From Asanoa ishikariensis (GTDB lineage: Bacteria; Actinomycetota; Actinomycetes; Mycobacteriales; Micromonosporaceae), in contig NZ_FNQB01000002.1 of assembly GCF_900107455.1 (NCBI RefSeq), positions 1,550,001 to 1,614,000 on the forward strand: 64,000 nucleotides of DNA. Direction: 5' to 3'. Position numbers and translations under genes: made by a program. The notes under the pieces were generated by a model. That model made no database searches. It saw only the letters and a program-made list of their open reading frames with translations, and was not told where the DNA came from. Of the stretch, positions 1 to 64,000 are shown in pieces. Position 1 is the stretch's first letter. The number at the start of each line of letters is the position of its first letter.

Positions 1-1044
1 TCCGATCCCGACGATGGTCAGCCGCCCGCGCGGCACGAGCCGGGCGACGGCCGCGGTGGCGGTCGGCGTGACCCGCTTGGCCACCACCAGGCTGGCGTCC
101 CGGCCCGCGTCCCGGGCGGCCCGCAGCGCGGCCGCCTCGGCCACGCTCGGCGTGCCGACCGCGGCCCGCACCACCTCGGACGGCGTCGGCACGTCCTCGG
201 CCGCGAGATCGTCGGCCGGGAAGGTCAGCACGGGCCAGCCCTGGTCTTCGGCGAACGCCAGGATCCCGGCCTCGTCGGCCTTGACGTCCACAGTGGCCAA
301 CGCCCGCACCGAGGCGCGGTCGAGTCCGCCGGTCGCGAGTGCCGCGTCCACCACGGCGGCGACCGCCTCGGCGGTGACGCCCCGGCTGGCACCGACGCCG
401 ACGACGAGCGAAGGCGGTCGGTACAGCAGGTCACCAACGGCGTCAGTGCGATCCGAGACGACCAGCCGCACAGAGCCTGCGCCAGAAAGCGAGGGAACGG
501 GCTGGGTCGTGTCGTCGTCCGGCTGCGCCGGGTCGGCTCCTGCGGGCAGCGGTGGGACGGGCCAGGTCGCGTCGGAGACTACGGTCACGCCCGCGCCGTC
601 CAGCATCGCGCGGGTGACCCGGGCGACCGGGGCCGGGTCGGCCAGGCGGAAGCCCAGGTCGGCGCCGAAGCCATCGAGCGGCGGGAGGCCGACGCTGTCG
701 GTGGCGGTGGTGATGACCGGCTCCGCGCCGAGCAGCGCGGCGATCCGCCGGGCCGCGTCGTTGGCGCCGCCGTCGTGGCCGCCGGTGAGCGCGACCGCGA
801 ACCGGCCCGCCTCGTCGACGCAGACCACGCCCGGGTCGGTGTGCTTGTCCGCCAGCAGCGGCGCGATCAGCCGCACGGTCGCACCGGTGGCCAGGAAGCA
901 GACCACGACGTCATTGTTCGCCCAGGCCGCATCGAGTTGGCTGTGCACCGGTCCGTCGAACACGCGGACCTCGTCGGGCCAGGCGGTGGCGAGGCGCGCG
1001 GCGTGCGCACGACCGGCGGCGGTCGGCGCGACAATCCCGATCAT
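1..1044 (-). CDS. CbiG-CobJ fusion, 3' part cut by window edge
   Basis: The visible 348 codons contain a CbiG-type cobalt-precorrin-5A hydrolase: the N-terminal part begins MIGIVAPTAAGRAHA, and the C-terminal CbiG domain has the motif VVGVGASRG. The last residues before the edge (RGRLTIVGIG) look like the start of a CobJ/CbiH precorrin-3B C17-methyltransferase, so this is probably the CbiG-CobJ fusion found in many actinobacteria. CbiG opens the C-20 lactone; CobJ contracts the ring. The ATG at 1044 overlaps the cobL stop by 4 bp, showing translational coupling. The gene is incomplete, so the CobJ half is inferred from about ten residues. Confidence 0.85.
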   Translation of the reverse strand, partial: MIGIVAPTAAGRAHAARLATAWPDEVRVFDGPVHSQLDAAWANNDVVVCFLATGATVRLIAPLLADKHTDPGVVCVDEAGRFAVALTGGHDGGANDAARRIAALLGAEPVITTATDSVGLPPLDGFGADLGFRLADPAPVARVTRAMLDGAGVTVVSDATWPVPPLPAGADPAQPDDDTTQPVPSLSGAGSVRLVVSDRTDAVGDLLYRPPSLVVGVGASRGVTAEAVAAVVDAALATGGLDRASVRALATVDVKADEAGILAFAEDQGWPVLTFPADDLAAEDVPTPSEVVRAAVGTPSVAEAAALRAARDAGRDASLVVAKRVTPTATAAVARLVPRGRLTIVGIG

Positions 1045-2195
1045 CGTGCACCCCAGACAAGCGTGACCGGGTTGGTGGCGGCCAGGCGGTGCCGGCCGGC
1101 GATCTCCACCAGACGGTTGGTTTGAAGCTGTGCGCCGCCGGTCGTGTAGCCGGCCGCGGTGAGGGCGTCCGCGGCCGGACCGACGGGCTCCACGGCCGCG
1201 TAGGCGGCGACGACCTGGGCCGGCCCGCGGCCAAGAACAGCGGCGAGCACGTCCGGCCCGCCTCCGCCGACGAAGACCGCGTCAGGATCGGGCAGGTCGG
1301 CGAGCACCGCCGGCGCCGCACCGGTGACGACCCGGACGTCCACGCCGTGCTGGGCCGCGTTCGCCCGCACCAGATCCGCCGAAGCCGGGTCACGATCGAC
1401 CGCGACGACGGCGGCACCGAACCGGCCACATTCGACGGCGACCGATCCGGACCCCGCACCGACGTCCCAGACCAGCATGCCGGGCGCCGGGCGCAGATGT
1501 GCCAACGCGACCGCCCGGACCTCGGCCTTCGTGATCATCGAGGCGCGATGCCGGAACGCGTCCTCGGGCAGCGCCCATCCGTCCGGCGGACGCACGCCGC
1601 CCGCGAGCCAGCCGGCCGGACCGTCCGCCACGTCGCGGGCCAACACGATTGCCACGTTGGGCTCGGTCCAGTCGCCCTCAGGACCGGTCAGTCGCTCCGA
1701 CGCCGTGCCGAGCTGGGAAGCCACGACGACCCGCCGCTGCCAGCCCTGCAAACCCGCCGCCAGCGCCGGTGGCTCCGCGCCGGGGCCGGTGAGCACGGCG
1801 ACCTTCGGGTACGCGCGACAGACGTTGATCGCCCGCCGCAGCCCTCCGTCGCGTCCGTGCGCCGACACCACCACCGCGTCATCCCAGGGGAGCCCGAGCC
1901 GGGCGAAGGCCGACGCCACCGACGACACCGCCGGCCGGACGACCGGGTCCAGGCCGGCCCGGCGCAGCGCCCGGACGATCCCGAAGAACCCCGGGTCGCC
2001 GCTGGCCACCACCGCGACCGATCCATCATGGATGGAGATCCGCTCGACGGCGGCGGACAGGGAGCCCATCACGACCCGTTCGGCGTCGGACGAGACCCCG
2101 TCCAGGTGGCGGGCGCCGCCGACCAGCAAGGTGGCCTCCGCGACGGCAGCCGGCAGCGGGCCGCCGTCGTACCCGTACACGGTGACCTCAGGCAT
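1041..2195 (-). CDS. cobL: CobL, precorrin-6Y C5,15-methyltransferase (decarboxylating)
   Basis: 384 residues, the usual length of fused CbiE-CbiT proteins. The N-terminal tetrapyrrole methylase domain (about 1-200) carries the GDPGFFG motif. The C-terminal CbiT-like Rossmann methyltransferase (about 205-384) has the SAM motif WDVGAGSGSVAVE. It methylates C-5 and C-15 and decarboxylates the C-12 acetate side chain in corrin synthesis. It overlaps cobM by 8 bp upstream and the CbiG-CobJ gene by 4 bp downstream, so it is a middle gene of the riboswitch-controlled operon. Confidence 0.93.
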   Translation of the reverse strand: MPEVTVYGYDGGPLPAAVAEATLLVGGARHLDGVSSDAERVVMGSLSAAVERISIHDGSVAVVASGDPGFFGIVRALRRAGLDPVVRPAVSSVASAFARLGLPWDDAVVVSAHGRDGGLRRAINVCRAYPKVAVLTGPGAEPPALAAGLQGWQRRVVVASQLGTASERLTGPEGDWTEPNVAIVLARDVADGPAGWLAGGVRPPDGWALPEDAFRHRASMITKAEVRAVALAHLRPAPGMLVWDVGAGSGSVAVECGRFGAAVVAVDRDPASADLVRANAAQHGVDVRVVTGAAPAVLADLPDPDAVFVGGGGPDVLAAVLGRGPAQVVAAYAAVEPVGPAADALTAAGYTTGGAQLQTNRLVEIAGRHRLAATNPVTLVWGAR

Positions 2196-2988
2196 TGCGG
2201 GCCTTCAGCTCCGTGCGGGCGGCCCGCTCGGCCTTGCGGTGCCCGTGGAAGTGGCCCGGGTGGTAGAGGTGGCTGCGCGTGCCGGACGCGGACAGCGCCG
2301 GCCCCACCAGGAACAGGGTGTGCTTCCACAGCTTGTGTGCGCGGACCGTCTCGGCCAGCGTCTCGATCGTGCACCAGGCCAGCAGCTCGTCCGGCCAGCT
2401 CACCCGGGAGCCGATCACGACCGGGGTCTCCGGTGCGTAGCCGCCGTCGAGCAACTGCTCCGCGAGCTGCTTGGCCCGCGCCGCCGACAGGAACACCGCC
2501 ATCGTGGTGCCGTGCCGCGCGAAGTCCGCGATCCGTTCGCCGGACGGCATCGGCGTCTTGCCGCCCTCCAGCCGGGTCAGGATCACCGACTGGGCCACCT
2601 CCGGCACGGTCAGCTCCCGGCCCGCGGCGGCCGCGACCGCGGCGAACGCGGAGACGCCCGGCACGATCTCGGTCGTCAGGTCCAGCCCGGCGCACGCGTC
2701 GAGTTGTTCGGCGACCGCGCCCCACAGGCTCGGGTCGCCCGAGTGCAGGCGCACCACGTGCAGGCCCTCGGCCGCCGCGCGGTGGTAGATCTCGACGACG
2801 GCCTCCAGCGGCACCGCCGCCGAGTCGACCACCTCCGCACCCGGCCGCACGTGCTCGAGCACCTCGGCGGCGACCAGGCTGGAGGCCCAGACCACCACGT
2901 CGGCCTCGGCCAGCCGGCGGGCCGCGCGCAGCGTCATCAGGTCGGCGGCGCCAGGTCCGGCGCCGACGAAGGTCACGCGACCGGTCAC
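2188..2988 (-). CDS. cobM: CobM, precorrin-4 C11-methyltransferase
   Basis: 266 residues, the family length for CobM/CbiF. It starts MTGRVTFVGAGPGAADLMTL, the typical SAM-binding GAGPG start of tetrapyrrole methylases, with a second motif around HSGDPSLWGA. It methylates C-11 of precorrin-4. It overlaps cobI by 4 bp upstream and cobL by 8 bp downstream. The C-terminal tail of about 20 residues is rich in His, Lys and Arg and poorly conserved; nothing suggests it is broken. Confidence 0.93.
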   Translation of the reverse strand: MTGRVTFVGAGPGAADLMTLRAARRLAEADVVVWASSLVAAEVLEHVRPGAEVVDSAAVPLEAVVEIYHRAAAEGLHVVRLHSGDPSLWGAVAEQLDACAGLDLTTEIVPGVSAFAAVAAAAGRELTVPEVAQSVILTRLEGGKTPMPSGERIADFARHGTTMAVFLSAARAKQLAEQLLDGGYAPETPVVIGSRVSWPDELLAWCTIETLAETVRAHKLWKHTLFLVGPALSASGTRSHLYHPGHFHGHRKAERAARTELKARNA

Positions 2989-3698
2989 AGTTTTCCTCCA
3001 CGTCGTTCGCGCACGGCCGGGATCAACACCGTCGCCAGGTACGGCAACGGCCCGTCGACCGCGTCGAGCGGTTGCACCTTCTCGTCGGGCAGGCCGAGGT
3101 GGCTGCCGACCACGGCACCGCGCCCGGCGGCCGCCTCGGCGATCGCCGCCATGTGCCGGCCGCCCTTGTAGACCACGACGGTGGCGTCGCGGGCCAGCGC
3201 CTCGTGCAGCGCTCCCAGGTCGCCGCGGGCCATCGGCAGCAGCACCAGCTCCTCGCCGCCCTCGACCAGCGGGCGTCCGGCCGCGGCGGCCAGCGCCTGC
3301 ATCGCGGTGATGCCCGGCACGGTCTCGAGCTCCACCGAGGGAACCAGCGCGCGGACGGTCTCCGCCAGATAGCCGAAGGTGGCGTACACGTTGGGGTCGC
3401 CGATCGTGGCGAACGCGGCGGTGCCGCCGGTCTCGCGCAGCCAGTCGGCCACCCGGCGGCCGGCCGCGTCCCAGTACTGCTCGCGCCGCCCGGCGTCCTC
3501 CCGCTCGTTGAGCGCGAAGACCAGCCGCTCGATCCGGTCGTGCGCGGCGTGGGCCCGGACGGTCGCCTCCGCCCGCCCGACATCGGCGGGGTCCAGCACC
3601 GGGACGAACACCCGCCCGGCGGTGGCCAGCGCCCGTACTCCCTTGAGCGTCATCAGCTCCGGATCACCGGGCCCGACGCCGACTCCGATCAGGCGCAT
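2985..3698 (-). CDS. cobI: CobI, precorrin-2 C20-methyltransferase
   Basis: 237 residues starting MRLIGVGVGPGDPELMTLKG, the exact N-terminal pattern of CobI/CbiL. The ATG at 3698 is chosen because a longer open frame upstream has no recognisable sequence and would run deep into cobB. It carries the TIGDPNVYATFGY motif and methylates C-20 of precorrin-2, the committed step to cobalamin. It overlaps the end of cobB by 10 bp and cobM by 4 bp. Confidence 0.92.
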   Translation of the reverse strand: MRLIGVGVGPGDPELMTLKGVRALATAGRVFVPVLDPADVGRAEATVRAHAAHDRIERLVFALNEREDAGRREQYWDAAGRRVADWLRETGGTAAFATIGDPNVYATFGYLAETVRALVPSVELETVPGITAMQALAAAAGRPLVEGGEELVLLPMARGDLGALHEALARDATVVVYKGGRHMAAIAEAAAGRGAVVGSHLGLPDEKVQPLDAVDGPLPYLATVLIPAVRERRGGKL

Positions 3699-5023
3699 GC
3701 CGCCACCAACCGTTCCGCGATCTCGGGCGTGCCCGCCCAGTGCAGGTGCAGATAGGAGGCGTGCACGTTGCCCGCCACGAAGCCTTCGGCCGGCCGACCG
3801 CGCCAGGCCCAGGCCGGCGTGGAGCCCGCCTCGGGTGTGGTCGCCGTCCGGTGGAACTCGTGCCCGGTGACCCGGGTGCCGACCGGCGCGAGCCAGCTCG
3901 GCGAGATGGCCACCGCGTCGCGGTAGCCGAGGGTGAGCCGGCCGGTCATCTCCGCGTCGGCCGGCAGCACGCCGCACATCGGCGCGCCGTCCAGGCTGCG
4001 AGCCAGCCAGAGCAGTCCGGCGCACTCGGCGACGATCGGCCCACCGGCGGCGGCCAGGCCGGCCACGGCGGCCCGGAGCGGGACGTTGGCCGACAGCTCG
4101 GACGCGTACACCTCGGGGAAGCCGCCGCCGACGACCAGCGCCGCCGTGCCGGGCGGCAGAGCCTCGTCGTGCAGTGGGTCGAGCGTGACGACCTCGGCGC
4201 CGGCCGCGGTGAGCAGCTCGGTGGTCTCGGCGTAGCCGAAGCTGAACGCCGGCCCACTGGCGACCGCCACCACGGGTCGGTGGGGGGCCGCGACGGCCGG
4301 CGGTTCCCAGGGCACGACATCCAGGGGCGGCGCCGTCGCGGCGGCCGCGGCAACCGCGTCCAAGTCCACACTGGACGCGATCAGCGACGCCAGAGCGGTC
4401 ATGGCGGCAGCGGCGTCGGCGCGGCGTTCCACCACAGGCACCAGGCCGAGGTGCCGCGACGGCGCGGCCACGGCATCGCTTCGGCGGAGCACACCCAGCA
4501 CCGGAGTGCCGGTCTCTTCCAGTGCCTCGCGCAGGATCGCCTCGTGCCGGTCGGAGCCGACCTTGTTGAGCACCACGCCGGCCAGTCGCAGCGTCGGGTC
4601 GAAGCCGCGGAAGCCGTGCACCAGGGCGGCCACCGAGCGGCCGACCGCGGAACCGTCGACCACCAGCAGCACCGGCGCCGACAGCAGCTTGGCCACCTGC
4701 GCGGTCGAGCCGTGCTCGCCCGCGTGCGCGCGGCCGTCGTACAGCCCCATGACGCCCTCGATGACCGCGAGGTCGGCGCCGGCGGCACCGTGCGCGAACA
4801 GCGGCGCGATCAGGTCCGTGCCGACCATCACCGGGTCGAGGTTGCGGCCCGGCCGGCCGCTGGCCAGCGCGTGGTAGCCGGGGTCGATGTAGTCCGGGCC
4901 GACCTTGAAGCCGGCCACGCTGCGGCCCCGGGCGGCGAACGCCGCCAGCAGCCCGCCGGCGACGGTCGTCTTGCCGTGCCCGGATGCCGGTGCGGCCACC
5001 ACGATCCGTGGGGTGGCTACCAC
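3689..5023 (-). CDS. cobB: Cobyrinic acid a,c-diamide synthase (CobB/CbiA)
   Basis: 444 residues from a GTG at 5023. The N-terminal MinD-like ATPase domain has a deviant P-loop (ASGHGKTT) and KVGPDYIDPGYH. The C-terminal glutamine amidotransferase domain has VVGGGFPEVY and the nucleophile Cys in AECAGLLWL. It amidates the a and c carboxylates with glutamine and ATP. The start was chosen because it gives the canonical N-terminus VVATPRIVVAAPASGHGK and overlaps the cobO stop by 7 bp, as is usual in this operon. Confidence 0.93.
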   Translation of the reverse strand: MVATPRIVVAAPASGHGKTTVAGGLLAAFAARGRSVAGFKVGPDYIDPGYHALASGRPGRNLDPVMVGTDLIAPLFAHGAAGADLAVIEGVMGLYDGRAHAGEHGSTAQVAKLLSAPVLLVVDGSAVGRSVAALVHGFRGFDPTLRLAGVVLNKVGSDRHEAILREALEETGTPVLGVLRRSDAVAAPSRHLGLVPVVERRADAAAAMTALASLIASSVDLDAVAAAAATAPPLDVVPWEPPAVAAPHRPVVAVASGPAFSFGYAETTELLTAAGAEVVTLDPLHDEALPPGTAALVVGGGFPEVYASELSANVPLRAAVAGLAAAGGPIVAECAGLLWLARSLDGAPMCGVLPADAEMTGRLTLGYRDAVAISPSWLAPVGTRVTGHEFHRTATTPEAGSTPAWAWRGRPAEGFVAGNVHASYLHLHWAGTPEIAERLVAACA

Positions 5024-5631
5024 TCGATGCCCTGCTGTCCCTTGCGGCCGGCGTCCATGGGGTGCTTGACCTTGGTCATCTCGGTGACCAGGTCGGCCGC
5101 GTCGACCAGCGCGGGCGCGGCGTCCCGCCCGGTGACCAGGACGTGCTGGTTGCCGGGCCGGTCGCGCAGCGTCGCCACGACCTCGGCGACGTCGACCCAA
5201 CCCCACTTCATCGGGTACGTGAACTCGTCGAGCACGTAGAACCGGTAACGCTCCTGCGCCAGGTCACGCTTGACCTGCGCCCAGCCCTCCGCGGCCTCGG
5301 CGGCGTGGTCGCGCTCGTCGCCCGGCCGGGCCAGCCACGACCAGCCCTCGCCCATCTTGTGCCAGGTCACGGGCGCGCCCTCACCGGTGTTCTCGTGATG
5401 GGCACCGAGTGCCTTGAGCGCGGTCTCCTCGCCGACCCGCCACTTCGGGCTCTTCACGAACTGGAAGACCACGATCGGCCAGCCCGCGTTCCAGGCGCGC
5501 AGCGCCATGCCGAACGCGGCCGTCGACTTGCCCTTGCCGGTGCCGGTGTGCACCGCCAGCAACGGCTGGCGGCGGCGCTCGCGAGTGGTCAGGCCGTCGT
5601 CGGGTACGCGCTCCACCTTGCCCTGTGGCAT
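5017..5631 (-). CDS. cobO: CobO/BtuR, cob(I)yrinate a,c-diamide adenosyltransferase
   Basis: 204 residues from the ATG at 5631 (MPQGKVERVPDDGLTTRER). The P-loop is GTGKGKSTAAFGMALR and the conserved YVLDEFTYPMKWGW segment is present. It transfers the adenosyl group from ATP to cob(I)yrinate diamide. A longer frame upstream would read into the chelatase gene and has no family resemblance, so it is rejected. It lies 4 bp after the chelatase stop and overlaps cobB. Confidence 0.94.
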   Translation of the reverse strand: MPQGKVERVPDDGLTTRERRRQPLLAVHTGTGKGKSTAAFGMALRAWNAGWPIVVFQFVKSPKWRVGEETALKALGAHHENTGEGAPVTWHKMGEGWSWLARPGDERDHAAEAAEGWAQVKRDLAQERYRFYVLDEFTYPMKWGWVDVAEVVATLRDRPGNQHVLVTGRDAAPALVDAADLVTEMTKVKHPMDAGRKGQQGIEW

Positions 5632-5635
5632 GGCC

Positions 5636-7636
5636 TCACACCGCCTTGAGGGTGGCCGCGGACAGCGCCGCGAGCGGGAGGTACTCGGCGTCCAGGGCCC
5701 CGGCCAGCGTGCGGGCCATGCCGAGCCGGACCGGGCCGCTCTCACAGTCGACCACCACGCTCGGCACTCCGGCCAGCGCCGGTGCGACGGTGCGTGGATC
5801 GGGGCCGCGGGTGTGGCGCCCGTCGGTGACGACGACCAACAGCGGCCGGCGCAGCGGGTCCCGGCGGCGTTCCCCGGCCAGCGTCCGGGCGGCCGCGGTG
5901 AGCCCGGCGGCCAGCGGCGTACGCCCGCCCGTGCGCAGGTCCGCCAGCCGGCGCACGCCGACCTCGTGGCTGGCCGTCGGGCGCAGCACCGTGGTCGCCT
6001 CGGCGTCCCGGAACGTGATCATGCCCACCGTGTCGCGGCGCTGGTACGCGTCGCGGAGCAGCGAGAGCACGGCGCTCTTGACGGCGGCCATCCGCGCGCG
6101 GGCGGCCATGGAGCCGGACGCGTCGACCACGAACAGCACCAGGTTCGCCTCCCGTCCGATGTGGACGGCCTCGCGCAGGTGGTGCTGTTGGATCGCAAGG
6201 AAGGGCCCCTTGTTAACGCTATGCGTTAATAGGGGTCCCTTCCTTGCGCTCTGGTCGCGGGCGGCGGCGAGCACGGTGTCCGGCAGGTGCACGGCGCCGA
6301 TCCGGCCGCGCGGTGCGCGCGAGCCGGCGACCCGGCCGCGCGCCGCGTAGGCCGGTGAGCGCCGGCCGCTGTGGCCGTAGCGGCCACGGGACCGGGCGGT
6401 CAGCGTTCGGGTCTTGTAGGCGCTGCCGACCGGTGCGGCGGCGGGCGGCGGGGGAGTGGCCTTCGGGCCACCCGGCCGGTCCTCGGCGTCGGGCGCGGCG
6501 GCCGCGTCGCCACCGCCGGGGCCGTTGTCGTCGGGCGGCGGGCTGTCGTCCGGGCCGGGACCGGAACCGGGACCGCCAGCGCCGTCCGGGTCGTCGTCCG
6601 GATCCGGGTCGCCGTCTGGGTCCGAGGCTCCGGCCTGGTCCAGCGCGTCGTCCAGTGCCTGCTGGTCGGCGCCCGGCGGGTCGAACGGGTCGCGCCGCCG
6701 CCGGTGCGGCAGCGCCAACCGGGCCGCGCCGTCGACCTCGTCGTCGGTGACCACGGAGCGGTCCCGCCAGGCGGCCAGCGCGACGGCCGTGCGGGCGATG
6801 ACGATGTCGGCGCGCAGGCCGTCGACCCCGTACGCCAGGCAGATCCGGGCGATCCGGTCCAGTGCGGCGTCCGGCAGGGTGACCTTCGGCAGCCGGGCGC
6901 GGGCCGCGACGATCCGCTCGGCCGTGGCCGCGTCCTCGTCGGCGAACCGGACCGCGAAGCCCTCGGGGTCGGCCTCGTACGCCAGCCGGCGGCGGACCAC
7001 CTCGGCCCGATCTCCGGGCTCCGTCGGCGCACCCACCTCGACCACCAGGCCGAACCGGTCGACGAGCTGCGGGCGCGGCTCGCCCTCCTCGGGGTTCATG
7101 GTGCCGACCAGCAGGAACCGAGCGGCGTGCCGGAGCGAGACGCCGTCGCGCTCGACGAACGCCCGGCCCATCGCGGCGGCGTCGAGCAGCAGGTCGACCA
7201 GGTGGTCGGGGAGCAGGTTGACCTCGTCGACGTAGAGCGCGCCACGGTGTGCGGCGGCCAGCAGCCCGGGCTCGTACGCCTTCGTGCCCTCGGTCAGGAT
7301 CCGCTGCACGTCGAGCGTGCCGACGACCCGGTCCTCGGTGGCCCCGACCGGCAGCTCGACCAGCCGCGACTGTCGCACGGAAGCCGTCACCCCGGCATGT
7401 GGCCCGTCCGGGCACGACGGATCGGGCGAGGACGGGTCGCAGGCGAACCGGCAGCCAGGCACCACGGCGATGTCCGGCAGCAGCGCCGCCAGGGCGCGCA
7501 CCATCGTCGACTTGGCGGTGCCCTTCTCGCCGCGCACGAGCACCCCGCCGATGACCGGCGAGACGGCGTTGAGCAGCAGGGCCTGGCGCAGGTCGGCCAG
7601 GCCGACGACGGCGGAGAACGGGTACGCGGAACTCAC
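5636..7636 (-). CDS. Fused ChlI/ChlD-type chelatase subunit (AAA+ ATPase plus vWA) for cobalt insertion
   Basis: 666 residues from a GTG at 7636. The AAA+ domain (about 1-320) has Walker A GEKGTAKST and Walker B ALYVDEVNLL. A long acidic Pro/Gly/Asp linker follows (about 350-460). The vWA domain starts near residue 500 with the MIDAS motif DASGSM at D505. With CobN next door it most likely replaces CobS/CobT as the ATPase of an aerobic cobaltochelatase; this role is inferred from context. It is the first gene after the cobalamin riboswitch. Residues about 464-481, just before the vWA domain, are encoded by a hairpin repeat inserted in frame (6195-6247). Confidence 0.9.
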   Translation of the reverse strand: MSSAYPFSAVVGLADLRQALLLNAVSPVIGGVLVRGEKGTAKSTMVRALAALLPDIAVVPGCRFACDPSSPDPSCPDGPHAGVTASVRQSRLVELPVGATEDRVVGTLDVQRILTEGTKAYEPGLLAAAHRGALYVDEVNLLPDHLVDLLLDAAAMGRAFVERDGVSLRHAARFLLVGTMNPEEGEPRPQLVDRFGLVVEVGAPTEPGDRAEVVRRRLAYEADPEGFAVRFADEDAATAERIVAARARLPKVTLPDAALDRIARICLAYGVDGLRADIVIARTAVALAAWRDRSVVTDDEVDGAARLALPHRRRRDPFDPPGADQQALDDALDQAGASDPDGDPDPDDDPDGAGGPGSGPGPDDSPPPDDNGPGGGDAAAAPDAEDRPGGPKATPPPPAAAPVGSAYKTRTLTARSRGRYGHSGRRSPAYAARGRVAGSRAPRGRIGAVHLPDTVLAAARDQSARKGPLLTHSVNKGPFLAIQQHHLREAVHIGREANLVLFVVDASGSMAARARMAAVKSAVLSLLRDAYQRRDTVGMITFRDAEATTVLRPTASHEVGVRRLADLRTGGRTPLAAGLTAAARTLAGERRRDPLRRPLLVVVTDGRHTRGPDPRTVAPALAGVPSVVVDCESGPVRLGMARTLAGALDAEYLPLAALSAATLKAV
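6195..6247. repeat. 53-bp near-perfect palindrome inside the chelatase gene
   Basis: Two 25-nt arms (6195-6219 and 6223-6247) around a 3-nt loop match at 22 of 25 positions. The outer 11 bp (GCAAGGAAGGG) and inner 7 bp (TTAACGC) pair perfectly. It is AT-richer in the centre than the surrounding gene and adds about 18 residues in frame (ARKGPLLTHSVNKGPFLA) between linker and vWA domain. This looks like a small mobile palindromic unit. I recall related hairpins between genes in Micromonosporaceae but cannot check that here. Confidence 0.85.
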
Positions 7637-7659
7637 GCTCAAATCCCTTCCGCGGGTGT

Positions 7660-7850
7660 CCACGCCCGCGATGGTTCTACGGCGAGCGGCCGAGTGTCCT
7701 GGCTCCCGGATCGACGCTTCCCCTCGGCCTTCCAGCCCGTGGTGGGCCGTGACCATCAGGTGAGGGTTTGCTACCCGGTGACAGTGGCGGGACCGCCCCG
7801 GAATCGCACCGGGTTCCTCCGCACCGCTCGTTCAACACTGTGACCCACTG
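7660..7850 (-). promoter_or_regulatory. Cobalamin riboswitch upstream of the chelatase gene
   Basis: Read on the minus strand, the region contains the cobalamin-element signatures: CCGGTGCGATTCCGGGGCGG followed by TCCCGCCACTGT, then further on GGGAGCCAGGACACT, a B12-box-like segment. A CG-rich hairpin (7651-7671, arms CGCGGG/CCCGCG) sits just before AAGGGA, the ribosome site of the GTG at 7636. Control of translation initiation is therefore likely (inference). It lies after cobN and before the chelatase gene, so it is internal to the cob gene series. Ends are approximate. Confidence 0.92.
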
Positions 7851-7877
7851 GGCGGGCCCGCGTCAAAGGGAGGGGAA

Positions 7878-11425
<3,548 letters not shown>

Positions 11426-11429
<4 letters not shown>

Positions 11430-12181
11430 GGTCCGGAGACTAGTTCGCGGACCCACGCCGCGGCCTCGGTGGGTGTGGGGACCGTCGGCATCGCGACGGT
11501 CCGTGGACGGTCGACCAGGATGACCGGGATGCCGCGTTCCCGGGCCGCGTCGAGCTTGGCGCGGGTGGCGCCGCCGCCGCTGTCCTTGGCCACCACGACG
11601 TCGATCTCATGCGCTTCGAGCAGGTCACGCTCGTGGTCGAGAGTGAACGGTCCCCGGTCCAGCACGAGGTGGACATTCCCGGGCAGGTCGTCGTCTTCGG
11701 GCGGCTCGACGCAGCGCACGAGGAGCAGCGGCAGCCCGGCGCAGGCGGGATGTGTGGTGAATGTCGCTATCCGCTGCCGGCCCGTGGTGATGAGCGCGCG
11801 GTGTCCGGTGACCGGAAGCAGGTCGGCGGCGCGGTCGAGGCTCGCTACCCGCAGCCACCGGTCGCCGGGCGCCTCGGTCCACCCTGGACGGGCGAGCCGC
11901 AGCCGGGGTACGCCGTGCACGGCGGCCGCGTGGGCGCTGACGGTCTCGGCGAACGGGTGGGTGGCGTCGACCAGGATCGCGGGCCGGCGCGCCGCGAGCC
12001 AGTCGCGCAGGCCGGCCGCGCCGCCGAAGCCGCCGCTGCGCGTCTCACCGGGCGGCTTTCGGGGATCGGTGGTCCGGCCGGCGTACGAGGTGACGACCGT
12101 GAGGTTGTCGCCGACCAGGAGTCCGGCCAGCTCCCGTGCCTCGGTGGTGCCCCCGAGGATGAGCACGGTTGCCTGCGGCAT
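11426..12181 (-). CDS. cobK: CobK, precorrin-6A reductase
   Basis: 251 residues with the Rossmann-like start VLILGGTTEARELAGLL and the motif ILVDATHPFAETVSAHA of CobK/CbiJ. It reduces precorrin-6A with NADPH to precorrin-6B. It is the promoter-proximal gene of the minus-strand cobalamin series. No riboswitch could be recognised in the 190 bp upstream, so its control may differ from the chelatase-to-CbiG part. Confidence 0.93.
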
Positions 12182-12373
12182 GTGCAGGAGTCTGCCACTC
12201 CGTTATTGGCGTTGACGGGCATCGATGTTGCCCGAGCCGGGGCGGGCGTGGTGAAATGGCTCATATCGCCGCAGCACGGGGGCAACCGTGCTGGCAACGG
12301 CCAGCCTCGCCGGGCCACCTCCACGACCACAGGGCGCGCGTGCGCCCGCACTGTCGACGAGGTGACAGCAATC

Positions 12374-12919
12374 GTGAAGCTCCACCAGAACCGCTACGTA
12401 TGGGTAGCGGTGACCCTGCTGGCGTTCTCCGCCGCCGCGGTCGCACTGACCAACTCGGCCGGCTCGGAGGCGAAGCCGGCCGATCTGCGCGCGCAGATTC
12501 TGGCCCGGATGCGCACGACGCTCGAACAGGCGGACCCGGGACAGCACCACCATGCGGGACACCAGGCGGCCGCCGTGGAGTCGGAGGTGATCTGCGGGGT
12601 CCACGTCTACGGCTACGAGCCGGCCGACGTCACCGCGCTCGCCGAGGTGCGCACGGTCTACGGCTTCCACCTGTGCGGTGTCGCCGAGGACAAGCGCCCC
12701 TGGGACGTCGCCGTCAAGCTGGCCGGCCCGCTCATCATGGATATGTCCACCGAGCCGGTTGGCATCCAGGTGGTCGAGGCGACCGCTGAGACGATCTACA
12801 TCGACCGGTTGCGCGAGATGTTCCCGCCGAAGTACGCGGAACTGGCGCAGACGGAGGCGCTGGCCGAACCGGAGATGGCCGACCTGCGCCGTCGGTACGA
12901 CGCGGCAGCCGGGTTGTGA
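12374..12919 (+). CDS. Membrane-anchored or secreted hypothetical protein
   Basis: 181 residues. The N-terminus KLHQNRYVWVAVTLLAFSAA followed by small residues is a single signal or anchor helix (about 7-27). The rest is soluble, with a His-rich patch (QHHHAGHQ) and two cysteines. I do not recognise the family. The GTG at 12374 is preferred over the GTG at 12362 because GACGAGG lies about 11 nt upstream. It is divergent from cobK and 74 bp upstream of the LPMO gene, but the LPMO has its own promoter. Confidence 0.6.
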   Translation: MKLHQNRYVWVAVTLLAFSAAAVALTNSAGSEAKPADLRAQILARMRTTLEQADPGQHHHAGHQAAAVESEVICGVHVYGYEPADVTALAEVRTVYGFHLCGVAEDKRPWDVAVKLAGPLIMDMSTEPVGIQVVEATAETIYIDRLREMFPPKYAELAQTEALAEPEMADLRRRYDAAAGL

Positions 12920-12943
12920 CATTGATGCGGACAAATGTATGGT
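12914..12943 (+). promoter_or_regulatory. Candidate promoter of the LPMO gene
   Basis: TTGTGA (12914-12919) and TATGGT (12938-12943) are separated by 18 bp, a plausible vegetative promoter. The -35 box overlaps the stop codon of the upstream gene. The predicted start falls inside the adjoining palindromic operator at 12947-12960, a position suited to repression. Confidence 0.5.
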
Positions 12944-12946
12944 GGC

Positions 12947-12960
12947 TGGAAGCGCTCCCA
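12947..12960. promoter_or_regulatory. CebR-like operator upstream of the LPMO gene
   Basis: TGGAAGCGCTCCCA differs at one position from TGGGAGCGCTCCCA, the known box of CebR, the LacI-family cellobiose-responsive repressor of Streptomyces. It lies directly after the candidate -10 box and 34 bp before the start codon. Repression relieved by cello-oligosaccharides is the likely logic (inference from box similarity). Confidence 0.7.
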
Positions 12961-12993
12961 TCCCGACCGTTGTCGAAGAACGGAGGATGAACC

Positions 12994-13632
12994 GTGCGTT
13001 CTAAAAAATCCCTTCGAGCTGTGGTGCTGCTGTTCGCCGTGGTCGTCGGTCTGCTGCCGTGGGTCGGCCCGGCCCAGGCCCACGGCACGATCATCAACCC
13101 GCAGAGTCGCCAGTATCAGTGCTGGAAGACCTGGGGCAACCAGCACATGAACCCGGCCATGCAGACGCAGGACCCCATGTGTTGGGCGGCCTTCCAGGCC
13201 AACCCCGACACCATGTGGAACTGGATGAGCGCGTTGCGGGACGGCCTCGCCGGCCAGTTCCAAGCCCGCACGCCGGACGGGCAGTTGTGCAGCAACGGCC
13301 TGTCCCGGAACAACACGCTGAACCAGGTCGGAGCGTGGAAGCGGAGCAACGTGGGCCAGAGCTTCACGGCCCAGTTGTACGACCAGGCCAGCCACGGTGC
13401 TGACTACTTCCGCGTCTACGTGACCAAGCAGGGGTTCAACCCGTCCACCCAGAGCGTCGGGTGGGGCAACCTCGATCTGGTCGCGACGACAGGACGCTAC
13501 GCACCGGCGCAGAACATCTCGTTCAGCGTCACGGCACCCGGGCGCTCCGGACCACACGTGCTCTTCGTGATCTGGAAGGCGTCGCACATGGACCAGACCT
13601 ACATGTGGTGCAGCGACATCAACGTCGTCTGA
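12994..13632 (+). CDS. Secreted AA10 lytic polysaccharide monooxygenase (single domain)
   Basis: 212 residues from a GTG with GGAGG 7 nt upstream. A signal peptide ends PAQA, so mature His30 (HGTIINPQSRQ) becomes the N-terminal copper ligand. The second His of the brace is probably H134 in ASHGADYFRVYVT. The motif VIWKASHMDQTYMWCSDINV is typical of AA10. It oxidatively cleaves chitin or cellulose outside the cell. There is no carbohydrate-binding module. The CebR-like box favours cellulose, whereas the sequence style is also compatible with chitin-active AA10 enzymes. Confidence 0.93.
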   Translation: MRSKKSLRAVVLLFAVVVGLLPWVGPAQAHGTIINPQSRQYQCWKTWGNQHMNPAMQTQDPMCWAAFQANPDTMWNWMSALRDGLAGQFQARTPDGQLCSNGLSRNNTLNQVGAWKRSNVGQSFTAQLYDQASHGADYFRVYVTKQGFNPSTQSVGWGNLDLVATTGRYAPAQNISFSVTAPGRSGPHVLFVIWKASHMDQTYMWCSDINVV

Positions 13633-13644
13633 GGTTCCACGCGG

Positions 13645-14391
13645 TCATGCGTCGCGGCGGCGCAGGAGATAGGTATCCATGATCCAGCCCTTTCGGGCGC
13701 GCGCCGCCGCGCGTACCGCGTCGATCTCGTCCTTGGTCTCGCTCAGCGGTCCGGAGATCAGGATCTCGTCGGGCGTGCCGAGGTAGGCGCCCCAGTAGAT
13801 GTCGACGTCGTCGCTCACGTGCTGGTAGGCGGTGCGGGCGTCGAGCATCACGACCAGGTCGTCGACGTCGTCGGGCAGGCCCTGCTCCGCCAGCCGGCGG
13901 CCGGTGGTGATCTGGACGGCCCGGCCCACCCGGTTGAGACCGATCCGGTGCCGGGCGGCGAGGGTGCTGACGCTGCTGATGCCGGGGATGACGGTATAGC
14001 CGAAGTCGACACCGTCGATGTCGTCGAGGACACCGATGGTGCTGTCGAACAGGGCCGGGTCGCCCCAGACCAGGAAGCCGCCCCGTTGCGTCTCGGTCAA
14101 CTCGTCGCGGATCAGGTTCTCGAACGCGGCGGCCCGCTTGCGGCGCCAGTCGTCGACGGCGCCGGGATATTGGCTGGTGGTGCGGTCGCGCGGCGGGTCG
14201 CTGACCGTGACGATGCGGGCACCAGGCGCGTACTGCTTCAGTAGCTGCCGGCGCAGGTCCGTCAGGTCACGCTTCTCGTCGCCCTTGTCGACGAGGAAGG
14301 CGGCGTCGAGCCGGCCGAGCGCCTTGACCGCCTCGATCGTGAGCTGGTCAGGGTCGCCGGCCCCGATTCCGATGACGAGCACCTCGCGCAT
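13645..14391 (-). CDS. cobF: CobF, precorrin-6A synthase (deacetylating)
   Basis: 248 residues starting MREVLVIGIGAGDPDQLTIE, the CobF pattern, with the conserved QYPGAVDDWR segment. It is a tetrapyrrole methylase that methylates C-1 and removes the acyl group at C-20 in the aerobic pathway. It stands outside the main cob operon, 1.5 kb away, convergent with the LPMO gene and divergent from the FhuF-like gene. No riboswitch is apparent upstream. Confidence 0.92.
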   Translation of the reverse strand: MREVLVIGIGAGDPDQLTIEAVKALGRLDAAFLVDKGDEKRDLTDLRRQLLKQYAPGARIVTVSDPPRDRTTSQYPGAVDDWRRKRAAAFENLIRDELTETQRGGFLVWGDPALFDSTIGVLDDIDGVDFGYTVIPGISSVSTLAARHRIGLNRVGRAVQITTGRRLAEQGLPDDVDDLVVMLDARTAYQHVSDDVDIYWGAYLGTPDEILISGPLSETKDEIDAVRAAARARKGWIMDTYLLRRRDA

Positions 14392-14432
14392 GGGTCGTCA
14401 GTGTGCCCCATCGACGGTCTACGCTCACACGC

Positions 14433-15218
14433 GTGCCGCCACACCGAACCGCCGCCGCGGGTCCGGCGCTCGCGGCCGCAGCCGCTGTCGGCCCTTATTT
14501 CGCCTGGGAAGCCTGGTCCGCCGGCGCGGGTTGGCACCCGTACACCGACCTGTTGAAGCCGTCCGTTCTCGCCGAGCGGGTCGCCGTCGCGCGATCGACG
14601 CTGGTCAGTGCGTTCGGGTTGGCCGAGGAAGACGTGCCGGTCCGGGTCGTCGCGTCGGTCTACTTCATGGGCGTGGCGGCCCGGCTGCTGTCACCCCCGC
14701 TCGGCGCGGCGATCGCGGGCGGTGCGCTGCCGTTGGCGACGCGGGCCAACCTGTGGTGGCGCCCGGTGCCGTCGGGGCCGATGCCGATCGCGTACGGGGT
14801 GCTGCGGGCCGTGCCCGCGTCGTCCCCGGAGGAACTGGCCGCAGCGCTGGTCGCGGGCCCGCTGGCGGAGACGGTGACGCCACTGCTGAACCTGTTCGAG
14901 GCCGAGTTCCGGCTGTCGCCGAAGGTGCTGTGGGGCAACGTGGCGTCGGCGCTGGCCGGTGCCACCGGCGTGCTGGCCGACACGATGCCCCGCCACGCCG
15001 CGCGAGCAGGTGCCGTGCTCGACCACGCCCTGACCCTGCCGCCACTGGCCGGCACGGGCTCGGTCGTGCAGCCCGAACCCTCATTGCCCCGCCGCTTCCT
15101 GGTGCGCGACAACTGCTGCCTCTACTACCAGATCCCCGGCGGAGGCACCTGCGGCGACTGCGTGCTGACGCCGGAGCCGGAGCGGGTGCGGCACTGGCGG
15201 GCGATTCTCGACCAGTAG
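14433..15218 (+). CDS. FhuF-like iron-sulfur (ferric-siderophore reductase type) protein
   Basis: 261 residues from a GTG at 14433. The C-terminus contains CC-x10-C-x2-C (CCLYYQIPGGGTCGDC), the 2Fe-2S ligand pattern of FhuF. The middle is alanine- and proline-rich and weakly conserved, as in actinobacterial members. It probably reduces ferric iron in the cytoplasm after siderophore uptake. It is divergent from cobF with a 41-bp gap. No siderophore genes are in this window. A GTG at 14403 is an alternative start. Confidence 0.8.
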   Translation: MPPHRTAAAGPALAAAAAVGPYFAWEAWSAGAGWHPYTDLLKPSVLAERVAVARSTLVSAFGLAEEDVPVRVVASVYFMGVAARLLSPPLGAAIAGGALPLATRANLWWRPVPSGPMPIAYGVLRAVPASSPEELAAALVAGPLAETVTPLLNLFEAEFRLSPKVLWGNVASALAGATGVLADTMPRHAARAGAVLDHALTLPPLAGTGSVVQPEPSLPRRFLVRDNCCLYYQIPGGGTCGDCVLTPEPERVRHWRAILDQ

Positions 15219-15896
15219 CTATTTCGCCGTGAACGAGGATGTCGGCGAGCTGATGACGGTGAAGGCCTCGGCCAGGCGGCCCGGTGCGATCGTCACGCCC
15301 CGGTACTGGGCCAGGCCGTACGCCATCGCCCAGTAGTCGATCTCGCCAAGCTGGGACTTGTGGCATTCCAATGCCTGGCGCAGGAGCGTGGCCACGTCGG
15401 TGATGTCCTCCAGGTAGGACACGTGCCGCAGCGGGGTCCACACCTCGTAGGCCAACACGGTCGGCACCGCCCACGGGTCGCCGGTGGTGCCCTGGAACCA
15501 CGGGCCGGCCGCTTGCGCCAGCGCTTTGACCACGAGCCGGTGCGTCTCCTGGTGGTCGGGATGTCCGTCATCCTCGTGCGGCAGATAGACATATTCGGGC
15601 CGGTGTTGGCGGACCAGATTGATCATTCGTTCGGCGAGCTCCGGTGTGTCCTTGAGATAACCGTCGTCGTGTCTCAGGAAGGTCAGGTTCTTCACGCCGA
15701 GAAGCTCGGCCGCGCGCGTCGCCTCTTCCTCGCGTATCTGCGCGAGTGAGGTCTTGTCGATAACCCGACTGCCCGCGTTGCCGCTGGTCATGTAAACCAC
15801 GTGCACGGCACGCCCGTTGGCGAGGTGCTTGGCGATGCTGCCACCACAGCCGATCAGGTCGTCGTCCGGGTGCGGGGCAAATATCAGGACGCTCAT
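15219..15896 (-). CDS. PIG-L family deacetylase
   Basis: 225 residues beginning MSVLIFAPHPDDDLIGCGGS. The zinc motif HPDD and the later HEDDGHPDHQ are complete. The family removes N-acetyl groups from GlcNAc-containing conjugates (for example MshB, BshB and antibiotic precursors). The ATG at 15896 has GAGGAG upstream, and the longer frame to 15929 adds no conserved sequence. It is divergent from the two-TM protein gene. The substrate cannot be told from sequence; it is one of several carbohydrate-active genes here. Confidence 0.88.
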   Translation of the reverse strand: MSVLIFAPHPDDDLIGCGGSIAKHLANGRAVHVVYMTSGNAGSRVIDKTSLAQIREEEATRAAELLGVKNLTFLRHDDGYLKDTPELAERMINLVRQHRPEYVYLPHEDDGHPDHQETHRLVVKALAQAAGPWFQGTTGDPWAVPTVLAYEVWTPLRHVSYLEDITDVATLLRQALECHKSQLGEIDYWAMAYGLAQYRGVTIAPGRLAEAFTVISSPTSSFTAK

Positions 15897-16011
15897 GGTC
15901 GCTCCTCGGCCGGCTAGGGTGTCTTTCACTCTAAAGATCGAGATCCATGCCCTCTAGAGCGTTTCTGGAAGCCACGGGAACCCCGAAAGACCACGCTTAG
16001 TCGGGCAAATC

Positions 16012-16025
16012 ATACCTAAAGGTAT
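16012..16025. promoter_or_regulatory. Small palindrome between the PIG-L and two-TM genes
   Basis: ATACC-TAAA-GGTAT has perfect 5-bp arms. It sits in an AT-rich patch of an otherwise GC-rich 195-bp divergent region, about 67 bp upstream of the plus-strand gene. Possibly an operator; no regulator is recognised nearby. Confidence 0.35.
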
Positions 16026-16091
16026 AACGCACCGCAGTCAGTCGCACACGCAGCGCTTCCTCAGTGTGTTGTCAGCCTCTACGATCGCCGC

Positions 16092-16871
16092 ATGTCCAAG
16101 AAGAACCGTGCGATTGAGATCTCCTTCGTGGTTATCGCGATCGTGGCGGTGTGGAACCTTCAGTTGAACAATCTGGCGCTCGACATTGCCGCCGGGCTGG
16201 GGTTCAAAGAGGACTCATTCGGGCAGGAGGTGGTCGTCGGGATCTTCGTGCCGATGGTGGTGGGTGCGATCGCGGTTGTCGCCCAATACTTCTACCGCCA
16301 CGTCGGCTGGCGGCTCACCGCCAAATCGAACAACTGCCAGGGCTCCTGGGTCTATGTCCTCATCGCGCAGGCGGGCACCGAGGAGTTTCCGATCGCCGGT
16401 TGGTTCAAGCTCACACAGGACGCGGTGGAGATGAAGATCGACGACGCGCGCGCCTATTACATCGAGCCGGATGATCTGCTTTTCCGGGGCGACTGGACGA
16501 GCGACACGATCTGGCTGCGTGGCAAGGAACTCGGCATCGTGTTCGCGATGCGCGCCGAAGGCATCGGCAAGGAGCCCATTCCGTCGCAGTACTCGGGCTT
16601 CATCCAACTCCGGCCGCGGATCGCGGACCGCCGGGCGACTCCGATCTGGACCGGCCACTTCCACGACCTGGGCGACCGGACGGGCGTGCACGGGCCGATC
16701 GCGGCCAAGCGACTGCGGAAAGCACCGCGGGGTGACCTCGAAGGCGTCCTGGACGAGCACGTGGACGAGCTACGCACGGTCGCGCTGCGGATCATGGGTC
16801 GGGCCGGGACCCGCCAGGCGCCGGCGGCGGTCCCGCCGGGGCCGCGGCCGCCGGAGGTAGCCGAGTCATGA
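16092..16871 (+). CDS. Two-TM protein with beta-rich cytosolic domain, function unknown
   Basis: 259 residues. TM helices lie at about 8-28 and 46-67, followed by a soluble domain (about 70-220) with many short beta-like stretches and tryptophans (GSWVYVLIAQAG, GWFKLTQDAVEM, WTGHFHDLG). A Pro/Arg-rich tail ends the protein. This two-TM plus beta-barrel-like layout resembles Cap15/S-2TMbeta effectors of CBASS, but that is an architecture-level impression only. A TACGAT box 6 nt before the ATG suggests a leaderless transcript. Its stop overlaps the next start (ATGA), making it the first gene of a three-gene unit. Confidence 0.75.
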   Translation: MSKKNRAIEISFVVIAIVAVWNLQLNNLALDIAAGLGFKEDSFGQEVVVGIFVPMVVGAIAVVAQYFYRHVGWRLTAKSNNCQGSWVYVLIAQAGTEEFPIAGWFKLTQDAVEMKIDDARAYYIEPDDLLFRGDWTSDTIWLRGKELGIVFAMRAEGIGKEPIPSQYSGFIQLRPRIADRRATPIWTGHFHDLGDRTGVHGPIAAKRLRKAPRGDLEGVLDEHVDELRTVALRIMGRAGTRQAPAAVPPGPRPPEVAES

Positions 16872-18190
16872 ACCTGCTCCTGGTCGGTGTCGGCGTCACC
16901 ACGCCTCTCGTGCTGGGGTCGCTGGTCGCGCGCTGGGAGTCTTTGGAGCTCGAGCGGATCTGCCTGTACGACGTGAGCCCGGAACGCACGCGGTCGCTGG
17001 CGGCCCTGGTCGGCTTCGTCAGGGAGTCGCACCCGCACGCGCGCATCACGATGACGTCCGACATCCGGGTGGCGGAGGCGTCGGCTCCCGACTGCTGCGT
17101 CATCTCGATTCGCCCGGGTCTGGAGCGGGGACGGGTGGCCGACGAGCAGCGGGCCAAGGAGCTCGGATATCTGGCGAACGAGACGGTGGGCGCGGCGGGC
17201 CTGGCGTTCGCGTGCCGAGCGCTCCCCGCCGCGGCGATGCTGGTCGAGCGAATCGAGCGGTCGAACCCGGCGTGCGTGTTCGTCAACTTCACCAATCCGG
17301 CCGGAATAGTGACCGCTGGGCTCTCCCGGCAACCGGGTCGCACGGTGTTCGGCGTGTGCAGTTCGGCGGAGAAGAGCGCACGCGCGTTGGGGACGCCGGG
17401 GCGGGTCCTGACGTACGGGCTCAACCATCTCTCGTGGATCTATGCGATAGAGCGCGACGGTGCCGACCAGTTGCCTTTGGTGCTCGATGACCCCGCATTG
17501 CTCGAAGCCGCGCAGCCCTGGTTTCCGCCGAGCGTGCCGCGCGACTATCACGCCCTCGCCAACGAGTATCTCTACTATTACGACCTCCACGAGCACGCGA
17601 TGGCGGCACAGCGGTCGGCCGCGTCGACGCGGGCCGAGGTGGTCGAACGGCTCAATGCCTCCTGCCGGGCGGAGTTGGCGGCCGCCGGCGACGATTCGAA
17701 GTTGGCCTTCTCGGCGTACACGGCATATCTCGCGCAGCGAAAGCGGTCCTATATGGCGGGGGCGCTCGGGTCGGGCAATGTTGACTCCCTTTACGTGCTC
17801 AATGACGACGACGGCTATTCGGGGCCGGCGATCAAGGTGATCGAAGGCGCTGTTCTGGGCCGGGACCGGGTCGTCACGGCGATCACGGCCAACGACGTCT
17901 CACCGAACCTGCCCGCCGGAGTCGGCATCGAATGCACGGTGGAGATCCGCGATCGGCGGGTGCGCAAGATCGTTCCGACGTCGCTGTCGCCGCGGGCGAT
18001 GGCCCTGATCCAACAGGTGGCGGCATACGAAGCGACGCTCCTGGAGGCGTTGACCACCCGACACGTCGACGGGCTCGTCGCCGCCCTGGGTCTGCATCCG
18101 CTGACGCCTTCCCAAGACACCAACGCCACGTTCGTCGCGCGGACCGTGGCCGCCTGGCCCGAGGTCTTCGCCTCCTGGAGTCGTGATTGA
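16868..18190 (+). CDS. GH4-family (NAD-dependent) glycosidase-like protein
   Basis: 440 residues, the GH4 length. The N-terminus LLLVGVGVTTPLVLGSLV is a variant of the NAD-binding start. Later motifs fit the family: ELGYLANETVGAAGL, VNFTNPAGIV, and metal ligands C164 (FGVCSS) and H187 (GLNHLSW). GH4 enzymes hydrolyse 6-phospho- or uronic glycosides through a transient 3-keto step using NAD and a divalent metal. The canonical Asn after the metal Cys is Ser here. It sits between an unusual membrane protein and a kinase-like protein rather than a PTS, so its substrate may be atypical. Confidence 0.82.
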   Translation: MNLLLVGVGVTTPLVLGSLVARWESLELERICLYDVSPERTRSLAALVGFVRESHPHARITMTSDIRVAEASAPDCCVISIRPGLERGRVADEQRAKELGYLANETVGAAGLAFACRALPAAAMLVERIERSNPACVFVNFTNPAGIVTAGLSRQPGRTVFGVCSSAEKSARALGTPGRVLTYGLNHLSWIYAIERDGADQLPLVLDDPALLEAAQPWFPPSVPRDYHALANEYLYYYDLHEHAMAAQRSAASTRAEVVERLNASCRAELAAAGDDSKLAFSAYTAYLAQRKRSYMAGALGSGNVDSLYVLNDDDGYSGPAIKVIEGAVLGRDRVVTAITANDVSPNLPAGVGIECTVEIRDRRVRKIVPTSLSPRAMALIQQVAAYEATLLEALTTRHVDGLVAALGLHPLTPSQDTNATFVARTVAAWPEVFASWSRD

Positions 18191-18191
18191 C

Positions 18192-18737
18192 ATGCTCGTG
18201 CTGCTGTGTGGGTCGAGCGGCGTCGGTCGCTCGGAATGTCTCAAGCGCCTGGTCGCCGACCACGGTTGGGCGATGGTCCCCTGGCTCACCACCCGCGCCC
18301 CTCGCGACGGGGAGCGCGACCGGATCCCGGTGAGTCGGGAGGCGTTCGAGGACGCGGACCGGGCCGGCAGCATCTTCTACCGGTTCGAGTTCCACGGCCA
18401 CCACTACGCGATCCTGCGGCGGGCCGTGCGGGCCGCCGTCGAGTCACCACTGCCGCACGGCACGGACGTGCTGCCGTCCTCGTTGGCCGCGTTCGACGAG
18501 GTGTCGCGCGTGGCGATCGGCATCAGCGCCGACGCGTTCGACCTCGGTGCGCGGCTCCGCGCCGCCGGCCGCGGCCAGCGTCAGCTCACCGCCGAGCTCG
18601 AGTCCCGGCTGCTGTTCGAACCCTCGGTCGCGGATCGGATCGACCGGGTCCTGGTGAGCCACGAGGGCAAGCTGGCGGAGCTGGCCGGTGAGCTGGCCGC
18701 GCTGCCGTTCGCCTCGCTGGTGCGGCCTAGAGCTTGA
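18192..18737 (+). CDS. Guanylate-kinase-like P-loop protein with Arg in place of the Walker lysine
   Basis: 181 residues from the ATG at 18192, which has GGAG 11 nt upstream; a GTG at 18183 is too close to it. The N-terminus CGSSGVGRSE matches the GMP-kinase P-loop except that Lys is Arg13. LTTRAPRDGERD matches the GMP-binding TTRxPRxGExdG region. The rest diverges from true guanylate kinases. ATP phosphoryl transfer may be weak or lost, so a nucleotide-binding or regulatory role is possible. It is the third gene of the unit and overlaps the convergent GNAT gene by 11 bp. Confidence 0.75.
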   Translation: MLVLLCGSSGVGRSECLKRLVADHGWAMVPWLTTRAPRDGERDRIPVSREAFEDADRAGSIFYRFEFHGHHYAILRRAVRAAVESPLPHGTDVLPSSLAAFDEVSRVAIGISADAFDLGARLRAAGRGQRQLTAELESRLLFEPSVADRIDRVLVSHEGKLAELAGELAALPFASLVRPRA

Positions 18738-19164
18738 TCCGGAAGTGCCCGCCGTACGGGTCGAAGCCGACCCGCTCGTAGAAGGCGTGGCCGTCGCGGC
18801 GCTTGTTGTTGGAGGCCACGTACAGGCGCGCGCACCGGCGGTTCCGTGCCTCCTCGGCCACGGCTTCGACCAGGCGGCTCGCTATGCCGTCCCGGCGTTC
18901 CTCCGGGCTCACGTAGAGCTCGTCGATCTCGCAGATCAGGTGCGGTTCCCGGGCGACCCGGCGGTACGAGGCCGTGACGAAACCGACGAGCTCGTCGTCG
19001 TTCGTGGCCACGAAGACGATGTGGTTCTCCGAAGCGAGGACGGCGTCGACGGAGTGTCCGTGCGTGGCGAGACCTGCCGTATCCAGGTCGAGGAAGGCCG
19101 ACATCAACCCTGCGAGTCGGGCTCCGTCGTCGGCGTCAGCCCGCCGCACTCGTCTCGCGGCCAC
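18727..19164 (-). CDS. GNAT family N-acetyltransferase
   Basis: 145 residues with the GNAT core: IDELYVSPEERRDGIASRLV contains the acetyl-CoA pyrophosphate loop R/Q-x-x-G-x-A variant (RRDGIASRL). NKRRDGHAFYERVGF is the usual C-terminal motif. The substrate is unknown. It starts at a GTG (19164) inside the end of the ChbG-like gene, so the two are probably co-transcribed. A GTG at 19149 is an alternative start. Confidence 0.85.
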   Translation of the reverse strand: MAARRVRRADADDGARLAGLMSAFLDLDTAGLATHGHSVDAVLASENHIVFVATNDDELVGFVTASYRRVAREPHLICEIDELYVSPEERRDGIASRLVEAVAEEARNRRCARLYVASNNKRRDGHAFYERVGFDPYGGHFRIKL

Positions 19165-19969
19165 GGTTGCGCTCCTCGAGTTGGTCGAATGTCGCCAGCA
19201 CCATCTGTCCCGAGGCGGCGAACACCGACACCCTCGGGTCGAGCAGCGTCGCCAGCTCGGGACCCCGCGGTGCCGCGTAGGTGCTGACCCTCAGAAGCTC
19301 GTCGTCGACGACTGCCGGATGCACCATCAGCTCGGCTGACCGGCCGTCCGGAACGGCGCGCACCAGGTCGACGAACTTCTCCGCGGACGAGCCCTTCATC
19401 AGCTCGCCGACGAACAGGTCCGGCATGCGTACCGCCGCCTGCTCGAACATCATCGGCACGGCCGGGTGCGACTCGGGCGGCGCCGGCGGCCGTCGGACCG
19501 GGAGGCCGTAGCGCGTCGCGAGGTTCAGCAGCGCGCGGGCGGTGGTCGGGTGCAGGTAGGAGCTGTGATGGTGGCTGTCGAGGTGGTCGACCTCGACGCC
19601 GCAGCCGATCAGGCGGTCGATCTGCCTCGACCATTCGAGCTCGACCTCGTCGATCGCGTAGTCGTCGCAGGCGTCGAAGAAGCCCTGCCGGCTGTGGAAC
19701 ATGCCGTCGCTGTCCACTAAAGACGGAACCTCGTGCGGTGCGGAGATCGGCCGGCCGGCGGTGAGCACGAGATGCGCTCCGAACGGCATCGCGGAGGTCT
19801 TTTGCTGGGCCTCCCGAATGTCTTCCTCGACGCCGGGCATGTTCATCATCGCCGTGGTGGAGGACAGGACACCTTCGGTGAACGCGCGGCGAATTCCCTC
19901 GGAGACTCCGCGGGTGTAGCCGTAGTCATCGGCGTTGACGATGATCCGTTTCGCCGCGGGATCGCTCAT
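19136..19969 (-). CDS. ChbG/YdjC-family carbohydrate deacetylase
   Basis: 277 residues beginning MSDPAAKRIIVNADDYGYTR. The metal-binding NADDYG and DSHHHSSYLHP motifs of the YdjC/ChbG family are both present. ChbG removes an acetyl group from chitooligosaccharides such as chitobiose. It overlaps the GNAT gene. With the PIG-L deacetylase and the LPMO nearby, amino-sugar metabolism is a theme of this stretch, though each gene appears separately transcribed. Confidence 0.88.
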   Translation of the reverse strand: MSDPAAKRIIVNADDYGYTRGVSEGIRRAFTEGVLSSTTAMMNMPGVEEDIREAQQKTSAMPFGAHLVLTAGRPISAPHEVPSLVDSDGMFHSRQGFFDACDDYAIDEVELEWSRQIDRLIGCGVEVDHLDSHHHSSYLHPTTARALLNLATRYGLPVRRPPAPPESHPAVPMMFEQAAVRMPDLFVGELMKGSSAEKFVDLVRAVPDGRSAELMVHPAVVDDELLRVSTYAAPRGPELATLLDPRVSVFAASGQMVLATFDQLEERNRGRETSAAG

Positions 19970-20147
19970 GGATGCAGGGTGGCAGGTCCATCGGGTGCCG
20001 GCAAGCACAACTGAACAAAGTCGACCCGATCATGTGCGCATTCATCCGTGCGCTTTTCACGTCGTAATATCACGGCAATCTTTTCGGCCAGTCGAATGCC
20101 GGCCACCTCGGCGAGGGCCGACGCAGCAGCGTGGTCAAGGGAACGAG

Positions 20148-20363
20148 ATGCGGGCCGGCGTACGCCGTCAGTTCGCGTCCGGGCAGTCGGCAAAGTCCGC
20201 GAACCCGTCCGGGAGGGCGACCTCGACGCCGTGCGATCAGCTCCGGCGGACGGCGCGGGTCCTCGTCCCTGTCCCTCGTGGGAGGCGCGGCCAGGAACAG
20301 GCATTGATGGATCATGCCAAGAGCCGGGTCCGCGCGTACACCTTGCTGCTCGAAGGCCGTTAA
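20148..20363 (+). CDS. Possible small basic protein, unrecognised
   Basis: A 71-codon frame from an ATG with GGGAACGAG upstream, ending LLLEGR just before a strong terminator. Codon third positions are mostly G/C but less than in neighbouring genes, and the composition (Arg/Ser-rich) is not distinctive. It lies in a 450-bp stretch (19970-20422) otherwise without genes, and nothing else in that stretch looks coding. Could be spurious. Confidence 0.3.
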   Translation: MRAGVRRQFASGQSAKSANPSGRATSTPCDQLRRTARVLVPVPRGRRGQEQALMDHAKSRVRAYTLLLEGR

Positions 20364-20377
20364 TGGCCAAAAAGAAG

Positions 20378-20410
20378 GCGCCGCGCGGAGTCGGCAGATC
20401 CGCGCGGCGC
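20378..20410. terminator. Bidirectional intrinsic terminator
   Basis: A perfect 12-bp stem (20378-20389 with 20399-20410) and 9-nt loop. On the minus strand it is followed by CTTCTTTTT, on the plus strand by TTTCT. It ends the ssgB-like gene on the minus strand and any plus-strand transcript from the left. Confidence 0.85.
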
Positions 20411-20422
20411 TTTCTCGGGTTG

Positions 20423-20854
20423 CTACCTACCGGCGAGCAGCCGGTTGACCGCCGCGTCGACGTCGAGGTGGTCGGTTTCGCGACCGCGCGGGACGACGAC
20501 GTAGGTACGCCGCAGGAACCGCACCAGCACGCTGCGCGGTACCTCGAACAGGGCGTTCCCGTCCGGTGACGACAACGCCAGCGCTACGAAGTCGCCCCGC
20601 GGCGTGGCCCACGGCCAAACTCGGACGTCGCCGATGCCGGCGGGCTCGTCGAGGCCCGTGACGAGCAGCTCACGGGCGAACGACCAGCTCACCGCCTCGC
20701 CGCCGGCCGAATCCGCGTGGAACAGGACGTGGACCGCGTACGGGTCGGCTGGGTCGTAGCGCAGGCTGGCGCGCACCGGCAAGGCGGTGGCGTCTGGTGC
20801 GACGAGCCGCAGTGAGGTTTCAACCTCAACGGTCGTCGGTCGGATGACACTCAT
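20423..20854 (-). CDS. SsgA/SsgB-like sporulation and cell-division protein (SALP)
   Basis: 143 residues with the SALP core: DPADPYAVHVLFHADS, VSWSFARELLVTGL, GDVRVWPWATPRGDFVAL and ALFEVPRSVLVRFL. SsgB recruits FtsZ to future septa in sporulating actinomycetes; the close fit to these motifs suggests the SsgB type. It is monocistronic, with a terminator directly after the stop codon and a divergent promoter region upstream. Confidence 0.9.
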   Translation of the reverse strand: MSVIRPTTVEVETSLRLVAPDATALPVRASLRYDPADPYAVHVLFHADSAGGEAVSWSFARELLVTGLDEPAGIGDVRVWPWATPRGDFVALALSSPDGNALFEVPRSVLVRFLRRTYVVVPRGRETDHLDVDAAVNRLLAGR

Positions 20855-21004
20855 GTACGTTCTCCCCCCGGCACCGCTGCGGGACGCGCTTGCCCCGCGT
20901 TTCCCATACTCAGGTGATAGTTCTACTTACGCTCCGTCAATCGCTGATCTCACCCAGTAGTGGGAAGACGGCGCGTTCTTGCGCAACAGGCCAAGCAAAA
21001 TGCG

Positions 21005-21010
21005 TATAAT
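21005..21010 (+). promoter_or_regulatory. -10 box TATAAT
   Basis: A consensus TATAAT in an AT-rich patch between the divergent ssgB-like and PGPGW genes. TTGCGC lies 20 bp upstream, too far for a good -35. Transcription from here would give a leader of about 115 nt before the ATG at 21134. Confidence 0.45.
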
Positions 21011-21133
21011 GCCCGACTTGCTGTGGTGCTGCGCACCGTCCGGCGTCGGGTAGCTCAGACGTCGACTTAGTTCGGTAACGTCGAGCAGTCCCGTTGAGTG
21101 ACGGGCCGAGGCGGAGCCGGAGTGGATTGGGCG

Positions 21134-21682
21134 ATGAAACCATCCTCAATGGAGCAAATGGGCAGCGGAGCGAAGCTCGCGGCGACGACTGGGGAGGACG
21201 AGGAGCGGGGGCACGGGGTGACGCTCGATCGGGGTAGCCCGCCCGAGAATTCGGAACACGAGGCCCAAACGGGGGTTGCCACACCCGAAACCCGCCACCG
21301 AGGCCGGGTCGGCGAGACCTTGGATCTAATCCGGGCAAATCCGACCGGACGGATGATCCTCCGTATAACCATCGCGATTGCCGGCCTGGCAGTGGTCGCT
21401 CTGGGTATTCTGCTCATACCGCTGCCCGGCCCGGGCTGGTTCATCGTGATCGGTGGTCTGGCTATTTGGGCCATCGAGTTCACGTGGGCCAAAAAGCTCC
21501 TCGACTTCACCCGCCGCAACGTCCGAGCCTGGACATCCTGGATCGCCCGCCAACCGTTGCCGTTACGTTCAGTAATCGGCGCTGTAGGACTGGTCTTCGT
21601 GGCCGCTGTTGTCTGGGCGTCGGTCAAGGTCAGCCTCGACATCGACCTGATCAAGGAAACCCGAGACTTCTTCGGCTGGTGA
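21134..21682 (+). CDS. PGPGW-family (TIGR02611) transmembrane protein
   Basis: 182 residues. After a polar N-terminal region (about 70 residues, Glu/Thr-rich) come two hydrophobic hairpin-forming helices joined by IPLPGPGWFIVIGGLAIW, the family signature, then a third helix (VIGAVGLVFVAAVVWASV). Function is unknown in this family; it is a conserved actinobacterial inner-membrane protein. The ATG at 21134 is chosen; a GTG at 21098 would add 12 residues. It lies 59 bp upstream of the tRNA. Confidence 0.85.
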   Translation: MKPSSMEQMGSGAKLAATTGEDEERGHGVTLDRGSPPENSEHEAQTGVATPETRHRGRVGETLDLIRANPTGRMILRITIAIAGLAVVALGILLIPLPGPGWFIVIGGLAIWAIEFTWAKKLLDFTRRNVRAWTSWIARQPLPLRSVIGAVGLVFVAAVVWASVKVSLDIDLIKETRDFFGW

Positions 21683-21741
21683 TGCTCGGCGGGGCTGGTG
21701 TGCACGAGGGTCCCGGTATCAGGTATTGTCGTCCGCGCTGA

Positions 21742-21816
21742 GGGCGATTAGCTCAGCGGGAGAGCGCTTCGTTCACACCGAAGAGGTCACTGGTTCGATC
21801 CCAGTATCGCCCACCA
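21742..21816 (+). tRNA. tRNA-Val (CAC)
   Basis: Acceptor GGGCGAT pairs with ATCGCCC; the D arm, a CTTCG/CGAAG anticodon stem and a T arm with TTCGATC are all present. The loop TTCACAC gives anticodon CAC (21774-21776). The CCA end is encoded (21814-21816). No integrated element with an attachment repeat is seen at its 3' end. Confidence 0.97.
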
Positions 21817-21831
21817 TCGTTATCGCAGGTC

Positions 21832-21865
21832 AGAGGCCAGTTCCACACCAGTGGAGCCGGCCTCT
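21832..21865 (+). terminator. Terminator after tRNA-Val
   Basis: AGAGGCC (21832-21838) pairs with GGCCTCT (21859-21865), with an inner TCCAC/GTGGA stem, followed by TCCTCTTTCC. Confidence 0.7.
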
Positions 21866-21916
21866 TCCTCTTTCCCCAGCCGTCACATCGCCGCCGGCGG
21901 CGATGTGACGTGCGGG

Positions 21917-22237
21917 CTAGCTGAGGTCCACGCGGTAGCTGACCGACCGGCGAGTTCCGCCGGTGTACTCGGTGAGGGTGAACCGGCGATGGCCGTGGGT
22001 TGGGTGCACAGCGACTGCCACGGTGCTTTCGTCTTCGAATCTCAGCGTGAAGACGGGATCGAGGTCGCAGAGGAACGCGAAGCCGTCGCGGACTTCGTCA
22101 GTGTCGCTGGCCAGGTGGCCTTGGGCGCTCCAACTGGCGTCGTCGGCGGTGACCACAACGGCGACTTCGACGCTGCCGAGCAGGGTGGAGGAGTTGGCCC
22201 ACCAATCCAGCCAGCAGCGAGCCTCAAAACTATTCAT
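21917..22237 (-). CDS. Hypothetical protein, 106 aa
   Basis: A compact soluble protein with alternating hydrophobic strands (VEVAVVVTADD, STVAVAVHPTHGHRRFTL) and no membrane segment. I do not recognise a family. It starts 10 bp after the stop of the DinB-like gene on the same strand, so the two are probably one transcript. Codon use matches neighbours. Confidence 0.6.
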   Translation of the reverse strand: MNSFEARCWLDWWANSSTLLGSVEVAVVVTADDASWSAQGHLASDTDEVRDGFAFLCDLDPVFTLRFEDESTVAVAVHPTHGHRRFTLTEYTGGTRRSVSYRVDLS

Positions 22238-22247
22238 GGCGGAAGGC

Positions 22248-22805
22248 TCACTCGCCGGTGCGGCCGTCGATGCACTCGCGCAGGAGATCGGCGTGTCCGC
22301 AGTGGCGGGCGTACTCCTCGATCAGGTGCACGATGACCGCGCGCAACTCCCAGGGCTCGCCTGGGACGAAGGTGTGGCCGAGGTCGTCGTAGCCGGAATA
22401 GACCTCGCGCGCGTGTGCCACCTCGCGTCGCCATGACTCCCACGCGTCTGTGACGCATTCGGCTGTCCCGATCGCTCCGTCGAAGTCGAGGTCGGGCTCG
22501 TCGTCCGTGACGTAAAGCTCGGGCAGCGTCGTCTGCCTTTCGAGCGTGCGCCGGAACCAATGGTGCTCGACCTTGGCCAGATGCCGGATCAGTCCGAGAA
22601 GGCTCATGGTGCTCGGAGGGACCGACCGGCTGGCCAACTGTTCCGGAGTGAGGCCATCGCACTTCATCTCGAAGGTCATCCGGTAGTGGTCGAGGTACTG
22701 ACGCAGCGTCGTCACCTCGCCCACGGGTGGCTCGGCGATGTTGCGCGGGTCGATCTCGGGGTCGACCCAGATCGCACGGCTGGCGGGTACGGATTGCGCG
22801 GACAT
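22248..22805 (-). CDS. DinB/DUF664 family protein
   Basis: 185 residues from the ATG at 22805. It has the four-helix DinB pattern: the histidines expected as metal ligands lie in LIRHLAKVEHHWFRR and LIEEYARHCGHADLLREC. These proteins act as metal-dependent thiol-transferase-like enzymes; the substrate is unknown. It is a clear paralogue of the gene at 26220-26762, with matching C-termini (EEYARHxGxADLxRExxDGxTGE). Confidence 0.85.
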   Translation of the reverse strand: MSAQSVPASRAIWVDPEIDPRNIAEPPVGEVTTLRQYLDHYRMTFEMKCDGLTPEQLASRSVPPSTMSLLGLIRHLAKVEHHWFRRTLERQTTLPELYVTDDEPDLDFDGAIGTAECVTDAWESWRREVAHAREVYSGYDDLGHTFVPGEPWELRAVIVHLIEEYARHCGHADLLRECIDGRTGE

Positions 22806-22913
22806 GCGGACAGCCCAACAGACTCCGGCAAACCCTGGCAAGCACGCTGCGCGGGTCTGGACGAGCAAGAGCCCCGCCCGAGAGGAAGGCGAGGCTCTTG
22901 GGCTGGGTCGCGG

Positions 22914-23723
22914 TCAGGTCGCCTGGATCGTCCAACCGCCGTCCGCCTGGATCTCGAGGACCAACGTTTCCGAGTCCAGAAGTACCTCCCCGGAGTACTT
23001 TCCGATCTCGTTGATCAGTAGGTCTGAGCGCTCGCCGTACGCCGTCACGATGAAGTTGCCCCTGCCGTTGTGGGTGATCTTCGCGCTGGCGAGGGCGTCC
23101 AGCGTTCCCGGCGGGATCAGGTAGACGGCGCTTCCCTTGCCGCTCACCTTGCCCTTGAACTGGGGGGCCTTGGACAGGTCTCGCAGCACGATCTTCCACG
23201 TGCCGCCGGCCTCGACCTTGAGAGCCGCGATGCCCTCGCCTTCGCGGAGGCCGATCGGGCGGGTGCCGGAGTACCTGCCGATCTCGTTCACGAGCAGGTC
23301 GACCTGGTCGCCGGCGGAGTCGATGGACGTGACGATGAAGTTGCTGCCGCCGGTGTGACTGATGACCGCGACGTACGCCCGCTCGGGGTCGAGCTTCGGC
23401 TTCAGCAGCTTGTCGCCGCGGCCGGTCATCGTGATGTCCTTCGGTGTGGGCGGCGGTGCGGGTGCGCTGGCCTCGGGTGCGGCGGTGGCCTCGGGTTCCG
23501 CGGCTGCGCTGGACGGCGCTGCTGCTGCCGCGCGGCCGGCTGGGGTGTCCGGCGTCTTCGCTGTGTCCGGGTCCGCGGAGACGGCGATGCCCACCACGCC
23601 GGCGATGCACAGCGCCATGAAGGCGGCGACGCTGCCGAGGATCCAGACCAACGGGCCGCGCTTCTTCGGTGCGGGAGGCAGGTACGGGGGCTGCGGCTGG
23701 TACGGGGGCTGCGGGGTGCTCAT
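22914..23723 (-). CDS. Membrane-anchored protein with two repeated beta domains
   Basis: 269 residues. A proline-rich N-tail (PPYQPQPPYLPPAPKKRG) precedes one TM helix (about 27-49), then an Ala/Pro/Glu linker. Two related domains follow: one around NFIVTSID...LLVNEIGRYSG and a second around NFIVTAYG...LLINEIGKYSG, so the domain is duplicated in tandem. It is probably displayed outside the membrane. Function unknown. It follows the DUF4352 lipoprotein gene by 31 bp and likely shares its transcript. Confidence 0.72.
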   Translation of the reverse strand: MSTPQPPYQPQPPYLPPAPKKRGPLVWILGSVAAFMALCIAGVVGIAVSADPDTAKTPDTPAGRAAAAAPSSAAAEPEATAAPEASAPAPPPTPKDITMTGRGDKLLKPKLDPERAYVAVISHTGGSNFIVTSIDSAGDQVDLLVNEIGRYSGTRPIGLREGEGIAALKVEAGGTWKIVLRDLSKAPQFKGKVSGKGSAVYLIPPGTLDALASAKITHNGRGNFIVTAYGERSDLLINEIGKYSGEVLLDSETLVLEIQADGGWTIQAT

Positions 23724-23754
23724 CGGGTCGGCTCCTTCGCGCGTCGAATGGGGT

Positions 23755-24303
23755 TCAGCCCAGTTGGACCGTGACGCCGCCGGAGAAGGGGGAGTCGTGG
23801 AGCTCGAGCTTCGCGAGCTTTGCCTTCTTGGGGATGTCGAAGACGACCACGCCCGTGACCTTGTTGCCCGGGTTGATCTCGGTGAACAGGGTGTCCGCGT
23901 TCTTGTTCGCGTAGATGGCGGCCCCCGAATCCGCGGAGTATTCGACGTCGTCCGCGCCGAAGGCCTTCTGGCTCGAGTCACTGAAGGTCTGCGGCTTGTC
24001 GCCGATGTTCTTCACCGTGACCGTCACCAGGCAGAACTGTCCCTGGGCCTTCTCGTTCAGGTACTTGTCGCCGACCTCGGCCACTCCGCACTTCGGTGCC
24101 TTGACGGTGAACTCGAACTTCCCGTCGCGGGCCGCCTGGCCCACCTTCGCGGTCTTGGCCGTCTCCTCCGAACCGCCTGAGTCGCCGGAGCCGGCGGCGG
24201 CGTCGCTGTCGGCTGAACCGCCGGACGCGTTGCTCGATCCGGCTCCGCAGCCCAGGGCCAGCAGCCCGCCGATGACGAGGGCGAAAAAGGTCGTCTTGCG
24301 CAT
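23755..24303 (-). CDS. DUF4352-type lipoprotein
   Basis: 182 residues. The signal peptide has lipobox LALGC (Cys19), then a Ser/Gly/Asp linker to about residue 50. A beta-sandwich-like domain follows with VTVTVKNIGDKPQTF and YANKNADTLFTEINPGNKVTGVVVFDIP, typical of DUF4352/TRF2-like extracellular domains. GGGAGG precedes the ATG. It is divergent from the methyltransferase gene with 95 bp between and is co-oriented with the tandem-domain protein. Surface-exposed; role unknown. Confidence 0.82.
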   Translation of the reverse strand: MRKTTFFALVIGGLLALGCGAGSSNASGGSADSDAAAGSGDSGGSEETAKTAKVGQAARDGKFEFTVKAPKCGVAEVGDKYLNEKAQGQFCLVTVTVKNIGDKPQTFSDSSQKAFGADDVEYSADSGAAIYANKNADTLFTEINPGNKVTGVVVFDIPKKAKLAKLELHDSPFSGGVTVQLG

Positions 24304-24386
24304 GGTTGTTCCTCCCGGTTGAAGTCGGGGTCAATGAGAGCATCATCTGTGAACCGTGTCAACGCAAGAGGGACTTGACGGCTCTG

Positions 24387-24392
24387 TACACT
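24387..24392 (+). promoter_or_regulatory. -10 box TACACT for a leaderless methyltransferase transcript
   Basis: TACACT ends 6 nt before the GTG at 24399, so the predicted first transcribed base is the start codon itself. No ribosome site precedes the GTG, which supports leaderless translation. Confidence 0.5.
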
Positions 24393-24398
24393 GCTTGC

Positions 24399-26204
24399 GT
24401 GCCCGAAAACGCGAAGGTCACCGCTACCGAGATCGCCCGTCTGGCCGGGGTCGGGCGTGCTGCCGTGAGCAACTGGCGGAAACGGCACACCGACTTTCCG
24501 GATCCGGTGGGCGGCACGGCCAGCAGTCCGGAGTTCGACCTGCCCCAGGTCGAGGAGTGGCTGCGCGACCAGGGCAAGCTGCCCGAGGTGTCCGTCGAGG
24601 ACAGAGCCTGGGCACGACTGGCCGCCACCGGCAGCGACATCGCCGCCAACCTCGGCGCGGTGGGCGAGCTACTGCTCGCGCATCAGCGCGGCGAGAAGCA
24701 CGGCACGCAGTTGCTCGTACTTCCCGAGATCGCCGACCTGCTCCACGGCCGCAAGGCCGAGATCGTCTTCGAAGAGCTCTGGCGCCGGTTCGCGCAGACC
24801 CAGGCCTGGCGGGTGGGGCTCACCCCCGAGGCACTGTCGGACCTGATGGTCGGGCTGGCCGACCCCAAGGGCGGCACGCTGTTCGATCCCGCCTGCGGCG
24901 CGGGCAGCATCCTGCGTTCGGCCGTCCGGTCCGGCAGCACGGTCATCTACGGGCAGGAGATCGACGCGGGCCTCGCCCACCTGGCGGAGATGTGGGTGGC
25001 GTTGGGCGGCGTGCGGGGTGAGGTGCGCGCCGGCGACTCGCTCCGCGCCGACTCCTTCCCCGAGCTACGCGTCGACGCGGTGGTGTCCAACATCCCGTTC
25101 GGCGACACCAACTGGGGTCACGACGAGCTGGGCTACGACCCGCGATGGGAGTACGGCGCACCGCCCCGCACCGAGCCCGAGCTCGCCTGGGTCCAGCACG
25201 CGCTCGCCCATCTGCGGCCCGGCGGCTCCGCCGTGGTCCTCATGCCGCCGTCCGCGGCGAGCCGTCGGGCGGGTCGGCGGATCCGATCCGAGTTACTGCG
25301 CCGGGGTGCGCTGCGCGCGGTGATCTCGCTGCCCGCCAAGGCCGCGGCGCCGCACAGCATCCCGTTGCACCTGTGGGTGTTGCGGCGACCGGAGGGACAG
25401 GCGCCGGCGGCGGCTTCCGCGTTGCTCGTCGACGCCGCCGACGGCGAGCCGGCATTGGGCTACGAACGGATCGTCGCCACCTACCGCGCCTTCGACCGGG
25501 ACGAGGCGGTCGACGAGCCGGGGTTCGCGCGGGCGGTTCCCGTTATCGAGCTGCTGGACCAGGACGTCGACCTGACTCCGGCCCGCCGCCAGCCCGCCGC
25601 GTCGGCCGCCGCCGACGCGGCCGACTTCGCCGGCGCGCGCGCGTCGATGCTGGCCCTGGTCGCCCGGGTGGCGGAGGTGATGCCGGACCTAGCGGTCACC
25701 GATGATCCCGCCACGCCACCGACGGTCTCGGTGAGCGACCTGGCCAGGTCCGGCGCACTGCGGATCCTCGGCCCGGTGCGACCGGCCGGGGGCGAGGGCA
25801 CGGCGATCGCGCTGGAGCCGGGTGACGTGCTCGTGCCCACCGTGGCGCGCCAGCTCACCGCCCGGGTCGTCGGCGAAGAGGGCGGCTCGCTCGGCGTGAA
25901 CCTGTTGCTCCTGCGTCCGGACCCGGACGCGCTGGACCCGTGGTTCCTGGCGGGCCAGATCGGCAGCGTCGCCAACGAGCGGCAGGCGGCCAGCGCCTCG
26001 GGCGCGTACCGGTTCGACGTGCGTCGCGCACAGATTCCCCGCCGTCCGTTGGACCAGCAACGCCGGGTCGGCGAGGCGTTCCGCCAGCTAGCGGTCTTCG
26101 AGGAAGTCGTACGCCAGACGGCGACAGCGGGCGTCGACCTGGTGCGCACCGTGCGTGAAGGACTGGCCGGCGGAGCTCTGCACCCCGGCGACACAGCGCA
26201 GTAG
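24399..26204 (+). CDS. Orphan N6-adenine DNA methyltransferase-like protein
   Basis: 601 residues. The N-terminal helix-turn-helix (about 5-50; TATEIARLAGVGRAAVSNWR) precedes an HsdM-like catalytic domain. Motif I is FDPACGAGSIL (from residue 162). Motif IV reads NIPF at 231-234 instead of NPPF/Y. The C-terminal part (about 420-601) resembles a target-recognition segment. No restriction or specificity gene is adjacent, so it is an orphan. The proline-to-isoleucine change at a catalytic loop may reduce or alter methylation; the HTH hints at a regulatory role (inference). GTG start without ribosome site. Confidence 0.85.
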   Translation: MPENAKVTATEIARLAGVGRAAVSNWRKRHTDFPDPVGGTASSPEFDLPQVEEWLRDQGKLPEVSVEDRAWARLAATGSDIAANLGAVGELLLAHQRGEKHGTQLLVLPEIADLLHGRKAEIVFEELWRRFAQTQAWRVGLTPEALSDLMVGLADPKGGTLFDPACGAGSILRSAVRSGSTVIYGQEIDAGLAHLAEMWVALGGVRGEVRAGDSLRADSFPELRVDAVVSNIPFGDTNWGHDELGYDPRWEYGAPPRTEPELAWVQHALAHLRPGGSAVVLMPPSAASRRAGRRIRSELLRRGALRAVISLPAKAAAPHSIPLHLWVLRRPEGQAPAAASALLVDAADGEPALGYERIVATYRAFDRDEAVDEPGFARAVPVIELLDQDVDLTPARRQPAASAAADAADFAGARASMLALVARVAEVMPDLAVTDDPATPPTVSVSDLARSGALRILGPVRPAGGEGTAIALEPGDVLVPTVARQLTARVVGEEGGSLGVNLLLLRPDPDALDPWFLAGQIGSVANERQAASASGAYRFDVRRAQIPRRPLDQQRRVGEAFRQLAVFEEVVRQTATAGVDLVRTVREGLAGGALHPGDTAQ

Positions 26205-26219
26205 CTCAGAAACCGTCCG

Positions 26220-26762
26220 TCAAGCGTCGTCGGAGGGGTCTTCGCCGGTCAGGCCGTCGACCGACTCGCGGATGAGGTCTGCCTGGCCGACGTGGCGGGC
26301 GTACTCCTCGATCATGTCGATCAGGTGTCGGCGCAGGCTGGCCGTGCGCCCGTCGGGCCAGGTGGCGGCGCCCGGGCGGTCCAGGCCGCCGTCGGCCAGG
26401 GCTTCGGCGACCAGGACGCGCGATCGGGCTACCGCGGCCTCCCACAGGGCCATCAGCTCCTCGGGCGAGTCGGAGGCTGCCGAGTGCCACTCCCAGTCCT
26501 CGTCGTCGGCCCAGCCGCTCGCGAAGGGCTCGCCGACCGGCACTCCGAAGAGCTTCATCGAGAACGTGTGCTCCTCGACCGCGGCCAGGTGTTTCAGTAG
26601 GCCACCCAGCGTCACGGTGGATGGGCCGAGGGTCGCGCGCAGGCCGGCGGCGTCCAGGCCACCGCATTTCCAGGCGATGTAGCGCCGTTGCCGTTCCAGC
26701 GCGCCGAGCAGGGTGTCGAGCTCGTTGCCGGCCGCCGGGGGTTCGGTGAGGGGTGCAGACAT
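26220..26762 (-). CDS. DinB/DUF664 family protein
   Basis: 180 residues with the DinB four-helix layout and candidate metal histidines in LLKHLAAVEEHTF and MIEEYARHVGQADL. It is a paralogue of the gene at 22248-22805. It converges on the methyltransferase gene, whose stop lies 15 bp away, and is divergent from the hydrolase at 26819. Substrate unknown. Confidence 0.85.
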   Translation of the reverse strand: MSAPLTEPPAAGNELDTLLGALERQRRYIAWKCGGLDAAGLRATLGPSTVTLGGLLKHLAAVEEHTFSMKLFGVPVGEPFASGWADDEDWEWHSAASDSPEELMALWEAAVARSRVLVAEALADGGLDRPGAATWPDGRTASLRRHLIDMIEEYARHVGQADLIRESVDGLTGEDPSDDA

Positions 26763-26818
26763 GTGGCCGAGGTTAGCGGCGGACAGCGCTTCGGCGTGAA
26801 CCCATCTAAGGTGGCGAA

Positions 26819-27394
26819 ATGGCTGAGGTTGTGCTGTTCCATCACGCGCAGGGTCTGACCGCGGGTGTCACCGCCTTCGCGGAGGCGTTGCGCGCCGCCG
26901 GTCACACCGTGCACACGCCGGACCTTTACGAGGGCAACACCTTCGACACCCTGGACGAGGGCCTGTCGTACGCGCAGAAGGTCGGTTTCGACACCGTGAT
27001 CGAGCGCGGTGTCGCCGCGGCCGGCGACCTGCCCGCCGACGTCGTCCACGCCGGGTTCTCGCTCGGTGGCATGCCCGCGCAGCAACTGGCGCAGACCCGG
27101 CCGAGCCGCGGCGCGCTGCTCTTCCACACCAGCATTTGGCCCACTGAGTTCGGCGCGGGCTGGCCGGCCGACGTGCCGGTGCGGATCCACGCCATGGAGA
27201 ACGACCCGTTCTTCGCGGAGGAAGGCGGCGACATCGACGCGGCCCGCGCGATCGTGGCCGCGGCCGCCGACGGTGAGCTGTTCCTCTACCCGGGCGACCA
27301 GCACCTGTTCAGCGATGTGAGCCTGCCGTCCTACGACGCGGAGGCGACCGCCCTGCTGCTGCGGCGGACGCTGGAGTTCCTCGCGAGCCGCTGA
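26819..27394 (+). CDS. Dienelactone-hydrolase family protein
   Basis: 191 residues with the DLH start VVLFHHAQGLTAGV, nucleophile motif GFSLGGMPA and the catalytic histidine region YPGDQHLFSD. The nucleophile is Ser rather than the Cys of classical dienelactone hydrolase, a common variation. It is a cytoplasmic alpha/beta hydrolase of unknown substrate and appears monocistronic. Confidence 0.87.
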   Translation: MAEVVLFHHAQGLTAGVTAFAEALRAAGHTVHTPDLYEGNTFDTLDEGLSYAQKVGFDTVIERGVAAAGDLPADVVHAGFSLGGMPAQQLAQTRPSRGALLFHTSIWPTEFGAGWPADVPVRIHAMENDPFFAEEGGDIDAARAIVAAAADGELFLYPGDQHLFSDVSLPSYDAEATALLLRRTLEFLASR

Positions 27395-27454
27395 GCCGCC
27401 TCCATCATGGACTTGAGAACGGAACCCCCGCCGCCGGTGGGCCGTCACACCACC

Positions 27455-27943
27455 ATGCGTCGTCTCCTGCTCGCCGGCCTTGGTGTGGTGCTGGTGTCCG
27501 CGTGCGGACCCATGCCGACTCGCGCTGAACCAGAGTCGAAGGTCGCGGCCTACTTCTCTCCGCCCGAGCGCTATCCGGGTCCGACATGGACACGAGACGG
27601 CCGTGACGTGGACAGCGAAGAGCTGAACAGCATCGCCGGCCCCGACCACTGCGGCTGGGAGAGCGCGGTGATGCTGCATCTCGGGTGGCCGCTGGGCACG
27701 GTCTCCCGCACGTCCGCCCAGATACGCCAGTACATCCGGGACCCGGACCAGGTCATCAGGTACGGCGTATCCGGAAAGGTGGAGATCGGTGTCGACCTGC
27801 CACCCGACGCCCAGGACACCGGATACCGCAACGGCGCACTGGAACTGTGGCTCGCGGAGTCGGACCCGCACGCGGCATTCCTGCGCGCGGGCGACGAGGT
27901 CGAACGCTGGCCCCGCGCCGACCCCGTCGTCGCCTGCGATTGA
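27455..27943 (+). CDS. Small lipoprotein, unknown function
   Basis: 162 residues from the ATG at 27455. Signal peptide MRRLLLAGLGVVLVSAC with lipobox VSAC. The mature part contains GPDHCGWESAVMLHLGWPLG and no repeats. An ATG at 27407 would put 16 polar residues before the signal, so it is rejected. It converges with the Tat-exported hydrolase gene. Confidence 0.75.
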   Translation: MRRLLLAGLGVVLVSACGPMPTRAEPESKVAAYFSPPERYPGPTWTRDGRDVDSEELNSIAGPDHCGWESAVMLHLGWPLGTVSRTSAQIRQYIRDPDQVIRYGVSGKVEIGVDLPPDAQDTGYRNGALELWLAESDPHAAFLRAGDEVERWPRADPVVACD

Positions 27944-27956
27944 ACCGGGTTGCCCC

Positions 27957-29396
27957 CTACTTGCCGATGCGGGAGCGGGCCGCCTCGCGTTTGATGGTTT
28001 TCGCGTCCGCAGGCAGCAGGTAGCCGTCGCGGACGTTCTGGTCTGTTACGTGGTTGACCTTTGACACGTACGAGCCGTGCGTCGGGTACAGGGCGTCCAG
28101 TACCGCCGGGCTGAACGGTTCGTAGTTGCCGAAGATGGAGCAGAAGAAGCCTGGGCTGTTCGGGCTCGCGTTGACCGCCGTCGGCACGGCCACGGCCGCC
28201 AGGCGGATGCCGCCTGTGGCGATGCCGAAGCTGTCGCGGGCCAGCGTCGCCCCGCGCGGGCCGGTTGTCGAGAGGACGTCCAGGGGCCGGCCATGCGGCG
28301 GCTTGGTGCCACGACGAATCCAGCGGTCCATGTGGTCGAGGGCCGCGTGGTAGACGTACTTGTACGGCGTACGCGGCAAGGTTGGCTTGTCGCAGGCCGT
28401 CCAGTCCTGGAACGTGCCCAGGTCGCGGAACTGCACCGGGTTGATGCCCGGCGCGTGCGGCGAGCGGTAGTCCTCGCCGATCATGTCGAAGTCGGCGTGT
28501 GCGGTGCCGGCCACCTCCCACGTCCGCAGCACGCGCGAGTCGGGCTGGCGGTTCTGGGCGTGGCCGATGACGGCGACATCGGTCTCCGTGGTCAGCTTGA
28601 ACACCGGCGTCTTGAGGTCGGTGCGGACCACCAGGTTCGGCTCGGGTGCGCCGTTGAGGATGAAGCCGTCGGCGAGGCCGTGCAGCGGGTGGATGGCGTT
28701 GAAATACTGCGTCAGCTTCGACGCCGACTGTGACTCGCCGCCGGCGATGACCTTCGTAGGACGCAGACTCCCTAGTGGACGAACGCCGCGTGGCGAGCGG
28801 ATGGCTTGCAGCGCCTGGGAGTAGATGTCCCAACCCAGGGTGTCCGCGGCCACGTCGAGCGAGCCATACCGATGAGGGCTCCACGTCTTCAGTGCGTTGA
28901 TGCCGAGCTGCTGCGCGGAGACGCCGACCCAGGCGTAGCCGGCCCGCATGATGTGCTCGTGGAAGCGGAACCAGTCGGCCTCGACGTCGAAGCCCATGGT
29001 CACGTTGTACCACTCGACGAAGACGGTGCCGTTGAAGTTCCGCGCGGAAGCGGGGCGGCGCACGACCATTCGGCTGGTGTACGCGTGCCCGCCGTCGACC
29101 ACCGAAGCGGTGGTCCGCTGGCCGTTGACGACCGTGTACGTGTTGGCCGTGCCCGAGAAGAAGAACTCCTCCTCGACGTAGTCGTGGCCCCGCAGGTCGA
29201 ACTGCGACGCGAAGAAGGGATGGCCGCCGGCGCGCACGGGTCCGTTGACGACCGGGTTGGGCACGCGCGGTCCGTGCGCCGCGGCCGGTGTGGCCACGAC
29301 GGCGTCGGCGGCGGCGACCGCGACACCGGCGGCGGCCAGCCCCCGGAACACGGTCCGGCGGTTTAGTTGCGGTTGGACAAGTTCTTCTCGCGACAT
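27957..29396 (-). CDS. Tat-exported alpha/beta hydrolase domain protein
   Basis: 479 residues. Twin-arginine signal (NRRTVFRGLAAAG... to TPAAA), then a large domain containing GGESQSA with the candidate nucleophile serine, as in PF20091-type actinobacterial hydrolases. Likely a secreted esterase or similar. It is the last gene of the minus-strand arm of the catabolic locus, 44 bp after the aldehyde dehydrogenase gene. It could process the substrate outside the cell before import. Confidence 0.82.
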   Translation of the reverse strand: MSREELVQPQLNRRTVFRGLAAAGVAVAAADAVVATPAAAHGPRVPNPVVNGPVRAGGHPFFASQFDLRGHDYVEEEFFFSGTANTYTVVNGQRTTASVVDGGHAYTSRMVVRRPASARNFNGTVFVEWYNVTMGFDVEADWFRFHEHIMRAGYAWVGVSAQQLGINALKTWSPHRYGSLDVAADTLGWDIYSQALQAIRSPRGVRPLGSLRPTKVIAGGESQSASKLTQYFNAIHPLHGLADGFILNGAPEPNLVVRTDLKTPVFKLTTETDVAVIGHAQNRQPDSRVLRTWEVAGTAHADFDMIGEDYRSPHAPGINPVQFRDLGTFQDWTACDKPTLPRTPYKYVYHAALDHMDRWIRRGTKPPHGRPLDVLSTTGPRGATLARDSFGIATGGIRLAAVAVPTAVNASPNSPGFFCSIFGNYEPFSPAVLDALYPTHGSYVSKVNHVTDQNVRDGYLLPADAKTIKREAARSRIGK

Positions 29397-29440
29397 AAAG
29401 CCCTCCCTGGCTCGATGCGAGTGCGGTGAAGAAGAAAGAC

Positions 29441-30799
29441 TCAGAGTTGGATCGACTTGGTCTCGAAGAACTCGTCCAGGCCGTAGCGGCCCAGCTCCCG
29501 ACCGTTGCCGGACTGGCCGTAGCCGCCGAACGGCGCCAGCGGGTTGAACCGCGCGCCGTTGATGTCGACCTGCCCGGTCCGCAGCCGCCTGGCGACGGCG
29601 AGGGCCCAGTCCGGGTCGCCGGACCACACGGCTCCGGCCAGGCCGTAAGGGGTGCCGTTGGCGATCGCGACCGCGTCGTCGGTGTCGGAGTAGGGGATGA
29701 CGGCCAGCACCGGCCCGAAGATCTCCTCCTGAGCGATCGCGGAGTTCCGGTCGACGTCCGCGTACACGGTGGGCTTGCAGAAGTAGCCGCGGTCGCGCAG
29801 GCGCCCGGGTCCGCCAGTCACAGCGGCGAAAGGAGCCGAGGAAAGATAGCCCTGCACCCGCTCGAACTGCGCCAACGATGCCAACGGCCCGAGTCGCGGT
29901 GCCATCGCCGACGCGAACTCGCCGGCCAAGGAGACTGCCGAATCGTGCAGTTGGGCAGGCACCACGAGGCGGGTCCAGGCGGTGCAGGTCTGCCCGGAGT
30001 TGAGGAACGCGTTGCTGACCGTCGTCTTCACCGCGCGGGTCAGGTCGGCGTCCGGCAGCACCACGCTGGCGGACTTGCCACCGAGCTCCAGGGCGACCCG
30101 CTTGACCGTGTCGGCCGCCGCGCGGGCGACCAGCTTCCCGGCGGCGGTCGAGCCGGTGAAGGAGATCATGTCGACGTCCGGATGGGCGGCCAGCGCGGCT
30201 CCGACCACCGGGCCGGTGCCGACCACCACGTTGAGCACACCCGAGGGCAGGCCGGCCCCGGCGAACACGTCGGCCAGCAGCAGGGCCGCGGACGGCGCGA
30301 GCTCGCTGGGCTTGAGCACCACCGTGCAGCCGGCCAGCAACGCCGGGCCCACCTTGGCCATCACCTGGTGCAGCGGATAGTTCCAGGGCGTGATGGCGCC
30401 GACCACGCCGATCGGCTCGTGGACGACCAGCGAGTGTCCGATGTGCTCGTCGAGCTTGGCGGCCAGGCCTAGCAGTCCGTCGAGCACGGCCAGCGGGGTG
30501 CCGACCTGCACCGCGTCGGCGATCTTCGGTGGGCAGCCCATGTCGCGCGTGATCAGGGCGGCGAACTCGGCCCGGCGGGACTCGATCGCGGACCAGACCC
30601 GCCCCAGGATCGCCACCCGGTCCGCCGTCCGCCAGCCCGGCAGGGCGGCGCGCGCGGCCGCCACCGCGACGTCGACCTCGGTCGGCCCCGCCAGTGACAG
30701 CGTGGCGAACGGCTCCTCGGTGGCCGGGTCGACCAGCGTCAGCGCGTCGTGCGCGACGGGAACCCAAGCGCCGTCGATGAAGGCGCTGTCGTACTTCAT
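29441..30799 (-). CDS. Aldehyde dehydrogenase family protein
   Basis: 452 residues with the canonical motifs: TPWNYPLHQ, FTGSTAAGK (NAD binding), general base Glu in LELGGKSA, nucleophile Cys in NSGQTCTA and the EEIFGPVL region. It oxidises an aldehyde to an acid with NAD(P). It overlaps the alcohol dehydrogenase stop by 4 bp; together they would convert an alcohol to an acid. Part of the four-gene minus-strand arm of the catabolic locus. Confidence 0.93.
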   Translation of the reverse strand: MKYDSAFIDGAWVPVAHDALTLVDPATEEPFATLSLAGPTEVDVAVAAARAALPGWRTADRVAILGRVWSAIESRRAEFAALITRDMGCPPKIADAVQVGTPLAVLDGLLGLAAKLDEHIGHSLVVHEPIGVVGAITPWNYPLHQVMAKVGPALLAGCTVVLKPSELAPSAALLLADVFAGAGLPSGVLNVVVGTGPVVGAALAAHPDVDMISFTGSTAAGKLVARAAADTVKRVALELGGKSASVVLPDADLTRAVKTTVSNAFLNSGQTCTAWTRLVVPAQLHDSAVSLAGEFASAMAPRLGPLASLAQFERVQGYLSSAPFAAVTGGPGRLRDRGYFCKPTVYADVDRNSAIAQEEIFGPVLAVIPYSDTDDAVAIANGTPYGLAGAVWSGDPDWALAVARRLRTGQVDINGARFNPLAPFGGYGQSGNGRELGRYGLDEFFETKSIQL

Positions 30800-31896
30800 G
30801 TGTTCATCTCCAGCACGGTGCGGACGCCGGCACCCTGGCGCAGGTCGTCGAGAGCGAGGTTGATGTCGGCGAGGGGACGCCGCGCGGTGACCAGGCCGGC
30901 CAGGTCGAGCCGTCCGGCCCGCCACAGGTCGAGGATCCGGGGGAAGTCGCGGTGCGGGTTGGCCGAACCGAGGTAGCAGCCGATCAACTTCTTCTCGTAG
31001 AAGGCGTGCACGAGCGCGCGGACGTTGACGGTGTCCGACGTGGACGGTATGCCGACCATGACGGTCGTGCCGCCGTTGCGGGTCGCCTTCAGCAACGTCT
31101 CGACCACGGAGCCACGGCCAACGGCGTCGAACGCGAAGTCCGCACCCCGACCGGAGGTCAACGACCTGGCCAGCTTGTCGACCGGGTCCACGAGCGGGTC
31201 GGCCACGTGCGTGGCGCCCAGCCGGGTCGCCTCGGCCCGCCGCGCGGCGTTCATGTCCGCGGCCAGGATCGTCGTCGCGCCGGCGATGACCGCAGCCTGG
31301 ACGATCGACAGCCCGACCGCGCCCAGCCCGCTGACCACCACCGAGGCGCCGATCGGCACGCGGGCGGTGTTCAGCACGGCGCCGACGCCGGTCTGCACCG
31401 CGCAACCGATCACCGCCGCGATCTCGGTGGGCATGTCGTCGGGGATCCGCACCGCGGCCTCGACCGGCACCACGGTCCGCTCGGCGAAGGCGGCCAGCAC
31501 GAGGCCGCGCCGCACGGGAGAGCCCTTCCAGGACAACCGGGTGGAGCCGTCCGGGTACGCGCCACCGACCATGCCGGCGAACTGTTGGCACAGCGTGCGC
31601 TCGCCGTTGGCGCACCAGTAGCAGCGGCCGCACGACGGTGCCATGGTCAGCACGACCTGGTCGCCGGGTTGAAGACCAGTGACGTCCGGACCGACCGCCG
31701 CGACCACGCCGGCCGCCTCGTGCCCGAGGATCACCGGCAGCCCGGTGCGCAGCGAGCCGTCGAGGTAATGCAGGTCGGAATGGCAGACGCCGCAGTGCGC
31801 GATGTCCACCAGCACCTCGCCGGCCCGCGGCTCCTCCAGCTCGACCTCGTCGAGAACCAGCGGAGCGTCGACGGAAGTCATGATCGCGGCTCGCAC
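30796..31896 (-). CDS. Zinc-dependent alcohol dehydrogenase
   Basis: 366 residues. Catalytic zinc site CGVCHSD plus GHEAAGVV, structural zinc cysteines in CGRCYWCANGERTLC, and nucleotide-binding GLGAVGLS. Class III-like medium-chain dehydrogenase. It starts 2 bp after the lyase stop and overlaps the aldehyde dehydrogenase, so the three are translationally linked. The substrate is presumably an intermediate of the locus. Confidence 0.93.
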   Translation of the reverse strand: MRAAIMTSVDAPLVLDEVELEEPRAGEVLVDIAHCGVCHSDLHYLDGSLRTGLPVILGHEAAGVVAAVGPDVTGLQPGDQVVLTMAPSCGRCYWCANGERTLCQQFAGMVGGAYPDGSTRLSWKGSPVRRGLVLAAFAERTVVPVEAAVRIPDDMPTEIAAVIGCAVQTGVGAVLNTARVPIGASVVVSGLGAVGLSIVQAAVIAGATTILAADMNAARRAEATRLGATHVADPLVDPVDKLARSLTSGRGADFAFDAVGRGSVVETLLKATRNGGTTVMVGIPSTSDTVNVRALVHAFYEKKLIGCYLGSANPHRDFPRILDLWRAGRLDLAGLVTARRPLADINLALDDLRQGAGVRTVLEMNT

Positions 31897-31898
31897 GG

Positions 31899-32846
31899 TC
31901 AGAGCCTCCGTTCCGGTGAGAGGCCGGCGGGGAAGTCGCCCGCCCGGCCGAGCAGCGCGGGTAGCACGATGCCGAGCTCGCCGCCGATCAGAGTCGCCGC
32001 CGAGACCAGGGCGGCCAGGTCCAGCCCGGTGGCAATGCCCGAGCGGCGCAGCGCGTACGCCAGGTCCTCGGTCGCGATGTTGCCCGTGGCCGCGGGTGCG
32101 AACGGACAGCCGCCGATGCCGCCGGTGCTGCTGTCCAATGCGGACGCGCCGAGGGCGACCGCGGTGAGCGCGTTGGCGTACCCCGTGTTCCGGGTGTTGT
32201 GGAAATGGAAGCGCAACGGCAGGTCGGTGACCGCGCGAACCTCGGAAACCAGGCGCGCCACGTCGCCCGGCACGCCGACGCCGATCGTGTCGGCCAGCGC
32301 GATCTCGTCAGCGCCGGCAGAAGCACACGAACGCACCAGCGCACCGACCGCCGCCGGGTCGACCTCGCCCTCGAACGGACAGCCGAAACTGGCACCGACC
32401 GTCGCCGTGACCCGTAATCCGGCGGACCGCGCCCGCGCGCTGATCACCCCGAACGACCGGACGCCTTCGAGAACCGACATCCCCTGGTTGCGTTGGCTGA
32501 ACGTCTCGGTGGCGACGACCACGACGTTGACCTCGTCGACGCCGGCCGCCAGCGCGCGGTCCAGGCCGCGTTCGTTGACGACCAGTCCGATGTAGCGCAC
32601 CCCGTCGCCACGCGGGACCCCGGCCATCACCTCCTCGGCGTCCGCCATCTGCGGCACCCGTTTCGGGTGCACGAAGCTGGTCGCCTCGATCCGTCGTGCG
32701 CCGGCCGCGACCAGCGCTTCGATGTATGCAATCTTCGCTGCGGTGGAAACAAGGGTGCGCTCGTTCTGCAGCCCGTCGCGCGGGCCGACCTCGACGATCT
32801 CCACGGCGCTCCCCGCAGCGTCCACCAGGGGACGTTCGGAAGGCAT
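31899..32846 (-). CDS. HMG-CoA-lyase family (DRE-TIM) enzyme
   Basis: 315 residues. GPRDGLQNE carries the catalytic Arg-Asp and metal site, HFHNTRNTGYAN the metal histidines, and GIGGCPFAPAATGN the catalytic cysteine loop of HMG-CoA lyases. It cleaves a 3-hydroxy-3-methyl acyl-CoA to acetyl-CoA and a keto acid. Whether the substrate is HMG-CoA or a related acyl-CoA such as citramalyl-CoA cannot be read from sequence. First gene of the minus arm, facing the GntR gene; an ATGTATGCAA site lies inside its 5' coding region. Confidence 0.9.
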   Translation of the reverse strand: MPSERPLVDAAGSAVEIVEVGPRDGLQNERTLVSTAAKIAYIEALVAAGARRIEATSFVHPKRVPQMADAEEVMAGVPRGDGVRYIGLVVNERGLDRALAAGVDEVNVVVVATETFSQRNQGMSVLEGVRSFGVISARARSAGLRVTATVGASFGCPFEGEVDPAAVGALVRSCASAGADEIALADTIGVGVPGDVARLVSEVRAVTDLPLRFHFHNTRNTGYANALTAVALGASALDSSTGGIGGCPFAPAATGNIATEDLAYALRRSGIATGLDLAALVSAATLIGGELGIVLPALLGRAGDFPAGLSPERRL

Positions 32847-32870
32847 GGCTCTGTCTAACACTCTCGGCAC

Positions 32871-32943
32871 ATGTATGCAATCGGCAAGATTTATTGGTTC
32901 GGGCCCTTGTCTGAGCGGCTCGGCATCGACTAGATGTATGCAA
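32871..32943. promoter_or_regulatory. GntR-type operator sites in the divergent promoter
   Basis: ATGTATGCAA occurs at 32871-32880 and again at 32934-32943, 63 bp apart, about six helical turns. A third identical copy lies at 32722-32731 in the adjacent lyase gene. The core resembles FCD-GntR boxes such as TTGTATACAA. The neighbouring GntR protein is the obvious candidate to bind and to control both arms. Confidence 0.7.
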
Positions 32944-33019
32944 CATGACCGCAAGGCGCCGCGAGGCGTCAGCATCGCGACGGCTGAGGACGCTAAGCGG
33001 CAGGTGAACGGAGGCCACT

Positions 33020-33682
33020 TTGACGGCAGCTAGTGACCGCGCGGTAGACCAACTTCGAGACCGCATTCTCGGCGGGGAATACATCCCTGGCGAGCGGCTC
33101 GGCGAGGTGGATCTGGCGGAGAAGCTGGGCGTCAGCCGGACCCCGGTCCGGGAGGCGTTGCGTCGCCTGGCGGCGGAAGGACTTGTCGACATCACGCCCA
33201 ACAAGGGCGCTCGGGTGATCGACTACCCGCGGCAGGACCTCGAGAAGATCTTCGAGATCCGGGCGCACGTGGAGGGTCTGGCCGCCCGCAGCGCGGCCGA
33301 GAGCGCGAGCACGGCCGACATCGACCGGCTCGACGAGCTCGCCACGGTGCTCAAGGAACGGTCCGAGGCCGGTGATCTCGACGAGGTCTACCGCCTGAAC
33401 GCCGCGTACCACGCGACGCTCAACGGCCTGTCCGGCAGCGCCGTGCTGATCAGCACGGTCGGCCACCTGATCCACAGCGCCGTGCTGTTGCGCACGCTGC
33501 ACTCGTTCGACCCGGCGGCGCGGCAGCGCAGCGTCAACCACCACCTGGAGATCGTGGCCGCCCTGCGTGCCCGGGATCCGGACTGGGCGGAGGCCGTGAT
33601 GCGCGCGCACCTGCTCTCGGCGCGGGCATCGCTGCTCGGTGCCCGCCGCCGCGAGGAAGAGAACCTTGAGGAGAACGCATGA
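33020..33682 (+). CDS. GntR/FCD-family regulator of the catabolic locus
   Basis: 220 residues from a TTG with GGAGG 5 nt upstream. Winged HTH at about 5-70 (LGEVDLAEKLGVSRTPVREALRRLAAEG) and an all-helical FCD effector domain with metal-ligand-type residues (RAHVEG, YHATL, HHLEI, AHL). Probably a ligand-responsive repressor of itself, the downstream eight genes and the divergent four-gene arm, through the ATGTATGCAA sites. Its stop overlaps the CoA-transferase start by 4 bp. Confidence 0.93.
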   Translation: MTAASDRAVDQLRDRILGGEYIPGERLGEVDLAEKLGVSRTPVREALRRLAAEGLVDITPNKGARVIDYPRQDLEKIFEIRAHVEGLAARSAAESASTADIDRLDELATVLKERSEAGDLDEVYRLNAAYHATLNGLSGSAVLISTVGHLIHSAVLLRTLHSFDPAARQRSVNHHLEIVAALRARDPDWAEAVMRAHLLSARASLLGARRREEENLEENA

Positions 33683-34881
33683 CCGAACGCACCATGCCAC
33701 TGAGCGACGTCCGCGTCGTCGAGCTTGGCCAGCTCCTCGCCGGCCCGTTCTGCGGCCAGTTGCTCGGCGACTTCGGGGCCGAGGTCATCAAGCTGGAGGA
33801 CCCGCGCAAGGGCGACCCGATGCGGCAGTGGGGCCGCGAGAAGCCCTACGGCAAGTCGCTGTGGTGGCCGGTGGTGGCCCGCAACAAGAAGTCGGTCACC
33901 TGCGACCTGCGTACGCCGGAGGGCCAGAACCTGGTCCGCGAGCTGATCAAGCATTCCGACGTGCTGCTGGAGAACTTCCGGCCGGGGACGCTGGAGCGCT
34001 GGAACCTCGCGCCGGAGCAGCTCTGGGAGATCAACCCGCGGCTGGTGGTGACCCGGGTGACCGGCTACGGCCAGTCCGGGCCCTACGCGCAGCGGGCCGG
34101 CTTCGGCTCGATCGGCGAGGCGATGGGCGGCATCCGGTACGTGACGGGTTCGGCCGACGAGTCGCCGTCCCGGGCCGGGATCTCGCTGGGCGACTCGCTG
34201 GCCGCCATCCACGCCACCCTCGGCACGCTGGTCGCGCTGCACGAGCGGGAGCGGTCCGGCCGGGGCCAGGTGGTCGACGCCGCGATCTACGAGTCGGTGC
34301 TGGCGATGATGGAGTCGCTGCTGCCGGAGTGGCAGATCGCCGGCTACCAGCGCGAGCGCACCGGCCCGGTGCTGCCGAACGTGGCGCCCAGCAACGTCTA
34401 TCCCACCAAGGGCGGGGAGAGCGTGCTGATCGCCGCCAACCAGGACACCGTGTTCGGGCGGCTGGCCTCGGTGATGAGCCGACCCGAGCTGACCACCGAC
34501 GAGCGGTTCGCCACGCACAGCGCGCGCGGTGAGTACATGGCCGAGCTCGACGCGCTGATCGCGGACTGGACCGCCGACCAGGACCCGGACGAGCTGCTCG
34601 AGGCCCTGCACCAGGGTGGTGTGCCGGCCGGCCGGATCTACCGGGCCAAGGACATGTTCGCCGACCCGCACTTCGCGGCGCGGGACGCGATCGTCAAGCT
34701 CGCCGACCAGGACCTGGGCGAGATCGCCATGCAGAACGTGTTTCCCAAGCTCTCCGCGACACCCGGACGGGTCCGATCCACGGGACCGGCGCTCGGGGCG
34801 AGCAACGACGACATCTACCGCGGCCTCCTGGGCCTCGGTGACGACGACCTGAGCCGGCTGCGGGCCGCCGGCGCCATCTGA
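33679..34881 (+). CDS. CaiB/BaiF class III CoA-transferase
   Basis: 400 residues with the family start VVELGQLLAGPFCGQLLGDF, DVLLENFRPG and the catalytic Asp172 in GISLGDSLAA. It transfers CoA between acyl-CoAs and free acids. Members include citramalate, itaconate and oxalate CoA-transferases. In this locus it would activate a carboxylic acid intermediate for cleavage by the HMG-CoA-lyase-like enzyme (inference). Confidence 0.92.
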   Translation: MTERTMPLSDVRVVELGQLLAGPFCGQLLGDFGAEVIKLEDPRKGDPMRQWGREKPYGKSLWWPVVARNKKSVTCDLRTPEGQNLVRELIKHSDVLLENFRPGTLERWNLAPEQLWEINPRLVVTRVTGYGQSGPYAQRAGFGSIGEAMGGIRYVTGSADESPSRAGISLGDSLAAIHATLGTLVALHERERSGRGQVVDAAIYESVLAMMESLLPEWQIAGYQRERTGPVLPNVAPSNVYPTKGGESVLIAANQDTVFGRLASVMSRPELTTDERFATHSARGEYMAELDALIADWTADQDPDELLEALHQGGVPAGRIYRAKDMFADPHFAARDAIVKLADQDLGEIAMQNVFPKLSATPGRVRSTGPALGASNDDIYRGLLGLGDDDLSRLRAAGAI

Positions 34882-34897
34882 GAGAGGAGCAACGAGC

Positions 34898-36946
34898 ATG
34901 CGCTACCGACTCGGCGTCGACGTCGGCGGTACGTTCACCGACGTCCTGCTGATCGACGAAGATAGTGGGACCTCGTTCCGCGCCAAGACCCCGTCGACCC
35001 CGCAGGACCAGTCGGTCGGCGTGCTGACGGGGATCGAGAAAGTCTGCGCCGCCGCGGTGACGTCGCTGGACTCGATCGAGCAGGTGCTGCACGGCACGAC
35101 CGTGGCCACCAACGCGATCCTCGAGGGCAAAGGCGCCCGGGTCGGCCTGGTCACCACGGCCGGCTTCCGCCAGGTGCTGCAGATCGCCCGCTCGTTCGTA
35201 CCCGGTGGCCTCGCGGGTTGGATCATCTGGCCCAAGCCGGAGCCGCTCGCGCCGCTGGAGCACACGGTCGAGGCGGTCGAACGGATCGGCGCCGACGGCG
35301 AGGTGATCGTCCCGCTCGACGAGGACGACATCCGCGCCAAGCTGCGCAAGCTCCGCGACGACGGCATCCAGGCACTGGCCATCGCCCTCATCAACTCCTA
35401 TGTGGATGGCCGGCACGAGGAGCGGGTCGCCGCGATCGCCGCCGAGGAGCTGCCGGGCGTGCCGATCTCGGTGTCGTCCCGGGTGCTGCCCGAGCTCCGC
35501 GAATACGAGCGGACCATCACCACGGTCGCCAACGGGTACGTGCAGCCGCAGGTCACCACGTACCTGGAGAACCTGCTCAACAAGATCGACAAGAAGCTGT
35601 ACATCCTGCGCAGCGACGGCGGCCTGGCCAGCGCCGCGGCCGCCGCCGCGAACCCGGTCTCGCTGCTGCTCTCCGGCCCCGCCGGCGGGGTGACCGGCGC
35701 GGTCTGGGCGGCCGACCAGGCCGGCTACACCGACCTGCTCACCTTCGACATGGGCGGCACCTCGACCGACGTGGCGCTGGTCGAGAAGGGCCTGCCCCGG
35801 GTCGGCCGGGAAACCCGCGTCGGGGATCTCACGGTCCGCTCGGCGTCGGTCGACGTGCGCACGGTCGGCGCCGGCGGCGGCTCGATCGCACACGTTCCCG
35901 AGCTGACCAAGGCGTTGCGCGTCGGCCCGCAGTCCGCAGGCGCCGCGCCCGGCCCGGCGGCGTACGGCGCCGGTGGCCTCGACCCGACCGTCACCGACGC
36001 CAACGTGGTGCTCGGCTACCTGCCGACCGAGCTCGCCGGCGGCGAGATCTCGCTGGACCGCGCCGCCGCCCGCACCGCCGTGCAGCGGGTGGCCGACGCG
36101 ATGGGCCTGCCCAGCGCCGAGGCGGCCGCCGCCGGCATCGTCGACATCGTCAACGAGAACATGTTCGGCGCGCTGCGCCTGGTCTCGGTGCAGCAGGGGT
36201 ACGACCCCCGGGACTTCGCGCTCGTCGCGTTCGGTGGCGCCGGTCCGTTGCACGCCAACGCGCTCGGCAAGCTCACCGGCGCGTGGCCGGTCATCATCCC
36301 GCCGTCGCCCGGCGTGCTCTGCGCCTACGGCGACGCGACGACGAGCCTGCGCGACGAGGCGGCCCGCACCTACATCCGGCGGTTCTCGGAGCTCTCCGAC
36401 GACGAGCTGCGCGGCATCTTCGAGGACCTGGCGGAGTCGGCGTCGGCCACCGTCGAGGCCGAGGGCGTGGCCCGGGCCGACCAGACGATCACGTACCAGG
36501 TCGACATCCGCTATCACGGCCAGGGCTTCGAGATCACGGTGCCGGCGCAGGTCAAGGACTTCGACGGTGCGGGTGCCGGGCTCGCGGCCCTCGGTGCGGC
36601 CTTCGACGCCGAGCACGAGCGGCTGTTCTCGTTCCTGCTCAAGAACGAGCACGAGCTGGTCAGCATCCGGGCGGCGGTCTCCGGGCCACGCCCGTTCGTG
36701 CAGGCGACGACGCTGCCCGAGGGCGGCACCGACGCCACGGACGCGGTGCGCACCACCACCGACGTCTACGTCGACGGCGCGACGGTGAGCGCGACGGTGT
36801 ACGACCGGGCCAAGCTGCGCGCCGGCAACGTCGTCACCGGCCCGGCGATCGTCACCGAGATGGACTCCACCACGCTCGTGCTCCCCGGCCACGCGGCCAC
36901 GGTGCACCCGAGCGGCAGCCTGCTGATTCGACCCGTGGGGAATTGA
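34898..36946 (+). CDS. HyuA-like ATP-dependent hydantoinase/oxoprolinase subunit
   Basis: 682 residues. The N-terminus YRLGVDVGGTFTDVLLID is the ATP-binding phosphate loop of the HyuA/AcxA/OplaH family; FDMGGTSTDVAL is the second phosphate motif. With HyuB it forms an ATP-dependent enzyme opening cyclic amides (N-methylhydantoin, oxoproline, caprolactam) or carboxylating ketones. GAGAGGAG precedes the ATG; the HyuB start follows 3 bp after the stop. The subfamily cannot be fixed from sequence alone. Confidence 0.92.
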   Translation: MRYRLGVDVGGTFTDVLLIDEDSGTSFRAKTPSTPQDQSVGVLTGIEKVCAAAVTSLDSIEQVLHGTTVATNAILEGKGARVGLVTTAGFRQVLQIARSFVPGGLAGWIIWPKPEPLAPLEHTVEAVERIGADGEVIVPLDEDDIRAKLRKLRDDGIQALAIALINSYVDGRHEERVAAIAAEELPGVPISVSSRVLPELREYERTITTVANGYVQPQVTTYLENLLNKIDKKLYILRSDGGLASAAAAAANPVSLLLSGPAGGVTGAVWAADQAGYTDLLTFDMGGTSTDVALVEKGLPRVGRETRVGDLTVRSASVDVRTVGAGGGSIAHVPELTKALRVGPQSAGAAPGPAAYGAGGLDPTVTDANVVLGYLPTELAGGEISLDRAAARTAVQRVADAMGLPSAEAAAAGIVDIVNENMFGALRLVSVQQGYDPRDFALVAFGGAGPLHANALGKLTGAWPVIIPPSPGVLCAYGDATTSLRDEAARTYIRRFSELSDDELRGIFEDLAESASATVEAEGVARADQTITYQVDIRYHGQGFEITVPAQVKDFDGAGAGLAALGAAFDAEHERLFSFLLKNEHELVSIRAAVSGPRPFVQATTLPEGGTDATDAVRTTTDVYVDGATVSATVYDRAKLRAGNVVTGPAIVTEMDSTTLVLPGHAATVHPSGSLLIRPVGN

Positions 36947-36949
36947 TCA

Positions 36950-38812
36950 ATGGCCCAGATCATCCAGACCGCGACCGAGCCGGTCACCAAGGTCGACGTG
37001 GACCCGGTCACGCTCGACATCATCGAGAACGCGCTGCGCAACGCCCGGTACGAGATGGACGAGGTGCTGTTCCGCACCGCGCTCTCGCCGGGCATCCGGG
37101 AGCAGCACGACGAGTTCCCACTGATCGGCGACCCGGACGGCAAGATGGTCGTCGGCCAGTTCGGCCTGTCGATCCCGGCGCTGCTGGACGGCTACGACGG
37201 CACCATCGCCGAGGGCGACGTGCTGCTGACCTCCGACCCGTACTCGTGCGACGGCGCGATCAGCCACGCCAACGACTGGCTGGTCGTCATGCCGATCTAC
37301 GTGGCGGGCCGGGTCGTGGGCTGGGCCTCGATGTTCGGCCACATGTCCGACGTCGGCGGCAAGACGGTCTGTTCGATGCCCACCGACGCGCACACCATCT
37401 TCGAAGAGGGCGTCATCATCCCGCCGTTCAAGCTGTACGACGGCGGCAAGCTCAACGAGGACGCGCTGCGCGTGATCCTCAACCAGGTGCGCCAGCCGGA
37501 CTGGAACCGCGCCGACCTCAACGGGATCGTGGCCGCCTGCCGCACCGCGTCCCGCCGGATCCAGGAGCTGTGCGCCCGGTTCGGCGTCGACACCTACGTC
37601 TCCGCCCTCGACGCCCTGCTGGACCGCAACTACCAGGCGATGAAGGCGCTGCTGGGCATCGTCTTCGAGGACGGCGAGACGATCAGCTTCACCGACTACA
37701 TCTGCGACGACGGTGTGGGCAACGGCCCCTACCAGCTCACCCTGTCGCTGACCCGGACCGGCGAGAAGGTGCTGCTGGATTTCACCGGTAGCTCCGCCCA
37801 GTCGCCCGGCCCGATCAACTACTACATCAACGAGAACCTGGCCCGGATGTTCTTCGGGATCTACATGATCACCGTGGCCGATCCGCAGATCCTGTGGAAC
37901 GACGGGTTCTACCCCCTGGTCGACGTGAAGATCCCGGACCACTCGTTCTGGAAGCCGGACTTCCCGGCCGCGCTCAACGCCCGCAACCACGGCGTCGGCC
38001 GGATCTTCGACCTGTTCGGCGGCCTGCTCGGCCAGAAGAACCCCGACCTGCTCAACGCGGCCGGCTTCTCCTCGTCGCCGCACTTCATGTACTCGGGGAA
38101 CTACGCCGACGGCGAGCGCGCGGGGGAGTGGTTCCAGCTCTACTCGATCGGCTTCGGCGGCATCCCCGGCCGCCCGATCGGCGACGGCCCGGACGGGCAC
38201 TCGCTCTGGCCGTCGTTCGTCAACATCCCCTGCGAATACCTGGAGTCGTACTACCCGCTGCGGATCGAGACCTGGGAGACCGTGGCGGACACCGGCGGCG
38301 CCGGCCTGCACCGCGGCGGCAACGGCGTGGACGTGGCCTACCGCTTCCTCCAACCGGGCACCATCGCGATCCACGACGACCGGTGGCTGACGTACCCGTG
38401 GGGTGTCAACGGCGGCGACCCGGGCGCGCGCGGTCGCAAGTGGATCGACCGGGCCGACGGCGGCCGCCAGATCCTGGCCAGCAAGGTGCACGACGTGGCC
38501 GTGGCCAAGGGCGACGTGCTGCACTTCGTCACCTGGGGCGGGGGCGGTTGGGGCGACCCACTGGCCCGTGACCCTGAGCTCGTCGCGCTGGAAGTGCGGC
38601 GGGGCCTGGTCACGCGCGACGGTGCGGCCAGATACGGCGTCGTGCTCATCGGGTCTCAAGTGGACAGCGATGCCACCGAAGAACTGCGGGCCCGGCTGCG
38701 CGAAGGCCGCCCGGAGAAGGCGCCCGTGTTCAACATGGGTCCGCCGCTGGAAGAGATCCTGGCCAACTGCGAGGCCGAGACCGGCCTGCCCGCGCCCAGG
38801 ATGCCGGCGTGA
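36950..38812 (+). CDS. HyuB-like hydantoinase/oxoprolinase subunit
   Basis: 620 residues, the usual HyuB length. Recognisable segments include FGHMSDVGGK, LNAR-NHGVGRIF, GGAGLHRGGNGV and TWGGGGWGDPLARD. It pairs with HyuA to activate and hydrolyse a cyclic amide. No third small subunit gene follows, which argues against an acetone-carboxylase type that needs AcxC. Overlaps the amidase-like gene by 4 bp. Confidence 0.92.
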   Translation: MAQIIQTATEPVTKVDVDPVTLDIIENALRNARYEMDEVLFRTALSPGIREQHDEFPLIGDPDGKMVVGQFGLSIPALLDGYDGTIAEGDVLLTSDPYSCDGAISHANDWLVVMPIYVAGRVVGWASMFGHMSDVGGKTVCSMPTDAHTIFEEGVIIPPFKLYDGGKLNEDALRVILNQVRQPDWNRADLNGIVAACRTASRRIQELCARFGVDTYVSALDALLDRNYQAMKALLGIVFEDGETISFTDYICDDGVGNGPYQLTLSLTRTGEKVLLDFTGSSAQSPGPINYYINENLARMFFGIYMITVADPQILWNDGFYPLVDVKIPDHSFWKPDFPAALNARNHGVGRIFDLFGGLLGQKNPDLLNAAGFSSSPHFMYSGNYADGERAGEWFQLYSIGFGGIPGRPIGDGPDGHSLWPSFVNIPCEYLESYYPLRIETWETVADTGGAGLHRGGNGVDVAYRFLQPGTIAIHDDRWLTYPWGVNGGDPGARGRKWIDRADGGRQILASKVHDVAVAKGDVLHFVTWGGGGWGDPLARDPELVALEVRRGLVTRDGAARYGVVLIGSQVDSDATEELRARLREGRPEKAPVFNMGPPLEEILANCEAETGLPAPRMPA

Positions 38813-39435
38813 CAGAGCTCGACGACGACTACGCGGGCGCCGGTTTCGGCCGGCCCCTCGACTGGGGTGAGAAGCCGGCCGTCCTCCTGATCGACATGGT
38901 GCGGGCCTACTTCGAGCCCGACGCCGAGCTCTACATGGGCAACCGTGACTGTCTGGACTCGGCGGCGCGCGTGGTCTCGGCCGCGCGGGCCGCCGGGGTC
39001 CCGGTCATCTACACCCGGGTCGTCTACGGGCCGGGCGGCATCGACGGCGGGCTGTTCTTCAAGAAGGTCGGCGCGCTGCGGCACTTCGTGTCCGGCTCCG
39101 GCAGCGACCTCGGCGAGATCATGCCGGACGTCGCGCCGGAGGCCGGCGACCTGGTCATCACCAAGCAGTACGCGAGCGCGTTCTTCGGCACCACGCTGAC
39201 CGCGACGCTGGCCGCCAACCGGATCGACACGCTGGTGATCTGTGGCGTCAGCACGAGCGGCTGCGTGCGGGCGACGGCGGTCGACGCGATCTCCAACGGG
39301 TACGTGCCGATCGTGGTCCGGCAGGGCGTCGGCGACCGGGATCCCCGGCCGCACGAGGCGAACCTGTTCGACATCGCCGCCAAGTACGGCGAGGTCTGGG
39401 ACGAGCCCGCCGTGACGGAACGGCTCGCGCGGTGA
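38809..39435 (+). CDS. Isochorismatase-fold amidase (N-carbamoylsarcosine/maleamate amidase type)
   Basis: 208 residues from a GTG overlapping the hyuB stop. The catalytic triad is complete: Asp29 (LIDMVRAY), Lys119 (TKQYASAFFGT) and Cys152 (VSTSGCVRAT). The HEANLFDIAAKYGEV segment is typical of N-carbamoylsarcosine and maleamate amidases. After ring opening by HyuAB it would release ammonia from a carbamoyl or amide group. The next gene overlaps its stop (GTGA). Confidence 0.9.
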   Translation: MTELDDDYAGAGFGRPLDWGEKPAVLLIDMVRAYFEPDAELYMGNRDCLDSAARVVSAARAAGVPVIYTRVVYGPGGIDGGLFFKKVGALRHFVSGSGSDLGEIMPDVAPEAGDLVITKQYASAFFGTTLTATLAANRIDTLVICGVSTSGCVRATAVDAISNGYVPIVVRQGVGDRDPRPHEANLFDIAAKYGEVWDEPAVTERLAR

Positions 39436-40376
39436 AGACGGTCGAGAAGTACGCCGTCCTGGTGGTCTGGGCGCTGATCATCGGGTTCTTCTCGTGGCGC
39501 TCCGACGCGTTCGGCTCGACCTCCACGGTCAAGCTGATCCTCAGCACCCAGACCGTCATCCTGATCGCCACCCTCGGCGTGATGGTGTCGCTGGCGGTGC
39601 AGGAGTTCGACCTGTCGATCGGCTCGGTGGTCGGCTTCGGCGGCTGCATGGTCGCGGTCCTCGACGGCGTGCACGGCTGGGCACCCGGCCCCGCGATCAT
39701 CGTCTCGGTGCTCGTCTGCGCCGTGTTCGGCATGCTCAACGCCGCCCTGTCGGTGCTGCTCGGCATCCCCTCCATCATCGTGACGCTGGGCACGGGCACG
39801 CTGCTGACCGGCATCACGCTCGGCATCACCGACTCCAAAGTGGTCACCGGCATCTCCGTCAAGACGGTCCGGTTCATGACCGACCCGTTCCTGTTCGGCA
39901 TTCCGGCGCCGTTCTATCTCGGGCTGCTGCTCTGCCTCGTCGCCTGGTTCGTGCTCCAGCACACCCCGCTGGGCCGGCGGATGGTCTTCATCGCCGAGAA
40001 CCGCGAAGTGGCCCGGCTGGCCGGCCTGCGGGTGACCCTCATCCGCGCCGGCGCACTCGTCGCCACCGCCACCCTCGGCGGCCTGGCCGGCATCGTGCTC
40101 GCGGGAACCAACAGCGCGGCGAACCCGCAAGCTGGTTCCTACTACCTGCTGCCCACCTTCGCGGCCGCGTTCCTCGGCTCGACCACGATCGTGCCGGGCC
40201 GGTTCAACGCCTGGGGCGCGTTCGTCGCGGTCTACTTCCTCACCACCGGCATCACCGGACTTCAGTATCTGGGCTATGCCGGCTGGCCGGAGCAGGTGTT
40301 CTACGGCGGGTCCCTGGTGGCCGCCGTGACCCTCAGCCACATCGCCGGCCACCGGCGGATGCCCAGCGTCGCTTGA
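39432..40376 (+). CDS. Ribose-type ABC transporter permease
   Basis: 314 residues with about eight to nine hydrophobic segments and the family motif QEFDLSIGSVVGFGGCM plus the later GRFNAWGAFVAV. It belongs to the RbsC/XylH-type permeases that work as homodimers with one two-domain ATPase. It starts at a GTG overlapping the amidase stop, and the binding-protein gene follows by 25 bp, so import is encoded within the catabolic operon. Confidence 0.92.
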   Translation: MKTVEKYAVLVVWALIIGFFSWRSDAFGSTSTVKLILSTQTVILIATLGVMVSLAVQEFDLSIGSVVGFGGCMVAVLDGVHGWAPGPAIIVSVLVCAVFGMLNAALSVLLGIPSIIVTLGTGTLLTGITLGITDSKVVTGISVKTVRFMTDPFLFGIPAPFYLGLLLCLVAWFVLQHTPLGRRMVFIAENREVARLAGLRVTLIRAGALVATATLGGLAGIVLAGTNSAANPQAGSYYLLPTFAAAFLGSTTIVPGRFNAWGAFVAVYFLTTGITGLQYLGYAGWPEQVFYGGSLVAAVTLSHIAGHRRMPSVA

Positions 40377-40401
40377 CTCTTCACCCCCCTGGAGCACATC
40401 A

Positions 40402-41568
40402 ATGGCACGTAGATCAGCGCACGTCAGAGCAGGTGTCGCGTTGGCGGTCGTCGCGTTGCTGGCCGCCGGCTGCACCGACGAGGAGGCCCCGGCCACCGCC
40501 GCGGCGCAGACGACCGGCCCGGCCGTCACCGACTCCGCCGCGGGCATCGCCGAAGCCCAGAAGATCATCGACCAGTACCGCAACCCGCCCGCCTGGCAGG
40601 GTCCGAACGACCCGGTGCAGATCGGGGCGCTGTCCGGCAAGAAGGTCACCTACATCAGCGTCTCCAACTCGATCCCGGTGCTGAAGTACTGGTCGGACAA
40701 ACTGACAGGGCTCCTCCAGCAGTACGGTGGCGTCCAGATGACCGTCATCGACGCCAAGGGCTCGGTCGACGAGGCCAACAAGGGCTTCGAGCAGGCCATC
40801 GCGCAGAAGGCCGACGCGATCGTGTTCCAGGCGCTGCCGCCGGCGCTGTTCCAGGCCCAGATCACCAAGGCGAAGGCCGCGGGCATCAAGGTGATCAGCG
40901 CGAACACCGGCGTGCCGGGCAAGGTCGACGGCGGCCAGGACGCCGAGATCGGCTTCGACTACGTCAAGGTCGGCCAGCTCATCGGCGACTGGATGGTGGT
41001 CGACTCGAAGGGCAAGGGCAAGGGCCTGGTCGTCAGCTCGGACGACGTGCCGGCGTCCCAGCCGCAGGCCCAGGCGACGGTCGGCGAGGTCAAGCGGCTC
41101 TGCCCGGAGTGCGACGTGTCCATCAAGGACGTTCAGATCCCGCAGTGGCAGACCTCGGTGCCGACGCTGTTCCAGACCACCATCAACAGCGACCCGGACC
41201 GCAAATACCTGCTCCCGCTGTACGACGGGCAGGCGTTGCCGGGCCTGGGCGCGATCCGCACCGCCGGGGCGGGCGCGAAGGTGACCGTCGGCGCGTTCAA
41301 CGCCACGCCGGGCATCGTGGAGCAGCTCAAGGACCCGGCCAGCGGCCTGAAGCTGGACATCGGCGGCCACAACGAGTGGTGGGCGTACGCCGCCGCGGAT
41401 CAGATCTTCCGGGTGCTCAGCGGCGCCGCACCGATCTCGAACTACCAGATCGGCCTGCGCATCTTCGACACCAGCAACGCCAACCTGATCCAGGGCAGCG
41501 ACGAGTTCGCCTGGTACGGCGCCAGCGACTACAAGACGAAGTTCCCGGCACTGTGGACGAAGAACTGA
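40402..41568 (+). CDS. Periplasmic-binding-type lipoprotein of the ABC transporter
   Basis: 388 residues. Signal peptide with lipobox LLAAGC, then a type I periplasmic-binding fold (KKVTYISVSNSIPVLKYW, EQAIAQKADAIVFQAL, KVISANTGVPG). It captures the substrate outside the membrane. Despite membership of the sugar-binding family, the operon points to a non-sugar small molecule (inference). TGGAG precedes the ATG. Confidence 0.9.
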   Translation: MARRSAHVRAGVALAVVALLAAGCTDEEAPATAAAQTTGPAVTDSAAGIAEAQKIIDQYRNPPAWQGPNDPVQIGALSGKKVTYISVSNSIPVLKYWSDKLTGLLQQYGGVQMTVIDAKGSVDEANKGFEQAIAQKADAIVFQALPPALFQAQITKAKAAGIKVISANTGVPGKVDGGQDAEIGFDYVKVGQLIGDWMVVDSKGKGKGLVVSSDDVPASQPQAQATVGEVKRLCPECDVSIKDVQIPQWQTSVPTLFQTTINSDPDRKYLLPLYDGQALPGLGAIRTAGAGAKVTVGAFNATPGIVEQLKDPASGLKLDIGGHNEWWAYAAADQIFRVLSGAAPISNYQIGLRIFDTSNANLIQGSDEFAWYGASDYKTKFPALWTKN

Positions 41569-41574
41569 TCTGCC

Positions 41575-43040
41575 ATGACTAACGTGCTCGAGCTCACCGG
41601 GGTGTCGAAGACGTTCGACGACATCCGGGTGCTGCACGACGTCACGCTCGCGGTGGGGCCGGGGGAGATCCTCGGCCTCATCGGCGAGAACGGGAGCGGC
41701 AAGTCCACGCTCATCAAGATCCTGTCGGGCTACCACGCCGCCGACCCGGGCGCGGAGATCCGGGCCGGCGGGATGGCCTTCGTCCACCAGGATCTCGCGC
41801 TCGTGGCGTCCATGACGGTTCTGGAGAATCTGCGCATCGCCCGCTTCAGGACCGGATTCGGCTGGCGGATCCGTTGGTCGACCGAACGCGCCGGCGTCAA
41901 GCGGTTCCTCGACCAGGTCGGGCTGGACGTGCACCCGGACACCCGGGTCGGCGACCTGTCGGTCACTGAGCAGGCGCTGGTCGCCGTCGCCCGCGGGCTG
42001 GCCGACATCGACGAGACCGGCAATGGGCAACGGCTGCTGGTGCTCGACGAGCCCACGGCGTACCTGCCTCGGGACGGTGTCGAACGGCTCTTCGGCGTGC
42101 TGCGTGACCTGACCGCGCAGGGCGCCTCCGCGGTGTTCGTCTCGCACCGGCTCGACGAGGTGCGCGAGCTGTGCGACCGGGTCGCCGTCCTGCGTGGCGG
42201 CGAGCTCGTGGCGACCGTCGATGCCGCCGACAAGACCGAGCGGGACCTGCTGGAGCTGATGCTCGGGCGGTCGGTCGAGGACCTGTACCCGGACACCGCG
42301 TCCCCGGAGGGGGAGCCGTGGCTGACGGTCGAGGGTCTTGGGGGCGGTGCGTTGCGAGAGCTGTCGTTCACCGCCCGGCCCGGCGAGATCATCGGCTTCG
42401 CCGGCCTGCCCGGGTCCGGCTACGACGAGGTGCCGTACCTGCTGACCGGCGCGCGGCGGGCGACCGGCGGCACGGTCCAGCTCGACGACAGATCGGTGTC
42501 GGCGGCCACGCTGCGGCCCCGTGCGGCGATCGACCTCGGCATGGCGCTGCTGCCCGCCGACCGCGCGCGGGCCGGTGGTGCGGCCGCGCTGACCGTGCGC
42601 GAGAACCTGACCTTGCCCAGCCTGCCGGCGTTCACCCGGTTCCGTTCGGTGGTCAGCCGCGGCCGGGAACGGAAGGTGGCCATGGAGCAGTCGCAGCGGT
42701 ACGCCGTCACACCGCGCCGCCCGGAGTCGGCTCTGCGCTTCCTCTCCGGCGGCAACCAGCAGAAGGTGCTGCTGGCCAAGTGGATGCTCGGCGAGCCACG
42801 GGTCCTCGCGCTGCACGAGCCGACGCAGGGCGTCGACGTCGGCGCCAAGCGCGAGATCTTCGCGCACCTGTCGGCCGCGGCGGCCGCCGGTGCGGTCGTG
42901 CTGCTGTCCACCGTGGAGCACGAGGACCTCGCGCACCTGTGCGGCCGGGTGCACGTGCTGCGCGGCGGCCGCTGCGTGCGGGTCATCGAGGGTGGCGAGC
43001 TCACTCCCGGGCGGCTGGCCGAGGCGGTGTACGCGAGCTG

Positions 43041-43041
<1 letters not shown>
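41575..43041 (+). CDS. Two-domain ribose-type ABC ATPase
   Basis: 488 residues with two nucleotide-binding domains. Domain 1 has [12 protein letters not shown], a deviant signature ([15 protein letters not shown]) and [10 protein letters not shown]. Domain 2 has a degenerate P-loop ([10 protein letters not shown]), an intact [15 protein letters not shown] signature and HEPTQGVDV. Degeneracy of the second P-loop is usual in RbsA/MglA proteins. Its stop overlaps the LeuC-like start by 1 bp. Confidence 0.92.
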
Positions 43042-44441
<1,400 letters not shown>

Positions 44442-44558
44442 CTTGGCCGGATCCGGCCACCCTGCCCGGACGCTCTGGCGGGAGCGCTGCGCCGACTCCT
44501 AGGTTCTGCGCAACCAACGGTGTTCAGCCGAACACAAGCCGCATACTGCCGTCCATCA

Positions 44559-44572
44559 TTGAAACGATTCAA
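44559..44572. promoter_or_regulatory. LacI-type operator-like palindrome upstream of the rhamnosidase
   Basis: TTGAAACGATTCAA has palindromic outer arms (TTGAA/TTCAA). It abuts the ribosome site (GGGAG) of the GTG at 44584. The core 12-mer recurs inverted at 48786-48797, upstream of the LuxR-type gene, pointing to a common regulator not in this window. Confidence 0.65.
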
Positions 44573-44583
44573 GGGAGTCGTCA

Positions 44584-47500
44584 GTGAACCACAGGTCGTG
44601 GAGAGGGGTGGTGGCGGTCGCAACGGTCTTGGCGACCGTCGCCGCCGGGTTGTCCGGTTCGGCCGGGAGCGCGCTCGCCGCGCCTGGCGTGTCCGTGGCG
44701 CGGTTGGAGGTGAACGCCAGCCCGGTGCCGCTCGGCATCGACGACGCGACACCGACGTTCTCCTGGGTGCTCGAGTCCGCGCAGCGCGGCATCAAGCAGC
44801 GCAAGTACGAGCTTGTCGTCGCCACGACCGCGGCCAAGGCGGCAGCGGGCAAGGGTGACGTCTGGGCCAGCGGCTCGGTCGCGTCCGACGCCACCTCGGT
44901 CACCTACGAGGGGCGGACCGCGCTGCGCTCGCGCACCCGCTACTACTGGAGCGTTCGGTCCGTCACCTCGGCGCCCACCGCGTGGGCGCCGGCGGCCTGG
45001 TTCGAGACGGCGTACCTGACCGCCGACGAGTGGCAGGGAAGCTGGATCTCCGGCCCGCAGCGGTCGGTGACCGTGCCCACGGCGGGCGACGGCGCCAGCG
45101 ACGACGCCTGCTGCGTGACTGCCAGCACGACCCTCGCCGCCCCCGCCCAGTCGGGTGCGACCAACGTGAAGGTCGCCGCGATCAGCGCGATCGCAACCGG
45201 CAGCACCGTGCGCGTCGGCGCGGACCAGGACGTCACGGTCTCCGCCGTCGGCAGCCCGGCCACCAGCACCACCGCCGCGGCCCCGCTCGGTGCGGGCGCC
45301 ACCACCGTGTACGTGGCCTCGGTCAACAACTTCGCGGTCGGCGCCGCGATCGCGGTGGCCGACCAGAGCAGCACGATCACCTCGGTCGGCACCGCGGTGC
45401 AGCAGCAGCGCTCGCTCGCCGTCGCGGCCGCGGCCGGTGCCACGAACATCAAGGTGAACAACGTCGGCGGCTTCGTCGTGGGCCAGGCGGCGATCGTCGG
45501 CACCGGCGACACCGCACAGGTGCGGCAGGTGACCGCGGTCGGCGACGCCGGCGCGACCGGCAGCGGTGTGACGCTCGACGCCCCACTGTCCGCCGCCGTC
45601 GCGAGCGGAGCGCCGGCCCGGGGCCTTGGCACGGGTGTGGACGTCAGCCCGGCCCTCACCGCCGCGGCCGCGTCCGGCGCCCCGGTCAGCAGCCCGGGCA
45701 CCGGTGTCACGTTCGCGCCCGCACTGACCGCGGACCAGCCGGCCGGCGCGCCGCTGGTCGGGCAGGGCACCCCGCGTGACGTCTGCCGACCGGTCGGCAA
45801 CTCGCCGTCGGCCGGTTCCTGCAAGCCGGTCCGGCCCACCTTCCTCATGCGACGGTCGTTCGACGTGGCCCCGGTCTCGGCGCACGGCACGGTCGTGCGT
45901 GCCCGCCTCTACTCCAGCGGCCTCGGCTGGAGCGAGCCCACCGTCAACGGCCGTCTGACGCAGCCCGGCGGGCACCTCAACCCGGGCTTCACCGACTACG
46001 TGGACACCGTCTCGTACACCACCGACGACGTCACGGACCTGATCGCGCAGGACCCGACGGCGCCGCGGCAGAACGTGGTCGCGGCGGAGGTGGCCGCCGG
46101 TCGCTACGACTCCGAGTCGGTGCCCAGCAACCACCGCTTCGAGACCGCCCAGTGGCGGGCCTTGGAGACCCTGCGCGCGGACCTCTACGTCACCTACGCC
46201 GACGGCACCGAACAGCTCGTCAAGTCCGACGACACCTGGGCGACCAGCGTCGACGGGCCGACCCGCTACAACGACTTCGACAACGGCGAGACGTACGACG
46301 CCCGGAAGAAGATGCCGGGCTGGAACACCACCTCGTGGGACGCCTCCGCGTGGTCCCGCGCGCAGGTCGTGCCGGGCCCGAAGGGCGACCTGGTGTCGAT
46401 GGAGCACGAGCTCACCCGCAAGGTGCAGGACCACAACGGGCCGTTCCCGCGCTACACGACGCCGGCGGGCGCGCAGGTCTTCGACACCGGGCGTCAGCGC
46501 ACAGGCTGGGCCACCGTGAAGATCTGGGGCGCCGAGGCGGGTCAGGTCGTCCGCATCGTGTACGTCGAGCGGCGCAACGACGACACCTCGATCGACGACC
46601 CAACGGTGCCGGGCACGGGGCAGGACGGCGCGCTCCAGCTCGCCGGCAGCCTCCAGCAGGAGTACTACGTCTCGGACGGCACCGGCACGGCCGAGAACCC
46701 GGAGGTGTACGCGCCGAACTGGAACTTCGCGGGCTTCCAGTGGGTGCAGGTCGACGGCAGCAACGGCAGCCAGTTGCCGGCCGGAGTGCACGTCGACGTC
46801 GCGTCGGTCCAGGAGATCCGGACCAGCTTCGCCGAGGTGGGCACGTTCGAGTCGTCCGTGCCGCTGCTCAACCAGATCTACGCCAACGTACGGGGCTCGG
46901 TCGCCGGTGACTGGGTCGCTGGATACTCGATGGACACACCGACGTACGAGAAGGACGGGTGGACCGGCGACGCCCAGATCATCCTGCCGACCGTCGCGAA
47001 CATCTTCGACATCCAGCGGTCGATGCGGAAGTCGGCGCGGGACGCCGTCGACTCGCAGCTCGCCAACGGCCAGGTCGGCCTGCTCATCCCCGGGTCGGAA
47101 GGCTACGGCTACTGCTCGCCGACCAACCCGGCGGTGGACCCGAACGACTACACCCCGTGCGGCACCTCGCCTTCGATCGCGACGTTCAAGCCCAACGGTG
47201 GTGGGGCGACCCCGATCTGGGACGCGTTCCTGATGGTCGCACCGGCCGAGGGCTACCTGCGCTACGCCGACCCGGAGCCGATCCGGACGGCGTACCACGC
47301 GATGACCAAGTACCTGGACGACAACATCCAGGGCGGGAAGCCGTACGCGGACGGTCCGGGCGGTTGGTTCGTCTGGGACGGCTCGGACGACTGGACGCTG
47401 AACTCCGGGCTGGGCGACTGGGCGTTCGTCACCGGGGCCAACGGCAACGCGGCCGAGGGCACCAACCTCAACGTCGGCGGTTTCCAGGCCGCGTCGTCGA

Positions 47501-48681
47501 CCGCGTTCACCGCGTACCTGGCCACGAAGACGGCGGAGGCCGCCCGGCTGCTGTACGCGGAGACGGGCACCGCGAGCTACCTCGCCGACGCGCAGAAGTA
47601 CGAGAAGCTGTTCGCCGACATCCGCCGCGACTTCAACGCACGGTGGTGGGACGCGGCACGTGGCTTCTACGCCGAGAACTCCACACAGGAGCTTCGGCAG
47701 GGATTCCAGGCGTGGGCGATCGGCTTCGGCCTCGTGGAGGAGCAGAACAAGCGGGCCCTCCAGGAGAAGCTGGCGTACGACGTGGCGGTGACCAGGACCG
47801 GCCACGCGATGATCGGGTTCGTCGGCATCCGCTGGATCTGGCCGGTGCTCTCCGAGGCGGCGCACGCCGGTGTCCCGTACGCGAAGCAGGCCCTGTTCGC
47901 GGTGGCTCAGCAGACGACCTACCCGTCCTACGGCTACCACATCGGCCTGGGCTACACCGGCGTCGGTGAGTACTGGGAGGCGTCCACACGAACCCGCAAC
48001 CACCAGTTCCAGGGTTCGATCGGGCAGTGGTTCTACGAAGAGCTGGCGGGGATCAAGCCCGCCGAGCCTGGCTACCGGAAGATCACGATCCAGCCGCTGG
48101 TCGGCGGTGAGTACGGCGTCGACCACGTCGCCGCCAGCGTCGACACGATCCACGGCAAGGTCGGCTCCGACTGGACCCAGAACGACGACGGCGACCTGAC
48201 CCTGCACGTGACGGTGCCGGCCAACACGACGGCGACGGTGCACGTGCCCGCGCCCAACAAGGGTGCGGTCAACGAGGTGGGCACGGGCACGTCGGTCGAC
48301 GCCGACCGCGCCCCGGGCGTCCGGTACGTGGGTCACCAGCTCGACGCGGAGGTCTACGAGGTGGGCTCAGGCAGCTACACGTTCCGGGTGATCCAGCCCG
48401 TGTCGTGCGAGCCGCTCGCCGACGAGCTCACCGCGCTGACCGACGCCGGGCGGGTGCACGCCCACGTGGCGGCGAGCCTGCGGGACCGGTTGGCACACGC
48501 CGAGGCCAAGGCGGTCAACGGCGACGAGGGTGCGGCGATCGACTATCTGGAGCAGTTCATCTCCCGCGCCGAGAACCAGGTGAAGGGCGACGACGCGGCC
48601 CGCGACGCATTGGTGGGCCGGGCCGAGACGCTGATCGCGGAGTTGCGTGCCAACGTCGCGGCGGAGGAGGCGGCCGCCTGA
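44584..48681 (+). CDS. Secreted GH78 alpha-L-rhamnosidase with a large repeat insert
   Basis: 1365 residues. Signal peptide 1-32 (ends SALA). An N-terminal beta domain (about 36-155) is interrupted by an Ala/Gly/Val-rich insert at about 160-415 made of related units (GATNVKVAAISAIATGS, GATTVYVASVNNFAVGA, GATNIKVNNVGGFVVGQ). Rhamnosidase domains then resume (RPTFLMRRSFDV). The (alpha/alpha)6 catalytic region (about 770-1200) has TYEKDGWTGDAQ and the NWNFAGFQWVQV segment before it. The tail (about 1280-1365) is helical and resembles FIVAR-type modules. It removes rhamnose from plant glycosides or rhamnogalacturonan. It has its own operator. Confidence 0.9.
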   Translation: MNHRSWRGVVAVATVLATVAAGLSGSAGSALAAPGVSVARLEVNASPVPLGIDDATPTFSWVLESAQRGIKQRKYELVVATTAAKAAAGKGDVWASGSVASDATSVTYEGRTALRSRTRYYWSVRSVTSAPTAWAPAAWFETAYLTADEWQGSWISGPQRSVTVPTAGDGASDDACCVTASTTLAAPAQSGATNVKVAAISAIATGSTVRVGADQDVTVSAVGSPATSTTAAAPLGAGATTVYVASVNNFAVGAAIAVADQSSTITSVGTAVQQQRSLAVAAAAGATNIKVNNVGGFVVGQAAIVGTGDTAQVRQVTAVGDAGATGSGVTLDAPLSAAVASGAPARGLGTGVDVSPALTAAAASGAPVSSPGTGVTFAPALTADQPAGAPLVGQGTPRDVCRPVGNSPSAGSCKPVRPTFLMRRSFDVAPVSAHGTVVRARLYSSGLGWSEPTVNGRLTQPGGHLNPGFTDYVDTVSYTTDDVTDLIAQDPTAPRQNVVAAEVAAGRYDSESVPSNHRFETAQWRALETLRADLYVTYADGTEQLVKSDDTWATSVDGPTRYNDFDNGETYDARKKMPGWNTTSWDASAWSRAQVVPGPKGDLVSMEHELTRKVQDHNGPFPRYTTPAGAQVFDTGRQRTGWATVKIWGAEAGQVVRIVYVERRNDDTSIDDPTVPGTGQDGALQLAGSLQQEYYVSDGTGTAENPEVYAPNWNFAGFQWVQVDGSNGSQLPAGVHVDVASVQEIRTSFAEVGTFESSVPLLNQIYANVRGSVAGDWVAGYSMDTPTYEKDGWTGDAQIILPTVANIFDIQRSMRKSARDAVDSQLANGQVGLLIPGSEGYGYCSPTNPAVDPNDYTPCGTSPSIATFKPNGGGATPIWDAFLMVAPAEGYLRYADPEPIRTAYHAMTKYLDDNIQGGKPYADGPGGWFVWDGSDDWTLNSGLGDWAFVTGANGNAAEGTNLNVGGFQAASSTAFTAYLATKTAEAARLLYAETGTASYLADAQKYEKLFADIRRDFNARWWDAARGFYAENSTQELRQGFQAWAIGFGLVEEQNKRALQEKLAYDVAVTRTGHAMIGFVGIRWIWPVLSEAAHAGVPYAKQALFAVAQQTTYPSYGYHIGLGYTGVGEYWEASTRTRNHQFQGSIGQWFYEELAGIKPAEPGYRKITIQPLVGGEYGVDHVAASVDTIHGKVGSDWTQNDDGDLTLHVTVPANTTATVHVPAPNKGAVNEVGTGTSVDADRAPGVRYVGHQLDAEVYEVGSGSYTFRVIQPVSCEPLADELTALTDAGRVHAHVAASLRDRLAHAEAKAVNGDEGAAIDYLEQFISRAENQVKGDDAARDALVGRAETLIAELRANVAAEEAAA

Positions 48682-48739
48682 CGATCGTGGGGTCGGCCCG
48701 GCGGCACCACGCCGCCGGCCCGACCGCGCATCGAAGGTC

Positions 48740-48769
48740 TTGACGCGTACCGGCGAGCGTCCATATTCT
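48740..48769 (+). promoter_or_regulatory. Promoter of the LuxR-type gene
   Basis: TTGACG (48740-48745) and TATTCT (48764-48769) separated by 18 bp, a good vegetative promoter. The predicted start lies about 10 bp before the operator-like palindrome at 48786. Confidence 0.65.
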
Positions 48770-48785
48770 CTTGAATGTCGATGTA

Positions 48786-48797
48786 TGAATCGTTTCA
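48786..48797. promoter_or_regulatory. Operator-like sequence upstream of the LuxR-type gene
   Basis: TGAATCGTTTCA is the exact reverse complement of the core at 44560-44571 before the rhamnosidase. It lies in the leader just after the predicted transcription start, a typical repressor position. Confidence 0.6.
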
Positions 48798-48823
48798 TGA
48801 ACTGCCCAGGAAGGACCGTCGGC

Positions 48824-49039
48824 ATGGCGAGCCCGACCACGGAGCACCTCCCACTGGACGATGACGACCTGGCCCTGCTCCGGCTGCTGGCCGAGGGACT
48901 GTCCATCGAGCTCGTCGCGCGGCAGCTCTTCACGTCGGACCGGACGGTGCGCCGCCGCACCCGGGCGATCTGCGACCGGCTCGGTGTCGCCACACCGATC
49001 GCCGCGGTGGCCCAGGCAGCACGGCGCGGGCTGCTCTGA
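48824..49039 (+). CDS. Small LuxR-type helix-turn-helix protein
   Basis: 71 residues: little more than a LuxR/GerE DNA-binding domain (LALLRLLAEGLSIELVARQL then TSDRTVRRRTRAICDRLGV). There is no receiver or ligand domain. The ATG at 48824 has AGGAAGGA 8 nt upstream, so it appears complete rather than truncated. It shares its operator sequence with the upstream rhamnosidase and may regulate sugar-use genes (inference). Confidence 0.75.
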   Translation: MASPTTEHLPLDDDDLALLRLLAEGLSIELVARQLFTSDRTVRRRTRAICDRLGVATPIAAVAQAARRGLL

Positions 49040-49042
49040 GGC

Positions 49043-49163
49043 ACCGTGCGGTCGAGGGCCGTCAGGGGCCGGGAGCGCGCAGTCGCCCCTGGCCGCGGCG
49101 GCGACCGTGGTCACCGGTCGACTGACTGCCGCGGCCGAGTTCGGCCCCTGACGGTCGCACGGT
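49043..49163. repeat. 121-bp inverted-repeat element enclosing the leuC remnant
   Basis: CCGTCAGGGGCC (49059-49070) pairs perfectly with 49143-49154, and ACCGTGCG (49043-49050) with CGCACGGT (49156-49163), separated by a bulge of 8 nt against 1 nt. About 72 bp of leuC-like sequence lie between the arms. It could fold into a large hairpin and act as a terminator after the LuxR-type gene. Confidence 0.7.
49052..49151 (+). pseudogene. Remnant of a leuC-like 3' end
   Basis: The sequence matches the last ~115 bp of the LeuC-like gene (44327-44441): TCGAGGGCCG, CAGGGGCCGGGAGCGCG, TCGCCCCTGG and the downstream reading [22 protein letters not shown]-stop against [23 protein letters not shown]-stop. 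About 10 bp are missing after GGAGCGCG, which shifts the frame, and no upstream part of the gene is left. It is therefore non-functional. It lies just past the LuxR-type gene, so rhamnosidase plus luxR sit between two leuC tails. Confidence 0.75.
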
Positions 49164-49308
49164 GTGGGTCCGGACCCGCACCATGCCCCCGTTGACCAAC
49201 CGTCCGCCCGACGACCACTGTGCCGGGCCGCGCCTGCGGCCCGGTTGCAGCGGGGTTGCGGTGCCCACATCGGGTGCGCGAGGCTGAGGACGCACCCGGG
49301 AGGCCAGG

Positions 49309-52300
49309 CTGTTCTTCGAGGCGTTGGGCCCGCTGCGGGTCCGCAGCCAGGGCAGGACGATTTCACTCGGCACGCCGATGCAGGCGCGGCTGCTCGCCCT
49401 GCTGCTCTGCCACGACGGCCGGCCGGTGGGCACGGACGCTCTGCTCGCCTCCCTGTGGGAGGGCGTGCCACCGCCGACGGCCCGCAAGACCCTCCAGGTC
49501 TACGTGCACCGGCTGCGGCAGGCGCTCGGTGATCCGGCCCGGGTGGTCCACACCGGCGACGGCTACGCGATCGTCCTGGGTGCGGACGAGTTCGACGTCC
49601 GACGCTTCGGTGCGGCGGTCGACCAGGCGCGCGCCGCCCGCCGGCACGGTGACCTGGCGGCCGCGGCCAAGCTGTTCCACGAGGCGCTCGGGCTGTGGCG
49701 CGGCGACGCGTACGCGGGCGCGCCGGTCGGGTCCGAGGCGAGCCGGCTGGCCGACCTCCGTGACACCGCACGGGAGGAGAGCGCGGCCGTCGCGCTCGAC
49801 CTGGGCCGGCCCGTCGAGGCGGGCGCCGACCTGGTGGCCCTCGCGCGGGAGCATCCCTATCGCGAGACGGTCCGGGCCCTGCTGATGCTGGCGCTGCTGC
49901 GCACTGGCCGGCAGGCGGACGCGCTCGACGTCTACCGGCGCGCCCGGGCGCTGCTGGTCGAGGAGTTGGGCGTGGAACCGGCCAGCACCCTGCGCTCGCT
50001 GCACGCGGCCATCCTGCGCGGTGACCCGCGGCTCGCCGGGGTCGCGACCGCCGAGCTCGGCGAGTTGGCCGAGCCGGACAGCCGGCCGGCCCGACCCACC
50101 GTGGCGCCGACGCCACGGCAGCTACCGGCGGACACGGCCGGCTTCACCGGTCGGGCCGCCGAGCTCGACGAGTTGGACACGATTCTGCGCGGTCCAGGGC
50201 CGTCCGTCGCCGTCGTCTCGGGCATCCCGGGCGTCGGCAAGACCGCACTCGCCGTCCATTGGGGACACCTGAACCGGGGCCGGTTCCCCGACGGCCAGCT
50301 CTACGTGGATCTGCGCGGCTACGACGACCGCCCGCCGCTGCGCCCCGGTGCGGTGCTCGCGGTGTTCCTGCGCGCGTTCGGCGTGCCGGCCGACGAGGTG
50401 CCGACGGACCAGGACGAGGCGGCCGCCCTCTATCGCAGCAGCCTGGCGGAGCGGAAGGTGCTGGTGGTGCTCGACAACGCCGGCCACCTCGAGCAGGTGC
50501 GGCCGCTGTTGCCGGGCGGGCCGGACTGCGCCGCGCTGGTCACCAGCCGGGACCAGCTCGCGGGGCTGGCCGTCCGGGACGGCGCCGTCCGGGTGCCGCT
50601 TGACGTGCTGCCGGCCGGGGACGCCGCCGAGCTGCTGCGCGGCGCGATCGGCGCGGGACGGGTCGCGGCCGAGCCGGGGGCGGCGGCGAAGTTGGTCGCT
50701 CTGTGCGGACACCTGCCACTCGCGTTGCGGATCGCAGCGGCGCAGTTGACCGAGGGCGACATCGGTTCCTACGTCGCCGCGCTGAGCGACGACCGGTTGA
50801 CCGCGCTCCAGGTGCACGGCGACAGCCAGGCCGCGGTGCGGGCCGCGTTCGGGCTGTCGTACGCCCGCCGGTCTCTGCTCGCACGTCGCCTGTTCCGGCT
50901 GTTCGGCGTCGTGCCGGGTGCGGACCTGACGGCTCCGGCCGCGGCGGCGCTGACCGGAGCGACCGCCGGGGAAGCGGCGCGCCTCCTGGCCGAGCTCGCC
51001 GACGGCCACCTCGTCGAGCAGCACCGGCCCGGCCGGTACGTGGCGCACGACCTGCTGCGGGTCTACGCCGCGGAGCGGGCCGGCGTCGAGGAGCCGGAGC
51101 CTGACCGCCGGCAGGCGCTGGACCGCTTGGCGGACCACTATCTGCGCACCGTGGTCGCCGCGACCCGGATGGTCAGCCCGCAGGTGATCCGGCTGCCGGA
51201 CCCAGTGGGAACGCCGGCACCGGACTTCGCCGATCACGCCGCCGCGACGGACTGGCTGGAGGCCGAGCGGGCGAACCTGCTCGCGCTGGTCACGCACGCC
51301 GCCACGCACGGGCCGTACCGCTACGCCTGGCAGTTCGCCGACGCCCTCCGCGGTTGGCTCCACCGCCGCCTCTACGTCACCGACTCGCTGGTCGCCAGCC
51401 GCACGGCGTTGATCGCCGCTCGCCGCGCCGGCGAGCCCATCGGCCTGGCCGCCTCGTTCAACTGCCTGGCCACCGTGCACTGGCAGGCCAACCACACCGG
51501 CCTGGCCCTGCGCTATTTCACCGAAGGCCGCGTCAACGCGCGCGCCGCCGGCTGGGCGGAGGGCGAGTCGACCGCGTTGTACGGCCGGGCCATCATCCAC
51601 GTGTTGCGCGGCGCGGGGCCGGTCGCGGCCGACGACCTCGAGCAGGCGCTGGCCATCAACCGCCGCAACGGATCGGCGCGCGGCGAGGCGATCTGTCTCA
51701 ACTCGCTCGCGGTGCTCCACTTCGAGCTCGGCGACCTCCACCTGGCCGCAGGCTACGCCGCTGACTCCGTGCGGGCCTACAGCTCCGCGTCGGCGGTGGG
51801 CGGTGCCGTCCCGACCGCCAACCTCGGCGAGATGAAGCATCTGCTGGGCGCCAGCGACGCCGGGCTCCGCCTGCTCGCCGACGCGCTGGCGGCCCACCGC
51901 GCGGTGGGCAACCTGAGCGCCGAGGCGGCAGCCCTGGCCAGCCTCGCCTCCGTACACGCCGATCGCGGTGACCTGGCCCGGGCCGAGGCGCTGGTCGCCG
52001 CCGCCGAGGAGCTCGCCGGCGACACCCGGTACGACCGGCTGCGGGTCGACGTCCTCAACGTGGGCGGAACCGTCGACCGGAAGCTGGGCCGGCTGGCCGA
52101 GGCGGACCGGCGGCACCGGGAGGCGCTTGCCCGCAGTGGGCGCCAGCCGTACCCCCGGGCCGTCGCGCTGATCGGGCTCGCCCGGGCCAGCCTCGCGGCC
52201 GGCGACCACGCAGCGGCGCGCCAGCACGCCGAGGCCGCCAGGCGGGTCGCCGGGCCGGCCGGCTACCGGCTGCTGGACGCGTTCGCGCTGGACGTGCTGT

Positions 52301-52413
52301 CGAAAGCGCTGGTGGCGACCGACCCGCCCGCGGCCGTGACCGCCCGCGAGGATGCAGCCGCCATCTACCGCGCCAGCGGCTACGTCTGGACCGAGGCAGT
52401 GGCCCCCTCCTGA
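49309..52413 (+). CDS. AfsR/SARP-family transcriptional activator with NB-ARC and TPR domains
   Basis: 1034 residues if translation starts at the CTG at 49309, which has GGGAGG 5 nt upstream; a TTG at 49324 lacks a well-placed ribosome site. OmpR-type DNA-binding domain at about 1-95 (FEALGPLRVRSQGRTISLG), BTAD at about 100-250 (EFDVRRFGAAVDQAR... GVEPASTLRSLHAAIL), then NB-ARC with P-loop GIPGVGKTALAV near residue 305, and C-terminal TPR-like repeats. Such regulators integrate signals and activate secondary metabolism genes. No biosynthetic cluster is adjacent. The last codons lie in a hairpin. Confidence 0.9.
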   Translation: MFFEALGPLRVRSQGRTISLGTPMQARLLALLLCHDGRPVGTDALLASLWEGVPPPTARKTLQVYVHRLRQALGDPARVVHTGDGYAIVLGADEFDVRRFGAAVDQARAARRHGDLAAAAKLFHEALGLWRGDAYAGAPVGSEASRLADLRDTAREESAAVALDLGRPVEAGADLVALAREHPYRETVRALLMLALLRTGRQADALDVYRRARALLVEELGVEPASTLRSLHAAILRGDPRLAGVATAELGELAEPDSRPARPTVAPTPRQLPADTAGFTGRAAELDELDTILRGPGPSVAVVSGIPGVGKTALAVHWGHLNRGRFPDGQLYVDLRGYDDRPPLRPGAVLAVFLRAFGVPADEVPTDQDEAAALYRSSLAERKVLVVLDNAGHLEQVRPLLPGGPDCAALVTSRDQLAGLAVRDGAVRVPLDVLPAGDAAELLRGAIGAGRVAAEPGAAAKLVALCGHLPLALRIAAAQLTEGDIGSYVAALSDDRLTALQVHGDSQAAVRAAFGLSYARRSLLARRLFRLFGVVPGADLTAPAAAALTGATAGEAARLLAELADGHLVEQHRPGRYVAHDLLRVYAAERAGVEEPEPDRRQALDRLADHYLRTVVAATRMVSPQVIRLPDPVGTPAPDFADHAAATDWLEAERANLLALVTHAATHGPYRYAWQFADALRGWLHRRLYVTDSLVASRTALIAARRAGEPIGLAASFNCLATVHWQANHTGLALRYFTEGRVNARAAGWAEGESTALYGRAIIHVLRGAGPVAADDLEQALAINRRNGSARGEAICLNSLAVLHFELGDLHLAAGYAADSVRAYSSASAVGGAVPTANLGEMKHLLGASDAGLRLLADALAAHRAVGNLSAEAAALASLASVHADRGDLARAEALVAAAEELAGDTRYDRLRVDVLNVGGTVDRKLGRLAEADRRHREALARSGRQPYPRAVALIGLARASLAAGDHAAARQHAEAARRVAGPAGYRLLDAFALDVLSKALVATDPPAAVTAREDAAAIYRASGYVWTEAVAPS

Positions 52414-52429
52414 TCGCAGGGGGCCACTG
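52397..52429. terminator. Hairpin over the stop codon of the AfsR-type gene
   Basis: A perfect 12-bp stem (52397-52408 with 52418-52429, CAGTGGCCCCCT) with a 9-nt loop that contains the TGA stop. There is no T-run. It sits between convergent genes and would work for both. Confidence 0.65.
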
Positions 52430-52439
52430 TCCACATCGG

Positions 52440-53534
52440 TCACGTGTCGAACAGCGCCGCCCAGGGCTCGACCAGCATGGTCTTTCCCTTCAGGGCGGCG
52501 ATCATCTCCGCGCCGACGACGCCGTCCAGGCCGGGAAGCTGGCCCGCGCCGCCGTCCGGACCCAGCGGCACCGCGATGGCCATCGGGCCCGGCACGTACG
52601 ACCGGAGCTCGCCCTCGCCCGTGATGTGCGCCCGCAGGTTCGCCGCGACCAGTTCCGCCTGGGCGCCGGCCGTGCCGATGCCGTCCCGGTCGGCGTCGGT
52701 GATGTCGCCGACCGCGTAGACGCCGGACCCGCCGGCCACCCGGAGCTGGCCGTCGACGCGCAGGGTGCCGTCGGGGTGGCGGGCCGCGGCCAGCGCACCG
52801 CGCAGGTAGCCGGTCGCCGGCTTGACGCCGAAGGCCTGGTACCAGACGTCCGCGGTCAGCTCCTCGCCGTCGTCGGTGGTCACGACCACGTTGCCGAGCA
52901 CGGTCGGCGGCACCGCCGGCAGGTCGCGCACCGGGCTGCCCAGCCGCAGCTCGACACCGAGCTTGTCGAGCTGTCGCCGGAGCTCGTCGCGCAGCTCCTG
53001 GTCGAACGGGCCGGGCATGACGTCGCTGTCGGCGCCCACGACGGTCACCGCCTTCTCCGGGTGGAACGCCCTGATCTCGCCGGCCAGTTCGAGGCCCGCC
53101 GGGCCCGCGCCGATGACCAGGACCCGGCTCGCGCCTCGCAGTTCCCCGTGCGCCTGGCGGAAGCGAGCCCGCGCCGTGGCGGCGTTCGGCTCGTCGACCT
53201 TGGCGGGGAACGGGTAGCCCGAACCGGTCGCCAGGACCAGGTGGTCCGGTTCGAGCACCTGCCCGGAGGCGAGCGTGACCCGCCGGCCGTCGACGGCGGT
53301 CGCGCGGTCGTGCATGAACCGGCCTCGGGCCAGCAGACGGTCGTACGGCAGGAAGATGCGGTCCAGCCACTCGGGCTCGACCAGTGCCCGCCAGGCGGCG
53401 CTGTTGTGCGTGAACGCGTCGGAAGGTGCGACGAGCGTCACGTCGGCGACGTCGTCGAGCGCCTTCGCGACCTTGATCCCGCTATATCCGCCGCCCAGGA
53501 CCGTGACGGTCGGGCGGGTGTCGGTGCTGCTCAC
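52440..53534 (-). CDS. NAD(P)/FAD-dependent oxidoreductase (NDH-2/AIF-like)
   Basis: 364 residues with the FAD motif VTVLGGGYSGIKVAKAL, the second dinucleotide motif VLVIGAGPAGLELAGEI and the C-terminal GVYAVGDITDAD. The size and order fit soluble type II NADH-dehydrogenase or FSP1-like enzymes that reduce quinones or dyes. It is divergent from a TetR regulator and has a TetR-type operator 25-46 bp upstream of its start, so it is probably the TetR's target. Confidence 0.88.
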   Translation of the reverse strand: MSSTDTRPTVTVLGGGYSGIKVAKALDDVADVTLVAPSDAFTHNSAAWRALVEPEWLDRIFLPYDRLLARGRFMHDRATAVDGRRVTLASGQVLEPDHLVLATGSGYPFPAKVDEPNAATARARFRQAHGELRGASRVLVIGAGPAGLELAGEIRAFHPEKAVTVVGADSDVMPGPFDQELRDELRRQLDKLGVELRLGSPVRDLPAVPPTVLGNVVVTTDDGEELTADVWYQAFGVKPATGYLRGALAAARHPDGTLRVDGQLRVAGGSGVYAVGDITDADRDGIGTAGAQAELVAANLRAHITGEGELRSYVPGPMAIAVPLGPDGGAGQLPGLDGVVGAEMIAALKGKTMLVEPWAALFDT

Positions 53535-53558
53535 AGTATTGGTCTCCCTCGATGCCTT

Positions 53559-53610
53559 TAACGGAGAGGTGCCTCCGCTACGAGGCTATAACGGAGACAG
53601 CCCTCCGGTA
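53559..53610. promoter_or_regulatory. Twin TetR-type operators between the oxidoreductase and tetR
   Basis: Two copies of TAACGGAG-N6-CTCCGnTA (53559-53580 and 53589-53610), each a near-perfect palindrome, are spaced 30 bp apart. They sit between the divergent start codons. A TATGCT box (53618-53623) 6 nt before the tetR GTG would give a leaderless tetR mRNA. Autoregulation plus control of the oxidoreductase is the likely logic. Confidence 0.8.
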
Positions 53611-53629
53611 TTCCCGCTATGCTGGGCGC

Positions 53630-54304
53630 GTGGCGAACGAGGCTGGTGGGAGAGCGCGGCGCACCCGTGCCGAGCGCAGCGACAGCGTCCGCAACCGGGA
53701 ACGGCTGCTCGCGGCCGCCCGCGCGCTGTTCGCCACCGACGGGCTGCATGCCCCGATGGACCGGATCGCGACCACCGCCGGCGTCGGCCCGGGCACCCTC
53801 TACCGGCACTTCCCGACCCGGCTGGCGCTCTGGGAAGCGGTGCTCGAGGAGCCGCTGCAGGCCCAGCTCGACCTGGTCGAACGCGCGCTGGCCAACCCCG
53901 ACCGGTGGACGGGGTTCGCCGGCTACCTCCTCGAGACCTGCGCCCAGGAGGCCGAACGAGGCGGCTTCCTCAACCTGATGACGACCCGTTTCGACGGCGC
54001 GCCGCGGCTGATGGAGCTCCGCCGCCAGATCCAGCGCCGCATCGTGGAACTGGTCGGCCGCGCCCGCTCCGAGGGCGTCATCCGTCCCGACTTCACGACC
54101 GAGGACCTCGTCTTCATCACGCTCTCGAACAGCCGAGTCGCCGAGGTCACCCGGGACGTGGCACCCAACGCGTGGCGCCGCAACGTCGAGCTCTTCCTGG
54201 ACAGCGTCCGCCCGGAGCGGGCGCACCCCCTGAGCCAGCCGCCGATGACGCCTGGTGAGGTGGCCCGCACCGTGGCGCGTCCGGTCTTCCAGCGGGAGCC
54301 CTAG
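53630..54304 (+). CDS. TetR-family regulator
   Basis: 224 residues from the GTG at 53630. N-terminal TetR HTH (RERLLAAARALFATDGLHAP then VGPGTLYRHFPTRLAL) and a helical C-terminal domain of the type that senses small molecules. It is divergent from the FAD oxidoreductase with twin palindromic operators between them. Its stop overlaps the stop of the convergent GH44 gene by 4 bp. Confidence 0.92.
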   Translation: MANEAGGRARRTRAERSDSVRNRERLLAAARALFATDGLHAPMDRIATTAGVGPGTLYRHFPTRLALWEAVLEEPLQAQLDLVERALANPDRWTGFAGYLLETCAQEAERGGFLNLMTTRFDGAPRLMELRRQIQRRIVELVGRARSEGVIRPDFTTEDLVFITLSNSRVAEVTRDVAPNAWRRNVELFLDSVRPERAHPLSQPPMTPGEVARTVARPVFQREP

Positions 54305-56682
54305 GGCTCCGTGCCGGAAACCTTGACGCCGTCGACGTAGACGGTGACGCGGGCGTTCGTGGCGTAGCCCGGTGCGTTCGGACGGAAGCTGTAATCGTCG
54401 GATTCCGTGAAGCGTGACCAGTCGGCCTTGCTCATCCGGAGCTGGATCTGGCCCGTCGACGAGCTCGGTGCGAGAGTTCCTGACGAGAAACCCACCTCCA
54501 GGTACGCGTCCGCGCCCGGCCGCGCCGCCGGCAGTGCCACCACCCGGCGGGTGACGTTCGCGCAACCGACCTGGGCCCAGTCGCACCACGCGTTGACGGT
54601 CGGCGCGCCGCCGTCCCGGGTGAACCAGTAGCGCGCGGTCACCCGACGCAGCGGCACCGCCGCGGCACCGCTGTTGTCGAGCTGGATGCCGGGCCTGATC
54701 TGATTGTCGCCCGGTGACCAGTCGAGGTTGAGATAGCGCGCGGTCAGGCTGGGCGCGCCCGGGCGCGGTGCGGTCAACACCGTCAGGCCGGGGGAGGGCG
54801 GTGACTGGTTGCCGGCCGCGTCGCGGGCCCGGACCGTGAAGCGGTACTCCGAGGACGGTTGCAGGCCGGTCACCGTGACGCCCGGCGTGACCGAGCTGGC
54901 CGCCTTGTAGACGTAGTCGGTGTGCTGCGCCCACACGTCGTAGCCGGCGACGCCGGTGTCGTCCGTGGACGGTGCCCAGGTCAACGTGACCGAGTCCGGG
55001 CCGATGGCCGCTGCCACGGGGGCACCCGGCGCGGTCGGCGCGGCGGTGTCGGGGCGGTCGAGGACGAACAGAGTGATGCTGTCGGCCGGGAACGTCGCCT
55101 CGAAGCCACCGCCGGTCACCGGCTGATCGGCCGCCCGGACGATCGCCGAGGTGTTGGCGGCGCCGTAGCGGTAGACCCGGGCCGTGGAGCCGGAACGGCC
55201 GACCAGCGACACCGGAGCCGTCTGTGCCGCGCCGCTCTTGTTCACCACCACCACGGTCAGCGCGCCGTCCCCCGACCGCTCGGCCGCGTACACGGAGAGC
55301 AGGTCCTGGTCCGTGCTGGTGGCCCGCACCCCGACGTCGCCGAACCGGCCGCCGGTGCCGTCGTAGTTGCGGTACATCCGGAACGCGAACGCGCCCGGGT
55401 CGGTGGCCGCGGGCGGCGCCCACAGCGTGGCCAGGTCGAGCCGTTCGCGGCCGAAGATGCCGAGGATGTCGGCCTGCGCCAGGGCGCCGTTGACGTGGTC
55501 GAGCGCGCCCCAGTTGTACTCGGTGACGGCGGTCTTCGTGCCCGGGTAGTTGGCGGCCACCAGCTCGCGCATCCGGGGCACCAGCCGCACCTGCGTGCCG
55601 ATCCAGCTCTCGTCCACATAGGTGGGATCCCAGAGCGACCGGGTCGAGCGCAGCCGCAGCGCGTTGGTCGTCGGGTCGTTGCCGTTGCCGAACGCGACGC
55701 CGCTGGCCTGCGGGTAGAAGTGCATGTCGAAGTAGTCCAGGACCCGGGTGCCGTGCGCCTGCTCGTACGCCCGGAGCTGCTGGAGATACCAGGTGGTGAA
55801 CGGCAACCCAGCGCGGGCCGCGCGGTCCGGTGGGTCGGCCCAGCAGCCGGTGCGGCCGCAGGTCTCCTGGTCGAGGCCGGAGTAGTCCCAGCTCGTCCAG
55901 CCCCAGCCGACCGGGCCGAGGGTGGCCGCGGTGGGGTCGGCCGCCTTGACCGCGGCGCCGATCTCGACGGCCCGGTCCCGCAACTCGACCGAGCTCGCGC
56001 CGAGCGGATGCACGTCCCGATGGGTGCTGTGCCAGATGTCCGGCTCGTTGTCGAGGTTGTAGAACTGGACGCCGCCGTCGGCCGCGGTGCCGTACCTGTC
56101 GGTCAGGTGGTCGATCCAGGCGCGCACGTAGGCGGCGCCCACCGGTGCGCTGGTGTCCGTCGGGTCGTTGCCGGTGACCGGGGTGCCGTCCGGCTTGATG
56201 CCGTTGCCGCAGTCGGGCCGCCACTCGTCGGTGCGTTGCTGCGGCCCGTACTTGGCGACCGAGAAGCCGCACGACCCGTCGCGCGCCTTGGGCGCCCAGC
56301 CGATCAGCGGCACGGTCAGGATCGTGTCGCTGCCGGTCGCCCGGTCCTGCTCGACGAACCGGTCGGTGGTCGAGCCGTCCGGCAGCGCGTCGGGATCGGC
56401 GTTCTCCTCCGCGATGTTCTCGAAGAACCAGTCACTGGCCCGGTTCGTGGTGTCGTAGCGGTAGTCGTAACGGGTGGTGGCGTTGCCGCCCCAGCGACGC
56501 ACCGGCAGGTCGAGCTCGTCGGCGAGGGTGGCGTCGGCGAAGTTCATCCCGTACACGTGCGGGCTGATCTGATGCCGGTCCGCCGTGACGTCGACGGTCA
56601 GCGCGGGACCGGCGGCGGCGAGCACCACCGTGGCGGGGGTCGCGGTCAGCAGGACGGCGGCGAGAAACGGTGTCGGGCGCAT
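54301..56682 (-). CDS. Secreted GH44 endoglucanase/xyloglucanase with FnIII and CBM3
   Basis: 793 residues. Signal peptide (cut near residue 26), then GH44 catalytic domain to about 540 (VYGMNFADATLADELDLPVR, RRWGGNATTRYDY). General acid is probably Glu213 in NLDNEPDIW and nucleophile Glu388 in TEYNWG. A fibronectin type III linker domain (about 548-635) and a family 3 cellulose-binding module (about 642-790; LNLDWSPGDNQIRPGIQ) follow. It hydrolyses cellulose or xyloglucan outside the cell. GGAGG precedes the ATG. It is divergent from an AraC-type regulator. Confidence 0.93.
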   Translation of the reverse strand: MRPTPFLAAVLLTATPATVVLAAAGPALTVDVTADRHQISPHVYGMNFADATLADELDLPVRRWGGNATTRYDYRYDTTNRASDWFFENIAEENADPDALPDGSTTDRFVEQDRATGSDTILTVPLIGWAPKARDGSCGFSVAKYGPQQRTDEWRPDCGNGIKPDGTPVTGNDPTDTSAPVGAAYVRAWIDHLTDRYGTAADGGVQFYNLDNEPDIWHSTHRDVHPLGASSVELRDRAVEIGAAVKAADPTAATLGPVGWGWTSWDYSGLDQETCGRTGCWADPPDRAARAGLPFTTWYLQQLRAYEQAHGTRVLDYFDMHFYPQASGVAFGNGNDPTTNALRLRSTRSLWDPTYVDESWIGTQVRLVPRMRELVAANYPGTKTAVTEYNWGALDHVNGALAQADILGIFGRERLDLATLWAPPAATDPGAFAFRMYRNYDGTGGRFGDVGVRATSTDQDLLSVYAAERSGDGALTVVVVNKSGAAQTAPVSLVGRSGSTARVYRYGAANTSAIVRAADQPVTGGGFEATFPADSITLFVLDRPDTAAPTAPGAPVAAAIGPDSVTLTWAPSTDDTGVAGYDVWAQHTDYVYKAASSVTPGVTVTGLQPSSEYRFTVRARDAAGNQSPPSPGLTVLTAPRPGAPSLTARYLNLDWSPGDNQIRPGIQLDNSGAAAVPLRRVTARYWFTRDGGAPTVNAWCDWAQVGCANVTRRVVALPAARPGADAYLEVGFSSGTLAPSSSTGQIQLRMSKADWSRFTESDDYSFRPNAPGYATNARVTVYVDGVKVSGTEP

Positions 56683-56793
56683 GCGAACCTCCGGGCGGCG
56701 ACGTGTGTGGACTATGCCCAGCCCGGACCGGCCTGAGATTAACCGACATCCATCTATCTCCGCTACCACGGACGTGGATCGTCACCGGCTTGT

Positions 56794-56815
56794 GGGATGC
56801 GCTCGGGCGCATCCC
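56794..56815 (+). promoter_or_regulatory. Perfect hairpin in the araC-type leader
   Basis: GGGATGCGC-TCGG-GCGCATCCC has 9-bp perfect arms. It lies 17 bp before the ATG of the AraC-type gene in the 149-bp region shared with the GH44 gene. Could be an operator or a structure limiting translation of the regulator. Confidence 0.5.
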
Positions 56816-56831
56816 CCGCTACCGTCGGGCG

Positions 56832-57767
56832 ATGGCCCTTATCGGTCAACCGGCCGGCGACAGCACAGCGATGGCGCCCGCACCAGGCTGGGCCGGTGTC
56901 GGCACGGTGACTCTGCGCGAGCTGTCCGGACATTACGACCTGGCCGGCGTACGCCGGTGCGACCAACACGTCCTGGTGCTGGTCACGGTCGGCCACGGCC
57001 AGCACGAGATCGACTTCCGGCCGTACCTCTGCCGGCCCGGCACGCTGCTCTGGGTGCGCCCCGGTCAGGTGATCCGCCACAACGGCGGCGCCGGCCTCGA
57101 CGCCATCGTCGTGTGCTGGGAGCCGTCGGCGGTCGCCGAGGTCGCCGACGACCCGGCGTTGCTCGACGGCGGGCTCGGTCCGGCCTGCTGGCAGCTAGCG
57201 GGTGAGGACGAGGACGCGGTCATCAACGAGGTGAGCCAGCTCGTCGTCGACTGCCAGCGGCATCGCTCCGGCACGCTCGCCGCCGGCCTGCTCCGCCACC
57301 AGCTCGCCGTGCTGCTGCTGCGCATCGCGCTGCTGCCCGGTCGCCGGCCCGCCGAGCGCAACGACGCGTACGTCCGGTTCCGCTTGGAGGTCGAGAAGGA
57401 CTTCACCCAGACCAGGCGGGTCGAGGAGTACGCGGAGCGGATGGGCTACTCCGTCCGCACGGTCACGCGGGCCTGTCTCGCTGCCACCGGTCGCAGTGCC
57501 AAGCAGGTCATCGACGACCGGGTCACGCTGGAGGCCATGCGGTTGCTCGCGGTCACCGACGACCCGATCGCCGACATCGGGCGGCGGCTGGGTTTCCCGG
57601 AGCCGACCAACTTCGGGCGCTTCTTCCACCGGGAGGCGGGCACCAGCCCGGGCGCGTTCCGGTCGGCCCAACGGCCCCCGCCACGCAACGCGTTCCCGTC
57701 CCAACGGCGCCCCGCCGCCGGCGATCTTCACGGGCGGCCGACGCCCCGGGTCGCGGGCGAGGCATGA
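56832..57767 (+). CDS. AraC-family transcriptional regulator
   Basis: 311 residues. N-terminal cupin-like sensing domain (about 1-150; YLCRPGTLLWVRPGQV), then a C-terminal AraC HTH pair (RVEEYAERMGYSVRTVTRAC and DIGRRLGFPEPTNFGRFFHR). Divergent from the GH44 glucanase, so it may respond to a cellulose- or xyloglucan-derived sugar (inference). The start is uncertain: no clear ribosome site precedes the ATG, and the frame is open upstream. Confidence 0.88.
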   Translation: MALIGQPAGDSTAMAPAPGWAGVGTVTLRELSGHYDLAGVRRCDQHVLVLVTVGHGQHEIDFRPYLCRPGTLLWVRPGQVIRHNGGAGLDAIVVCWEPSAVAEVADDPALLDGGLGPACWQLAGEDEDAVINEVSQLVVDCQRHRSGTLAAGLLRHQLAVLLLRIALLPGRRPAERNDAYVRFRLEVEKDFTQTRRVEEYAERMGYSVRTVTRACLAATGRSAKQVIDDRVTLEAMRLLAVTDDPIADIGRRLGFPEPTNFGRFFHREAGTSPGAFRSAQRPPPRNAFPSQRRPAAGDLHGRPTPRVAGEA

Positions 57768-57774
57768 TGGTCCC

Positions 57775-58230
57775 GTGCAGATTTCGGCGCGGGGCGACTA
57801 CGCGGTACGCGCGGCACTGAGCCTCGCCGCGGCGTACCCGTCGGTGATGTCGGCTCAGGCATTGGCCGCCGACCAGGACATGCCACGCAAGTTCCTCGAG
57901 GCTGTCCTGGCCGACCTACGGCGGGCGGGCATCGTCCGGGCGCAGCGCGGTGCCGAAGGCGGCTACACGCTGACCCAGCCGCCGCGCGAGGTGACGGTGG
58001 GCGCGATCCTGCGTGCGGTCGACGGCCCGTTGGCCGGCGTGCGCGGCGTGCGGCCAGAGGAGACGGCGTACGAGGGCTCGGCCGAGAACCTGCCCCGGAT
58101 CTGGGTCGCCGTGCGCGCCGCCGTCCGCGAGGTGGTCGACGAGACCACGTTGGCCGACGTGCTGAGCGGCAAGCTCCCCGCGCACATCCGCAAACTGACC
58201 GCCCTGCCCGACGCCTGGCAGCCGCGCTGA
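57775..58230 (+). CDS. Rrf2-family regulator without cysteines
   Basis: 151 residues from a GTG ([20 protein letters not shown]), a typical Rrf2 winged HTH with [19 protein letters not shown] and RGAEGGYTL. The three cysteines that bind an iron-sulfur cluster in IscR/NsrR are absent, so it is an RsrR/CymR-like member or senses another signal. It starts 8 bp after the AraC gene and overlaps the thiamine-binding-like gene by 1 bp. Confidence 0.88.
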
Positions 58231-58529
58231 TGTCGGTCCTGGTGGCGTTCAGCGTGACCCCGTTGGGCGCCGGCGAGGGTGTCGCCGACCTCGTCGCGGA
58301 GGCGGTCAAGGTGGTCCGCGCGTCGGGCCTGCCGCACCGCACCGACGCCATGTTCACCACGGTCGAGGGCGAGACCTGGGACGAGGCCATGGACGTGGTC
58401 AAGGCCGCCGTGGCCGCCGTCCAGGCCCGCGCCCCACGCACCTCGACAGTCATCAAGGTCGACTGGCGCGAGGGCGTGACCGGCGCCCTCGACAGCAAGG
58501 TCGCCACCATCGACCGTTTGCTCGGCTAG
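58230..58529 (+). CDS. MTH1187/YqgV family thiamine-binding-like protein
   Basis: 99 residues, the full length of the family ([39 protein letters not shown]). A small ferredoxin-like fold; several members bind thiamine or its precursors. Its ATG overlaps the Rrf2 stop (TGATG), a conserved-looking pairing that suggests the two act together. It converges with the methyltransferase gene, overlapping by 4 bp. Confidence 0.88.
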
Positions 58530-59185
58530 GCAACGCCGACGTAGCGCAGGCCGGTCAGCGCGACACCCGCTGATCGCTCGTCGTCCTCGGTGATGCCGAG
58601 GTCGGCGAAGAAGTACGGCGCCGCCGTCGACGAACGGGTGCGGAAGCGACGGTTCAGCGCCGCGACGATGTCGTCGGAGCGATGCAACCGCTCCGCTTCC
58701 GCCCAACCCTCGAAGTAGGCGGCCCAGCCCGCGCCCGACTCGCGCCAGTTTCGCGCGTGCCGGTGCAGCCAGCCCTCGCCGTCCGTCGCCGGCAGTCGGT
58801 CGAAGCACCAGCGGGCGGTGCGCTCGTCGAACCGCTCGCGAGCCCACTCGACCACCACCAGCGTGCCGCCGGGCCGGACCGCCGCGGCGATCCGGTCCAC
58901 CACGTGGTCGAGGTCGTCGACATGGTGCAACGACGTGCAGGCGACCACCGCGTCGACCGGCGCCGCCGGCACGTAGCGCTCGAACTCCATCCGGTGGAAT
59001 CGCGCGCCCACCGGTGCCTCGGGGTCGACGCCGACCGCGTCGTACCCGGCGGCTTCGAGGTGGGGCAGGAAGCCACCGGCCGGCCCGCACCCGATCTCGA
59101 TCACCCGGGCCGGCGCGGCGGGCAGCGCGTCGCGCACGAACGGCCAGGTCGCCCGGAGCCACCTCCGCGTCGCCTCGTCGGTCAT
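58526..59185 (-). CDS. Class I SAM-dependent methyltransferase
   Basis: 219 residues from the ATG at 59185. Motif I is [14 protein letters not shown], motif [12 protein letters not shown] and motif [14 protein letters not shown], as in UbiE/COQ5-like small-molecule methyltransferases. It overlaps the preceding ABM-like gene by 4 bp, so the two form a small operon opposite a TetR gene. Substrate unknown. Confidence 0.88.
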
Positions 59186-59466
59186 CGCTCGTCGACGACC
59201 TCGGCCGTCTCGACACCCTTCAGCTCGACCAGTGCGAACGCCTCGGCGGCCAACGGCAGCCGGGCCGCGGCCGCGGCGTCGGCGTGTGCCGCCGACTCCC
59301 ACGTCCAGGTGTCGGTCCAGGTCTGGCTTTCGGTGTCCCGGGTCAGCCGGGTCGCGGTGGGGCCGGCGAACTCGGCGCGGACGGCCGCGATGAGCTCGGC
59401 CCGCTTCGCCAGCAGGCCGTCGGTGTGGTGGTCGGTGGTGAAGCGGGTGACACGCACGATCGACAT
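59182..59466 (-). CDS. Small ABM-like dimeric alpha-beta barrel protein
   Basis: 94 residues: an Arg-rich start (MSIVRVTRFTTDHHTDG), a helix (LLAKRAELIAAVRAEF) and strands with SQTWTDTWTWES, the pattern of antibiotic-biosynthesis-monooxygenase-like stress barrels. Function unknown. It is the first gene of a two-gene operon with the methyltransferase, divergent from a TetR gene and next to nested palindromes likely bound by it. Confidence 0.75.
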   Translation of the reverse strand: MSIVRVTRFTTDHHTDGLLAKRAELIAAVRAEFAGPTATRLTRDTESQTWTDTWTWESAAHADAAAAARLPLAAEAFALVELKGVETAEVVDER

Positions 59467-59481
59467 CTCAGGATCTCCTCG

Positions 59482-59514
59482 CTAGAGTTGTTCACTAGTG
59501 ACTGACTCTAGAGT
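59482..59514. promoter_or_regulatory. Nested palindromes, likely TetR operator
   Basis: CTAGAGT (59482-59488) is inverted at 59505-59511, enclosing the perfect palindrome TCACTAGTGA (59492-59501); ACTCTAGAGT (59505-59514) is also perfect. TACACT (59515-59520) lies 6 nt before the tetR GTG. It sits between the divergent ABM-like and tetR genes. Confidence 0.75.
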
Positions 59515-59526
59515 TACACTAGGCCG

Positions 59527-60162
59527 GTGACGAGCGTCAAGGGCAAGGCGCCGAACCGGCGCACGGTGAAGGCACGGGAGACCCGCACCCGCATGCTGGA
59601 CGCGGCGCGGCAGTTGTTCGTCGAGCGCGGCTACGGGGCCACCACGCTCGCCGATGTCGCCGAGGCGGCCGGGGTCGCGGTGCAGACCATCTACTTCACG
59701 TTCGGCAACAAGCGGTCGTTGTTCAAGGAGATGGTCGACGTCACCATCGCCGGCGACGACGAGCCGGTGGCCACGATGGACCGCGACTGGTTCCAGGCCG
59801 GGCTCGACGCACCGACCGCCGAGGGCCACCTGCGCACCCACGTGGCCGGCAGCGCCCGGGTGCTCGACCGGGTCGCGCCGATCGTCCAGATGGTCGAGCA
59901 GGCCGCCGGCACCGACCCGGAGATCGCCGGGCTGTGGCCCGACACCAACCCGCGCTACACGGTGCAGTCGACCGCGGCCCGGTCGCTGATGGCCAAGCCC
60001 GGTGCGCGCCCGGACGTGTCCGCGGCCGACGCCGCCGACGTGCTCTACGCGGTCCTCTCGCCCGAGCTCTATCTGCTGTTCGTCCGCGACCGGGGCTGGT
60101 CGCCGGAGCGGTTCGAGGCCTGGGCCGCTTCGACCCTGGAACCCCAGCTCATCGCCGCTTAG
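59527..60162 (+). CDS. TetR-family regulator
   Basis: 211 residues from a GTG. HTH RMLDAARQLFVERGYGATTL then ADVAEAAGVAVQTIYFTFGN. Divergent from the ABM-like/methyltransferase pair with palindromic operators between, so it likely represses itself and that pair. The -10-like TACACT suggests a leaderless mRNA. Its stop overlaps the stop of the convergent aminotransferase gene by 4 bp. Confidence 0.92.
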   Translation: MTSVKGKAPNRRTVKARETRTRMLDAARQLFVERGYGATTLADVAEAAGVAVQTIYFTFGNKRSLFKEMVDVTIAGDDEPVATMDRDWFQAGLDAPTAEGHLRTHVAGSARVLDRVAPIVQMVEQAAGTDPEIAGLWPDTNPRYTVQSTAARSLMAKPGARPDVSAADAADVLYAVLSPELYLLFVRDRGWSPERFEAWAASTLEPQLIAA

Positions 60163-61511
60163 CTCGTCAGCTCCGCGATCGCCGCGGCGAAGACCTCGTG
60201 GTGCGTGGCCACGTCGGCGAGGGTGGTGTCCGGGGACATCAGCGCCATGTTGTGGAACGGGGTCAGCAGCACACCCCGGTTCAGCAGGTACGCGTGCAGG
60301 TAGTCCTCCAGCAACGGGTCGGTCGCCGCGGCCGAGGCGCCGCCGCTCGTCGGGGCGGGGGACCGGAAGCGGTATTCCACCCGGGCGCCGAGTTGCGTGA
60401 CCGACCAGGGCAGGCCGGCGCCGGCGACGATGTCGCGGACCCCGTCGGCGAACGCGGTCGCCACCGAGGTCATGCCTTCGAACGCGGTCGCTGTGAGCAC
60501 GTGCTCCAGGGTGGCCCGGGCGGCGGTCAGCGACAGCGGGTTGCCGGCCAGCGTGCCGCCGACTCCGCCCATGTCGACCAGGTCCAGGTCGGCGCGGGCA
60601 CCGAGCAGGTCCGCCAGCGGTTCGGACAGGCCGTACGCGCCGACCGGGATGCCGCCGCCGATCGCCTTGCCGATGGTGACGACGTCGGGTTCGAGTCCCC
60701 AGGCCGCGGTCGCGCCGCCCGGACCGGCGGAGAACGTGTGTGTCTCGTCGTTGACCAGGTAGCTGCCGTGCCGCCGGGTCAGCTCCCGGACTCCGGCGAG
60801 ATAGCCGGGTGACGGCAGCACGATGCCGATGTTGGTCAGCGCCGGCTCCATCAGCACCGCGGCGACGTCGCCGTGCGCGAGCTCGCGCTCCAACCCGGCC
60901 AGGTCGTTGTATTCCGCGACCCGGCTGGTCGTCGTGACGTCGCTCGGCGCGCCCACGTTGCCGGGGCGGCTGGCCGCGTTGCCGTCCGGGCCGACCACGA
61001 TCAGGGACTCGTCGACCGATCCGTGGTAGCAGTAGGAGTTGACCAGGATCCGGGGCCGTCCGGTCAACGCCCGCAACAGCCTGATCGCCCACCGGTTGGC
61101 GTCGGTCGCGGTCAGCGTGAAGCTCCACCTCGGCACACCGAAGCGCCGGGCCAACTCGGTGCCGACGCGGGCGGCATCCTCGGTGGGCAGCATCGTGGCC
61201 AGGCCGCCGCCCGAGGCGAGTCGATCGGTGACCGCCGCGACCACCGCGGGTGGCGAATGGCCGGCCATCGCGGCGGTGTCGCCCAGGCAGAAGTCGACGT
61301 AGTCGTGACCGTCCACATCGGTCAGACGTGCGCCGCGCGCGCGGGCCGCGTACACCGGCAGGCCCGTCGCGGCCTTGTTCATCCAGGTCATCGGCACCCG
61401 GCCGAAGAGGTTGCCGGCGGCCGCGTTGGCCTCGGCGGATCGGGGGTGCGTGGCGACGAACGCGGCCCGCTCCCGGGCGAGCAGCGCGTCCAGTCGATCG
61501 CGGGCGATCAT
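60159..61511 (-). CDS. Class III PLP aminotransferase, glutamate-1-semialdehyde mutase-like
   Basis: 450 residues. PLP lysine K282 in TIGKAIGGGIP, LVNDETHTFSAGPGG for the cofactor Asp/Glu region, and an N-terminal DFCLGDTAAMAGHSPPAVV like HemL. Longer and more diverged than housekeeping HemL, and not near haem genes, so it is probably a specialised transaminase or aminomutase. It is divergent from the nitroreductase gene with 43 bp between. Confidence 0.87.
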   Translation of the reverse strand: MIARDRLDALLARERAAFVATHPRSAEANAAAGNLFGRVPMTWMNKAATGLPVYAARARGARLTDVDGHDYVDFCLGDTAAMAGHSPPAVVAAVTDRLASGGGLATMLPTEDAARVGTELARRFGVPRWSFTLTATDANRWAIRLLRALTGRPRILVNSYCYHGSVDESLIVVGPDGNAASRPGNVGAPSDVTTTSRVAEYNDLAGLERELAHGDVAAVLMEPALTNIGIVLPSPGYLAGVRELTRRHGSYLVNDETHTFSAGPGGATAAWGLEPDVVTIGKAIGGGIPVGAYGLSEPLADLLGARADLDLVDMGGVGGTLAGNPLSLTAARATLEHVLTATAFEGMTSVATAFADGVRDIVAGAGLPWSVTQLGARVEYRFRSPAPTSGGASAAATDPLLEDYLHAYLLNRGVLLTPFHNMALMSPDTTLADVATHHEVFAAAIAELTS

Positions 61512-61554
61512 CGCCGCACCGTACCAGCGAACGCCCCGCCGGTACGGTGATGCG

Positions 61555-62166
61555 ATGGAGTTTCAGGATGTTGTCCGCAAACGCCGGATGGTGCGCAGCT
61601 ACGAGCCCGACCGTCCGGTGCCGTCCGAGGTCGTCGACCGGATCCTGCACAACGGACTGCGCGCCCCGTCCGCCGGAATGTCGCAAGGATGGGGCTTTCT
61701 GGTCCTCGACACGACCGCCGACCTCGACCGGTTCCGCGCGGCGATGCACCGTTCGGCGGAGCCGGAGAAGTGGCTCGCATCCCACTTCGCCGCCCCGCTG
61801 CTGATCGTGCCGTGCTCGCACAAGGACGCCTACCTCGACCGCTACGCGCAGGCGGACAAGGGGCACGAGGACCGCTCCGACGCGTGGTGGCCGGCGCCCT
61901 ACTGGGACATCGACACCGGCATGGCCTCGCTGATGATGCTGCTCACCGCCGTCGACGCCGGGCTGGGCGCGTGCTTCTTCGGCATGCCGGTCGACGCCAT
62001 CGAGCCGTTCAAGACGGAGTTCGGCGTGCCGGCCGCGTACACGCCGATCGGTGCCATCTCGGTGGGCTACAGCTCCGAGCCGCCGCGCGACCTGCGGTCC
62101 CGCCGCCGGCCCACCGACGACGTGGTGTTCCGCGGGAACTGGGGCACGTCAGCCTCAGCCGACTAG
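61555..62166 (+). CDS. Nitroreductase family protein
   Basis: 203 residues starting MEFQDVVRKRRMVRSYEPDRPVP, with the FMN-binding RKRRMVRSY, NGLRAPSAGMSQGW and GACFFGMP segments. It reduces nitro groups, quinones or F420-linked substrates with FMN; the reaction is unknown here. The ATG at 61555 is the only one giving the family N-terminus. Its 3' end overlaps the convergent GHL10 gene by 12 bp. Confidence 0.9.
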   Translation: MEFQDVVRKRRMVRSYEPDRPVPSEVVDRILHNGLRAPSAGMSQGWGFLVLDTTADLDRFRAAMHRSAEPEKWLASHFAAPLLIVPCSHKDAYLDRYAQADKGHEDRSDAWWPAPYWDIDTGMASLMMLLTAVDAGLGACFFGMPVDAIEPFKTEFGVPAAYTPIGAISVGYSSEPPRDLRSRRRPTDDVVFRGNWGTSASAD

Positions 62167-63717
62167 CACCGGCTCGCTCTCGTTGTTGGCACGGTCCAGC
62201 GACGTGACGCAGTAGCTGGCCGCCGGGCCGATCCAGCTCGGCAGGTCGTTGGCCCGGATGGTGTCGACGAGGGTGGCGGTCTTCGCCTCGGGGTCGGCCC
62301 GGTAGATCGCGTAGCTGGTCACGTCGTCGACCGGTCGCCAGGTGAGCACCGTGCGGTCGCCGTCGCGCCGCGCCCCGGTCGGGGTCGGCGCGGACGGCCG
62401 CGCGTCGCGCAACCGCTCGATGGTCGGCACGAGCGCGGGCGTCGCGTAGTGCGCGTCGCGGTAGCGCGACACGGCACCGAGCCGGTCGGCCTTGACCTGC
62501 TTGGCGCTGAAGTGGATGCTGCCGCTGACTCCGTAGCGCTCGTTGAGGGTGAGCTGCTGGTCGAGCTCGGCCGGCTTGCTCCACGGGCCGGCCTCGCCGA
62601 TGCGGTAATCCGCCTGGCCGACGTAGAGCTGCACGCCCGTGCCCTTGACCGTGTCGGCCCACCAGGGCAACAGCTTCGCGTAGTCGGCCTTGTCGAACCC
62701 GATGTTCCAGTAGAGCTGCGGGACGATGTAGTCGAGCCACTTCTCCCGCACCCACTTGCGGGTGTCGGCGTAGATGGCCTCGTAGCTCTCCAGTCCGCGG
62801 GTTGGCGAGCCCGCCGGGTCCGAGCTCTTGTTGCGCCAGATGCCGAACGGGCTCAGGCCGAAGCGTACCCACGGCTTCGCCTCGTGGATCTTCTGGCTGA
62901 CCTCCTGGACGAAAGTGTCCACATTGGCCCGGCGCCAGTCGCCTCGGGACTTCCCGTCGCCGTAGCGTGCGTAGCTGGCGTCGTCGTTGAACTCGTGCCC
63001 TTCCGGGTACGGGTAGAAGAAGTCGTCGAAGTGCACGCCGTCGATGGCGTAACGGTTGACCGCGTCGAGGATCGCGTCCTCGACGTGCGCGCGGGCCGCG
63101 GGGTTGCCCGGGTCGAAGTAGAAGCGGCTGTTCTTCGCGCCCTCGGGGAACGCCACCGCCCACTCCGGGTTCTTGCGCAGCGGGTGGTCGCGCGCGAGCT
63201 TGTCGAAGTCGGCACCGGCACCGCCGGAGGTCGCCGGCTGGCTGCCCCGGTACGGGTTGAACCAGGCGTGGAACTCGAGGTTGCGGGCGTGCGTCTCCTC
63301 GATCATCCAGGCCAGCGGATCCCAGCCCGGATCCTTGCCGCGGACCCCGGTCAGCCATTCCGACCACGGCGCGTACGCGGACGGCCAGAACGCGTCGCCA
63401 CTGGGGCGGACGTGCACGAACACCGCGTTGTGGTTCATCTTCTCGGCCAGGTCGAGCCAGCCGCGGTATTCCTGTTTCACCTTGGCCTCGGGCAGCCCGG
63501 GCCGGCTCGGGAAGTCGATGTTGCTGACCGTGGTGAGCCACATGCCGCGAAGCTCGCGCTTGGCGACCAGGCTCTGGGCGTCGCAGGTGCCCAGCGAAGC
63601 ACCGACCGAGTCGCCATCGCGGCTCGACTCGGAGCTGCGATTGAACAGCCCGCAACCGGCCGGCACCGTCACCGCGAGGACGACAACCACCAGCCCGACG
63701 AGCAACCGACGCTGCAC
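62155..63717 (-). CDS. GHL10-type glycosyl-hydrolase-like lipoprotein with FnIII-like tail
   Basis: 520 residues from a GTG at 63717 (VQRRLLVGLVVVVLAVTVPAGC; lipobox PAGC). GHL10/DUF187 TIM barrel: ELRGMWLTTVSNIDFPSRPG, NAVFVHVRPSGDAFWPS, FDDFFYPYPE and YIVPQLYWNIGF. A C-terminal fibronectin-like segment (about 425-520) follows. Probably a cell-surface glycosidase acting on envelope or extracellular polysaccharide; activity is not proven for most members. Confidence 0.88.
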   Translation of the reverse strand: MQRRLLVGLVVVVLAVTVPAGCGLFNRSSESSRDGDSVGASLGTCDAQSLVAKRELRGMWLTTVSNIDFPSRPGLPEAKVKQEYRGWLDLAEKMNHNAVFVHVRPSGDAFWPSAYAPWSEWLTGVRGKDPGWDPLAWMIEETHARNLEFHAWFNPYRGSQPATSGGAGADFDKLARDHPLRKNPEWAVAFPEGAKNSRFYFDPGNPAARAHVEDAILDAVNRYAIDGVHFDDFFYPYPEGHEFNDDASYARYGDGKSRGDWRRANVDTFVQEVSQKIHEAKPWVRFGLSPFGIWRNKSSDPAGSPTRGLESYEAIYADTRKWVREKWLDYIVPQLYWNIGFDKADYAKLLPWWADTVKGTGVQLYVGQADYRIGEAGPWSKPAELDQQLTLNERYGVSGSIHFSAKQVKADRLGAVSRYRDAHYATPALVPTIERLRDARPSAPTPTGARRDGDRTVLTWRPVDDVTSYAIYRADPEAKTATLVDTIRANDLPSWIGPAASYCVTSLDRANNESEPVLVG

Positions 63718-63824
63718 GGCCAAGACGCTAGGCCCACGATGCGTGGTGGTCAACGGAACAAAGGCCCACATAAGGAAAAGCGACCCCTTTAGGTGCAGGC
63801 GCCGAGGGCTGGTTGAATCGGATA

Positions 63825-64000
63825 ATGGTTCAGATCCGCCCGGTCGACCCGGCCGACGCCGACGTATTCACCACCCTCGCTATCGCCAACCGGGAGTTCC
63901 TCGCACCCTTCGAGCCGGACCGCGCCGAGTCCTTCTACACGCCGGCCGGGCAGCTCTCCCGGATCGAGAGCGCGCTGGCGGACCCGCACGTGCACCGGTG
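63825..64000 (+). CDS. GNAT acetyltransferase, 5' part only
   Basis: 58 codons to the window edge: MVQIRPVDPADADVFTTLAI and NREFLAPFEPDRAESFYTPA match the N-terminus of RimJ/RimL-type ribosomal protein or antibiotic acetyltransferases. The catalytic core is outside the window. GATAAT at 63821-63826 overlaps the start codon, so a promoter there would exclude this ATG; the family N-terminus argues for the ATG. Confidence 0.7.
   Translation, partial: MVQIRPVDPADADVFTTLAIANREFLAPFEPDRAESFYTPAGQLSRIESALADPHVHR

Follow-up and report, generated by a model that had tools for sequence, protein, structure and literature searches.

The gene treated here encodes a ChlI/ChlD-type chelatase and lies in a cobalamin neighbourhood of the Asanoa ishikariensis genome, inside a window of 64,000 nucleotides (the whole stretch of DNA analysed, from whose first letter all positions are counted). 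Its product is a fusion whose best named relatives belong to Catenuloplanes (69% identity) and Actinoplanes (68%), which makes Micromonosporaceae the probable taxonomic family. Upstream of it, a cobalamin riboswitch separates it from a CobN-type gene, and a palindromic element sits within its coding sequence. The features are as follows:

5636..7636, minus strand: host gene, AAA (ChlI-type) + linker + VWA (ChlD-type) fusion; longest open reading frame to 7756
5017..5745, minus strand: downstream gene, ATP:corrinoid adenosyltransferase (CobO/BtuR); open reading frame as listed, start provisional
3689..5206, minus strand: further downstream gene, CobB/CbiA-type amidotransferase; open reading frame as listed, start provisional
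7671..7843, minus strand: cobalamin riboswitch, upstream of the ChlI/ChlD gene; 92.5 bits, gathering score 31.5
6195..6247, no strand: palindromic element of the G dialect (see below), in frame in the coding sequence; arms extend to 6191-6251
6198..6219, plus strand: first unit, exact match to AGGAASGGNCCSTTNNTAACGC
6220..6222, no strand: loop TAT, 3 nt
6223..6244, minus strand: second unit, inverted, one mismatch against the unit pattern

The two arms of the element (6195-6219 and 6223-6247) are 25 nt each and pair at 22 of 25 positions around the loop TAT; in a repeat search they reach 6191-6251 at 86%. With a GC content of 0.55, falling to 0.44 in its centre, the element stands apart from the window as a whole (0.71). 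Its single-strand fold has an energy of -42.0 kcal/mol as against -15.5 ± 2.9 for shuffled versions (z = -9.1; none of 200 shuffles equalled it), and comparable hairpins, i.e. those in which 25-nt arms form 22 or more pairs around a loop of 3-8 nt, occur in two placements in the window and in none of 20 trinucleotide-block shuffles. Pairing count, fold and composition thus bear out the 53-bp hairpin with a 3-nt loop and an AT-richer centre that a preliminary description had read from the letters, and a chance palindrome is ruled out by the fold z-score and the shuffle counts together with the multi-copy BLAST matches given below. A search for known RNA families returned none at the element; elsewhere in the stretch there is a sub-threshold mir-503 match (19.7 versus 54 bits), which we take as chance. 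As to the suggested trimming of downstream cob expression, which is hypothetical, the hairpin in the ChlI/ChlD mRNA would be expected to be opened by translating ribosomes.

The ChlI/ChlD coding sequence stays open across the element, which makes up residues 504-520 (ARKGPLLTHSVNKGPFL) counted from the ATG at 7756, or 464-480 counted from the start at 7636, and directly precedes the VWA domain (VWA_2, residues 540-646 of the long form). Orthologues were compared between the source genome (G000, 9.1 Mb) and five other genomes of the genus (G001-G005): G000, G003 and G004 carry the insert, which is missing, as the preliminary description had anticipated for related genomes, from the other three. 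Relative to the element-free G002, G000 is longer here by a net 39 nt (13 codons), and G003 and G004 by 48 nt each (16 codons). This is less than the length of the element, because the surrounding linker differs too, and no clean 54-nt insertion is visible today. The earlier claim of an in-frame insert stands, with 17 residues encoded and a smaller net gain. A left junction AGAGCGC is common to the three carriers and missing from the three insert-free genomes, so that the copy probably predates the split of G000 from G003/G004; it probably had a common origin followed by losses in G001, G002 and G005, two separate gains being the less likely alternative. At the same linker position, G001 (L051) holds an in-frame partial duplication of neighbouring coding sequence (RIGAVHLPDT) and no repeat, from which it appears that this linker tolerates diverse insertions. 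A search of 1.66 Mb from 80 named ChlI/ChlD loci, allowing up to two mismatches, found no repeat unit.

The element is one of many. A BLAST search with it gave 65 rows at about 40 places in its own genome, which is a minimum because 40 of the 82 first candidates were scored and a palindrome yields one row per strand; that the palindrome is a multi-copy unit, as had been proposed, is thereby confirmed. Neither observation that would have spoken against the preliminary description, a segment common to all orthologues or a genome with no further copies, was made. The basic unit of about 22 nt reads AGGAASGGNCCSTT-NN-TAACGC, with an inner part, AASGGNCCSTT, that is itself palindromic, and it is arranged in inverted pairs (the 53-bp hairpin), in direct pairs at a distance of about 31 bp, separated by TTTCCGCAT, or in longer arrays. 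When 20 chosen 49-nt palindromes (17 distinct) were aligned without gaps, their arms were paired in 99.2% of cells, with double changes that keep the pairing in 6 of 23 pairs. Of 300 genomes of the taxonomic family, 52 contain the exact unit pattern (1 to 132 units each, spread over 6 of 44 genera) and 248 are unit-free; the reversed pattern, used as a control, was found in none of the 300. In a class-wide sample of 394 genomes, two were positive, both among the three that belong to the family (0 of 391 outside it). The element had no match in phage and plasmid collections at E 0.01 in distant mode, and carriage by either is thus not supported.

Where these copies lie relative to genes was counted for 123 unit clusters in loci read from five genomes, on our own gene predictions and with orthologous copies counted separately. 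Only 9 clusters lie inside predicted genes. The other 114 agree with the earlier statement that such units usually sit between genes, and their gaps are convergent in 87 cases, tandem in 25 and divergent in 2, i.e. 112 of 114 lie in convergent or tandem gaps and mainly downstream of genes. Other neighbouring gene pairs are convergent in 101 of 650 cases (Fisher p = 9e-38 against 87/114), and of the 174 cluster ends on the side of a convergent gene, 143 are found -7 to 9 nt from the stop codon of that gene. Among the 9 intragenic clusters, L037 falls in the last codons of a gene, L134 is a single unit with three mismatches and probably spurious, and L090, L130 and the copy in the window represent one site. 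Glyoxalase-fold proteins, family-18 hydrolases and a response regulator recur as neighbours of the repeats, and a scan of 5 of the 244 neighbour proteins for a REPtron-like companion gene found no transposase.

Such positions could suggest ordinary bidirectional terminators of convergent genes, kept by selection, with the ChlI/ChlD copy as a stray. Copies close behind the stop codons on both sides, the strong hairpin and the pairing kept via double changes would all fit, but no T-tract terminator-like site was called at the copy in the window (none within 5600-6800), and the sequence shared by the copies, the in-frame copies and the genome-wide dialect described below would be left unexplained. 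We regard this explanation as very improbable.

In-frame copies are in fact not confined to the chelatase, so that the notion of a repeat turned into protein holds for ChlI/ChlD but does not make this gene unique. One site lies in a gene that we take to be LuxR-like from the general look of its product, the family evidence consisting of a weak TPR similarity; G000, G003 and G005 carry the repeat there at the same place, in the same frame, which is open in all three, and in the same direct (++) arrangement with a 9-nt spacer. A second lies in pyrD (DHO_dh, E = 2e-78), where the copies of G002 and G003 are complete and that of G000 is degenerate. In the pyrD genes of G004, G001 and G005 (L252, L254 and L255), the place of the repeat holds insertions of very different length, which are Gly-, Pro- and Ala-rich where read and leave the frame open in the stretches read. 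Two more in-frame copies, one in a carboxyltransferase gene (L127) and the other in a gene whose product has a weak laminin-G match (L094), were seen in G003 alone among the six genomes.

Whether the repeats move can be judged at 15 sites chosen for orthologue comparison, of which 14, all but L151, were aligned; contig ends truncate L281 and L305, and L037 was compared with G002 alone. At up to four mismatches, the unit was present in 7 of 60 orthologous stretches and absent from 53, which also speaks against terminators kept by selection. L095, about four codons before a gene's stop, is filled in G003 alone of the six genomes; of the other five, three read straight through this point while G000 and G002 carry 6 nt more. 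L008, L010, L011, L020 and L046 are filled in G000 and empty in the 3 to 5 others compared at each, and L012 is filled in G000 alone of four genomes compared (its own included). Copies of the family have thus arisen in single lineages or were lost in all others.

At L012, a perfect 8-bp duplication, CTAGTCCG, flanks the element on both sides and occurs once in the element-free G002, which is what a classical MITE moved by a DDE transposase with an 8-bp target duplication would leave behind. This origin is nevertheless hardly credible for the family, since flank repeats of 75 palindromes were no commoner than in shuffled pairs, with no general target duplication found, and since the single-lineage copies L046 and L020 showed no duplication on inspection. 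RAYT transposases are the common explanation for REP-like repeats. A Y1 transposase (PF01797) is absent from G001-G005, however, and G000 has a single match, with an internal stop (G000:C6:310197-310409, L170). Across the 300 family genomes, Y1 transposases are found in 8 of 52 unit-bearing and 76 of 248 unit-free genomes, i.e. less often than expected in the former (Fisher p = 0.027), and REP spread driven by a RAYT was therefore rejected.

The most conspicuous property of the family is that its spelling differs between genomes. Exact units with GGGNCCC (G-type) number 50, 3, 2, 0, 0 and 2 in G000 to G005, and those with CGGNCCG (C-type) 0, 0, 0, 78, 40 and 62, which amounts to a G:C ratio of 55:0 in G000-G002 and 2:180 in G003-G005; by difference from the total unit count, there are also 2 mixed units in G003 and 3 in G005. 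Because copies were collected mainly with a C-type query in G003-G005 and a G-type query in G000, the dialect claim rests on these exact pattern counts. C-type units were found in 3 of 354 family genomes, so that this spelling is probably the derived one. A tree of the cob locus (4.8 kb, unrooted) sets G003, G004 and G005 apart from G000, G001 and G002 with a support of 0.913, a grouping that fits a single dialect switch. The central base of the unit is A or T in about 90% of cases in the C-type genomes and any of the four bases in the G-type genomes, and the dialects thus differ beyond the S positions of AASGGNCCSTT. Outside the counted elements, GGGNCCC occurs 16 times per 100 kb in G000 and 19, 28 and 20 times in G003, G004 and G005 (loci read); the motif is therefore not avoided in C-type genomes, and restriction avoidance is not supported as the cause of the dialects.

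At orthologous sites, the dialect differs between the clades while the arrangement and often the flanks agree. For 20 units paired by hand between clades at 8 such sites, 35 of 40 comparisons at S positions show a difference, as against 24 of 340 at the other fixed positions; omitting L030/L167, the one site that is unswitched, gives 35 of 36 and 23 of 306. Automatic pairing by unit order had given 35/44 at S and 43/374 at other positions between clades, and 8/72 and 37/612 within them, but it omitted L019/L122 and L039/L125, the first units of which are oriented differently, and took in spurious pyrD pairs; in the hand recount of between-clade pairs, the spurious pyrD stretches were removed and L030/L167 was kept. 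The 8 within-clade S differences divide equally (4 each) between the spurious pyrD pairs and L098/L166, a site at which G005 has kept the G-type spelling.

Seven of the 8 sites scored carry the dialect of their own genome, including the in-frame copies in ChlI/ChlD, the LuxR-like gene and pyrD, and the dialect has therefore probably changed in place and in concert, a reading that draws on orthologous sites with common arrangement and flanks. L027 and its counterpart L158 in G005 have the same three-unit array and the same left flank, and L158 holds a mixed unit, CGGGCCC, which suggests an intermediate of a stepwise change. In addition, G005 retains G-type remnants, a nearly intact one at L167 and a degenerate one with mismatches at L166, so that the change is incomplete there. 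The history of the genus thus probably comprises one switch, plus an intermediate and leftovers in G005. Selection on terminators predicts neither a common spelling nor a change inside genes.

A different way to arrive at this picture would be separate invasions, in which elements re-enter the same hot spots and orthologous copies are in truth independent insertions of different dialects. Two orthologous intergenic gaps do show different arrangements between the clades: L013 is +- and L289 -+, and likewise L017 is +- where L291 and L295 are -+. The -+ arrangements at L289, L291 and L295 contain GTTAGGAACGG...CCGTTCCTAAC, and these gaps look as if they had been hit or rearranged twice. The ChlI/ChlD insert, too, is patchy on the tree. 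Against separate entries, however, stand the flank common to the ChlI/ChlD copies of three genomes, the array and left flank common to L027 and L158, and the LuxR-like site with its constancy of place, frame, arrangement and spacer, and we consider such repeated re-entry quite improbable as a general explanation.

Another alternative is co-evolution with a DNA-binding protein (a nucleoid, translocation or uptake factor or a domesticated transposase) which would read AASGGNCCSTT and the specificity of which would have changed once, with selection then rewriting the sites. This could account for a dialect change that preserves both the inner palindrome and the arm pairing and that includes direct-repeat copies (in the LuxR-like gene), and it would have a parallel in the DUS dialects of Neisseria, with their clade spelling, terminator-associated inverted pairs and intragenic copies (as far as the available portion of PMC3630211 goes). 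Yet the intragenic copies switched as well, where a useful function is hard to see; no genome has more than 132 exact units, and presence is patchy, 248 of 300 family genomes having none; and there is no candidate for the reader protein. Such co-evolution thus seems rather unlikely, though it deserves to be kept in mind. That translated copies changed too made us favour copy-to-copy templated conversion between dispersed repeats of roughly 50 bp, i.e. molecular drive, perhaps operating via the machinery that spreads the unit; for this mechanism itself we see the chances as about evenly balanced.

Overall, we would propose that the repeat represents a REP-like, apparently non-autonomous mobile family of palindromes of one actinobacterial family, copies of which survive at the 3' ends of genes or in frame, while other insertions were probably purged by selection. 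One copy would have entered the length-variable linker of ChlI/ChlD, probably before G000 and G003/G004 separated, and 17 residues of the linker now derive from it. At a later time the dispersed copies, the intragenic ones included, would have gone from GGGNCCC to CGGNCCG in place, probably in the ancestor of G003, G004 and G005. Taken as a whole, this REP-like scenario of entry into the linker and later in-place change is the one we consider reasonably probable. It is weakened by the fact that no mobilizing enzyme was identified for the family, that the ChlI/ChlD insert needs several losses under a single ancestry, that the pyrD copy of G000 is degenerate, and that the species tree is that of one unrooted 4.8-kb locus, in which a root within the C-type side would need a reversal.

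For the host gene, this means that a repeat became 17 residues of the linker of a B12 chelatase, in an insert carried by three species. For the family, the boldest claim is that on one branch nearly every copy, including the translated ones in the pyrD, LuxR-like and chelatase genes, was rewritten in place from GGGNCCC to CGGNCCG, which we put forward tentatively, with the balance leaning slightly against it. If true, it would imply either an undescribed homogenizing process acting on units of about 22 nt or an undescribed unit-reading protein with changed specificity. Since the in-frame copies are unlikely to act as transcription terminators, they offer a means of telling drive apart from selection for that function. 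Six genomes of one genus, with a REP look-alike family that has no RAYT association and whose common spelling differs between clades at the same sites, thus offer a natural experiment on the concerted evolution of short dispersed repeats in bacteria.

In a limited set of literature, the arm sequences of the repeat matched no paper, and, judged by title among the matches listed, with few subscription papers covered, none deals with such repeats in this actinobacterial family; the accessible parts of PMC3364876, PMC12306157, PMC8266576 and PMC2267715 do not mention them. Among known systems, REP elements come closest: according to the part of PMC3733652 available, they lie predominantly between convergent or unidirectional genes, are in some cases intragenic and may supply stop codons with their ends. 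With REP, BIME and REPIN sequences as described there, the present family shares short multi-copy palindromes, inverted and direct pairs and a location mainly downstream of genes. It differs from them in that a GTAG tag does not appear in the unit consensus (column frequencies of units and outer flanks), in that Y1 transposases are unassociated with the presence of units, and in its clade-wide dialects at orthologous sites.

Rickettsia palindromic elements are in-frame insertions in protein-coding genes (PMC10969869 and PMC3733652, in the portions available), and in-frame insertion is also what links them to the present family, in ChlI/ChlD, the LuxR-like gene, pyrD, L094 and L127. The hosts, however, are unrelated, the unit consensus here has no CGTC tag, most copies are extragenic, and dialects set the family apart. 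The Neisseria DUS, for which the accessible part of PMC3630211 gives counts of 1543 to 3770 copies, resembles it as a short dispersed repeat with clade-specific spelling, terminator-associated inverted pairs and intragenic copies; here, in contrast, there are at most 132 exact units per genome (exact pattern) rather than more than 1000, and the unit is longer, two-part and patchy in its presence. The repeat family is thus a new member of the REP/RPE kind, with no earlier description in the limited literature searched. In-frame palindromes and REP-like palindromes downstream of genes are already known; what is new is the combination of genome-wide dialects, visible at orthologous sites, with the lack of an associated RAYT.
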